A stretch of DNA of 35,094 bases, taken from IMG/VR virus record IMGVR_UViG_3300007640_000110, positions 1 to 35,094 of that record. The stretch is one strand, 5' to 3'. Positions 1 to 35,094 of this stretch are shown here, piece by piece. The translations under genes were made by a program, and so were the position numbers. Every line of letters begins with the position of its first letter. The first letter of the stretch is position 1. Source of the stretch: a virus. The notes beneath the pieces were generated by a model that saw only the letters and a program-made list of their open reading frames with translations, was not told the DNA's origin and ran no database searches.

Positions 1-30
1 GTCACGTATTTTTACACGCAAAATGATCAA

Positions 31-414
31 ATGACTAAAACAGCAGCAGTACACAGCATTCAAGGCACCTACGAGCCCGCCAGACACGACAAAAGGAAAG
101 AGAACGAAGAGAGTACCGCTATTGTTAACGCTCCTATACAGCGCCCTACTGCGCTTACAGGAAAGCGAGCAAATGAAATCTGGGATGGTAAGGTAAAAAT
201 TCTCCCTTGGCTTACAAATGCTGAAAGCGAAATGCTTTGCATGTACTGCATGCTGATTTCTGAGTTTGAAGCTGACCCCACAGAGTTTTCAGCCTCAAAA
301 ATGAACGTGGTGATTAAATTAGCCAGCGACTTAGGCATGACGCCGATTTCGCGCGGCAAGTTTAAATATGATGGTGATAAAAAGTCGCCAGGAAGTCACT
401 TGTTTGACAGCTGA
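31..414 (+). CDS. terS: Phage terminase small subunit (P27-like)
   Basis: This is probably the DNA-recognition subunit of the packaging motor, which directs the large subunit to the packaging site. It has 127 residues. The C-terminal part (about residues 50-110, from the GKRANEIWDGKVKILPWL stretch) resembles P27-family small terminases, and the N-terminal 45 residues are polar and probably disordered. It overlaps the large subunit gene by 47 bp, the usual order. The ATG at 31 is supported by an ATGA overlap with the gene that would enter from the other end of a circular molecule. The family call rests on the weak similarity plus position. It is slightly short for the family. Confidence 0.75.
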   Translation: MTKTAAVHSIQGTYEPARHDKRKENEESTAIVNAPIQRPTALTGKRANEIWDGKVKILPWLTNAESEMLCMYCMLISEFEADPTEFSASKMNVVIKLASDLGMTPISRGKFKYDGDKKSPGSHLFDS

Positions 415-2125
415 CAGAACGACCGACTACGCAAAAAATGTAGTCTCAGGAAAAATCATTGCAGGGCCACATGTTCGTGATGCCTGCAAGCGCCACATAA
501 AAGACTTGAAGCGCAAAGATATTCATTTCGATGTAGATATCGCCAATAGGGCGTTCGAATACTTCGAAACCGCGCTAAACCTAAATGGAGGCGAGTTTGA
601 AGGCGTCCCGTTTATATTGCAGCCTTGGCAAGCTTTTGTTGTTGGTTCTGTTTTTGGTTGGATCGGTGAAGATGGTTATCGACGTTTTCGCATTGCCTAC
701 ATAGAAACAGGAAAAGGCTCAGGAAAGTCGCCCTTAGTTGCCGGTATGGGCTTATATGCCCTAACCAGCGACAACGAACCACGCGCCGAAATTTACGCCG
801 CTGCGGTTAAGAAAGATCAAGCGAAAGTTTTATTTCGCGATGCAGTATCTATGGTGGAAATGTCGCCGATGCTGCAAGAAAGGCTAAATATTGGCGGGGG
901 CAGCGACCCGAATAATATTTCCTATCCCGCGCAAGGTTCATTTTTTCGCCCCATCTCATCAGAGGAGCGGGGAAAAGGACAATCTGGCCCACGTCCGCAC
1001 GTAGGAATACTCGACGAAGTACACGAGCACCCATCGAACACGATGGTTGAAATGCTGCGGGCCGGTACAAAGCAACGCAGACAAGCACTAATCCTGATGA
1101 TCACAAACTCAGGTAGCGATAGACGAACGCCTTGCTGGCAATATCATGAGTATGGCGCGAAAGTTTGCGACGGCACGCTAGAGGATGACGGTTTTTTTTC
1201 TTACGTTTGCGCGCTAGATGAGAAAGACGATCCGTTTGAGTCGGAAGATTGTTGGCTAAAAGCTAACCCAACATTAGATGTTACCCCTGGCCGCAAGTAT
1301 TTGCGCGAACAAGTGCGCGAAGCTAAGGGTATGCCATCAAAAGAGGCGCTAGTAAGGCGCTTGAACTTCTGCGAATGGGTCGAGGGTGTTAACCCACTAT
1401 TCTCTCGCGATATATGGCTCGCCACGCTAAACGACTTGGACTTGCGGGACTACGAAGGGAAAAGCTGTATAGCGGCCCTAGATTTGTCCTCAAAGCGCGA
1501 TTTAACCGCCCTGGCGCTAATATTCGAGGGTGAGCACGGTGTTGACGTAATACTCATCTACTGGACGCCTGAGGACACCATAAAAGAGCGCGCAAGAACT
1601 GACATGGCCCCTTATGAGCAATGGGCGAAAGATGGTTTTATTAACGCCATTCCTGGTAAGGCTATTGATTACGATGTTGTTGCTAAGTTTTTTATCGAAT
1701 TGCAAGACGATTACAACATCACAGTTGAGTCTATGGCTTATGACCGTTGGAAAATTGACCACCTTAAAAAAGCTTTTGACGATTTTGGCGTCGAATATTT
1801 CGACAGAAAAGATACAGACCGAGGCTACGGAATAGAAATGGTGCAGTTTGGTCAAGGATTCAAAGACATGGCCCCCGCTATTGATACGTTAGAAAGCCAC
1901 GTTTTAAACAACACGATACGAATTCAAGCTAACCCAGTGACAACTATGTGTGCTTCTAACGCCGCGATAGCAAAAGACCCGGCAGAAAATAGGAAGTTTG
2001 AGAAATCAAAAAGCACAGGCCGTATTGATGGCATGGTGGCGTTATCTATGGGCGTGCAGGCTCATGCGTTACAGGAAGAGGCACGGGTTAGCACACTGGA
2101 AACAATCGGGATGAGAACTCTATAA
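368..2125 (+). CDS. terL: Terminase large subunit (HK97/P27-type ATPase-nuclease)
   Basis: This is the packaging motor ATPase and headful or cos nuclease. It has 585 residues, normal for the family. The Walker A motif is TGKGSGKS near residues 114-121, and Walker B is HVGILDEVHEH near 211-221. The C-terminal nuclease half has acidic clusters: ALDLSSKRD near 363, AYDRWKID near 457, and a late RIDGMVAL motif. The N-terminal YAKNVVSGKI(I)AGPHVR stretch is typical of these enzymes. Two adjacent ATGs (368, 371) are possible starts and neither has a strong RBS, so it may be translated by coupling from the overlapping small subunit gene. Confidence 0.96.
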   Translation: MMVIKSRQEVTCLTADRTTDYAKNVVSGKIIAGPHVRDACKRHIKDLKRKDIHFDVDIANRAFEYFETALNLNGGEFEGVPFILQPWQAFVVGSVFGWIGEDGYRRFRIAYIETGKGSGKSPLVAGMGLYALTSDNEPRAEIYAAAVKKDQAKVLFRDAVSMVEMSPMLQERLNIGGGSDPNNISYPAQGSFFRPISSEERGKGQSGPRPHVGILDEVHEHPSNTMVEMLRAGTKQRRQALILMITNSGSDRRTPCWQYHEYGAKVCDGTLEDDGFFSYVCALDEKDDPFESEDCWLKANPTLDVTPGRKYLREQVREAKGMPSKEALVRRLNFCEWVEGVNPLFSRDIWLATLNDLDLRDYEGKSCIAALDLSSKRDLTALALIFEGEHGVDVILIYWTPEDTIKERARTDMAPYEQWAKDGFINAIPGKAIDYDVVAKFFIELQDDYNITVESMAYDRWKIDHLKKAFDDFGVEYFDRKDTDRGYGIEMVQFGQGFKDMAPAIDTLESHVLNNTIRIQANPVTTMCASNAAIAKDPAENRKFEKSKSTGRIDGMVALSMGVQAHALQEEARVSTLETIGMRTL

Positions 2126-2126
2126 T

Positions 2127-3596
2127 ATGTTCCAGTGGATGCAAAAGTTTTTCAATAATTCATCACTAGCCGCTCCTGAGCCATGGTTATCCGATGCTTT
2201 GGTGAGGAAAAGTAATAGCGGACAAGTTGTAACAGAAGAAACCGCACTAAAAGTCTCAGCTGTTTATGCGTGCACGCGAGTGATAGCTGAGTCTGTCGCG
2301 CAGTTGCCGTTGAATATTTACCGAAAGGAAAATAATGGTGATAGCGCGGTTGATAGCAAGCACCCTCTGCAAACGCTGTTGCACGACATGCCCAACAGTG
2401 AAATGTCCGCATTTGACCTGCATGACTTCAATATTTCAAAAATACTATTCCGCGGCACTTCTTACACCCAAATAAATCGCACAGGGGTGGGGAAAGTAGG
2501 CGAACTAATCCCTTTGACCGGTCGCGTTAAAGTTGACCGAGACTCTAGGGGGAAGCTTTACTACTTTCACACGACATTAAGTGGCACCGAGGAAGTGTTA
2601 AGAGCGGAACAAGTGTGGCGAATCCCTGGACTATCTATTGATGGAATCACAGGACTAACACCTATAGGGCTGGCTAGAGAGTCTATAGGGATGGCGTTGG
2701 CATCTGATGAGCATGGCTCAAGAATGCTAGCGAACGGCGCTGTAGTGCCGTCTGTGGTGGAAATACCCGACGCTCTAAGCGATCAGGCCTACGAAAGGGT
2801 CAAGCAACATTTCAACGAGAATCATGTCGGCACAATGAACGCTGGTAAGCCGATGCTGTTAGAGGAAGGTTTAAAGTTTAAGAATATCGGCCTGAATAAC
2901 GTCGATGCACAGTTTCTTGAAAACAGAAAATATCAAGTTATCGATATAACTCGCTGGTATCGAGTCCCCCCGCACATGATTGGCGAGCTTGATAATGCGA
3001 CATTCTCAAACATTGAGCATCAAGGGATCTATTTTCTAACGCACACGTTAAACGTTTGGCTAAAGCGTTACACGCAATCTATCTATCGTGACTTACTGAC
3101 CCCGGCTGAGCGGCAAACACACTTTGCAGACTTTGTTGTTGAGGCGTTATTGCGTGCTGATAGCGAATCTCGCTTTGATGCTTACGTTAAACAGATACAG
3201 AACAGCATGCTAACGCCTAACGAGGCTCGCGTTAAAGAAAACTTGCCGCGAGAGGAGGGGCTAGATGTTTTTTACTCCCCCGGAAATTTAATGACCGCAG
3301 AACAGCGCGAATCATCCGTAAGACAAGAAAACTTAATTAGAAATGCTCATAGACGTTTAATCAGCAAGGAAAAACAGTCCTTAACGACAGCAGCGAAGAA
3401 AAACAAAGGCGATGAGCTGCGAAATTGGGCTAGAGAGTTCTACAAGAATCACATTTCAACCGTTTCTGAAGAGCTTCAGTTAAGCGAATCTGAAAGCAAA
3501 AATTACTGCGATAAGCAACTTAAGACGGTTTTATCACATGACTGGTCAGAGGATTTAACCCAAGACCTATTGAAGGTGGCATTAAATGCAAATTAA
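2127..3596 (+). CDS. Portal protein (HK97 gp3-like)
   Basis: The portal forms the dodecameric ring at the head vertex through which DNA is packaged and to which the tail connects. It has 489 residues. The start of the fold is visible as VSAVYACTRVIAESVAQLPL (about residues 43-62), and the stretch RWYRVPPHMIGELDNATFSN (about 277-296) is typical of HK97-type portals. The C-terminal 100 residues are charged and helical. The gene starts 1 bp after the terminase stop and overlaps the protease gene by 11 bp, which is the canonical terminase-portal-protease-capsid order. Confidence 0.95.
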   Translation: MFQWMQKFFNNSSLAAPEPWLSDALVRKSNSGQVVTEETALKVSAVYACTRVIAESVAQLPLNIYRKENNGDSAVDSKHPLQTLLHDMPNSEMSAFDLHDFNISKILFRGTSYTQINRTGVGKVGELIPLTGRVKVDRDSRGKLYYFHTTLSGTEEVLRAEQVWRIPGLSIDGITGLTPIGLARESIGMALASDEHGSRMLANGAVVPSVVEIPDALSDQAYERVKQHFNENHVGTMNAGKPMLLEEGLKFKNIGLNNVDAQFLENRKYQVIDITRWYRVPPHMIGELDNATFSNIEHQGIYFLTHTLNVWLKRYTQSIYRDLLTPAERQTHFADFVVEALLRADSESRFDAYVKQIQNSMLTPNEARVKENLPREEGLDVFYSPGNLMTAEQRESSVRQENLIRNAHRRLISKEKQSLTTAAKKNKGDELRNWAREFYKNHISTVSEELQLSESESKNYCDKQLKTVLSHDWSEDLTQDLLKVALNAN

Positions 3597-4368
3597 AGCG
3601 ATGGGCGATAGTGCAGAGATACTTTTATACGACGAAATCGGAGAAAGCTTCTTTGGTGGTTATTCTGCTAAAGACTTTGCGACTGAGCTGGCCTCTGTTG
3701 GTAACGTTTCCGAAATCCACCTTCGGATAAACTCCCCGGGCGGGTCAGTGTTCGATGGGTTCGCCATGTACAACACCTTAAAGCGACACCCTGCGCGCGT
3801 TGTTGTTGATATAGATGGCATGGCGTTATCTATTGCCTCTGTCATTGCGATGGCTGGTGATGAAATACGCATGGCAGAGAATGCCCAGATGATGATTCAC
3901 AACCCTTACACGGTTGTCGCGGGTACGTCTAAAGACATGCGCGACACGGCTGATATTCTTGACTCGCTTAAGGACGGAATCTTGTCTAGTTATGCCAACC
4001 ATTCAAATTTAAACAACGATGCGTTGTCCGCAGCGATGGATGCAGAAACTTGGTACAACGCTGAGGAAGCTATAGCGGCTGGTTTAGCGCATTCAGAGGT
4101 TAAAGGCTTAAAGATTGCCGCGCATTTTGATCTTAGCGATCTAAAAAACGGCTATACGCTCGACAAGGCTAGAAACCTAAATTTGGTTTTTGATGAGGAA
4201 GAGCCACAAGTAGATAAGATTGAAGACCTTGATAACTATGAAACTATCGATGTTACTGTAAACGGTGAAGACATTATCGAAATCCCCGCTTGCAAGAAAG
4301 CTTTGGGCGTTTTGGATGGCTTGGATCGTGAGCTGAAGTTCCAAAAAGCAAAAGCAAAACTAATTTGA
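3586..4368 (+). CDS. ClpP-like prohead protease (S14)
   Basis: This serine protease matures the prohead, presumably by cutting the capsid protein's N-terminal delta/scaffold part. It has 260 residues. ClpP features are present: the INSPGGSVFDG strand (about residues 48-58), the nucleophile region GMALSIASVIAMAG with likely Ser82, and MMIHNP with likely His105. The last 70 residues are acidic, with KIEDLDNYETIDVTVNGEDI, and may be a scaffold-like tail. Its start lies inside the portal gene (11 bp overlap). Family ClpP enzymes are oligomeric, and this is inferred here. Confidence 0.93.
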   Translation: MQIKAMGDSAEILLYDEIGESFFGGYSAKDFATELASVGNVSEIHLRINSPGGSVFDGFAMYNTLKRHPARVVVDIDGMALSIASVIAMAGDEIRMAENAQMMIHNPYTVVAGTSKDMRDTADILDSLKDGILSSYANHSNLNNDALSAAMDAETWYNAEEAIAAGLAHSEVKGLKIAAHFDLSDLKNGYTLDKARNLNLVFDEEEPQVDKIEDLDNYETIDVTVNGEDIIEIPACKKALGVLDGLDRELKFQKAKAKLI

Positions 4369-4441
4369 TCCGTTAACGCCCTATTGGGTATCGCGGGCTA
4401 GTGCTTATCGCGGTCTATTGACCGAAAAAGGCACTTAAACG

Positions 4442-4464
4442 ACTGGCTTATTGCTGGTTTTTTT
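4442..4464 (+). terminator. Weak terminator-like hairpin before the capsid gene
   Basis: ACTGGC (4442-4447) can pair with GCTGGT (4453-4458) across the loop TTATT, using two G-U pairs, and it is followed by a T run to 4464. It could partly stop readthrough from the terminase-portal-protease transcript or act as an RNA processing point. Upstream, CGGTC-TATT-GACCG (about 4409-4424) forms another small hairpin. A matching but stronger hairpin plus T run stands before the major tail protein gene. Confidence 0.45.
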
Positions 4465-4468
4465 GTGC

Positions 4469-4502
4469 ATGAACGTCGTGAGACGTGCATTTCCTATAAG
4501 GA
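4469..4502 (+). promoter_or_regulatory. Capsid gene leader: GTGA-loop hairpin and strong RBS
   Basis: ACGTC (4473-4477) pairs with GACGT (4482-4486) around a GTGA loop, a GNRA-type tetraloop in RNA. ATG/CAT pairs extend the stem beyond one A-G mismatch. The RBS AAGGAG follows at about 4498-4503, giving good spacing to ATG 4512. The same arrangement, with nearly the same sequence ATGARCGTCGTGA, precedes the major tail protein gene. The likely role is mRNA stability or translation of the two most abundant virion proteins; this is inferred. Confidence 0.6.
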
Positions 4503-4511
4503 GTTTCCACA

Positions 4512-5696
4512 ATGGAAATTAATGATATTTTGAATAAGCGTGGCGTCTTAGTAAAAGACATGCGCGAGCTGGTCGACGTTGCCGAGAAAGAAGGCCGCGA
4601 TCTAAACGAAGAAGAGCAAACCAAATTTGAAGCAATGGATAAAGATCAGACGGAATTAAAAAACCGTGCTGACCGAATCCTGCGACAAAACGAAATCGAA
4701 GCTGAAGCAAACGAACTTCTGGAAGTGAAAAACCTTGAGATTGCTGAAGAAAACAGCGTTACAAAAGGAAAATTCGCTAACAAAGAGTACGCTAATGCAT
4801 TCGACCAGTATGTCCGCAAAGGCGGCGCTGCTCTTGATCACCAATATGCTAATGCTTTGCAGATTGGAACGGATTCTGAAGGTGGTTATATCACCCCTCA
4901 AGAATACGAAACTCGCTTAACCGTTGCCTTAGAAGAATTTAACGTTCTTCGAGGCGTTGTTGATGTGATGCCTACCAGCTCAGATCGCAATATTCCGGTC
5001 GAAGCAACTCGCGGTGTTGCAACCTGGACGGCTGAAGAGGCCGCTTACACTGAAAGCGATCCTGCTTTCAGTCAAGTTGTCCTCGGCGCTCACAAGTTGG
5101 GCCGCATTGTGAAAGTTTCTGAAGAATTACTCCAAGACGCTTTCTTCAATGTGGAGTCTTACCTTGCTGAGAACTTCGGCCGCGCATTTGGTGAAGCTGA
5201 AGAGGCTGCTTTTGCTAATGGCGACGGCAGCGGGAAACCAACCGGCATCGTTCAGGGTTCAACCTTGGGTGTTTCTGCCGCAGGCGCTGCCGCCATCACT
5301 TCCGATGAGCTAATCGATCTATACCACGCACTTAAGCGCCCTTATCGCGCCCGAGCTTGGTGGCTGATGAAAGATGACTCAGCAAAGCTTATTCGTAAGC
5401 TGAAAGACGGTGATAACCAGTACCTATGGCAGCCCGGCTTGCAGGCTGGCGAACCGGATACCATTCTTGGTCGTCCTGTAGCCATCTCTGATGGTATGCC
5501 TGCACCAACAACCGGAAACAAGTCTGTTGTCTTTGGCGATATGTCTTTTTATCGCGTTGCTGACCGCTCAGGAAAGGTTATGCAGCGTCTTAACGAGCTG
5601 TATGCCGCTAATGGTCAAGTAGGTTTTAGAATGTTCATGCGAGTAGACGGAAAAGTCACGCTTGCTGAGGCATTCCAGCACCTAATCCAGGCTTAG
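4512..5696 (+). CDS. Major capsid protein (HK97 fold)
   Basis: This protein forms the icosahedral shell. It has 394 residues, the usual length. Residues 1-90 are charged and helical (KDMRELVDVAEKEGRDLNEE), as in the delta/scaffold domain removed by the protease. The mature part shows HK97-type motifs: IGTDSEGGYITPQEYETRL (about 117-135), NVLRGVVDVMPTSS, AAYTESDPAF, GRIVKVSEELLQDA, and the late LGRPVAISDGMPAP with a P-domain-like end. It has its own strong RBS and leader hairpin and is followed by an intrinsic terminator, consistent with high expression. Confidence 0.96.
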   Translation: MEINDILNKRGVLVKDMRELVDVAEKEGRDLNEEEQTKFEAMDKDQTELKNRADRILRQNEIEAEANELLEVKNLEIAEENSVTKGKFANKEYANAFDQYVRKGGAALDHQYANALQIGTDSEGGYITPQEYETRLTVALEEFNVLRGVVDVMPTSSDRNIPVEATRGVATWTAEEAAYTESDPAFSQVVLGAHKLGRIVKVSEELLQDAFFNVESYLAENFGRAFGEAEEAAFANGDGSGKPTGIVQGSTLGVSAAGAAAITSDELIDLYHALKRPYRARAWWLMKDDSAKLIRKLKDGDNQYLWQPGLQAGEPDTILGRPVAISDGMPAPTTGNKSVVFGDMSFYRVADRSGKVMQRLNELYAANGQVGFRMFMRVDGKVTLAEAFQHLIQA

Positions 5697-5709
5697 TAAG
5701 AAACTCAGA

Positions 5710-5732
5710 AGGGGCGGGAAACCGCCCTTTTT
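5710..5732 (+). terminator. Intrinsic terminator after the capsid gene
   Basis: AGGGGCGG pairs with CCGCCCTT around a GAAA tetraloop (one G-U pair), followed by a T5 run. This is a textbook rho-independent shape, placed 13 bp after the capsid stop. Because more head genes follow closely without an obvious new promoter, it is probably partial and serves to raise the capsid transcript level. Confidence 0.8.
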
Positions 5733-5746
5733 GTTGAGGAAATCTC

Positions 5747-5920
5747 ATGAAAGTAAAGCTTTTAACAGGTGTTGCAGGGCCGGACTTTTCTTATTCGCCA
5801 GGTGAAACCGTTGATTTAGATGACGATTATGCACAGCGAATGATTGACAGCGGTCAAGCTGAAGCTGCTGCCCTTAAACCAAAAAAGGCCAAGAATGTCT
5901 CTAGCAATAGTAACGCCTAG
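5747..5920 (+). CDS. Small protein between capsid and connector genes (57 aa)
   Basis: A 57-residue frame starts MKVKLLTGVAGPDFSYSPGE and has a short lysine-rich end (KPKKAKN). Small acidic proteins of this pattern, beginning with KVK(L/F)L and a S/PG(E/D)xVDL motif, often sit just after the major capsid gene in HK97-like phages; their role is unsettled. RBS-like GAGGAAATCTC precedes the ATG. It overlaps the next gene by 26 bp, which supports it as a real gene in the head operon. Confidence 0.75.
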   Translation: MKVKLLTGVAGPDFSYSPGETVDLDDDYAQRMIDSGQAEAAALKPKKAKNVSSNSNA

Positions 5921-6452
5921 CTCTACACGCGCTGTTTCTGTTGAAGAGGCTAAACAATGGACCGGTGTGCCTGTAGACGATGATGATATTCGCATTCTGG
6001 CGCTAATTGATGCCGCAACAAGTCACATTGAGGACTTTATACGAGGCACGATAAATCAAACCGTCTACGACTATAGGTTAAGGGGTTTTGATAATTCTAT
6101 TTACCTGCCTAATCCGCCGCTAGTTTCCGTTGCATCTGTTAAATATATCGATGTAGATGGCGTTGAGCAGACGTTAGCGACCAGCGTTTACGACTTTGAT
6201 GTAAATAAAACCCCTGGCGAAATACGTTTAGCTTATGACCAGTCATGGCCTAGCCTTCGTGATGTAGAAAATAACGTCACGATTCGGTACACGGCAGGCT
6301 ACACGGCAGTGCCGGAAAAAATAAAACTAGCGATATTGATGCTGGTTGATCACTGGTACGAGCACCGAGGCGCAATCTCCGAGCTCCGGTTAAGTGAAAA
6401 CCCTTATGGCTTCGAATCGCTCCTAAACACATTCAAACAATTTAAATTCTAA
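5895..6452 (+). CDS. Head-tail connector (gp6-like / phiE125 gp8-like)
   Basis: This is probably the adaptor ring that docks under the portal. It has 185 residues from the ATG at 5895. An earlier in-frame ATG at 5844 exists, but the family motif begins right at 5895 (VTPSSTRAVSVEEAKQWTGV), so the later start is preferred. Helical connector features include ILALIDAATSHIEDFIRG and IKLAILMLVDHWYEHRGAIS, a very common signature of this family. It overlaps the previous gene and joins the next by a TAATG stop-start. Confidence 0.9.
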   Translation: MSLAIVTPSSTRAVSVEEAKQWTGVPVDDDDIRILALIDAATSHIEDFIRGTINQTVYDYRLRGFDNSIYLPNPPLVSVASVKYIDVDGVEQTLATSVYDFDVNKTPGEIRLAYDQSWPSLRDVENNVTIRYTAGYTAVPEKIKLAILMLVDHWYEHRGAISELRLSENPYGFESLLNTFKQFKF

Positions 6453-6778
6453 TGGAATCTGGACGCTTACGGCACGTTGTCACTATTGAAAAGAAGACAG
6501 AGAGCGCAGATACCGGATATGGCGAGAAGTCCATTGTATGGGCCAAATTCGCAAAGATAAGGGCTAATCTGCGGCCTATTTCCGGCAAAGAATTGTTTAT
6601 TTCTCAGCAGCACCACACAGAATCGAAAATGATAGCTGACATTCGTTACATGCCAGGCATTACCAACGAAATGCGGCTGGTTTATGGCGGCCTGCACTAC
6701 AACATTGTAGAGGTCAGAAACATCGATCAAAGAAACCGTCACATCAAGTTATTTTTATCCGAAGGCTTAATTGAATAA
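6452..6778 (+). CDS. Head closure / head-tail adaptor (SPP1 gp16-like)
   Basis: This 108-residue, beta-rich protein starts MESGRLRHVVTIEKKTES, the usual opening of head-tail joining proteins. It also has the W(A)KFAKIRANLRPISGKELF strand pattern and ends in IKLFLSEGLIE. It likely closes the portal channel after packaging and provides the tail docking surface. It is linked by TAATG overlaps on both sides. Confidence 0.9.
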   Translation: MESGRLRHVVTIEKKTESADTGYGEKSIVWAKFAKIRANLRPISGKELFISQQHHTESKMIADIRYMPGITNEMRLVYGGLHYNIVEVRNIDQRNRHIKLFLSEGLIE

Positions 6779-7281
6779 TGTTTGTAAGGGGCATTCCTGA
6801 AATACAGAATCGCCTAAGCCAAATAGAAAAAAAGCTGGCAAATCGTTCTATCAATAGGGCAAATCGGGCGGCGGCTGATCCATTGGTTGCAGCTGCAAAG
6901 AGTAGGGCTCCCATTGGGGCTAGCGGCGCGTTGAGGCGCAACATTGTTAAGCAAAAGTGGCGTAGTAAGTTCTTCGCATCGGTTTATTCTGTCGGTGTTG
7001 AGCATGGCCCAATACCCAAAGTTAAGTTAGACGGAAATTTTGGCGTTTTCCAAACAGGCAGAGATAAAGCAGGCAATCGCATCTTTGATGTGCGTAAGTT
7101 AACCAAGCGCGAACGACGTGGATCAGATCCGTTTTACTTCCACTTTGTGGAATTGGGTTTTCGCCACTATAAATCCGGCGAAATGGTATCGCCTAAACCC
7201 TTTTTAGAGCCTTCTTTGCAGCCTGCATCGGGAAGGGTGATTGATATTTACACTAATGTGCTAAGAAAAGAGATTTTCTAA
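6778..7281 (+). CDS. Neck / tail completion protein (HK97 gp10-like)
   Basis: This 167-residue protein has a basic N-terminal helix (residues 1-55), then the pattern KSRAPIGASGALRRNIV and the late FHFVELGF(RHYKSG) and KPFLEPSLQPA motifs. The last is the hallmark of HK97 gp10 family proteins, written xxxEFGTxxxxPxPFLRPA in many relatives. It acts at the head-tail interface. The gene joins its neighbours by one-base stop-start overlaps. Confidence 0.9.
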   Translation: MFVRGIPEIQNRLSQIEKKLANRSINRANRAAADPLVAAAKSRAPIGASGALRRNIVKQKWRSKFFASVYSVGVEHGPIPKVKLDGNFGVFQTGRDKAGNRIFDVRKLTKRERRGSDPFYFHFVELGFRHYKSGEMVSPKPFLEPSLQPASGRVIDIYTNVLRKEIF

Positions 7282-7640
7282 TGAAACCTGAAGAGATTTT
7301 ATATTCCGCTCTATCAGGGGATTTGGCAACAACCGCTATTGTCGGCACGAAAATATATGTTGATGACGCGCCGCAAGACATAGACGCGCCTTTGTTGGTT
7401 TATCAAAGAGACTCAACAGAGCCAAGAAACACGATCCACGGTACAAAAATAGGCGAGTTTGTCACGCTTGCGATTTTAGCTAAGGCGACGACCCGCAAAG
7501 CTGCGGAAGATTTAGCAACAACTATTGATACACCCATTAGGGCGGCTAATTTCTGGAAGACTGAACAAGTTTCCGGTTATGAGCCTGATGTTGATTATCA
7601 CGTTGTTGCTATCCAGTACCGATATTTTGATCCCGAATAA
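7281..7640 (+). CDS. Tail terminator / completion protein (DUF3168)
   Basis: A 119-residue protein with the DUF3168 layout: MKPEEILYSALSGDLATTAI at the N-terminus, YVDDAPQDIDAPLLVYQR, then the helix ATTRKAAEDLATTIDTPIRA and a C-terminal strand VAIQYRYFDPE. Relatives cap the tail tube at the head-proximal end. It is the last gene before a strong terminator that separates head and tail transcripts. Confidence 0.87.
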   Translation: MKPEEILYSALSGDLATTAIVGTKIYVDDAPQDIDAPLLVYQRDSTEPRNTIHGTKIGEFVTLAILAKATTRKAAEDLATTIDTPIRAANFWKTEQVSGYEPDVDYHVVAIQYRYFDPE

Positions 7641-7660
7641 TTACCGATAGACCCCCAAAC

Positions 7661-7684
7661 AGCCCGCTTTATGCGGGTTTTTTT
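7661..7684 (+). terminator. Intrinsic terminator before the major tail gene
   Basis: AGCCCGC (7661-7667) pairs with GCGGGTT (7673-7679) across TTTAT, followed by a T7 run. It sits 21 bp after the DUF3168 stop and directly before the leader hairpin of the major tail protein. No clear promoter is visible between it and 7731, so readthrough, antitermination or processing must supply tail gene expression. Confidence 0.85.
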
Positions 7685-7688
7685 ATGA

Positions 7689-7723
7689 GCGTCGTGATGA
7701 CGCGTTGTTCCCATTTGAAGGAG
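7689..7723 (+). promoter_or_regulatory. Major tail gene leader: GTGA-loop hairpin and strong RBS
   Basis: GCGTC (7689-7693) pairs with GACGC (7699-7703) around GTGAT. It is followed by the RBS GAAGGAG (7717-7723) and the ATG at 7731. Both structure and sequence (ATGAGCGTCGTGATGACG) match the capsid leader at 4469-4502, including position relative to the T run and RBS. Confidence 0.6.
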
Positions 7724-7730
7724 TTTTATT

Positions 7731-8375
7731 ATGGCCGCTACTACATGGTCAAGTGTGAGTATTGATGTACAAAGTGCTTTAGCTACTGCTATGACAGTCA
7801 GCGGCATTACTAAAGCAAATCCCGGTGTTGTTAGTTTCTCTGGCACCGACCCAAGCGATGGCGATTTTGTTGTGTTTCCAGATTTGGAAGGCATGACCCA
7901 AATGCGTGATCGCGTTGCGCGTGTTGATAATACGATCGCAAGTACTAGTTTTGAGGTAGAAGGTATCGACACTTCTGGCTATGGCACTTGGAGTGATGGC
8001 GATGCTCAGGTAATCACTTTTGGAACATCTATATCTACCTTTGTGGATGTGTCAGCATCAGGCGGAGAGCCTAATTTCGCCGACATAACTACGATTCACG
8101 ATAATCAGATTGTTGAAATTCCGACAACGGTTTCTCCTTTTGAGTTGTCCTTTGAGTCACAGTTTGATGTTAGCTCGAACGCGTTAACGGCTTTAAACGT
8201 TATCTCTGATAACCAAACGAAGGCAGCTGTTCGGATCACTTTCCCTAACGGGAATATTGTTGTTTTCTACGCCTACATAACAGCCGCGTTGATTCCTACC
8301 GGTTCCGCTCAAGACGTTGTTACTACTAACGTAACGATGAAAGCGACTGGCCGTCTAACGGCTTACGCATCGTAA
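7731..8375 (+). CDS. Major tail (tube) protein
   Basis: This 214-residue protein probably polymerises into the tail tube. It is beta-rich and low in Cys, with N-terminal AATTWSSVSIDVQSALATAM and C-terminal DVVTTNVTMKATGRLTAYAS. The central TTIHDNQIVEIPTTVSPFEL and FPNGNIVVFYAYI strands fit tube proteins. The call rests mainly on position (between tail terminator and gpG/gpGT-type frameshift gene), size, and the strong leader shared with the capsid gene. It ends in a TAATG overlap with the chaperone gene. Confidence 0.88.
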   Translation: MAATTWSSVSIDVQSALATAMTVSGITKANPGVVSFSGTDPSDGDFVVFPDLEGMTQMRDRVARVDNTIASTSFEVEGIDTSGYGTWSDGDAQVITFGTSISTFVDVSASGGEPNFADITTIHDNQIVEIPTTVSPFELSFESQFDVSSNALTALNVISDNQTKAAVRITFPNGNIVVFYAYITAALIPTGSAQDVVTTNVTMKATGRLTAYAS

Positions 8376-8680
8376 TGCGCGATCCTTGTAAGCCTAACTT
8401 AATCGCTCTCGACTTGCCTGAGCTTGATGGATGTTCTGTCAGAAGCATAGGCATGAGAGAGCGCCAAGCTCTTGCTAAGGATTTAGACAAGATGGACGGT
8501 GACCTAGAAATGGGCATTCACATCTTTTCTTTGTTGGTAGTGGATGAAAACTTAGAGCAAGTATGGGATTCCGATAGTTGGGATGTTTGGAGTGGTAAAT
8601 ACCGCGACGACTTCGAAAAGCTATTGGGTGTTGTGCTTGATGCTTGCGGTTTTGGGGTAGATAAAGCAAAAAAGAGTTAG
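8375..8680 (+). CDS. Tail assembly chaperone, short form (gpG-like)
   Basis: This 101-residue protein is made when ribosomes do not shift frame. It binds the tape measure and tube protein during tail assembly in lambda-like phages. It opens MRDPCKPNLIALDLPELDGC, has the helical RERQALAKDLDKMD segment, and ends in VDKAKKS over the slippery site. Similarity to named proteins is low; position, size and the recoding signal at its end identify it. Confidence 0.85.
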   Translation: MRDPCKPNLIALDLPELDGCSVRSIGMRERQALAKDLDKMDGDLEMGIHIFSLLVVDENLEQVWDSDSWDVWSGKYRDDFEKLLGVVLDACGFGVDKAKKS

Positions 8681-8985
8681 AGGAAGACGCCGATTTAAGG
8701 TTTCAATTCCTCTTAACTCGTACTCTCGGTTATCGCTCACATAGTGAGTTTTTGGAGCTGTTTGACCCTGCCGAATATCAATACTGGATCGCTATGTTTT
8801 CACTCGACCCTTGGGATGAAAATAGAGCCGACCTTCGGGCGGCTTACGCACCCGCCGTTACTGCTTGGTGTCATGGGAACAAAAAAACGAAAGTTAAAGA
8901 CTTTATGAGTTATTTAATTGAAGAAAAGGCACCGCAGACGACAGAGGCACTTTTTGCTTTTGTGGATGAGGTAAACAATGGCTAA
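8375..8985 (+). CDS. Tail assembly chaperone, frameshifted long form (gpGT-like)
   Basis: A -1 frameshift at 8668-8674 would join the first 100 codons to the frame 8674-8985, giving about 203 residues. The T part reads on as ELEEDADLRFQFLLTRTLG and includes EFLELFDPAEYQYWIAMF and LDPWDENRADLRAAY. This matches the T-domain (DUF4035-like) pattern of an acidic linker, a YxxW helix and a DPWxxxRxDxR motif. The T frame has no RBS of its own near 8752. It overlaps the tape measure start by 8 bp. Confidence 0.9.
8668..8719 (+). promoter_or_regulatory. Programmed -1 frameshift signal
   Basis: The slippery heptamer A-AAA-AAG (8668-8674) is in the correct phase in the gpG frame, directly before AGT-TAG. 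A long stem follows: GAGTTA (8674-8679) with TAACTC (8714-8719) and GAGGAA (8680-8685) with TTCCTC (8707-8712), with one bulged T at 8713 and a 21-nt loop. The stem begins unusually close to the slip site, so its outer pairs would be open in the paused ribosome. Confidence 0.9.
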
Positions 8986-11158
8986 GAAGATACTCGGCGC
9001 TGTTGTCCTTCAGCTGCAAGCGGAGAATAAGCGGCTTAACGGCGACTTAAAAAAGGCGAACGCAACACTAAAGCGCCAAGGCAGACTGCTTGAGCGAACT
9101 GCAAAACAAACATCGGCAAAGATAAGCAACGCATTTAAAGGCGCTTTGGCCGGCGCATTCGCTGGCGCAGGTCTTGTTTCAAGTGTCAAAGGTATTGCTT
9201 CTATAACCGATGAGTTGAAAGGTTTTGAGGGGCGTTTAAAGTTAGTCACCAAGTCCCAGGAAGAGTTCGAAAGCTCCTTTAAAGCTGTTGCAGACATTGC
9301 GAATGAAACTAGGTCAGGTTTAGGGGCTACAGTTCAACTATATTCCAGATTAGCGCAAGCGTCTGGTGATCTAGGCTTAAGCCAAAAAGATCTAATTGAG
9401 TTAACTGGAACTTTAAATAAGTCTTTTCAGGTCTCTGGAGCTTCCCAAGAGGAAGCGCAAAGAGCAGCTTTCCAGCTTTCGCAGGCTATCGCGGGCGGCA
9501 CTTTACGTGCTGAAGAGTTCAATTCAATCCTCGATCAAACGCCACGCTTAACAAGAGCAATCGCGGAAGGGTTAGGTGTCAATGCGGGCAAGCTTCGAGA
9601 GCTTGTTAATGATGGACGCATAAGTAGTAAGGCGCTTGTAGATGCTGTAAGAACGCAAACCCGCCAAATTAATGAAGAGTTTGAAAGCCTTCCTGTCACT
9701 GTTGATCAATCTTTAACCAAACTTCGGAACAAATTTACTCTAGCTTTTCAAGATGTAGATGTCTCGCCATTAATTGAGCAGATAAACCGCCTAACAAAAG
9801 CCCTAACGAACCCCGAAGTAATCAAAGGTTTGACGGCTATCGCTGGCGGCATAGTCAAGGTCAGTTCTGTTGCTGCTAATTCTGTCGGTAAGATTGGCGA
9901 GTTTGCCAAGTTTATTGGAGAAAGGTTCGCGGCAACAGTTAATGGCAACGTTAATGATTTAGATGATATTGCTCGCCGAATTAAAAATACTAGTGCGCAG
10001 CTTATCGAGGCGCAGCGCTTAGTAGATGGGTCGGGAGGTGCGCCAGGTGCTGTTAGGCGTTTCGAAGAGGTCCAGTCAACGCTTAACAGTCTGCGTAGGG
10101 AGTATATAGAGCTCAGGAAAGAATTTTCTAAGCCAGCTGTCGCTAAAGTTGAAGTTCCTAGTTCGGCAGCCAGCGGCCCATCAACCATATCCCTAGACCC
10201 GCCGAAGAAAAAGAAAACCGGAAAATCAGAAGCAGAACGACGCGCCGAAGTTAGCGCCGGTTTAATTTCTGGCTTACGCGACGAACTGGCATTAGCTCAA
10301 GCCTTAACGGTCGAAGAAAAATCAAGAGTTCAAGCCGCCATTGAGCGTCGCAACCTAACAGGTGCTGATGTCCAATTAGGTGCGCAGCTACAGGATCAAA
10401 TTCGCTTTGCCGAGGCGCGGCAAAAACAAATAGACCTAGACCGACAGAATGCAGATCTAGCCAAATCTGTTATATCAGACCTGGAAAAACAAGTTTCCGG
10501 GTATAACGATCTCAGTGAATCTGCGCAAATACTCGTCGATTTAGAGACGGGTCGCTATAAAGCGCTGGACGGGCCATCTAAGCAACGCATTGAGCAACTG
10601 GCACGCGAGGTTGCCGAGCAAGAGAAGATCAAGGAAGCAGCCGAAAAGGCGCTAAAAGAACAGGAAGAACAAGCACGCAAGCTGGAACAAACAGCTAAAG
10701 AGTTTGGAAACACGTTCTCAAGCGCTTTCGAGGATGCCATTGTAGAAGGCTCTAAGTTTTCAGATGTTCTGAAAGGGTTAGAGAAAGACATTCTAAGAAT
10801 TATTAACAGAAAATTATTCCTTGAGCCGTTGCAACAAGGGATTAGTAGCTTAATTAGTGGCTCTGGCTCTGGCTCTGGGGGCGGACTTTTTGGGTTTTTG
10901 AGCGGGGCTAGAGAAAACGGCGGGAGCGTCATAGGTGGAAGAAGTTATCTAGTCGGTGAAGGTGGGCCGGAAATATACACTCCTCGCAGTTCTGGCGAAA
11001 TCATTTCTAACTCAGAAAGCAAAAAAATGTTAGGGCAGACTCAACAAGTTGTTTTCAATATAACTACTCCTAACGCAGATTCGTTTATGCAAAGCCAAGA
11101 TCAAATTGCGGCTGCTGGTGCGTCTATCGCCCAAAGAGCTGCTAGGAGAAATGGTTAA
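8978..11158 (+). CDS. Tail tape measure protein
   Basis: This long helical protein sets tail length. It has 726 residues, which implies a tail of roughly 100-110 nm by the usual residue-per-length rule. It shows a Lys/Arg-rich coiled N-terminus and a small hydrophobic segment FKGALAGAFAGAGLVSS near residue 50. The conserved tape-measure N-terminal domain follows (about 70-255; LYSRLAQASGDLGLSQ, GGTLRAEEFNSILDQ). Further on are a long coiled coil (about 400-580) and a Gly/Ser stretch (LISGSGSGSGGG) before ENGGSVIGGRSYLVGEGGPE, the typical C-terminal motif. It is probably membrane-interacting at ejection. Confidence 0.96.
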   Translation: MAKKILGAVVLQLQAENKRLNGDLKKANATLKRQGRLLERTAKQTSAKISNAFKGALAGAFAGAGLVSSVKGIASITDELKGFEGRLKLVTKSQEEFESSFKAVADIANETRSGLGATVQLYSRLAQASGDLGLSQKDLIELTGTLNKSFQVSGASQEEAQRAAFQLSQAIAGGTLRAEEFNSILDQTPRLTRAIAEGLGVNAGKLRELVNDGRISSKALVDAVRTQTRQINEEFESLPVTVDQSLTKLRNKFTLAFQDVDVSPLIEQINRLTKALTNPEVIKGLTAIAGGIVKVSSVAANSVGKIGEFAKFIGERFAATVNGNVNDLDDIARRIKNTSAQLIEAQRLVDGSGGAPGAVRRFEEVQSTLNSLRREYIELRKEFSKPAVAKVEVPSSAASGPSTISLDPPKKKKTGKSEAERRAEVSAGLISGLRDELALAQALTVEEKSRVQAAIERRNLTGADVQLGAQLQDQIRFAEARQKQIDLDRQNADLAKSVISDLEKQVSGYNDLSESAQILVDLETGRYKALDGPSKQRIEQLAREVAEQEKIKEAAEKALKEQEEQARKLEQTAKEFGNTFSSAFEDAIVEGSKFSDVLKGLEKDILRIINRKLFLEPLQQGISSLISGSGSGSGGGLFGFLSGARENGGSVIGGRSYLVGEGGPEIYTPRSSGEIISNSESKKMLGQTQQVVFNITTPNADSFMQSQDQIAAAGASIAQRAARRNG

Positions 11159-11793
11159 TGTCCTATGTCGATATTCGTTTGTCCGAATCAATAGAACAAA
11201 ACGCCAATTTTAAATATTTAAACAACACTTCCATCGTGACGACTTCTTCAGGCGCGGAACAGCGCAACGCGAATTGGAGTCAGTTTCGACTAAGTGCGGA
11301 CGTCTCCTACCCCATTCAAAGAAAAGAAACTCTGCAAGAAATCATCGACCACTATATTTTGATGCGTGGACAGCTGTTTTCGTTTCCGTTTAAGAACTGG
11401 GACATGTTCAGAATTGGTGACCCACGTGACAACACGTATCAAAGAATTGGATTTGGTGACGGTTCTACTGTTGGCTTCCAAATCAAAAAACTTTTTGAGC
11501 TTGGGGCTATCAACTACGAGAAAGATATTCTAAAACCAGCCACAGGCGGCAAAGTCTATATCGATGGCGTATTGCAAACGATAACAACTGATTACACCAT
11601 CGACCTGTTGACCGGGATAATCACCTTTACAAGCGCCCCCGCTAATCTCGCGGAAATACAATACTGTGGCGAATTTTATGTTCCGATGAGGTATGCAAGT
11701 GATTCGTTAAATGTGCTTGCTACTATGTATTTGCAAAATTACGAAATCGCCTCTATCCCAGCTGTGAGCTTAATAGAGGTCCGTGGTGAGTAA
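11158..11793 (+). CDS. Distal tail protein (DUF2460, GTA gp12-like)
   Basis: This 211-residue protein belongs by appearance to DUF2460. The N-terminal pattern VDIRLSESIEQNA...FKYLN and the motif LREIxDHYxxxRGQLxSFPFKNW are seen here as LQEIIDHYILMRGQLFSFPF. Relatives sit at the start of the tail tip in Rhodobacter gene transfer agent and in many siphoviruses. It has one-base overlap with the tape measure and about 11 bp with the next gene. Confidence 0.9.
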   Translation: MSYVDIRLSESIEQNANFKYLNNTSIVTTSSGAEQRNANWSQFRLSADVSYPIQRKETLQEIIDHYILMRGQLFSFPFKNWDMFRIGDPRDNTYQRIGFGDGSTVGFQIKKLFELGAINYEKDILKPATGGKVYIDGVLQTITTDYTIDLLTGIITFTSAPANLAEIQYCGEFYVPMRYASDSLNVLATMYLQNYEIASIPAVSLIEVRGE

Positions 11794-12613
11794 GGGGCTG
11801 GATTCCGCGCAGCAGGCAGTATATGACCAGACTGCAACGCAAATCACGAGATGCTTACGCATCGATCAGACAAACGGCACGTCTTACTATTTCACGAGCT
11901 TAGATCGAGACGTGGAAATCAGCGGAGACGTGTATAAAAGCGCAGGCGGATTTTCTGCGACTGCTTACGAAAGCTCCACAGGGCTCGCGGTCGATAATGC
12001 AGAGATATCAGCACTCACTGATGAGATGGGTCTAAGCGATGATGAAGTGATCGCGGGTCGTCTTGATGGCGCTGAGTGGGAGGTTTTTGAATACGATTAT
12101 GAAGGAAATCGCGTATTAGCTACTAAAGGTATAGGCGTTCTCGGCGAGTATAAGCATGCTGAAGGGCTGTTTACCATAGAGTTACGTTCGTTAGCTCAGA
12201 AATTAAATCAATCCGTCGGTTTTATCCTTCAAAAGAAGTGCCGCCACGCACTTTATGACTCGATATGCAGAGCGCCTACCGTTGGTAATACGTTCTCAGG
12301 CACGGTGACAACACCAACGAGCCGAACACAATTTGTCGGCAGTGCTGTGCCTGTTCGTCCTCTGGGAAAGATCACGTTTACTAGTGGCGATAATGTTGAC
12401 GTTACCGGCACGGTTCGCGCGGTGTCCGGGTCAACTATTACCCTAGAGTTCCCTGTCCCCTTCGACTTAGATCCTGGGGTCACTTATACGGTCCTTAACG
12501 GCTGCAATAAAACCTTCGAGCAATGCAAGCTTTACGGCCAAGAGTTGAATTTTGGTGGCTTTAAAGACATGCCTGGAAATGATGCCCTCAGATCTCCCCC
12601 AAACGTCGCTTAG
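11783..12613 (+). CDS. Distal tail protein (DUF2163, GTA gp13-like)
   Basis: A 276-residue protein with a GTG start at 11783 (a second GTG follows at once), preceded by AGAGGT. It has the DUF2163 opening TRCLRIDQTNGTSYYFTSLD and the C-terminal cysteine motif CNKTFEQCKLYGQELNFGGF, which in relatives helps hold a metal or structural site near the tail hub. A KCRHALYDSICR cysteine pair lies in the middle. The gene order DUF2460-DUF2163-NlpC/P60-tip confirms the assignment. Confidence 0.92.
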   Translation: MVSKGLDSAQQAVYDQTATQITRCLRIDQTNGTSYYFTSLDRDVEISGDVYKSAGGFSATAYESSTGLAVDNAEISALTDEMGLSDDEVIAGRLDGAEWEVFEYDYEGNRVLATKGIGVLGEYKHAEGLFTIELRSLAQKLNQSVGFILQKKCRHALYDSICRAPTVGNTFSGTVTTPTSRTQFVGSAVPVRPLGKITFTSGDNVDVTGTVRAVSGSTITLEFPVPFDLDPGVTYTVLNGCNKTFEQCKLYGQELNFGGFKDMPGNDALRSPPNVA

Positions 12614-13037
12614 CTACGCTCAATCCGCCCGAGAAGGATGGCTAGGCGTGCCGTATCGCCACCAAGGCCGGACAAAACGCGGTGTGGATTGCCTCGGCTT
12701 GTTAGTTTGTTCGGCTCGTGATTTCGGTCTAACCGTTGTTGATAACCTCGCTTACGGTCGCAAGCCTTGCCACGAAACAATGAAGGAAGGATTGCTTGAT
12801 CATATGGTTAAAATAAACCGCGCCGACCTTCGCCCGGGAGACGTTCTTTATATTCGTTGGCCGAACGATCCTCATCCTTTACACCTCGCCCTTGTCACTA
12901 GTTTTAATGATTCAGGCGTCCCGATCATTATGCATGCTGATTGCGATAAACAAAGAAAAGTTGTGGAAATTACTTTGCCGTTAAATTGGTGGCCTAGCGT
13001 TAGCATGTGTCTTAGGTGGAAATCATGGGCAGGTTAG
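12579..13037 (+). CDS. Tail-associated cell wall peptidase (NlpC/P60, GTA gp14-like)
   Basis: This is probably a tail tip endopeptidase that locally opens peptidoglycan at infection. It has about 152 residues. The catalytic Cys is in GVDCLGLL (about Cys38), His in PLHLALV, with HADC as the likely third polar position. LRPGDVLYIRWP is the typical strand before the His. A GTG start at 12552 would add 9 residues, but the ATG pair at 12579/12582 fits the family start better. It overlaps both neighbours. Confidence 0.92.
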   Translation: MMPSDLPQTSLSYAQSAREGWLGVPYRHQGRTKRGVDCLGLLVCSARDFGLTVVDNLAYGRKPCHETMKEGLLDHMVKINRADLRPGDVLYIRWPNDPHPLHLALVTSFNDSGVPIIMHADCDKQRKVVEITLPLNWWPSVSMCLRWKSWAG

Positions 13038-16000
13038 CCGGTGGCGTTGTTGGCGCAGCGTTGGGGTTTGCTGTTGGCGGACCAACCGGCGCGCGATTTG
13101 GTTTTGCTGGCGGGCAGTTTTTAGGCGGTGCGCTCGCGGGAAGCGGTGGCGAACAGAATAATAATCGTGCCGCGCCGCCGCTAGCAGAGTTCGCCCCTCT
13201 CAATGGAAATGCAGGCGCGCCGGTTGACTTTGGCTACGGATCGAATAGACATTCGGGGCATGTGATTTGGTTCGGCGGCTACCGAGAGATAGAGACTACT
13301 ACCCCAACTGGGGGTGGGGGTGGGGGTGGCGGTAAAGGCGGACCCGGTTCTGGTGGGGGTGGCTCTACTGAAACCCGTCGCCGTAGGGTGGCTACGTTCG
13401 CGATTCTGTGGAAAGAATTATCTATTTCAGAAGTCGCTACCGCCGTAGGGCGCGTGTGGATAGCCGGAAAGCTTGTCATAGACCCACGGGCAGGGTTAGA
13501 GCCGGAGGCTTATCTGGCGGGCGACAGGCCTTTTATCTACAGTACCGCGCAAACCTTCAATACGCCAGGGACTTCTGGGCCAGGTGTGCGCCATTATATG
13601 GGCGGTTTGGACCAGTTGCCCGATCCAGCGATGGAGGAGGCTCTAGGCGCTGGCAATGCCCCAGCTTATAGAGGCTGCGTGATTTCGGTGTTTGATAGCT
13701 TCGAGCTGGAGCCTTACGGGAACCAGATGCCGTATAGCTTCGAGGCTGAGGTTGTTACTGGCACAATAACCGATCCGCCTATTAGGATCAGGGAGTTTGA
13801 GACGCCTACTGGTAGCGCTGCTGTGCGGAATGCTCGTTATCTAGGCAACGACACATGGCAGCGAGCCTACTATTACGGATCTGATGTTGATGGTAATGAG
13901 GTCTTAGACGATCACATCTATGTTACTCACGTCGTAGAGACTTATAATCTTTATGGGCAGAAAATCGACGTGGAGCGTACCACGCGCCGATCTAATTATG
14001 TCGATGATATTACTCGTCTTGAGGCCGCTCCCTCTGGCATCAGAAATGCCCCATACCTCGGTTATACGAAAATTTCCTCTGGCCAGCAATTAAATCCCAG
14101 CGCGACGAGTTTCTGGTCATTCTTTCTCGGTCAGTCCGGGAGTAACAACCCGACAGTGACTGCGCCAGGAGGTGTGTCCCCTTATTCGGCGCGTGGCTTT
14201 TTGAACGGCCAGACAGTCGATTATACGGGCGCATTAGACGGCTTTACTAATTCAACATTATTCCTTGACGGCTATGTGTACGGGTATAACTCAGGCACCG
14301 ATAACCAGCCGGGTATCGCTCGATATAAAGTTTCCCAACCAGCGTGGTTTCCTTCAGGCGATCCGGACTCTGCTTTCTTCGATCTGCGTGCGGGCGGATA
14401 CACGGTTTCCGGTGTCGACTCTCAGGGTGGGAGGGCGCGAATCTTTCAGGGTATGGACGGTTACATTTATGTCGCCGCCTTTGGTAATCCGGATGCGCGA
14501 TTCGACAACGGGGTAAATGTTATCCGGTTAACAAAAGATCTGGAGTTTGTCGCAGATATCGATATTGGGGAAGCTCACTCGAATAGCGCAGAGTTTTATT
14601 TCTGGAATAATTTAATGGTCGACTCTGCCGAGCAGACGAACGACAATGCCCGCCGTCTCCGGTTGTGGGATATCAGCGATACTGGTAATCCGACCCTATT
14701 AAATACTGCCAACACAAATACAGAATTAGGGTCGGCAGAGATATTACCGCTGCCGAACGGGCTTTTTGTTATGCCTGACGGGATTTGGTCAGTTAGAGAG
14801 CAAGTTACTGCTCAAGCGGTGACACTGCAATCCGCATTAGAAAACCTCGCTGATCGGGTTGGTATGGACTCAAGCGAGATCGACGCGTCTGGAGCCACGC
14901 AATCTCTACGCGGGTTTAAAGTGTCTGGACCGACGGGAGCGAGAGGCGCTATCGAATCGCTATTTAATGCTTTCCCGGTGATCGGTTTTGAGTCACAAAA
15001 AGAGCTGAAATTTACCACGCTTGGCACAAGCTCAATTGTGACAATACCCGAGGATGATTTAATAGAAATCAGTGATGGGGAAGCTCGGACAAGCCTTGTC
15101 CGGACGCGAGCCCAAGAGCTAGAGTTACCCCGTCAAATCGATTTCGGATTTTCTGATGTCAATCAAGACTACCAACCAGACTGGCAATACTCATCGATAA
15201 TAGAAACAATTTCAGAAGAAAAGCTCCGCATTAGCGTGCCGGTTGTTTTCAGTTCGGCTGAGGGCGCGCAGCGCGCCGACCAAATTAAGCGGCAGATGTG
15301 GACAGAGAGGATCGCGTACCAAATATCGTTAGGCCCCAAATACACGTATCTCGATCCCGGCGATGTGATCACCCTGCCTACATCGCAGGGTAATATTGAT
15401 GCGCGGATTGTAAAAATCCATAGCGGGCTAAATATGGAGCATCGGATCGATTTAGTCGCCGAGCAAAATCAAAACTACACCTCCGATGCTGTAGGCAATG
15501 ATCCAGATTCAGACAACGCTCAAGCGTTGAGTGCGCCAGGGCCAACAAAGCTGCTATTTATCGATTCTGTTCCTCTACGCGATACAGACACTGGCCCCGG
15601 ATATTATTTAGCGGCATCGGGATATACTGCCGCTTGGGCCGGCGCTAACGTAACGCTATCTGATGGGACTACAGAAACGTTCCTAAAAACATTTGTGACT
15701 CAGGCCACTTGCGGGTTTACGACAACCGCACTGGCATCGGCAGATAATGGTTTAGATACGATTAATTCTGTTACCGTGAAAATGATAAACGATGGTGTTC
15801 TAGGCAGCATTACGACTGATGAATGGTTGGACGGTGGTAATGCGGCGCTAATCGGTAATGAAATTGTTTATTTCCGTGATGTGACAGATCTCGGTGACGG
15901 GCTTTACACTATCAAAACGTTTTTTCGAGGTTTCTTAGATACCTCCACCGCTGGCCACGCAGCCGATGACCGATTCTTGTTATTGGAACCAGACAAGATA

Positions 16001-17221
16001 TTCAATATCGACGCGACCACCGCTCAAACCGATGAAACGCTAACCTTTTTGGCTCGTACTTTTTATGAAAGCGGTCGAGCACCTACAGAATATCAGGCGA
16101 CACTAGGAAATAATCGAACCAAGGCACTCGCGCCAGCGTTTGGATTTGCTATCAGAAAACCGAACGGCGATTACGAAGGGTATTTTTATGCGGGAGGACG
16201 AGCAGGCGGGGAGCTCGAATCCGGTCACGGGCATATTGAACCGATGACTACGGAGCTGTACTCCGTTGACTGCTACACGGCCGAAGGTGTTCAGCTCGCA
16301 ACGGTACTCACGCCAACGTTCGCGGCTTATGAAAAATACGACGATTACGATGGTAAAAAATACTTCACTTATACATTTGCTCAGCAGCAATCAGACAATG
16401 GGGGTTTCGCCGTAGATGAGGCGAGCTTTGACTGCTTCCAGGTCGATGATAACGGGGTCCGTGGCCCAGCCTTGCGGATTGTGTCGCAATTTGCTCTCGC
16501 CGCGCTTGGTGACTATGACCAGCTCATACTTAGCCAATTACCAACGCCTAAATTTTATTGGCCGCTCGATGTTGATCGCGATGATATAGATACTCCAGCC
16601 GACGCGCTTACAGGCGGGGGCGATTTTAGTTTTACGACGAGCACGCCAGTGCAAGGCGGCACGGGCTCGTTGTTTCGATCAGCTACTTCACCCAGTCACG
16701 CCGGGCAAATTACCGGAGCAAAAGCCACCGCAAATATTGATGAGTTATGCGTCTCGCTTTGGTTTCGAATTTATTTGACGAACGGCGCGATAAGGCATAG
16801 ACCGTTTTTGGCTCAAAACAACATTAACAACTACGTCGGGCGTTTTGCGGTGGGAAGTAAAGACGGTGAGCACGACAAACTTCACTGCAGAATGCGATTT
16901 AATAACAACGTCAGAATTATTTGTGAAACTGATGGGACTAATAAAGTAAATGACAACTCGTGGCACCATCTGGTTTTTCAAGGATCGACTTTCAATGGGT
17001 TCGACGCTTGCCAAATTTGGCTGGATGGCGTCTTAGAAGTAACAGAGCCGACCACGGGGATTCCCGCTAATACGCGCCTACAGGACACCACAACCGGCAT
17101 CCAATTACTAGGCGAGAACGCGGATCGCACAAATTACGGTTACTTTGCGAAAATCGCGTTTTACGACCGATTACTCAGCCAATCAGAAATTGAGGCGCAA
17201 TACGCGCTCAGAAACTTCTAG
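13025..17221 (+). CDS. Tail tip / host specificity protein (GTA gp15/lambda J-like)
   Basis: This large tip protein (1398 residues) probably determines host adsorption. It begins with a Gly-rich hydrophobic segment (GGVVGAALGFAVGGPTGA), then a poly-Gly linker near residue 98 and the hub part (FAILWKELSISEVATAVGRV). The stretch at about 375-600 has a repeated DGYVYGYNSG/DGYIYVAAFG pattern and looks like an inserted beta-propeller. The baseplate-like part follows. The last 220 residues look like a LamG/concanavalin-type domain (ELCVSLWFRIYL, NSWHHLVFQGSTF, IWLDG). ATG 13025 is chosen over GTG 13016 because AGGTGG lies 6 bp upstream. Confidence 0.9.
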   Translation: MGRLAGGVVGAALGFAVGGPTGARFGFAGGQFLGGALAGSGGEQNNNRAAPPLAEFAPLNGNAGAPVDFGYGSNRHSGHVIWFGGYREIETTTPTGGGGGGGGKGGPGSGGGGSTETRRRRVATFAILWKELSISEVATAVGRVWIAGKLVIDPRAGLEPEAYLAGDRPFIYSTAQTFNTPGTSGPGVRHYMGGLDQLPDPAMEEALGAGNAPAYRGCVISVFDSFELEPYGNQMPYSFEAEVVTGTITDPPIRIREFETPTGSAAVRNARYLGNDTWQRAYYYGSDVDGNEVLDDHIYVTHVVETYNLYGQKIDVERTTRRSNYVDDITRLEAAPSGIRNAPYLGYTKISSGQQLNPSATSFWSFFLGQSGSNNPTVTAPGGVSPYSARGFLNGQTVDYTGALDGFTNSTLFLDGYVYGYNSGTDNQPGIARYKVSQPAWFPSGDPDSAFFDLRAGGYTVSGVDSQGGRARIFQGMDGYIYVAAFGNPDARFDNGVNVIRLTKDLEFVADIDIGEAHSNSAEFYFWNNLMVDSAEQTNDNARRLRLWDISDTGNPTLLNTANTNTELGSAEILPLPNGLFVMPDGIWSVREQVTAQAVTLQSALENLADRVGMDSSEIDASGATQSLRGFKVSGPTGARGAIESLFNAFPVIGFESQKELKFTTLGTSSIVTIPEDDLIEISDGEARTSLVRTRAQELELPRQIDFGFSDVNQDYQPDWQYSSIIETISEEKLRISVPVVFSSAEGAQRADQIKRQMWTERIAYQISLGPKYTYLDPGDVITLPTSQGNIDARIVKIHSGLNMEHRIDLVAEQNQNYTSDAVGNDPDSDNAQALSAPGPTKLLFIDSVPLRDTDTGPGYYLAASGYTAAWAGANVTLSDGTTETFLKTFVTQATCGFTTTALASADNGLDTINSVTVKMINDGVLGSITTDEWLDGGNAALIGNEIVYFRDVTDLGDGLYTIKTFFRGFLDTSTAGHAADDRFLLLEPDKIFNIDATTAQTDETLTFLARTFYESGRAPTEYQATLGNNRTKALAPAFGFAIRKPNGDYEGYFYAGGRAGGELESGHGHIEPMTTELYSVDCYTAEGVQLATVLTPTFAAYEKYDDYDGKKYFTYTFAQQQSDNGGFAVDEASFDCFQVDDNGVRGPALRIVSQFALAALGDYDQLILSQLPTPKFYWPLDVDRDDIDTPADALTGGGDFSFTTSTPVQGGTGSLFRSATSPSHAGQITGAKATANIDELCVSLWFRIYLTNGAIRHRPFLAQNNINNYVGRFAVGSKDGEHDKLHCRMRFNNNVRIICETDGTNKVNDNSWHHLVFQGSTFNGFDACQIWLDGVLEVTEPTTGIPANTRLQDTTTGIQLLGENADRTNYGYFAKIAFYDRLLSQSEIEAQYALRNF

Positions 17222-17230
17222 GGGTTTTAG

Positions 17231-17920
17231 ATGCGAAATTTCGAAAGGAAATTGTTCAATAAGGAAGAGGTTTTAAACGAGCTTTTTGATCGATTGACCG
17301 TTGCTGGCGGATTATCTCATAGATCACTAGATTCTAGCGGCCTCACGATTCCTTATGGCTCTACCACTCTATTTATTTACGGTCAGTGGGTCGATATCTC
17401 TGAGGGCTCTTTAATTATCACCGCATCATCGACTAACTATGTAGAGCTCTCGGTCGTTGATCCTTTCACGATTAGCACAAATACAACGGCATTTACTCCG
17501 GGCCGCGTTCCGCTGTTCGAGGTTGATACTAATTCGACAGACGTGACCGCTGTGCGTGACCGTCGGCGGATGCTTGATCTTGGTCAGCTTGGAGAAAACA
17601 CAACACAAAAAATAGACTACGCTGCGAGCGTTACGCCAGATGCGTTCGACGGAAGGTACGTAGAAATTGGCGAGCTCACCGGTGCAATAACTATCGAGAA
17701 TCCTACGAACTCCCCTATTTCAGATGGCACAGACTCAGGCATCGGTTGCGAGCTCTATATAATGCTAGAGCAGGACGCCACCGGTTCGCGCGCTATTACA
17801 TGGGGTTCTGATTACGTTGTGACGCTCGCCACTGGCGGCGCTGATGAGCGTTGCATTGTTCACTTCATCTTTGACCGTGGTAAGTGGGTTGCCGTGGGTA
17901 CACCTGTTTGGGATTCCTAG
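17231..17920 (+). CDS. Tail fibre / tip-associated protein
   Basis: This 229-residue, beta-rich protein follows the tip gene by 9 bp. The first half (RSLDSSGLTIPYGSTTLFIY, TNYVELSVVD, ALFEVDTN-like GRVPLFEVDTN, VRDRRRML) resembles the repeated beta-structure of fibre shafts. The second half (GELTGAITIENPTNSPISDG, ITWGSDYVV, HFIFDRGKWVAVG) resembles a jelly-roll knob found at the ends of phage fibres. It is probably a receptor-binding or accessory fibre. It is the last rightward gene, and its stop is 2 bp from the end of the leftward cluster with no clear terminator between them. Confidence 0.7.
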   Translation: MRNFERKLFNKEEVLNELFDRLTVAGGLSHRSLDSSGLTIPYGSTTLFIYGQWVDISEGSLIITASSTNYVELSVVDPFTISTNTTAFTPGRVPLFEVDTNSTDVTAVRDRRRMLDLGQLGENTTQKIDYAASVTPDAFDGRYVEIGELTGAITIENPTNSPISDGTDSGIGCELYIMLEQDATGSRAITWGSDYVVTLATGGADERCIVHFIFDRGKWVAVGTPVWDS

Positions 17921-17922
17921 CC

Positions 17923-18111
17923 CTACTCGTAAGGCAGGCAATCAGTCCTTTTTAAGCCGTTTTTTCGAAACACTTTCCGCGCATTTTCACACGCAGACTT
18001 ACTCCCAAATTCCTGCATTAAAACCTGGTGCTGCTCGCCGGTTAAAGGGCCGCCCCACGTAATAGAAACCAGCAATATATACTTCATCCTGAAGTGTTGG
18101 GCTTGTTTCAT
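17923..18111 (-). CDS. Small hypothetical protein, last gene of leftward cluster
   Basis: A 62-residue frame from ATG 18111 (AGG 8 bp upstream). A second ATG at 18087 gives MKYILLVSITWGG and is also reasonable. It has a hydrophobic start, then polar QHQVLMQEFGSKSACENARKVF. This pattern (hydrophobic strand, MQEFxSKxACExA helix) recurs in small phage proteins of unknown role and may be a ferredoxin-like fold. It could be a pseudo-signal or a small soluble protein. Confidence 0.6.
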   Translation of the reverse strand: MKQAQHFRMKYILLVSITWGGPLTGEQHQVLMQEFGSKSACENARKVFRKNGLKRTDCLPYE

Positions 18112-18118
18112 CTCTAAC

Positions 18119-18202
18119 CTATCGGTTAATATTGGTGGGGTTTAAAAACATCCCCTGAAGTTCTACTAATAGTTTCACTACAGACCAATGTTTAAACTTC
18201 AT
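18119..18202 (-). CDS. Possible 27-aa small protein filling a gap
   Basis: ATG at 18202 with GAGG 8 bp upstream; stop at 18119, 7 bp before the next start. It reads MKFKHWSVVKLLVELQGMFL and ends shortly after. It fits exactly between two leftward genes and starts 3 bp after the upstream stop. A hairpin GGGG-N11-CCCC (within about 18136-18154) lies inside it, so the stretch may instead be a structured spacer. Confidence 0.35.
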   Translation of the reverse strand: MKFKHWSVVKLLVELQGMFLNPTNINR

Positions 18203-18205
18203 TGG

Positions 18206-18391
18206 TTAATCCTCTAGCATCCTTTCCACTTTATTTTTTATGTGGCTAACTCTTAGCGCTGCCGCATTAGAAATGGCATAAGCAGCCAAAAAAGCAATTA
18301 AGGCGCTGTTTACATTGCCGTGAATAAGTTCATATGCGCCAATAAGAGCGAGGCACACACAAATAAAAATATCTATAAATTCTGACGTCAT
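18206..18391 (-). CDS. Small membrane protein, two predicted helices
   Basis: This 61-residue protein has hydrophobic segments IDIFICVCLALIGAYELI (about 6-23) and ALIAFLAAYAISNAAAL (about 30-46), then a charged tail HIKNKVERMLED. The RBS AAGGAGAT lies 7 bp before ATG 18391. The function is unknown. With the neighbouring small membrane proteins it could serve in the cell envelope early in infection or in superinfection exclusion; this is inference only. Confidence 0.7.
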   Translation of the reverse strand: MTSEFIDIFICVCLALIGAYELIHGNVNSALIAFLAAYAISNAAALRVSHIKNKVERMLED

Positions 18392-18459
18392 CGCCCCATC
18401 TCCTTTATGCTCAATCCCTCACACATTAACCCGCCATATCGCGGTTATTGTTTGATATC

Positions 18460-18678
18460 TCAATCATGACTATCATCCTCCGGTGATTGGGCTAGCGTCT
18501 GCGCTTGACGCCATCCTTTGTAATACCCTTCGGTATAACCGAATGAATAGATCAACTTATCCCAAAGATAAATGAGCGTTGCCAGTACAGCTGCAAGCCC
18601 CATAAGAATCATGAATGTGAAACCAACCCATGCTGCTACAGGCTCTAAAAAAACCAGAACTTTACTCATCCATTCCAT
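18460..18678 (-). CDS. Small membrane protein with charged tail
   Basis: 72 residues from ATG 18678, chosen because AAGGAG lies 8 bp upstream; GTG 18687 and ATG 18669 are alternatives. One long hydrophobic segment (VGFTFMILMGLAAVLATLIYLW, allowing a hairpin with the N-terminal part) is followed by SFGYTEGYYKGWRQAQTLAQ and an acidic end. YxxGxxxGxRQA-type tails occur in other small phage membrane proteins. It overlaps the end of the next upstream gene by 17 bp. Confidence 0.65.
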   Translation of the reverse strand: MEWMSKVLVFLEPVAAWVGFTFMILMGLAAVLATLIYLWDKLIYSFGYTEGYYKGWRQAQTLAQSPEDDSHD

Positions 18679-18961
18679 CAATAACACTCCTTAGCCGCTC
18701 GCGGGCCTCTATTACCTTATCTAGCTCAGCATCTGATTCGATGATATTTACACTGAGCCATACGTCAAAAACCTCAACAAACGCCAGGCATGCCGCTTCT
18801 CGTTTTTCGTGGGCTTGGAGTTTCATCTCTATTTTTTTGTATTGTTGGTAGTGCCAATTTCTTGCATGTTCCGCGTCTTTACACGCTGCGCTACAGTTTT
18901 TTAATTGCGCTTGCAGCTGCTCTATCTCAGCATCACGCTCTTCAAGTTCTTTAGTCGTCAC
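18662..18961 (-). CDS. Coiled-coil protein of unknown function
   Basis: 99 residues from GTG 18961, with GGGAG 6 bp upstream; the in-phase ATG is absent. Residues 1-55 are heptad-like (LEERDAEIEQLQAQLKN, YKKIEMKLQAHEK). The rest (FVEVFDVWLSVNIIESDAEL, EARERLRSVI) is helical. Such proteins with an N-terminal coiled coil and a short acidic C-terminal helix are common in leftward early clusters of lambdoid phages. No catalytic motif is seen. Confidence 0.7.
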   Translation of the reverse strand: MTTKELEERDAEIEQLQAQLKNCSAACKDAEHARNWHYQQYKKIEMKLQAHEKREAACLAFVEVFDVWLSVNIIESDAELDKVIEARERLRSVIDGMDE

Positions 18962-18964
18962 ATA

Positions 18965-19174
18965 TCACTCCCACTGATCCGGGCAATCATCTACGTCCGC
19001 CACCTTTTTCAATTTATAAATTAATTCAGCGTTTTCATCTTTCAATAGATTATTTTCTGTTATCAACTCCTCCACGCGCGCCTGTGATTCGGCTAGTTGG
19101 GTTTGCAGCTTTTCTACGCGCAGCTCTAGACGGAAAACCTTGTTTTCTAGCGCTAATTCACGAGCATCAGTCAT
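18965..19174 (-). CDS. Coiled-coil protein of unknown function
   Basis: A 69-residue, almost wholly heptad-repeat protein (RLELRVEKLQTQLAESQARV, ENNLLKDENAELIYKLKKV) ending DDCPDQWE. RBS GGAGG 8 bp before ATG 19174. Its stop is 3 bp from the start of the next coiled-coil gene, so the two may form a heteromeric pair (inference). It is part of an uninterrupted leftward run. Confidence 0.7.
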   Translation of the reverse strand: MTDARELALENKVFRLELRVEKLQTQLAESQARVEELITENNLLKDENAELIYKLKKVADVDDCPDQWE

Positions 19175-19177
19175 GAT

Positions 19178-19462
19178 TCAATCCTCCGATTTCCAGCAAT
19201 CGCACTCAACCGGCGACCAGGCGTGATATTCGTTTTCGTGATTACTTCTTTTGTGCCATGGATGATTGTTTTTGCATTGTGTGCAACGCCATAGGCTTGA
19301 GCATTTGGCATCATGAGGCGCTTTCTCAATCTTCGCATTCGCCGCTGCTAGTTCGCGCTCTAGGGTGTTTAGTTCTTCTGCTGCTTCCGTCACACTCAGC
19401 ACGCGTTCGCCCTTGTAAAAGTTAACGTGCGTACCTACAGCATTCCAATCCCATTCATTCAT
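19178..19462 (-). CDS. Cys/His-rich small protein
   Basis: 94 residues from ATG 19462 (GTG directly before it is possible). The N-terminal half has a helix SVTEAAEELNTLERELAAAN. The C-terminal half is rich in Cys/His: CSSLWRCTQCKNNHPWHK, then CDCWK, which suggests a zinc-binding site. No named family is recognised. It belongs to the small-gene cluster read leftward. Confidence 0.65.
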   Translation of the reverse strand: MNEWDWNAVGTHVNFYKGERVLSVTEAAEELNTLERELAAANAKIEKAPHDAKCSSLWRCTQCKNNHPWHKRSNHENEYHAWSPVECDCWKSED

Positions 19463-19489
19463 CACGGCGCTCTCTTTCGGTTAGCATGG

Positions 19490-19699
19490 CTAAGAAAAAT
19501 AATCAATGGACTTTTCCCCCACGAAAACGGTTAGAACTGAGATTGATAAAAACATAAACACTACCAATGGAAGCCCGTACCATTCATCGATCCATTTATC
19601 AGGTAGCACCTCCATACCCACAAAGGAAACAAAAAAGAAATAAGCAAATAACCAGAACACCCACCCAATAGGGTGTCTAAATAGAAAGTGTTTAATCAT
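19490..19699 (-). CDS. Small membrane protein, two helices
   Basis: 69 residues from ATG 19699 (AGGAG 9 bp upstream). Two hydrophobic segments, IGWVFWLFAYFFFVSFVGME and LPLVVFMFLSISVLTVFVG, are joined by a charged, Trp-rich loop (PDKWIDEWYG). This is a plain two-pass inner-membrane protein. The function is unknown; position argues against a lysis role because lysis genes lie elsewhere. Confidence 0.7.
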   Translation of the reverse strand: MIKHFLFRHPIGWVFWLFAYFFFVSFVGMEVLPDKWIDEWYGLPLVVFMFLSISVLTVFVGEKSIDYFS

Positions 19700-19714
19700 C
19701 ACTTCAATCTCCTG

Positions 19715-20161
19715 TTAGGTGGTCTCTTTAGGAGTGACGTTTTCCCAATAGCTAGAAAACCGTTTTTCGAAATAAGCTTTCTTCTCGTTGATTTCGTTAA
19801 TTTCTCGTTGCAGCTTGTCTGTCTTTAACTCGAAAGATTTCAAGACCTCATCTCGACTCAAATCCATCGAATCGTCGTCTATAGCTTTGACAACTTCGGT
19901 CTCGGTCGTTTGGCTGTTAAAGTAAAGAAATTTGATATCTGAGTCGTTATAGGTGGTTTCTACGTATGCAATAATTACAGTAGGGAGCGTTTCAAATGGT
20001 TCGAATCCTATTATTGTCCCGGGGTAGACTACATAATCTTGGTATGTTTTCTTTAGCACCTTCACGCGGTCACCAACCCTAAGCTCGTCGATTCTTTTTG
20101 CATGACGCAAATCAATTTCCATCTTTACGCCGTTAATCTCTATCGTTGTTGTTTCGCTCAT
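19715..20161 (-). CDS. Hypothetical protein with SH3-like and coiled-coil parts
   Basis: 148 residues from ATG 20161, chosen because AGGAG lies 8 bp upstream; the ATG 20167 is only 2 bp from it. Residues about 15-100 are beta-rich (IDELRVGDRVKVLKKTYQDY, YPGTIIGFEPFETLPTVIIA), a pattern like small SH3/KOW barrels that bind nucleic acid or protein. Residues 105-148 form a coiled coil (LKTDKLQREINEINEKKAYF). Similar RVGDxVKVL proteins occur in many phages with no assigned role. Confidence 0.7.
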   Translation of the reverse strand: MSETTTIEINGVKMEIDLRHAKRIDELRVGDRVKVLKKTYQDYVVYPGTIIGFEPFETLPTVIIAYVETTYNDSDIKFLYFNSQTTETEVVKAIDDDSMDLSRDEVLKSFELKTDKLQREINEINEKKAYFEKRFSSYWENVTPKETT

Positions 20162-20172
20162 CTTCATTTCTC

Positions 20173-20445
20173 CTAAGTTAATTCCAACTCTTTCGTTTCT
20201 TCTATTGCTGGTAATGGTGGTGGTGGTAGGGGGTTTAGAATGCGTTGGTTCATTCTTTTGAAGCCATAGCCATCAATCCATCCCATCCTCGCGTACGCTT
20301 TTTCAGGCTCGTCAAATCTTACAAGCCAACACGCTATGTCTTCACGCATACTAGGAAGTCTCTCGCATGTGCGAATTGCCGTGACTAGAAGTCCGCCATT
20401 AGGAGAACATTCAACAACCTCACACAACATTCCTGGTTTAATCAT
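20173..20445 (-). CDS. Hypothetical SH3-like small protein
   Basis: 90 residues, ATG 20445 with GAGGTGAT just upstream. It opens MIKPGMLCEVVECSPNGGLL, a beta-barrel-like start (MIKPGxxCxVV...GxxVxV) seen in small phage proteins. It ends in a proline stretch LNPLPPPPLPA. No catalytic residues are evident. The upstream spacing to the next possible gene (about 20468) is short, so it is co-transcribed. Confidence 0.65.
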   Translation of the reverse strand: MIKPGMLCEVVECSPNGGLLVTAIRTCERLPSMREDIACWLVRFDEPEKAYARMGWIDGYGFKRMNQRILNPLPPPPLPAIEETKELELT

Positions 20446-20467
20446 TTCATCACCTCAATATAAAAAG

Positions 20468-20608
20468 CTAAACTGCTAGCTCATCTCTGATAATTCGATA
20501 CACTTTTCTCGCCTGCTCGATACTGCGCAATTCTGCTGTGTGATATTGATAACCTAACTTCTCACTTCGCCTGATCCATATCCGAACCCAAACGCCTCCT
20601 CTTCCCAT
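20468..20608 (-). CDS. Possible 46-aa protein, or 3' part of a frameshifted gene
   Basis: ATG 20608 gives a frame beginning MGRGGVWVRIWIRRSEKLGY and ending RKVYRIIRDELAV. The C-terminal pattern (E..SIEQARKVYRIIRDELA) is helical and looks like real coding sequence, but this ATG lacks a good RBS. The strong RBS upstream instead serves a 25-aa frame (20554-20631) that overlaps it. A shift near 20560-20575 would join the two. Confidence 0.4.
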   Translation of the reverse strand: MGRGGVWVRIWIRRSEKLGYQYHTAELRSIEQARKVYRIIRDELAV

Positions 20609-20631
20609 AATTCAAACTCTTGATCGTTCAT
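20554..20631 (-). CDS. 25-aa frame with strong RBS (possible 5' part of the same gene)
   Basis: ATG 20631 is preceded by AAGGAG at 7 bp. The frame reads MNDQEFELWEEEAFGFGYGS and stops at 20554. It overlaps the 46-aa frame in another phase. Either this is a leader-type peptide coupled to the next frame, a gene broken by a frameshift, or a site of recoding. A second in-phase ATG at 20652 exists but would place the RBS inside the gene. Confidence 0.4.
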   Translation of the reverse strand: MNDQEFELWEEEAFGFGYGSGEVRS

Positions 20632-20640
20632 TATTCCTCT

Positions 20641-20928
20641 CCTTTTAGGCATAGAAACCCCACTATCCGGTGATTAGGGACGTGCTACCGCACTCCTTTT
20701 CTAACCTGTTTAACCGAAGAGCTGATCCGTATGATTTCCTATTACTAGGATCACCGACCAGGTTGAGAGGGGTTAGCTCAGAGCCTGGATTTTAAATAGG
20801 CTCCGCTGCTTTACGTGCGCCTATTGGCACGGAGATGGGGTTTTGGTCTATACTTGCGGTATCTCGAGTTCCCCATCTCACTAGTTCACTCGAGCGCGCC
20901 CCACTTTCGTGGGGCGTTTCTATTTGTA
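20641..20928. other. Non-coding, highly folded intergenic region
   Basis: About 290 bp without a convincing gene but dense in inverted repeats. They are CGGTGAT/ATCACCG (20668-20674 and 20750-20756), enclosing a GTGC-TACC-GCAC hairpin (20682-20693); GAGCCT/AGGCTC (20781-20803); CGTGC/GCACG (20814-20831); GAGATGGGG/CCCCATCTC (20832-20840 and 20871-20879); CTCGAGT/ACTCGAG (20863-20869 and 20888-20894); and a terminator hairpin. On the plus strand TTGGCA-N19-TATACT (20825-20855) could be a weak promoter about 45 bp before the terminator, giving a short RNA. Candidate roles are a small RNA, a structured 5' leader for the leftward genes, or an origin or packaging element. Confidence 0.5.
20896..20921 (+). 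terminator. Strong hairpin, terminator-like
   Basis: CGCCCCAC (20897-20904) pairs perfectly with GTGGGGCG (20909-20916) around TTTC, followed on the plus strand by TTTCTATTT. The T tract is imperfect but only the plus orientation has one. No rightward gene precedes it within this region, which is why a short non-coding RNA or an insulating terminator is suspected. Confidence 0.55.
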
Positions 20929-21117
20929 CTACAGCTTTACATCAGGGTCAAATGGTACGGTTTGCCAGTCTTCCCATACATCTTCGTTGGTCGATATCTT
21001 GTGTATGCCTACACGCCATTGCAGGACGACAGGCGCACTATCAGCCCAGCGTCTTACCGCATCATCCCCATCAAGCAGCTCAGGATGTTCTACCTCCATC
21101 CATCTAAACTCAATCAT
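20929..21117 (-). CDS. Small hypothetical protein (62 aa)
   Basis: 62 residues from ATG 21117 with AAGGAGAT 7 bp upstream. It is rich in Trp, Asp and Val: RRWADSAPVVLQWRVGIHKI, ending WEDWQTVPFDPDVKL. It probably forms a small beta-rich domain. I recognise no family. It is the last leftward gene before the folded intergenic region. Confidence 0.65.
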   Translation of the reverse strand: MIEFRWMEVEHPELLDGDDAVRRWADSAPVVLQWRVGIHKISTNEDVWEDWQTVPFDPDVKL

Positions 21118-21139
21118 TGTTTATCTCCTTTGTATTAAT

Positions 21140-21328
21140 TTACAAGTTTTCTAAACAAAATTGGACCGCATATGGACACTTGTGACCGCCAGATAAGTAG
21201 TAGCGCATCGTCCGATCACCTATCCCGCATACCAGCGCCGCTTTGCGCTGAGATAGACCCGCGCCCTCGATGAGAGAGCGCAGATATTCCGGGCTTGGAT
21301 TGTGTTTTTTGGCGTTGGGTTTAGGCAT
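21140..21328 (-). CDS. Small HTH DNA-binding protein, possible repressor
   Basis: 62 residues from ATG 21328, which overlaps the stop of the upstream gene (TAATG), so the far-upstream ATG at 21412 is not needed. Helix-turn-helix: SPEYLRSLIEGAGLSQRKAA, then GIGDRTMRYYLSGGHKCPYAV. The YPVQFxLExL-like end (YAVQFCLENL) is common in small phage and bacterial HTH proteins. It could bind the palindrome at the promoter 21550-21578 that drives its own transcription. Confidence 0.7.
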   Translation of the reverse strand: MPKPNAKKHNPSPEYLRSLIEGAGLSQRKAALVCGIGDRTMRYYLSGGHKCPYAVQFCLENL

Positions 21329-21489
21329 TAAACAATGCTTATGCCTTCGGGACTTATTGACAGTGATACTACTTTGTTGCGGATTGAGCAGTAATACACT
21401 TGGAATGTCCATCCGTTTCCCGCATCGCCCTCATAAACTACGTTAGGATTTTTTTTTGTAGCTAGTTTTTTTGCTTCAGTGTAGGTCAT
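21328..21489 (-). CDS. Small hypothetical protein (53 aa)
   Basis: 53 residues from ATG 21489 (MTYTEAKKLATKKNPNVVYE; GAGGT upstream). An in-phase start at 21531 would add 14 residues. It has a small beta-rich body, DAGNGWTFQVYYCSIRNKVV. It is the first gene after the promoter at 21550-21578 and is translationally coupled to the HTH gene. Confidence 0.6.
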   Translation of the reverse strand: MTYTEAKKLATKKNPNVVYEGDAGNGWTFQVYYCSIRNKVVSLSISPEGISIV

Positions 21490-21549
21490 TTTCTTTACCT
21501 CAATTTCTCTGGTTTGTGTCCTCGGTATCATTGCCTGGACTATGTATAT

Positions 21550-21578
21550 ATAATAGGCATTATGTGCCTACATGTCAA
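21550..21578 (-). promoter_or_regulatory. Leftward promoter with palindromic operator
   Basis: On the minus strand: TTGACA (complement of 21573-21578), 17 bp, TATTAT (complement of 21550-21555), a near-consensus sigma-70 promoter. Between the boxes lies TAGGCA-N5-TGCCTA (21554-21570), an inverted repeat well placed to block polymerase. Transcripts would start near 21543 and read the 53-aa gene, the HTH gene and onward. Confidence 0.75.
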
Positions 21579-22020
21579 GTGGTTTATTGCGCATATCTGG
21601 GACACCCTGTCCCGTTTTTATCCTGTGGATGGTTGACTTCCCAACACAATAATCTTTTGCGATAGCCCTAACGGATCTATCGTCTGCGCTAATCTTAGAT
21701 ATCTGCTTGCTTGTTAGCTTTGGAGGCCTACCAACATATCGCTGCCGACCTTTGTTTCTCATGTCATCCATATTTTCTTGGTGCGTGCCGAGGAATAAAT
21801 GCTTGGGATTTACGCAAGCCCTGTTATCGCACCGGTGACAAACAAACATCCCTTCCGGGATAGGCCCATTATGCAGCTCATAAGAAACGCGGTGCGCCCC
21901 GCGATACCTACTTTGTATTTTAAATTGGCCATAACCGTTAGGTTTACTTGCCAGCCAAACCCAGCACTCGTCAGTTTTTCTTACTTTCTTCATAAACCTT
22001 TCTATTAATTTTGCATCCAC
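21568..22020 (-). CDS. HNH endonuclease with C-terminal helix-turn-helix
   Basis: 150 residues from GTG 22020 (an internal ATG at 21993 is possible). The HNH_3-type core spans about residues 15-90: [52 protein letters not shown]. The C-terminus ([40 protein letters not shown]) is a resolvase-like HTH, as in free-standing homing endonucleases. It overlaps the upstream gene by 16 bp. It could be a selfish element or act in phage DNA processing. Confidence 0.88.
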
Positions 22021-22259
22021 GTAATCGGATCGAGGATTGCGTGTATGTGGCTGCGGGCCTTTTTAATTTCTTTGGTGGGTATGCAGCCTAGCGGCCTTGT
22101 CCTATCTTTTGTTTTGTGGTGGCAACCAACAAAGTTATTGCAGGTATCGCACTTCCAAAACGGCAAGCTAAACAAATCGCGTCGGTGCGGATAGATTTCC
22201 TCCCCATCTGTTAGTCTTGGCTCGACTAACTTACTGCAACCACAACAATAAATAATCAC
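22005..22259 (-). CDS. Zinc-finger-containing protein (DUF3268-like)
   Basis: 84 residues from GTG 22259, whose GTGA overlaps the stop of the upstream 40-aa gene. It has the pattern CCGC near the N-terminus, then [20 protein letters not shown] and [12 protein letters not shown], followed by [20 protein letters not shown]. This spacing (CxxC, IYxxR, WxCxxCxxxVGCH, PLG, ARxxxH) is the known small zinc-finger phage family of unknown function often placed near recombination genes. Confidence 0.85.
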
Positions 22260-22378
22260 TGCGATAACTCAATATAAAAAGGCAGTGGCGTTCTGTACCA
22301 TAAAATAGCTATCGCCATCGCTGTTAGCATTTGCCCAAAGATAAAGCCTGCTATTAGGGCTGCTAGGAAGTCTTTCAT
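22256..22378 (-). CDS. Small membrane protein (40 aa)
   Basis: A 40-residue frame, MKDFLAALIAGFIFGQMLTA, followed by [20 protein letters not shown]: one transmembrane helix with a short tail. It starts 2 bp after the stop of the ssDNA-binding gene and its own stop is the GTGA overlap with the zinc-finger gene. That packing is good evidence that it is translated. Its function is unknown. Confidence 0.65.
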   Translation of the reverse strand: MKDFLAALIAGFIFGQMLTAMAIAILWYRTPLPFYIELSQ

Positions 22379-22380
22379 TT

Positions 22381-22650
22381 CTAAAATGGGATATCTGAGT
22401 CGAAGCCATCGTCAGAAGGTGGGGCGCTTTGCGGCTGACTCTCTTTCTTTTTCGGATCGAACATGTTTACAAATATCCGCGTATCACCTTCCTTCCGCTC
22501 AAGTCCCGCGAGATTAATGTGCGCATCTAACGTGATGTAATGCTTTCCTTCATGCTCATGCAGAGCGCCCACGTTTACCCAGCGCGTCTTTGTTTCGTTG
22601 TTGCGGTTAGTGTATTCGCCGTTTGCCACTACTAGCTCTTTCTTAATCAT
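22381..22650 (-). CDS. Single-stranded DNA-binding-like protein
   Basis: 89 residues: an OB-like beta body (MIKKELVVANGEYTNRNNET, WVNVGALHEHEGKHYITLDA) with a Pro/Ser linker and an acidic hydrophobic tip ending DSDIPF, the end that in SSB proteins recruits partners. It is shorter than classical SSB. The ATG overlaps the stop of the ERF gene (ATGA), so the annealing protein and ssDNA-binding protein are made together, as in other phage recombination modules. Confidence 0.75.
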   Translation of the reverse strand: MIKKELVVANGEYTNRNNETKTRWVNVGALHEHEGKHYITLDAHINLAGLERKEGDTRIFVNMFDPKKKESQPQSAPPSDDGFDSDIPF

Positions 22651-23399
22651 GCTGCTTTTTTCTCCTCACTCATTAACTTAATCATTATTTCTCTGGCTGG
22701 TTCATTCTTCGCCCATAGACTGCAAACGTAGCGAGCAGCGTCAACGCTCATCTCGCTAAGTAGCTCAGAAAATCCTATCTCATCATCCTCACCGGCAAGA
22801 ATTTCAAACCTATTCTTGTACTCCAGCTTGGTATCTTGAAGCTTCCTCATATCGCCCTTGGCTTTCGTTCCTAGCTTGTCCCACACGGCCAGCCAGGTGT
22901 CTCCGCCTTCTTTGTCTAGCAGGCAAAGCTCTAGCCAGTCGCCGTTCTGTATTGCCGCCTTGGCCCTGGCGGTCATTGCCGTAACATCTTCGGTTTCGTG
23001 GTCGATGCTGTCTCTTTCAGGGTCATCGCCAGTCTCCAAGACAAAGGTTTTCAGCATGGCGTACTTAGTTGCATAACTAATCGCTTTACCTGGTCCCTTG
23101 TCTTGGGTGTCAATGCCGTAACCAAAAGCACCCACGTCTATCTTATCTTCTGGATTGTCGGCGTTAACAAAGCTCACTGTTACATCAGCAACGGTTCTAT
23201 TCCCGTCCTGCTGCCACTTAGTCACGCTAGGGATAACCACAATGCCATGCTTGACTAAAACGGGGTGAAGCACGGCAGACACTTGATCGTGAGATACAAA
23301 GCTGTACTGGTTGTTTACTTTCTTATTCTCTTTCTGGACGTAAGCAACGTCACTCATTACCGCCAAAATTCTTTGATAGATGTTTTTTGTCTCACTCAT
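22647..23399 (-). CDS. ERF family single-strand annealing protein
   Basis: 250 residues. The N-terminal ERF domain (about 5-160) shows YQRILAVMSDVAYVQKE, YSFVSHDQVSAVLHPVLVKH and the conserved YGIDTQDKGPGKAISYATKY with AMLKTFVLETGDDPE. It anneals homologous single strands during phage recombination and possibly concatemer formation. The C-terminal part has a WAKNEPAREIMIKLM helix. It works with the ssDNA-binding gene. No partner exonuclease is recognised nearby. Confidence 0.95.
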   Translation of the reverse strand: MSETKNIYQRILAVMSDVAYVQKENKKVNNQYSFVSHDQVSAVLHPVLVKHGIVVIPSVTKWQQDGNRTVADVTVSFVNADNPEDKIDVGAFGYGIDTQDKGPGKAISYATKYAMLKTFVLETGDDPERDSIDHETEDVTAMTARAKAAIQNGDWLELCLLDKEGGDTWLAVWDKLGTKAKGDMRKLQDTKLEYKNRFEILAGEDDEIGFSELLSEMSVDAARYVCSLWAKNEPAREIMIKLMSEEKKAA

Positions 23400-23401
23400 A
23401 A

Positions 23402-23689
23402 TTACCTGCTCGCTAAATAACAGTTTTCGTTAATGTGTCGCTCGAACCACTCATCCATAAAAATACCAAACGCTAATTGATCGTTAGCATCTCTGCACTC
23501 TTTCCATTTGCAGAGGATTGCTTCCCACTCACCGGCAGCGTCGCCATACACATCGTCTGTGATGCCGTTGCTTTCTTCGTCCGATATAACGGCCATCGTT
23601 TGCTCTCGCAGCTCTCGGAAAGTAGGCGGTGAGTCGTCTGGTGCGTTTAGCTCTCTATCGAACATCACATCGTTAGGTATTGCGTTCAT
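23402..23689 (-). CDS. Hypothetical acidic protein (95 aa)
   Basis: 95 residues from ATG 23689 (MNAIPNDVMFDRELN; GGAG 6 bp upstream). An earlier in-phase ATG at 23716 lacks such an RBS. It is strongly acidic with a helical C-terminal half: AAGEWEAILCKWKECRDAND, then FMDEWFERHINENCYLASR. I recognise no family. Position just before the ERF gene suggests a DNA-metabolism accessory role, which is inference only. Confidence 0.65.
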   Translation of the reverse strand: MNAIPNDVMFDRELNAPDDSPPTFRELREQTMAVISDEESNGITDDVYGDAAGEWEAILCKWKECRDANDQLAFGIFMDEWFERHINENCYLASR

Positions 23690-23690
23690 A

Positions 23691-23876
23691 TCAATCTCCG
23701 TTGCCGTATGGGCCAAGGGCTTCTTTCTTTTCTGTTTCCTGCTCGTCGAATAATTCGCCTAAGTACTCAAGCGCTTTACTGCGATATTCCACGTCTAGCA
23801 GGTCGTAGATTCTTGCAGCGATAGAGGAGCCTTCTGCAAGGGTGGTTTCTGGTTTTGTGCGTAAGTTCAAATCCAT
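23691..23876 (-). CDS. Small acidic hypothetical protein (61 aa)
   Basis: 61 residues (MDLNLRTKPETTLAEGSSIA, then YDLLDVEYRSKALEYLGELF and QETEKKEALGPYGNGD). It is helical and acidic with no known motif. RBS GGAG is about 9 bp before ATG 23876. It overlaps the preceding membrane protein gene by 10 bp and stops just before the next gene. Confidence 0.65.
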   Translation of the reverse strand: MDLNLRTKPETTLAEGSSIAARIYDLLDVEYRSKALEYLGELFDEQETEKKEALGPYGNGD

Positions 23877-24046
23877 GTCAGCTGCTCCGCGATTGCAAAG
23901 ATGATGCCCCAGGCAACAAAGCCAATTATCACGCCGTAACCAATGCCGACTTGGGCGGGGTGCTTCAGGCTGTCTCGATATTTCTTTGCGTAGTCAGTGG
24001 GTAGGTTTGCTGCTGCGCGTTGGTTTGGAATTATGTTGATGCTCAT
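23867..24046 (-). CDS. Small membrane protein, first gene of leftward early operon
   Basis: 59 residues from ATG 24046 (MSINIIPNQRAAANLPTDYA; GAGGGAAAG upstream). A longer in-phase frame to 24145 would run through the promoter, operator and terminator and is rejected. There is a polar N-terminal half, then one transmembrane helix IGYGVIIGFVAWGIIFAIAE. It is expressed from the promoter at 24119-24155. Early leftward membrane proteins often act on the host envelope; the actual role is unknown. Confidence 0.7.
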   Translation of the reverse strand: MSINIIPNQRAAANLPTDYAKKYRDSLKHPAQVGIGYGVIIGFVAWGIIFAIAEQLTWI

Positions 24047-24060
24047 TTTCTTTCCCTCGT

Positions 24061-24084
24061 TTAAAACACCCCGCTGAAGCGGGG
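24061..24084 (-). terminator. Leader terminator / attenuator of the leftward early operon
   Basis: On the minus strand CCCCGC pairs with GCGGGG around TTCA, followed by TGTTTTAA. It lies about 35-57 nt after the predicted start of the leftward transcript and 15 bp before the first gene. A second small hairpin ACCTC-CTCA-GAGGT (24090-24103) stands upstream of it. The arrangement suggests attenuation or an antitermination requirement. Confidence 0.65.
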
Positions 24085-24118
24085 AAGGTGACCTCTGAGG
24101 AGGTGTTCTGTTTAACTT

Positions 24119-24155
24119 GTCTACAAGTGTAGACCAGCTAAGCAAGGCGTGTCAA
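24119..24155 (-). promoter_or_regulatory. Leftward early promoter (PL-like) and operator OL
   Basis: Minus strand: TTGACA (complement of 24150-24155), 18 bp, TACACT (complement of 24126-24131). A perfect 16-bp palindrome GTCTACAAGTGTAGAC (24119-24134) covers the -10 box. The same half-sites occur at the rightward promoter, so one regulator should control both. Confidence 0.85.
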
Positions 24156-24229
24156 CAGCTATATACAAATTATTTTGACTTTTTTTTTCGAAACGGCTTC
24201 TAGTATTTTATGCGGGAGGTATACAGTAG

Positions 24230-24266
24230 TTGACATTAGTAGCACGCATAGTCTACGATAGTAGGC
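24230..24266 (+). promoter_or_regulatory. Rightward early promoter (PR-like) and operator OR
   Basis: TTGACA (24230-24235), 18 bp, TACGAT (24254-24259). The operator GTCTAC-GATA-GTAGGC (24251-24266) covers the -10 box and ends right at the ATG of the Cro-like gene. The start point predicted from the -10 box is 24265-24268, so the message would be leaderless or nearly so. Spacing and operator position mirror the leftward promoter. Confidence 0.85.
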
Positions 24267-24437
24267 ATGATTAAATTCGATGATCTCATAGCTCACTTTG
24301 GGAGCCAAGCAAAAGCCGCGAAAGCGTTAAATCTAGATCGCCAGGTTGTCTGGGCGTGGAAGCACAGAGGCATTCCGCTTACTCGACAATATCAAATTCA
24401 GGTGGTTACAGATGGCGCACTAAAACCATCCACCTAA
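24267..24437 (+). CDS. Cro-like HTH repressor
   Basis: 56 residues: MIKFDDLIAHFGSQAKAAKA, LNLDRQVVWAWKHRGIP, ending VTDGALKPST. This is the layout of Cro/YdaS-type proteins (FGSQxxAAxALxxxxxxVxxWxxRGIP). It probably binds the paired GTCTAC palindromes and turns down both early promoters. ATG 24267 is directly next to the operator with no SD, consistent with leaderless translation. It is too short for many gene finders but strongly supported by motif and position. Confidence 0.88.
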   Translation: MIKFDDLIAHFGSQAKAAKALNLDRQVVWAWKHRGIPLTRQYQIQVVTDGALKPST

Positions 24438-24456
24438 CTATATGATGAGCGCCTAA

Positions 24457-25272
24457 ATGCCACGCCTACCTTATTACCCAATGTACCCATCTGACTACCT
24501 AAGAGACACGGTTCATCTAACTTTAGATGAGCATGGTTTTTACATTTTGATGCTCCAGAATTTGTGGGAATACGATGGCGAGTTACCGGCAGATCCTAAG
24601 CAGCTATCGCGTATCTTGCGTGTAGATCCTAGGCAAGCTAGACGATACCTGCAAGGTAAGCTGGGCGATATGTTCGAGGTATCTAATGGCTTAGTTAGAA
24701 ATAAGAGGCTTTCTAAAGAACTGTCGCAAGCTACTGATAAGCATAATAAATTAAGCGAAGCAGGGCGAAAAGGTAACGCTAAAAGATGGTCGCCAGGCGA
24801 TACGCCACCCCAATCGCATACAGATACAGATACAGATACAGATATAGAAAAGAAACTTAAAAAGAAAGTCAAAAAGAAAGATTTAACCATCCCTCAAAAA
24901 TTCGCCGAATGGTGGGAGGCATACCCCAAGAAACGCAAGAAGGCAGAGGCGCTGAAAATTTGGCATAGAGACGGTCTCGAAGACCAAGCCGAAGAAATCA
25001 TTCTTGCGACTCAACTGCAAAAAGCAAACGACCGTTCATGGATTGAGGGATACATCCCAGATCCCACAACGTACCTGAACAACGAAAGGTGGACAGATGA
25101 AATCGATCAATCAAGTGCTAGACAAAACCAATCTGCAAAACCCTCGGGTTTCGAGCGAACAGAGGCAGGCGTTGCCGAATGGCTCGAAGAACAAGGTGGC
25201 AGTGTTTTGGATGACGATGAGCCGGATGTTTCCGGGGGTGTGGTTATCGACATGCGGGGCGAAACCTTGTGA
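24457..25272 (+). CDS. Replication initiation-type protein (DUF1376, lambda O position)
   Basis: 271 residues. The N-terminal DUF1376 domain (about 1-90) begins PRLPYYPMYPSDYLRDTVHL and includes LDEHGFYILMLQNLWEYDGE. A Thr/Asp-rich linker (TDTDTDTD, coded by four ACAGAT units at 24820-24843) follows, then a basic stretch and a C-terminal domain IPQKFAEWWEAYPKKRKKAE with WIEGYIPDPTTYLNNERWTD, as in many phage replication proteins. The last 176 bp overlap the next gene in another frame. Confidence 0.85.
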   Translation: MPRLPYYPMYPSDYLRDTVHLTLDEHGFYILMLQNLWEYDGELPADPKQLSRILRVDPRQARRYLQGKLGDMFEVSNGLVRNKRLSKELSQATDKHNKLSEAGRKGNAKRWSPGDTPPQSHTDTDTDTDIEKKLKKKVKKKDLTIPQKFAEWWEAYPKKRKKAEALKIWHRDGLEDQAEEIILATQLQKANDRSWIEGYIPDPTTYLNNERWTDEIDQSSARQNQSAKPSGFERTEAGVAEWLEEQGGSVLDDDEPDVSGGVVIDMRGETL

Positions 25273-25525
25273 GCCGTGGGTATCTGAAATTGCAGTTCTT
25301 AGCGAGGCGCAAATCAACCAGGGGCTTGAGCGATGCAAAAAAACAGCCCGCAAGTTTCCGCCAAACCTGGGAGAGTTTCTTGAGCTTTGCCGACCAGCTA
25401 AACGCGAAAACGAAGCGATGTATCGAATCTCAGAAAGCCATCAAATCACCAAGCAGCTCAGCGAAGAAGAAAAGCGCAAGGGTAGCGCATGGGCAAAGAG
25501 CATGAAGGCGGCATTGGGTGCTTAA
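25097..25525 (+). CDS. Helicase-loader / replication protein P-like
   Basis: 142 residues. The C-terminal two thirds resemble lambda P-type loaders: VFWMTMSRMFPGVW near residue 36-49, VLSEAQINQGLERCKKTARK and the strong signature FPPNLGEFLELCRP near 85-99. The start ATG 25097 has AAAGG 7 bp upstream and includes the first helix. A shorter start at 25211 would cut into the domain. It lies 176 bp inside the previous gene, unusually deep. It probably brings the host helicase to the phage origin. Confidence 0.85.
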   Translation: MKSINQVLDKTNLQNPRVSSEQRQALPNGSKNKVAVFWMTMSRMFPGVWLSTCGAKPCEPWVSEIAVLSEAQINQGLERCKKTARKFPPNLGEFLELCRPAKRENEAMYRISESHQITKQLSEEEKRKGSAWAKSMKAALGA

Positions 25526-25700
25526 TTTCGTGAAGAAAAGCAAATACCACCAAACCGCTGGCAGTTACAGCCTTGCGGGCTATCGCGTGAAAGGCGGTTT
25601 TAGATTCTTGCTTTGGCAAAACAAAAAGATTCTAGGCGCATTCGATACCGCAGGCGAAGCGCAGCAGTACGCAAACGAATTAGAGAGGGAGGCGGCGTAA
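25518..25700 (+). CDS. Small basic hypothetical protein (AP2-like fold possible)
   Basis: 60 residues from GTG 25518; GTG 25530 (MKKSKYHQTAG) is equally possible. The sequence YSLAGYRVKGGFRFLLWQNK followed by ILGAFDTAGEAQQYANELER has the three-strand plus helix look of AP2/integrase-arm DNA-binding domains; this is only a pattern judgement. It overlaps the loader gene by 8 bp and the next by one base (TAATG). Confidence 0.6.
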   Translation: MLNFVKKSKYHQTAGSYSLAGYRVKGGFRFLLWQNKKILGAFDTAGEAQQYANELEREAA

Positions 25701-26143
25701 TGGATATCTGCTTAATCAAGCAATTCAATAACGCGCTATATCCCGCAACTCCTGCGGACGTTGAAAAACTTGCCAAAGTTAAATCAGGCGAGGGGATTAT
25801 TTGCAGCTACAAAAAGCCAAGAAACTTTGAGTTCCACAAAAAATATTTTGCGCTGCTCAATTACGCCTTCGATATCTGGGAGCCACCAGAGGAAGCGCCA
25901 GCTAAGAACTTCGACAGGTTCCGCGAAGAGGTCACGATGGCGGCAGGCCACTACAACGTAGTCCCTAGCATCAAAGGCGATACACGCTATATCGCTAAAA
26001 GCATTTCATTTGCGGCAATGGATGAGATCGAATTTCGAGACCTGTACGAAAAATCAGTTTCATTCTTGCTCAAGTACGTTTTAAAAAACTATACCCGCGA
26101 AGACCTGGACGCGGTGTTACTGAATCTGTCGGAGTTCGCATGA
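25700..26143 (+). CDS. DUF1367 family protein
   Basis: 147 residues from ATG 25700 (TAATG overlap, GGAGG 7 bp upstream). It has the DUF1367 pattern: a C-terminal-binding motif LYPATPADVEKLAKVKSGEG, then NFEFHKKYFALLNYAFDIWE and the late DEIEFRDLYEKSVSFLLKYV. These proteins are common in the ninB-like region of lambdoid phages near replication and resolvase genes. Their biochemical role is not established. Confidence 0.87.
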   Translation: MDICLIKQFNNALYPATPADVEKLAKVKSGEGIICSYKKPRNFEFHKKYFALLNYAFDIWEPPEEAPAKNFDRFREEVTMAAGHYNVVPSIKGDTRYIAKSISFAAMDEIEFRDLYEKSVSFLLKYVLKNYTREDLDAVLLNLSEFA

Positions 26144-26466
26144 CAGCACTAGCCAAACATTGCCAGATAGTTCTAGCACAAGCACAAAAAAAGCACTACG
26201 TCATAACAGAGCACACCGAATGGACGAAAGAGCTAGACAGTGAAGCTTCTAGACTTTCCCAAGAAGGCCACCCAGGAAAAGAAGTTGCAAAGCGTCTTGG
26301 TGTTACGTTTCAGGCTCTACAGCAAAGAAGAAAGTATCTAGAAGCGACAAAAGACAAGCGCCGCCAAATGGTGGAAATGTGGAATCAAGTCAAGTCATTT
26401 AGCGCGGTGGGTAGAGCATTAGGCGTTCACAAAAACACGGTTAAAAAAGCCGTAGAGCTGGCATGA
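26140..26466 (+). CDS. HTH protein of unknown function
   Basis: 108 residues. The middle shows a helix-turn-helix (RLSQEGHPGKEVAKRLGVTF), and a second HTH-like stretch is at the end (KSFSAVGRALGVHKNTVKKA). The tandem HTH arrangement suggests DNA binding. It is joined by ATGA overlaps on both sides, so it is made with DUF1367 and the nuclease-like gene. Confidence 0.75.
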   Translation: MTALAKHCQIVLAQAQKKHYVITEHTEWTKELDSEASRLSQEGHPGKEVAKRLGVTFQALQQRRKYLEATKDKRRQMVEMWNQVKSFSAVGRALGVHKNTVKKAVELA

Positions 26467-26717
26467 AATACAAAGCCCATGCGGACAGAGTGGCGCAGTT
26501 ACCGTGCGCAACCTGTGGAGCACACGGTGTTGTCTTGCATCATCCAAGGATCGGCCAGGGCATGGGTCAGCGGGCGCATGACATGCTGGTTATCCCTCTT
26601 TGCCCTGATTGCCATACAGGACCAGCCGGTGTGCATGGCGATAAATCTATGATGAACCTAACCAAGCAAACAGAGTTGCAGATTTTAGGCGACACATTAG
26701 CGAGGTTATACGCATGA
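26463..26717 (+). CDS. HNH-like nuclease of the Ref / DUF968 type
   Basis: 84 residues: LPCATCGAHGVVLHHPRIGQ with CxxC and HH, then RAHDMLVIPLCPDCHTGPAG with CxxCH. The layout (CxxC, HH, GMGxxAHDxxxIPLCxxCHxG) matches small His-Me finger proteins related to phage Ref and DUF968. It probably nicks DNA or helps recombination. ATGA overlaps occur on both sides. Confidence 0.8.
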   Translation: MKYKAHADRVAQLPCATCGAHGVVLHHPRIGQGMGQRAHDMLVIPLCPDCHTGPAGVHGDKSMMNLTKQTELQILGDTLARLYA

Positions 26718-26744
26718 CCGAACTACACCAACAGCAAATGCCAG
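26702..26744 (+). repeat. Direct repeat, copy 1 (gene junction)
   Basis: A 43-bp stretch matching 27497-27539 with 5 mismatches. It covers the end of the upstream gene (RLYA plus stop), the ATGA junction and the first ten codons of the small zinc-ribbon gene. The two copies bracket the zinc-ribbon and DNA methylase genes. Confidence 0.8.
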
Positions 26745-26863
26745 ATCCTGAGCCAGGCTGGGAAAAGTTATGTCGAGAGTGCGAGGGGATTATGTCGGTA
26801 AAGGATAGGCACGCAAGATGCCAGAAGTGCCGAAAGGCCGGAGGCTACAAAAGGTATGCGTAA
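26714..26863 (+). CDS. Small zinc-ribbon protein (49 aa)
   Basis: 49 residues: MTELHQQQMPDPEPGWEKLC, then CREC and CQKC pairs separated by 12 residues, a zinc ribbon. The N-terminus and zinc ribbon both resemble those of the 131-aa protein at 27509 (identical spacing), as if the middle HTH part were missing here. It is ATGA-coupled upstream and overlaps the methylase by 8 bp. Confidence 0.75.
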   Translation: MTELHQQQMPDPEPGWEKLCRECEGIMSVKDRHARCQKCRKAGGYKRYA

Positions 26864-27512
26864 GGAAACCATAGGGAATGCGACTTTATACCTCGGCGAT
26901 TGCTTAGAGATATTGCCGACACTTGAGCCTGTTGATGCGGTGGTTACCGATCCGCCTTATGGTGTTAAGCGCGATAAAGGCTTTGAGGGCTTTGGGGGCT
27001 TTGGGAGGCCAATTGCAAGAAGACGCTTTGAAGATGACGACTGGGATTCTGAGCGACCGACACAAGAGGTCTTCGATCAAATTCTCAAGAAAAGCGGGTT
27101 TGCTTTCATCTTCGGCGGCAATTTTTTTGCCGACATGCTACCTACAGGTACGCATTGGGTGGTCTGGGATAAACTTAACACTATGCCTTCATTCGGTGAC
27201 TGTGAGCTGGCATGGACAAATAGCGACAGGAAGTCAGTCAAAAAAATAACGGTTGAATATAACGGGCTAATCGGAAAAGAAAGAGACCGCCAGCATCCAA
27301 CACAAAAGCCTGTGCTTTTGCTTGAGAAAATCCTAGAGGCATACCCTAATCCTCAAACCATACTAGATCCATTTATGGGCAGCGGCACAACTGGAGTTGC
27401 CTGTATGAATCTAGGCCGCAAGTTCATCGGCATCGAAATAGAACCGAAATATTTTGATATCGCTTGTGAGCGGATAGAAAACGCACAACGGCAACAGAGG
27501 TTATTCGCATGA
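26856..27512 (+). CDS. DNA N4/N6-amino methyltransferase
   Basis: 218 residues. The catalytic motif IV, TDPPYGV (Asp32-Tyr35), is near the N-terminus. The SAM-binding motif is at the C-terminal end (DPFMGSGTTGVACMNLGRKF, then IGIEIEPKYFDIACERI), giving the beta-class order. The target domain between them is short. HPTQKPVLLLEKIL is typical. It probably methylates phage DNA against host restriction or marks it; the recognition site cannot be told. It lies between two direct repeats. Confidence 0.92.
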   Translation: MRKETIGNATLYLGDCLEILPTLEPVDAVVTDPPYGVKRDKGFEGFGGFGRPIARRRFEDDDWDSERPTQEVFDQILKKSGFAFIFGGNFFADMLPTGTHWVVWDKLNTMPSFGDCELAWTNSDRKSVKKITVEYNGLIGKERDRQHPTQKPVLLLEKILEAYPNPQTILDPFMGSGTTGVACMNLGRKFIGIEIEPKYFDIACERIENAQRQQRLFA

Positions 27513-27539
27513 ACCAACTACACCAACACCAAATGCTAG
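27497..27539 (+). repeat. Direct repeat, copy 2 (gene junction)
   Basis: It matches 26702-26744 at 38 of 43 positions. It covers the end of the methylase gene (RLFA plus stop), the ATGA junction and the start of the 131-aa gene (MNQLHQHQM). Confidence 0.8.
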
Positions 27540-27904
27540 GCACAGCGCTGGGCCGGTGGTGCTTAATGGCTCACTTAAACAAATATCACTGGGCATACAT
27601 TCCTGATGTGATTCCAAGAGCAGGTAAGCGAGCAAGGGATAAATGGACGCCTAAGTTAGATCGAAAAGTCGCAGAGCTGCGCAAGGCCGGTAAGGAATAC
27701 AAAACTATTGCAGAAGAGATGGGATTAACAGCCTCAGCAGTTAAAGCACGACTAGGAAGGCTTGGTGTCAGTAAAGGCATTCCAAAAGTAGAACAGTCAA
27801 CGCACAGACCCTGCAAAGTGTGCGGTAGGCCGGTTAAGCGAGTTCACAGATCGACCAAATGCTACAACTGCAAACGAGCAGCCATGATGGAGAGAAATCA
27901 ATGA
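27509..27904 (+). CDS. HTH and zinc-ribbon protein
   Basis: 131 residues. The central HTH reads KWTPKLDRKVAELRKAGKEY and AEEMGLTASAVKARLGRLGV, a SANT/Myb-like or GcrA-like DNA-binding pattern. The C-terminal zinc ribbon is PCKVCG...KCYNC with a 12-residue gap. The N-terminal MNQLHQHQM is shared with the 49-aa protein. It is probably a DNA-binding regulator or accessory. It is ATGA-coupled to both neighbours. Confidence 0.75.
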   Translation: MNQLHQHQMLGTALGRWCLMAHLNKYHWAYIPDVIPRAGKRARDKWTPKLDRKVAELRKAGKEYKTIAEEMGLTASAVKARLGRLGVSKGIPKVEQSTHRPCKVCGRPVKRVHRSTKCYNCKRAAMMERNQ

Positions 27905-27963
27905 ACGCACTACTAATCATCACATTCCTAACGCTAGATATAAAAATACCCGTACCTGAGTGA
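27901..27963 (+). CDS. Possible 20-aa coupling peptide
   Basis: ATG 27901 (ATGA overlap with the upstream stop) gives the 20-residue MNALLIITFLTLDIKIPVPE, and its stop overlaps the GTG at 27960 (GTGA). It keeps the chain of translational coupling into the following dual-frame locus. It may be a residue of a longer gene: the missing N-terminal half of the cytosine methylase should lie here. Confidence 0.4.
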   Translation: MNALLIITFLTLDIKIPVPE

Positions 27964-28520
27964 AGGGTACGCCGACAGCTATCAGGGAATGGTTGATGTC
28001 GTCACAGCAGGGTTCCCATGTCAGCCTTTCTCAGTCGCAGGAAAGCGATCTGGATCAGATGATTCCCGGAATATGTGGCCAGCAACGATTGATGTCATTC
28101 GCAGAGTACGACCACGATACGCATTGCTGGAGAACGTCCCAGGCTTGCTTAGTAGCGGGTACATGGGAAGAGTTTTCGGAGACTTGGCCGAGAGCGGGTA
28201 TAACTGTCGATGGCGCGTGTTATCAGCAGCCGAAGCGGGAGCGCCGCATAAGCGAGATAGGCTCTGGATTGCATTGGCCGACACCGAGCGCGAGCGACCA
28301 CAAAGGCGCGGGGAAGAATGGGAAACCTCGGGACAGGTTGGATTATGCAGTGGAAATGGGCAAAACAAAAAGCAAGACATACGCGGCACCGGCAGTTGGT
28401 GGAAGGCTGAGCCCGACGTGGGTAGAGTGGCTAATGGGGTGGCCTCTCGGATGGACAGACTTAAAGCCATTGGTAATGGACAAGTACCAGCAGTGGTTAG
28501 AAAAGCATGGGATTTATTAG
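27960..28520 (+). CDS. Phage methylase-locus protein, frame A (WPRAG/PTWVEWLMGWP family)
   Basis: 186 residues from GTG 27960 (GTGA overlap). The sequence resembles a recurrent phage family: IREWLMSSQQGSHVSLSQSQ, YDHDTHCWRTSQ, EFSETWPRAGITVDGACYQQ, GSGLHWPTPSASDHKG, LSPTWVEWLMGWPLGWTDLK and YQQWLEKHGI. Members are often labelled DNA methylase from context, but no catalytic motif is visible in this frame. Nearly the whole gene lies on the same strand as the cytosine methylase fragment, one frame apart. Whether both are translated cannot be told from sequence alone. Confidence 0.65.
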   Translation: MKGTPTAIREWLMSSQQGSHVSLSQSQESDLDQMIPGICGQQRLMSFAEYDHDTHCWRTSQACLVAGTWEEFSETWPRAGITVDGACYQQPKRERRISEIGSGLHWPTPSASDHKGAGKNGKPRDRLDYAVEMGKTKSKTYAAPAVGGRLSPTWVEWLMGWPLGWTDLKPLVMDKYQQWLEKHGIY

Positions 28521-28525
28521 CATGA
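27989..28525 (+). CDS. C5 cytosine-methyltransferase, N-terminally truncated, frame B
   Basis: 178 residues. C5-methylase motifs appear in order: IV, GFPCQPFSVAGK (Cys11), VI, ENVPG (Glu48), VIII, HKRDRLW (about 87-93), and IX/X, RLKAIGNGQVPAVVRKAW. Motif I (FxGxGG, SAM binding) and about 70 N-terminal residues are absent; in-phase TAA at 27941 blocks extension. The stop overlaps the RuvC-like gene by ATGA. It may be a decaying gene, a split enzyme, or a catalytic half needing a partner. The RBS is very close to the ATG. Confidence 0.75.
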   Translation: MVDVVTAGFPCQPFSVAGKRSGSDDSRNMWPATIDVIRRVRPRYALLENVPGLLSSGYMGRVFGDLAESGYNCRWRVLSAAEAGAPHKRDRLWIALADTERERPQRRGEEWETSGQVGLCSGNGQNKKQDIRGTGSWWKAEPDVGRVANGVASRMDRLKAIGNGQVPAVVRKAWDLLA

Positions 28526-29010
28526 TAACCATCGGCATAGACCCAGGCTTAACCGGCGCTATCTCCATATTTAAAAACGGTGAGTTCGTACATGTTGAGG
28601 ATATGCCGGTGATTGAGAAGTTAACTGGCAAAGGAAAGATGGTGGACGCCAGAGAGCTTAGAGCCATTTGCGAATGCGCTGAAATAACTACGTATTGGAT
28701 CGAAGACGTTCACGCCATGCCAGGGCAAGGGGTAAGCAGCATGTTCAGCTTTGGACGCAGCTTAGGCGTTATTGAGGGCGTCACAGCGGGGCAAGCTATC
28801 AACTACGTCAACCCGCGCAAATGGAAGAAGCATTTCGGGTTAAGCGGAAAGGATAAAGACGCAGCGCGAACAATGGCAAAGCTCAAATTCCCTGACGCTG
28901 CTGAACACCTAACACGAAAGAAGGATATAGGCCGCGCTGATGCAATTCTAATTGGCGCATATGGGGTATCACAAACAACAGAACAGGAAGCATGGAGGAA
29001 AGTGCTGTGA
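28522..29010 (+). CDS. RuvC-like Holliday junction resolvase
   Basis: 162 residues from ATG 28522 (ATGA overlap; an upstream in-phase ATG at 28507 is less family-like). RNase H fold motifs: MITIGIDPGLTGAISIF with Asp7, TTYWIEDVHAMPGQG with the second acidic residue, and the C-terminal KKDIGRADAILIGAYG with the last Asp. It probably resolves branched replication or recombination intermediates before packaging, working downstream of the ERF protein. Confidence 0.9.
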   Translation: MITIGIDPGLTGAISIFKNGEFVHVEDMPVIEKLTGKGKMVDARELRAICECAEITTYWIEDVHAMPGQGVSSMFSFGRSLGVIEGVTAGQAINYVNPRKWKKHFGLSGKDKDAARTMAKLKFPDAAEHLTRKKDIGRADAILIGAYGVSQTTEQEAWRKVL

Positions 29011-29129
29011 ACACAAATGACATTATGGATGCGTTGGAAATTTTGGCGGCGCTGGCGATTGTGGGCTTGGGGATGGGGGTGTTTTTCGCTGCACTCATAT
29101 TGCCAATTATACTCGTGTTGAACCTATGA
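29007..29129 (+). CDS. Small membrane protein (40 aa)
   Basis: GTG 29007 (GTGA overlap with the resolvase stop). 40 residues: MNTNDIMDALEILAALAIVG followed by LGMGVFFAALILPIILVLNL, one or two hydrophobic helices with an acidic N-terminus. It ends in an ATGA overlap with the next gene. Unknown role. Confidence 0.65.
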   Translation: MNTNDIMDALEILAALAIVGLGMGVFFAALILPIILVLNL

Positions 29130-29299
29130 CTGAACTAGACACAACCACCAAGCAAGCGATAGAGCGGCTACATATCGCCATGAACCAAATCTACAACGAT
29201 ACCAAGCTCAATCGGTCAACAGCAGGTGCTAAGCGATATTCGCAGATAGTAGGCTGGCTAGATTTAGCGCGGGATGCAGCAAGGGAGGGGTTGGAGTGA
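29126..29299 (+). CDS. Small hypothetical protein (57 aa)
   Basis: 57 residues (MTELDTTTKQAIERLHIAMN, then YNDTKLNRSTAGAKRYSQIV and WLDLARDAAREGLE), fully helical and soluble. It is coupled to its upstream neighbour by ATGA and to the next gene by GTGA. No family recognised. Confidence 0.65.
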   Translation: MTELDTTTKQAIERLHIAMNQIYNDTKLNRSTAGAKRYSQIVGWLDLARDAAREGLE

Positions 29300-29694
29300 C
29301 TAAACGCAAAGACTGGCTACAAATCGAACTGGAAGACTGGAGAGACTGGTTACTAACCCAACTAGACCATGGGGGATATGCGTCAGTCACGCTACTGCAT
29401 AAACTTATGTCTGGGGATATTGGAGAAAGGGACTTTAAATCAACCATTCCATCAGGGATAGAGCCAACAAAGCACTATCTCAGACACATAGACAGGTCGA
29501 TGGCCGATTTGCTGGCCGATCCTAGAAAAGCCAAATATATCACAGCTATGCGTATTTACTACCTGCTTGGCCCTAAACGAATCAAGCAAGAGCTAACCAA
29601 GGACTACTCAACGTTCTATCGCTGGCGCAAGAGGGGCGAGAATCAATTGAGGGCGTATATGCAAGGGGAGAATAAAGTAGGTCAAAGTGCTTGA
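29296..29694 (+). CDS. Possible late regulator (Q-like antiterminator position)
   Basis: 132 residues from GTG 29296 (GTGA overlap). N-terminal helices LEDWRDWLLTQLDHGGYASV; C-terminal HTH-like AMRIYYLLGPKRIKQELTKD, STFYRWRKRGENQLRAYMQ. The HTH looks like sigma/Q-type or ArpU-type DNA-binding helices. The gene stops at 29694, overlapping a promoter that is followed by a terminator, just where lambda places Q. I infer an antitermination or late-activation role from context; sequence similarity to a named Q is not evident. Confidence 0.5.
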   Translation: MTKRKDWLQIELEDWRDWLLTQLDHGGYASVTLLHKLMSGDIGERDFKSTIPSGIEPTKHYLRHIDRSMADLLADPRKAKYITAMRIYYLLGPKRIKQELTKDYSTFYRWRKRGENQLRAYMQGENKVGQSA

Positions 29695-29719
29695 CGCATT
29701 GCAATCAGTTTGCTATAAC
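29691..29719 (+). promoter_or_regulatory. Strong promoter, lambda PR'-like position
   Basis: TTGACG (29691-29696), 17 bp, TATAAC (29714-29719). Start point about 29726. It overlaps the last codons of the possible regulator gene and leads into a terminator about 36 bp later. Confidence 0.8.
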
Positions 29720-29760
29720 TAGCGTAACTTGTGAATTTTGACCAAGGACAGAACGCAACA

Positions 29761-29784
29761 ACCTCGCTCCGGCGGGGTTTTTTT
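29761..29784 (+). terminator. Intrinsic terminator after the late promoter
   Basis: CCTCGC (29762-29767) pairs with GCGGGG (29772-29777) around TCCG, with one T-G pair, followed by T7 (29778-29784). The transcript from 29726 would be about 55-60 nt unless terminator readthrough is promoted. In lambda this arrangement is the tR' target of Q. Confidence 0.85.
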
Positions 29785-29804
29785 ATGCCTGGCAGTTTTG
29801 AAAG

Positions 29805-29863
29805 ATTGTCAACCTTACCTGCTTGAATTGTCAACTTTCACCGCTTGGATTGTCAACCTTACC
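29805..29863 (+). repeat. Three 22-bp iterons
   Basis: ATTGTCAACCTTACC begins at 29805 and 29849, with a variant ATTGTCAACTTTCACC at 29827. The unit length is exactly 22 bp (about two helix turns). GCTTGA/GCTTGG follows the first two copies, and the third runs into the phosphoesterase start. Each unit also reads GTTGACAAT on the other strand. Possible roles are an origin, a regulator-binding array, or a packaging-recognition site. Confidence 0.8.
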
Positions 29864-29865
29864 CT

Positions 29866-31026
29866 ATGCCAATAGACGCCAGCTTCTATCCGTATTGTCA
29901 CACGGACAAACAAACAGAAGCCGTTGAGGCTGTTATACGGATTGGCAATAACCGCCTAGCCGCAGAGCACATAGGGATAACGAAAGGCAAGCTACAAGAA
30001 CGCTTAGCCCGAGTACGACGAAACAAACAAGCAGATTTGCCAGGGATGCTCCCGCAAGGAGTAGAGCTCGATCGCATCACACAGCATGTACGTGTTGACA
30101 GTGGCGATGGCCAAGTCAAAAATATCTGGCTCAAAGGGAAGGCAAAAGACCTTCCCAACCCTAAAGAAATGGCGCAGGCCATCAGTGATGCAATACACGC
30201 AACACTAAAGCCGCGCAAACGCATCAAAAAGCCTCGCACAGTGGCGAACGACTTGATGCTTAACATACCCCTAGGTGACGCTCATATTGGCCTATATGCG
30301 CACCATTCGGACGCTGGAGGGGATTTCGATTTAAGCATTGCGTATGACTACATAGTCGGCGCAGCTAAATACCTGATAGACGAATCAGAACCCTCAGAAA
30401 TATTCTTCCTTGAGATATTGGGAGACTATTTCCACGCAAATGACCTTACGAACGAAACGCCAAAATCAAAACATAGACTTGACGTAGATTCGCGGAGGTT
30501 CAAGGTCATTTGTGCTGGAATTAGGATACTGACCGATATCATTGATTACGGCGCTGAGAAGCACAAAAGCGTCTATATCACGATAGTGCCAGGCAACCAC
30601 GACCCAGACGCCACACAATGGCTGATGGCAACGTTAATCGCACACTATCGCAATAACTTACGTATAACCGTCAACGAATCACAACAGGCCATGCCGTGGT
30701 TTAGGTTTGGGAATACCATTATTGGTACTACTCATGGCGATAAGATTAAATTCAACTCGATGGCTAAAACCTTGGCGGTTGATTGCCCGCACTGGTCGGA
30801 ATGCGAGTACCGATACGTCCACTCAGGACATGTCCACTCCAACAACAAAAAAGACGACATGGAATGCGAAGCAGAATCGTTTCGCATCATGGCCCCAGGT
30901 GACCATTACGCGCAGTCAAATGCTTATCGCACGAAGTCTGAGATGCAATCCATCACATACCATAAAGAGTATGGGGAGCGAACGAGAAACAGAGCGCCAT
31001 TGCAGCTAGTGCGTGACTTGCTGTGA
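29866..31026 (+). CDS. Metallophosphoesterase (calcineurin-like)
   Basis: 386 residues from ATG 29866; a TTG at 29845 would lie inside an iteron. There is no clear RBS, which is odd for the first gene after the late promoter. N-terminal HTH-like segment VIRIGNNRLAAEHIGITKGK. The phosphoesterase core begins IPLGDAHIGLYAHHSDAGGD, with LEILGDYFHANDLTN, TIVPGNHDPDATQWLM, GTTHGDK and VHSGHVHSNNK, the five metal-site motifs (D-x-H, GD, GNH, H, GHxH). It is probably a nuclease or phosphodiesterase acting on DNA ends, but the substrate is not shown. Confidence 0.9.
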   Translation: MPIDASFYPYCHTDKQTEAVEAVIRIGNNRLAAEHIGITKGKLQERLARVRRNKQADLPGMLPQGVELDRITQHVRVDSGDGQVKNIWLKGKAKDLPNPKEMAQAISDAIHATLKPRKRIKKPRTVANDLMLNIPLGDAHIGLYAHHSDAGGDFDLSIAYDYIVGAAKYLIDESEPSEIFFLEILGDYFHANDLTNETPKSKHRLDVDSRRFKVICAGIRILTDIIDYGAEKHKSVYITIVPGNHDPDATQWLMATLIAHYRNNLRITVNESQQAMPWFRFGNTIIGTTHGDKIKFNSMAKTLAVDCPHWSECEYRYVHSGHVHSNNKKDDMECEAESFRIMAPGDHYAQSNAYRTKSEMQSITYHKEYGERTRNRAPLQLVRDLL

Positions 31027-31568
31027 AGGCTAAGACATGTGTTATCTGTGAAATCAGTTTCACCCCTAAAAGTGGCCGCGCAAAGACTTGCCCGAGAGCT
31101 GAGTGCAAGCGTCTTTTAAGAAAACAATCCCCATCCCGAAGCCGAAAAGAGATGGCGCGCCAAAGGCGCAATTATTACGCAGCTAATGCAGGGCGAGTTC
31201 TGGCTAACAACAAGCGCTGGAGGAGCGAAAACCCAACGAAAGTAAGGGAAGGGGTTAGAGATTGGGCGGCGCGGAATCCAGATAAAGTGGTTGCGAGCAA
31301 CAAAAAATACCACCAAGCAAATAAAAGCACGTTTCGAAAGAATTCTGCGCTGTACAGGGCTCGTAAGTTTAGCGCTACCCCATCATGGGTTGATCTTGAG
31401 GCCTTATCCTTGGTTTATCAGAGATGCCCAGACGGATTGCATGTCGACCATATTGTGCCGCTAGCAGGAGCCGCCGTTTCAGGCCTACATGTGCCTTGGA
31501 ATCTGCAATACCTAAAGCCCGCTGAAAACTTCTCCAAGAATAATAGATACAACCAGTACCAAAATTAG
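31023..31568 (+). CDS. HNH endonuclease (free-standing)
   Basis: 181 residues from GTG 31023 (GTGA overlap). The N-terminal zinc-finger-like stretch is CVICEISFTPKSGRAKTCPR. Basic repeats follow, with NPTKVREGVRDWAARNPDKV. The C-terminal HNH motif is LHVDHIVPLAGAAVSGLHVP followed by WNLQYLKPAENFSKNNR. This is a typical phage homing-type nuclease. Its position between the phosphoesterase and lysis genes is not where packaging HNH proteins normally sit, so it may be an inserted homing gene. Confidence 0.88.
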   Translation: MKAKTCVICEISFTPKSGRAKTCPRAECKRLLRKQSPSRSRKEMARQRRNYYAANAGRVLANNKRWRSENPTKVREGVRDWAARNPDKVVASNKKYHQANKSTFRKNSALYRARKFSATPSWVDLEALSLVYQRCPDGLHVDHIVPLAGAAVSGLHVPWNLQYLKPAENFSKNNRYNQYQN

Positions 31569-31574
31569 ACAGCA

Positions 31575-31832
31575 ATGAAAGCACCAACACTTGAGCTGGT
31601 GATTTGGCAGGACATTACATCAACAAGCAACGAATGGTTCGAGGATGTATCAAGCCTTGAGCCTTGGAAAATGTATACAGCCGGTTGGGTGTTGTTTGAG
31701 GACGAGAACGTAGTGAAGATGGTCTCAACACACTCAGACCCAAAGATGTCAGATGTGACATACGGACACGATACGATCATACCAAAAGGCTGCATTCTAG
31801 AACGTAGAATCCTTAGGAAAAGATGGAACTAA
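31575..31832 (+). CDS. Small conserved-looking phage protein (85 aa)
   Basis: 85 residues: MKAPTLELVIWQDITSTSNE, LEPWKMYTAGWVLFEDENVV and YGHDTIIPKGCILERRIL. The pattern W.DI.S.......W..P....T.GW......D.....S is seen in small phage proteins of unknown role, probably a small beta-barrel. The RBS is weak and the start could be elsewhere. It is read between the HNH and lysis genes. Confidence 0.65.
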   Translation: MKAPTLELVIWQDITSTSNEWFEDVSSLEPWKMYTAGWVLFEDENVVKMVSTHSDPKMSDVTYGHDTIIPKGCILERRILRKRWN

Positions 31833-31847
31833 GTAAGACGATTTTTT

Positions 31848-32153
31848 ATGGAACAGCAAGTAGTCACGACGTTTTGGGGATATTTAGTAACACCAGAGCA
31901 CGCGCCGGTAGCGGCGATCTCATTCGCAGCCGGAACGCTGGCTTGTTACTTCACTATGACCAAACTGTATTTTTCGAAGGTCATTAAGATGCATGAAGAC
32001 GCACTAAAGTCAGAGCGCGAACTTTGCGACCAGCGACTATCAGCAATGCAACACGTGATTGACGGCATGAAGCCGGTCGTGGAAAAGTTCCAGCGCATTT
32101 CTGAACGCCAACTACTAAAGAACCTAGATGCAACGCTTTCTGGAGAAGTTTAA
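31848..32153 (+). CDS. Membrane protein, holin candidate
   Basis: 101 residues: a short N-terminus, one hydrophobic segment PVAAISFAAGTLACYFTMTK (about 20-39), then a long charged, coiled C-terminal half (LKSERELCDQRLSAMQHVID, VEKFQRISERQLL). A single-pass membrane protein before the amidase and spanins is the normal holin place. The single TM segment plus large tail would be atypical for a classical holin, so it may be a holin partner or antiholin. Start has no strong SD. Confidence 0.55.
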   Translation: MEQQVVTTFWGYLVTPEHAPVAAISFAAGTLACYFTMTKLYFSKVIKMHEDALKSERELCDQRLSAMQHVIDGMKPVVEKFQRISERQLLKNLDATLSGEV

Positions 32154-32547
32154 GTTCTGGCATGAATGGCGATTTAAAGCAGCCATTTTGGACGCCTTAT
32201 GCGATGAGTTGCCCTTTGCTATGTGGGCAAGGGATAAAGAGACAGGGCGTTATGTGTGGTGCTCTGGCTACTACCAAGAAATATTTTTCGCTCCTCGCGA
32301 TGAATTTATTGGCAGAACGCCTTATAAGGTGTTCCCAGCGGACGTTGCTAAGTCTTATGACGAAACAGACCTGCTTAACTTTCACGGCACGGAAGTTCGC
32401 CGGGCTATAGATACAGAAAAGCCTAACGGTGAAAAAATCTCACTTATGACGGTTAAGAAGCCAATACGAATAGGTGGGGAGATAATCGGTAGTGTGGGGT
32501 ATTCATACGATATTAAACAGGCTGAGGGGTTGGCGGGGGTAAAGTGA
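32128..32547 (+). CDS. PAS-domain protein in the lysis region
   Basis: 139 residues. A PAS fold fills most of it: LCDELPFAMWARDKETGRYV, CSGYYQEIFFAPRDEFIGRT, PYKVFPADVAKSYDETDLLN, IDTEKPNGEKISLMTVKKPI, GEIIGSVGYSYDIKQAEG. This is the classical PAS strand/helix order (Y-x-N-pocket region, FG-loop, final GxxGxSxDI). No histidine kinase, GGDEF or other output domain follows. It overlaps the upstream gene by 26 bp and shares GTGA with the amidase. A sensor of host state affecting lysis timing is inference only. Confidence 0.75.
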   Translation: MQRFLEKFKFWHEWRFKAAILDALCDELPFAMWARDKETGRYVWCSGYYQEIFFAPRDEFIGRTPYKVFPADVAKSYDETDLLNFHGTEVRRAIDTEKPNGEKISLMTVKKPIRIGGEIIGSVGYSYDIKQAEGLAGVK

Positions 32548-32984
32548 GGCCAATCACCAGAATATACGTCCACTGCTCAGCAACTAAGCCAGGCATGTAC
32601 ATTGGCGCTGAAGAAATTAGACGCTGGCACATGGAAGGCAATGGCTGGTCACGTATTGGCTATCACAGAATCATCAGACGCAGCGGCGAGATAGAGTTTG
32701 GCTTGCCGCTAAACAAGAAAGGCATTCACGTCAGAGGCGACAACGCCAACACGTTAGCGATATGTATGGTTGGCGGCATCGACGAGCACGGAAAGCCCGA
32801 TAATAATTTCACAGAAGAGCAATGGGAAAGCTTAGCGATAACTAAACAGTACTTTGACCGCATGTTCCCTGAAGCTGAGTGGTTGGGTCATAGAGACCAT
32901 CCGAAAGCAAATAAAGCGTGTCCTAGCTTTGACGTCGCTGAGTGGGCTGCAAGCCAAGCGTTTAGCACTGGCGGTGGGTTTTAA
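32544..32984 (+). CDS. N-acetylmuramoyl-L-alanine amidase (Amidase_2 / T7 lysozyme-type)
   Basis: 146 residues from GTG 32544 (GTGA overlap). It cuts the amide between muramic acid and L-alanine in peptidoglycan. Zinc ligands by family pattern are His10 in IYVHCSAT and the His/Cys in GHRDHPKANKACPSFDV. The WHMEGNGWSRIGYHRIIRRS and NANTLAICMVGGID stretches are standard. No signal peptide or C-terminal binding domain, so it needs a holin for release. T7-type amidases can also bind host RNA polymerase; whether this one does is unknown. Confidence 0.95.
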   Translation: MRPITRIYVHCSATKPGMYIGAEEIRRWHMEGNGWSRIGYHRIIRRSGEIEFGLPLNKKGIHVRGDNANTLAICMVGGIDEHGKPDNNFTEEQWESLAITKQYFDRMFPEAEWLGHRDHPKANKACPSFDVAEWAASQAFSTGGGF

Positions 32985-33376
32985 TGCCTTGGTTACTAAT
33001 CAAATACGTAGCACCAGCCGCAATTGTTCTGGGCTTGGGGTATAGCGTTATCTCTCACCTCAACGAACACAGCGAGTTAAAGGTCAATAACGCTGACCTA
33101 ACGGCCGCGCTAGAGGCTACAGAGAAAGTAAATGATGAACTGGTTGCTGAAATTGATAAACGTGACGCGATTATTGCAAGCAATCAAAGCAATAAAGCTG
33201 CGCTTACAAATCAACTTAGACGTATTGAGGGCAAGATATCCAGGGCGGTACAAGGTAGCCCTGATAGCGTTATCTGGGGCGATTCTCGTATGCCTAACGA
33301 TGTATTTAACCTCGTGTACGAAGCAACCAACACAGCAAACACTGGTGAAGATATCGGTGCCGGAAGCGCTGACTGA
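32984..33376 (+). CDS. Rz: Inner-membrane spanin subunit (Rz-like)
   Basis: 130 residues: N-terminal signal-anchor helix LIKYVAPAAIVLGLGYSVIS, then a long periplasmic coiled coil (NNADLTAALEATEKVNDELV, KRDAIIASNQSNKAALTNQL) and the end QGSPDSVIWGDSRMPNDVFN. WG(D/N)xxMPxDVxxLV is typical of Rz C-termini. It joins the amidase by a TAATG overlap. The Rz1 frame begins inside it. Confidence 0.88.
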   Translation: MPWLLIKYVAPAAIVLGLGYSVISHLNEHSELKVNNADLTAALEATEKVNDELVAEIDKRDAIIASNQSNKAALTNQLRRIEGKISRAVQGSPDSVIWGDSRMPNDVFNLVYEATNTANTGEDIGAGSAD

Positions 33377-33503
33377 GCCAACACCAGAACCGCAGCTCAT
33401 TGGTGACACAAACAAAGATTTATTAACTTGGGCGCTGCGGTTGCTTGAGGCATTAAGGCATAGTAACGCGGATAAAGCTGCGATCAAGGAATGGAGTAAT
33501 TAA
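33132..33503 (+). CDS. Rz1: Outer-membrane spanin lipoprotein (Rz1-like), overlapping Rz
   Basis: The frame is +1 relative to Rz. The lipoprotein signal peptide is KVALIALSGAILVCLTMYLT with lipobox LTSC, followed by a Pro-rich part (PTQQT, EALTEPTPEPQ) and a C-terminal helix LLTWALRLLEALRHSNADKA. The first ATG (33132) gives a long positively charged leader; a TTG at 33225 would give a more normal signal peptide, so the true start is uncertain. The frame outruns Rz by 127 bp. Confidence 0.8.
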   Translation: MMNWLLKLINVTRLLQAIKAIKLRLQINLDVLRARYPGRYKVALIALSGAILVCLTMYLTSCTKQPTQQTLVKISVPEALTEPTPEPQLIGDTNKDLLTWALRLLEALRHSNADKAAIKEWSN

Positions 33504-33736
33504 TGGGCGAATTTAACGCTGAGCTAGTATTGAGTGGTAAAACCTACAAGATAGGAGGGACAATAACTACGCAGGACATTGAGCCTGTAGAGCCTCCTGT
33601 TGTAGAACCGCCAGTAGTTGAGCCTAATCCGCCAACACAGCCGCCAATTGTTCCGCCGTTTAATCCGCCAGATAATGATTTAGCTAAATACTTGCTAGAG
33701 CCTACAAACCCACCAGCGGTCGCCAGCCTCAAATGA
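33503..33736 (+). CDS. Proline-rich small protein (77 aa)
   Basis: 77 residues: a 25-residue beta start (MGEFNAELVLSGKTYKIGGT) then repeated EPPVV/NPPTQPP units, ending LEPTNPPAVASLK. It begins in a TAATG overlap with the spanin gene and ends by ATGA with the next gene. A proline-rich linker or stalk is likely; it may belong with the virion-like proteins that follow. Confidence 0.65.
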   Translation: MGEFNAELVLSGKTYKIGGTITTQDIEPVEPPVVEPPVVEPNPPTQPPIVPPFNPPDNDLAKYLLEPTNPPAVASLK

Positions 33737-33984
33737 TTGATGATGGTGTGTTCCAGTTAGACGGCGTGAAATGCACCGTTAAAGGTCCGGCGTTTAGTGC
33801 TCAATGGATTGACGAGCTTGAAGGCCCGTTCGGCTACTGGTTGGGATCGAGAAAGAGTGGCTACAGCGATGGATATTCCGCCAACGAAAATATGGCACAA
33901 CGCATGGGTGCTGGCGCAGTTTGGGTGCAAACAGCGACTGAGCAAGACTCTTACACGTTTGAGCAAATTATCGAGTTAACCTAA
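33733..33984 (+). CDS. Small hypothetical protein (83 aa)
   Basis: 83 residues: MIDDGVFQLDGVKCTVKGPA, FGYWLGSRKSGYSDGYSANE, then MGAGAVWVQTATEQDSYTFE. It is a small, beta-rich and probably globular protein with no recognised family. ATGA and TAATG junctions on both sides show tight operon packing before the terminase. Confidence 0.65.
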   Translation: MIDDGVFQLDGVKCTVKGPAFSAQWIDELEGPFGYWLGSRKSGYSDGYSANENMAQRMGAGAVWVQTATEQDSYTFEQIIELT

Positions 33985-34433
33985 TGGCATTACTAGCAAC
34001 CAATAACAGCGCGTCAGAAGCTTATCGGCTGATCAAACAGAACGCTTCCCAATTAAAGATTAACGTCCAGGCGATATCTAATAGAATTTCGGCGGGCAAT
34101 GTCGATTACGAATATCTTCGTGATACCTACAACACGCTGACACGCTCTAAAGACCAGTTGGCATTACTTCGCGCAACCCAAGGCATTGTTACCTACGCTA
34201 GAGACCAGGAAGAAGACCAGACTTACGCAGTAAAAGAAGAAATTAACACAGTAACTAGCGCTATTGGTGACACCCTAACGTGGATGCGCACAAACGTGCC
34301 TAGAAATGTCCGTGTTCTTCCACTGAATGAATGGGACGACCTTAGCAAGTCTCTGATCGTTGAGGAATTGACTAGCGTCGAATTAGCGGGCCTTGTCTCG
34401 GAGCTGAATAAGATTATTGCCGCGATCAGCTAA
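33984..34433 (+). CDS. Helical hypothetical protein (149 aa)
   Basis: 149 residues, almost all helical: EAYRLIKQNASQLKINVQAI, YLRDTYNTLTRSKDQLALLR, SAIGDTLTWMRTNVPRNVRV, LTSVELAGLVSELNKIIAAI. It reads like structural or tail-accessory proteins found beside DUF-type virion genes (N-terminal NNSASEAYRLI..., Thr/Asn runs). It joins both neighbours by TAATG. No catalytic motif. Confidence 0.65.
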   Translation: MALLATNNSASEAYRLIKQNASQLKINVQAISNRISAGNVDYEYLRDTYNTLTRSKDQLALLRATQGIVTYARDQEEDQTYAVKEEINTVTSAIGDTLTWMRTNVPRNVRVLPLNEWDDLSKSLIVEELTSVELAGLVSELNKIIAAIS

Positions 34434-35094
34434 TGGCCTTTTCCGAAGTATCGACCTATAACAATAGCTCGGGTTCTGGGGTTGGCAGCCTTACTATCAC
34501 TGTCTCTGGTGCGGTAGCAAATAACCTACTTGTTGCGCAAATTACAGTCAGAAATGGCGGTGATGCATTTACTACACCGACTGGTTGGACGCTAATAGAC
34601 ACGCACAGCACCGGATCATTCGGTTACGCGACGTATTATCGAATAGCGAGCGGAACTTCCGCTGACGACGCTGCATTCGCCTGGACAGACAACGGCCCTT
34701 GTTATGGGGCGGTTGTAGAGTATTCAGGTAACGCGACCTCAAGTGTTTTAGTCCAGTCGAGTGAAAAGACTTCTGACCTTGGCAGTACCCTTACGTCGCA
34801 CACAACGAACAGCATAACGCCGACAGCAAGCAATCTTATTTTGGCTGCGTTAGCAGTCTTGCATAACGCTGGTTGGAATACGCCAACGTCACAAACAACG
34901 ACGGTTAGTTCTCCATTCTCGTTAAGCGATGAGAACACGACAGCTTCTAGCGGTCAGCCTTACGCCGCTATCGCTTACTACGAAACGCCGGATACCACAG
35001 CTAGAACAGCGACATTTACAACTACTGACGTCGGATCAGAGCCAGCGTCGGTCATTATGGAGTTTGCCGCAGCAGCAGGCGGCATTACCGGCAC
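34433..35094 (+). CDS. Beta-rich virion-like protein, open at the right edge
   Basis: 220 codons are visible with no stop: MAFSEVSTYNNSSGSGVGSL, VSGAVANNLLVAQITVRNGG, CYGAVVEYSGNATSSVLVQS, SVIMEFAAAAGGITGT. The Thr/Ser-rich strand pattern (TITVSG...NLLVAQ...W...YYRIASG...VVEYSG) resembles a recurring beta-sandwich domain of phage and environmental proteins, probably virion-attached. Joining the right edge to base 1 continues the frame and stops at 32-34, giving 231 residues and an ATGA overlap with the small terminase. Confidence 0.75.
   Translation, partial: MAFSEVSTYNNSSGSGVGSLTITVSGAVANNLLVAQITVRNGGDAFTTPTGWTLIDTHSTGSFGYATYYRIASGTSADDAAFAWTDNGPCYGAVVEYSGNATSSVLVQSSEKTSDLGSTLTSHTTNSITPTASNLILAALAVLHNAGWNTPTSQTTTVSSPFSLSDENTTASSGQPYAAIAYYETPDTTARTATFTTTDVGSEPASVIMEFAAAAGGITG

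Follow-up and report, generated by a model that had tools for sequence, protein, structure and literature searches.

This work deals with a 35,094-base virus record from an uncultured tailed phage, taken over its whole length (hereafter, the window), whose genes follow a lambda-like order: terminase, portal, protease, capsid, tail, ERF, primosomal protein, NinB, resolvase, exonuclease, amidase and spanin. The control region of interest is bounded on its right side by cro (24267-24437, + strand), followed, as the next gene of the rightward early operon, by the gene of a primosomal, replication-initiation-type protein with the DUF1376 domain (24457-25272, +). The Cro-like nature of the 56-aa cro product, suggested by an earlier sequence-only reading of the DNA, was borne out by its assignment to the P22_Cro family (PF14549; 60.3 bits, curated cut-off 30.2, E = 1.6e-16), and its best matches in PDB were the Cro proteins of P22 (1rzs) and N15 (2hin). 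The leftward operon opens with a gene (23867-24046, -) whose product, 59 aa long and containing a hydrophobic segment, is putatively a small membrane peptide; this product was considered as a CI repressor and rejected, as Pfam revealed no HTH in it. The same operon includes the gene of an ERF-family single-strand annealing protein (22647-23399, -), presumably acting in recombination. The leftward transcript contains in its 5' leader a short GC-rich, terminator-like hairpin (24069-24084, -; CCCCGCTTCAGCGGGG followed by TGTTTT), although the leader RNA folds no better than its shuffles (z = -0.39). The Rfam search gave no match. A GC-rich leader hairpin just ahead of the first leftward gene was also noticed in loci L051, L056, L061 and L210 (GGGGATTGGCCCC) of the collection described below. 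Separately, a second regulatory module was seen at 21328-21580 (-), where a TTGACA-N17-TATTAT promoter (21578-21550), its two hexamers enclosing the perfect palindrome TAGGCA-N5-TGCCTA, lies upstream of a small ORF and of the gene for a small HTH protein (21140-21412, -, PHROG 3865).

The two divergent promoters of the TTGACA-N18-TACxxT form reported by the sequence-only reading were both read directly in the DNA, with an 18-nt spacer on either side: the leftward early promoter P_L (24126-24155, -; TTGACA at 24155-24150, TACACT at 24131-24126) and the rightward early promoter P_R (24230-24259, +; TTGACA at 24230-24235, TACGAT at 24254-24259). Standing head to head within about 150 bp, they precede, on sequence evidence, the recombination and the cro-replication operons, respectively, and both were recovered by an independent promoter scan with 10 matches out of 12 each. 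The palindromes that had been placed over their -10 boxes also proved identical to the letter. The operator O_L1 (24119-24134; GTCTAC-N4-GTAGAC with perfect arms, GTCTACAAGTGTAGAC) covers the -10 box of P_L, while O_R1 (24251-24266; GTCTAC-N4-GTAGGC, GTCTACGATAGTAGGC) covers the -10 box and the predicted start of P_R, and the ATG of cro, which had been described as directly adjoining the right operator, indeed begins at the very next base, 24267. The distance between the -35 box and the operator is identical, 15 bp, on both sides. None of 5000 dinucleotide shuffles of the intergenic DNA yielded an operator pair of this quality at the N4 spacing, and a palindrome pair equalling it at any spacing from N0 to N8 arose in one shuffle out of 5000. 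GTCTAC-N4-GTAGAC with at most two mismatches occurs in the 35-kb window at three sites (24119-24134, 24251-24266 and 24219-24234; 0.62 expected), all of which fall inside one 150-bp region. With a P22_Cro protein encoded beside even-centred palindromes over early promoters, and with the site geometry significant in shuffles, we infer that O_L1 and O_R1 are candidate operators to which Cro would bind.

A putative weaker operator was found over each -35 box: O_L2 (24151-24166; GTATATAGCTGTTGAC on the - strand, three mismatches) overlaps the -35 box of P_L, and O_R2 (24219-24234; GTATACAGTAGTTGAC, two mismatches) that of P_R. The two sites are mirror-symmetric, each being located exactly 32 bp, i.e., about three helical turns, inward of its strong site. 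When O_L1, O_R1 and the two TTGACA boxes were kept in place and the remaining DNA was shuffled, a mirrored pair as good as O_L2/O_R2 at any distance of 17-59 bp from the strong sites had a simulated probability of 1.5e-5. Because of this mirrored pair and its low probability, each promoter is considered to carry, probably, one strong and one weak operator, and the earlier suggestion of one operator per promoter is probably incomplete; that reading had overlooked the -35 sites and also did not mention that cro probably starts without a leader and that no cI is detectable. Alternatively, only O_L1 and O_R1 matter, the -35 sites being a by-product of the likeness of TTGACA to the half-site or of an old inverted promoter duplication, which we regard as a possible, if less likely, explanation. 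The -35 GTTGAC does agree with the half-site GTAGAC in five letters out of six, O_L2 and O_R2 owe a part of their match to the TTGACA hexamers, and a single operator is bound by the Cro proteins of PY54 and phiKO2 (PMC4488713, PMC4997575). However, the half lying outside the -35 box (GTATAC/GTATAT) fits as well, and at equal distance on both sides, while the probability of 1.5e-5 was obtained although the -35 boxes were not shuffled. Moreover, when the two promoter arms are aligned, GTATA-AG--GTTGACA and GTCTAC----GTAG-C are common to both, i.e., the blocks of the -35 sites stayed alike whereas the spacers between the sites diverged. This alternative bears on one part of the claim only and could hold together with the main model presented below, which is why the confidences we attach to the different explanations do not sum to one.

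A CI-like gene was detected by tblastn with eight CI N-termini neither in the 35-kb window nor in 13 loci with a lone cro (see below), while CI was recovered in the three loci that served as positive controls. The divergent genes tested with Pfam contained no HTH, and PHROGs and Pfam scans of the larger ORFs revealed no integrase or other lysogeny functions in the record, which may lack an end: it is classed as linear, so that a repressor or an integrase could sit on a missing end, and no terminal direct repeat was found in it. The proposal of a compact OL/OR control region is retained in part. The sequence supports a Cro-family gene, divergent early promoters, matched -10 operators and a layout resembling the OL and OR of lambda moved next to each other, but with no cI gene found the region does not amount to a complete OL/OR of the lambda type. 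Instead of the three tandem operators per side typical of lambdoid phages there are one strong and one probable weak site, and no CI-type prophage repressor encoded divergently and acting on the same operators was seen in the record, which is not shown to be complete.

Scans of sequence collections yielded several dozen distinct P22-type cro loci. Twelve other distinct IMG/VR loci possess a P22-type cro with no CI-like divergent gene seen, although such 'lone Cro' loci were judged on flanks of at most 3 kb and mostly by reading the divergent ORF. In the studied phage the ATG of cro stands 7 nt after the -10 box and is not preceded by a Shine-Dalgarno sequence, and the cro mRNA is therefore probably leaderless, a state known for the cro mRNA of PY54, which starts at the AUG (PMC4488713). 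The -10 box of the best promoter stands 6-7 nt before the cro ATG in 10 of the 13 lone-Cro loci, the studied phage included, whereas among CI-bearing loci a gap of 5 to 9 nt was found in 7 of 45 (Fisher p = 7e-5, counts not corrected for relatedness). An ATG lying 6-8 nt past the -10 box was also observed in the CI-bearing loci L213, L216, L219, L232, L065, L076 and L183, so a leaderless cro would not be limited to lone-Cro phages.

Regarding the operators, the P22-type cro loci adjoined by CI nearly always have matched upstream palindromes that are even-centred (N0/2/4/6), and the control region of P22 itself contains ATTTAAG-N4-CTTTAAT. The lone-Cro loci L142 and L215 have divergent TTGACA-type promoters with 16-bp N4 palindromes over both -10 boxes; their half-site is GTNCGG, and the positions (-107, -72 and -26 from cro) are identical in both. 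Three sites were likewise found at L143, where the set is statistically weak (38/300 shuffles). N4 sites are absent from L051 and L061 and weak at L209, and the group of L051, L056 and L061 displayed no convincing matched operator pair. A still more compact arrangement was noticed in L051, L056, L061, L144, L210 and L209, where both divergent promoters appear to use one symmetric TTGTCAA as the -35 box. The exact GTCTAC sites recur only in one contig, and since this sole relative is 99.9% identical, GTCTAC is without independent conservation. The IMG/VR scan for TTGACA-N15-GTCTAC-N4-GTAG returned 22 contigs, two copies being present only in the near-identical one; the others were rejected as true relatives, as none of them encodes a related Cro and their matches look like chance. 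No DNA similarity of the control region to cultured phages was detected, and the relatives found via the ERF or primosomal genes, named phages included, had no homologous control region.

Considering these data, we propose, with a probability of about 0.75, that the immunity region of this phage has collapsed to Cro alone, which would shut off both early operons by negative feedback. Host RNA polymerase would start the two operons at the head-to-head P_L and P_R, the left one comprising small ORFs, the ERF recombinase and a nuclease, and the right one cro itself and then the primosomal protein, NinB, the Holliday-junction resolvase and lysis genes. Cro, probably translated from a leaderless mRNA, would accumulate and bind as a dimer to the strong O_L1 and O_R1 over each -10 box and, more weakly, to O_L2 and O_R2 over each -35 box, tightening the shut-off, and both promoters, including its own, would presumably be silenced. 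As no CI gene was found, Cro has no visible competitor, and the outcome would be a symmetric timer of early transcription, not a bistable switch of the CI/Cro kind; the lifestyle is presumably non-lysogenic.

A conventional temperate switch, with a CI gene lying at another place or on a missing end of the record and its product acting on the same sites in competition with Cro, as in P22, seems unlikely to us, even if the architecture is otherwise lambda/P22-like, CI adjoins cro in the classical members of the P22-type Cro family and the record may not be closed. The tblastn search with its recovered controls found no CI in the 35 kb, the ORFs scanned include no integrase, the divergent gene is devoid of HTH, and CI beside cro is likewise missing at a dozen related loci. 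Assigning the palindromes to another regulator of the phage or the host is less probable still. The window does encode, under a strong promoter of its own, the second HTH protein (21140-21412, -), but that promoter has no GTCTAC-type site nearby and carries a different palindrome, while the even-centred 16-bp geometry and the place next to cro suit the P22-Cro family. That the palindromes merely happen to lie beside promoter-like sequences is highly improbable: promoter-like hexamers are indeed common, the 12 sites found in the region by the scan showing no enrichment over the 17.3 in shuffles, but the operator pair was not reproduced in 5000 shuffles, and its placement is identical relative to both -35 boxes and fixed with respect to cro.

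The Cro-only arrangement shares with P22 immC and lambda OR-OL the leftward recombination operon and the rightward cro-replication operon, and with P22 also the P22-family Cro and the even-centred palindromic sites, here putative operators, on the -35 and -10 boxes of early promoters. It differs from both in that no cI was found next to the promoters or between them and in that these promoters meet head to head within some 150 bp; the operators are also fewer (two strong and probably two weak) and cro is probably leaderless. In lambda, Cro represses pL and pR partially and is required for efficient lytic growth (PMC2327240). The immB regions of N15, PY54 and phiKO2 resemble the studied one in the all-alpha P22-like Cro fold, the 16-bp length of the operators and the small number of sites for Cro, both putative here (PMC4488713, PMC4997575), operators of this length being used by the N15-type telomere-phage Cro proteins of the same fold class (PMC4997575); with PY54 the leaderless cro mRNA, predicted here, is shared as well. 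Unlike the studied phage, all three keep a CI/CB prophage repressor, and the Cro proteins of PY54 and phiKO2 act on OR3 only, reportedly leaving their own gene unrepressed (PMC4488713, PMC4997575), whereas here there are sites on both early promoters. Further parallels are EBPR podovirus 1 (JF412294), L142 and L215, with the same Cro family, no CI seen beside cro, bidirectional TTGACA-type promoters and the cro ATG 7 nt past the -10 box. L142 and L215 differ in their half-site and in having three sites, and EBPR podovirus 1 has no established set of matched palindromes. L142 differs also in the pentapeptide-repeat gene (2174-2761) on the side opposite to its lone, probably leaderless cro; a similar-looking gene was noticed at the same place in EBPR podovirus 1 (L246).

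Cro is usually studied as the opponent of CI. The lone-Cro control region appears to be a stripped-down variant of the lambda type that recurs across IMG/VR loci, and it is conceivable, though we put this forward only tentatively, that it marks a widespread unrecognised class of phages with a Cro-only symmetric timer in place of the CI/Cro switch, mirrored strong -10 and weak -35 operators spaced by three helical turns on promoters facing away head to head, and a leaderless cro. Phages that possess Cro, apparently without CI, may reveal what Cro does alone, namely, timing and limiting early transcription, and would offer a natural minimal autoregulated circuit for comparison with the lambda switch. 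The even-centred geometry, in turn, provides a testable rule to locate the operators of uncultured P22-type Cro proteins.
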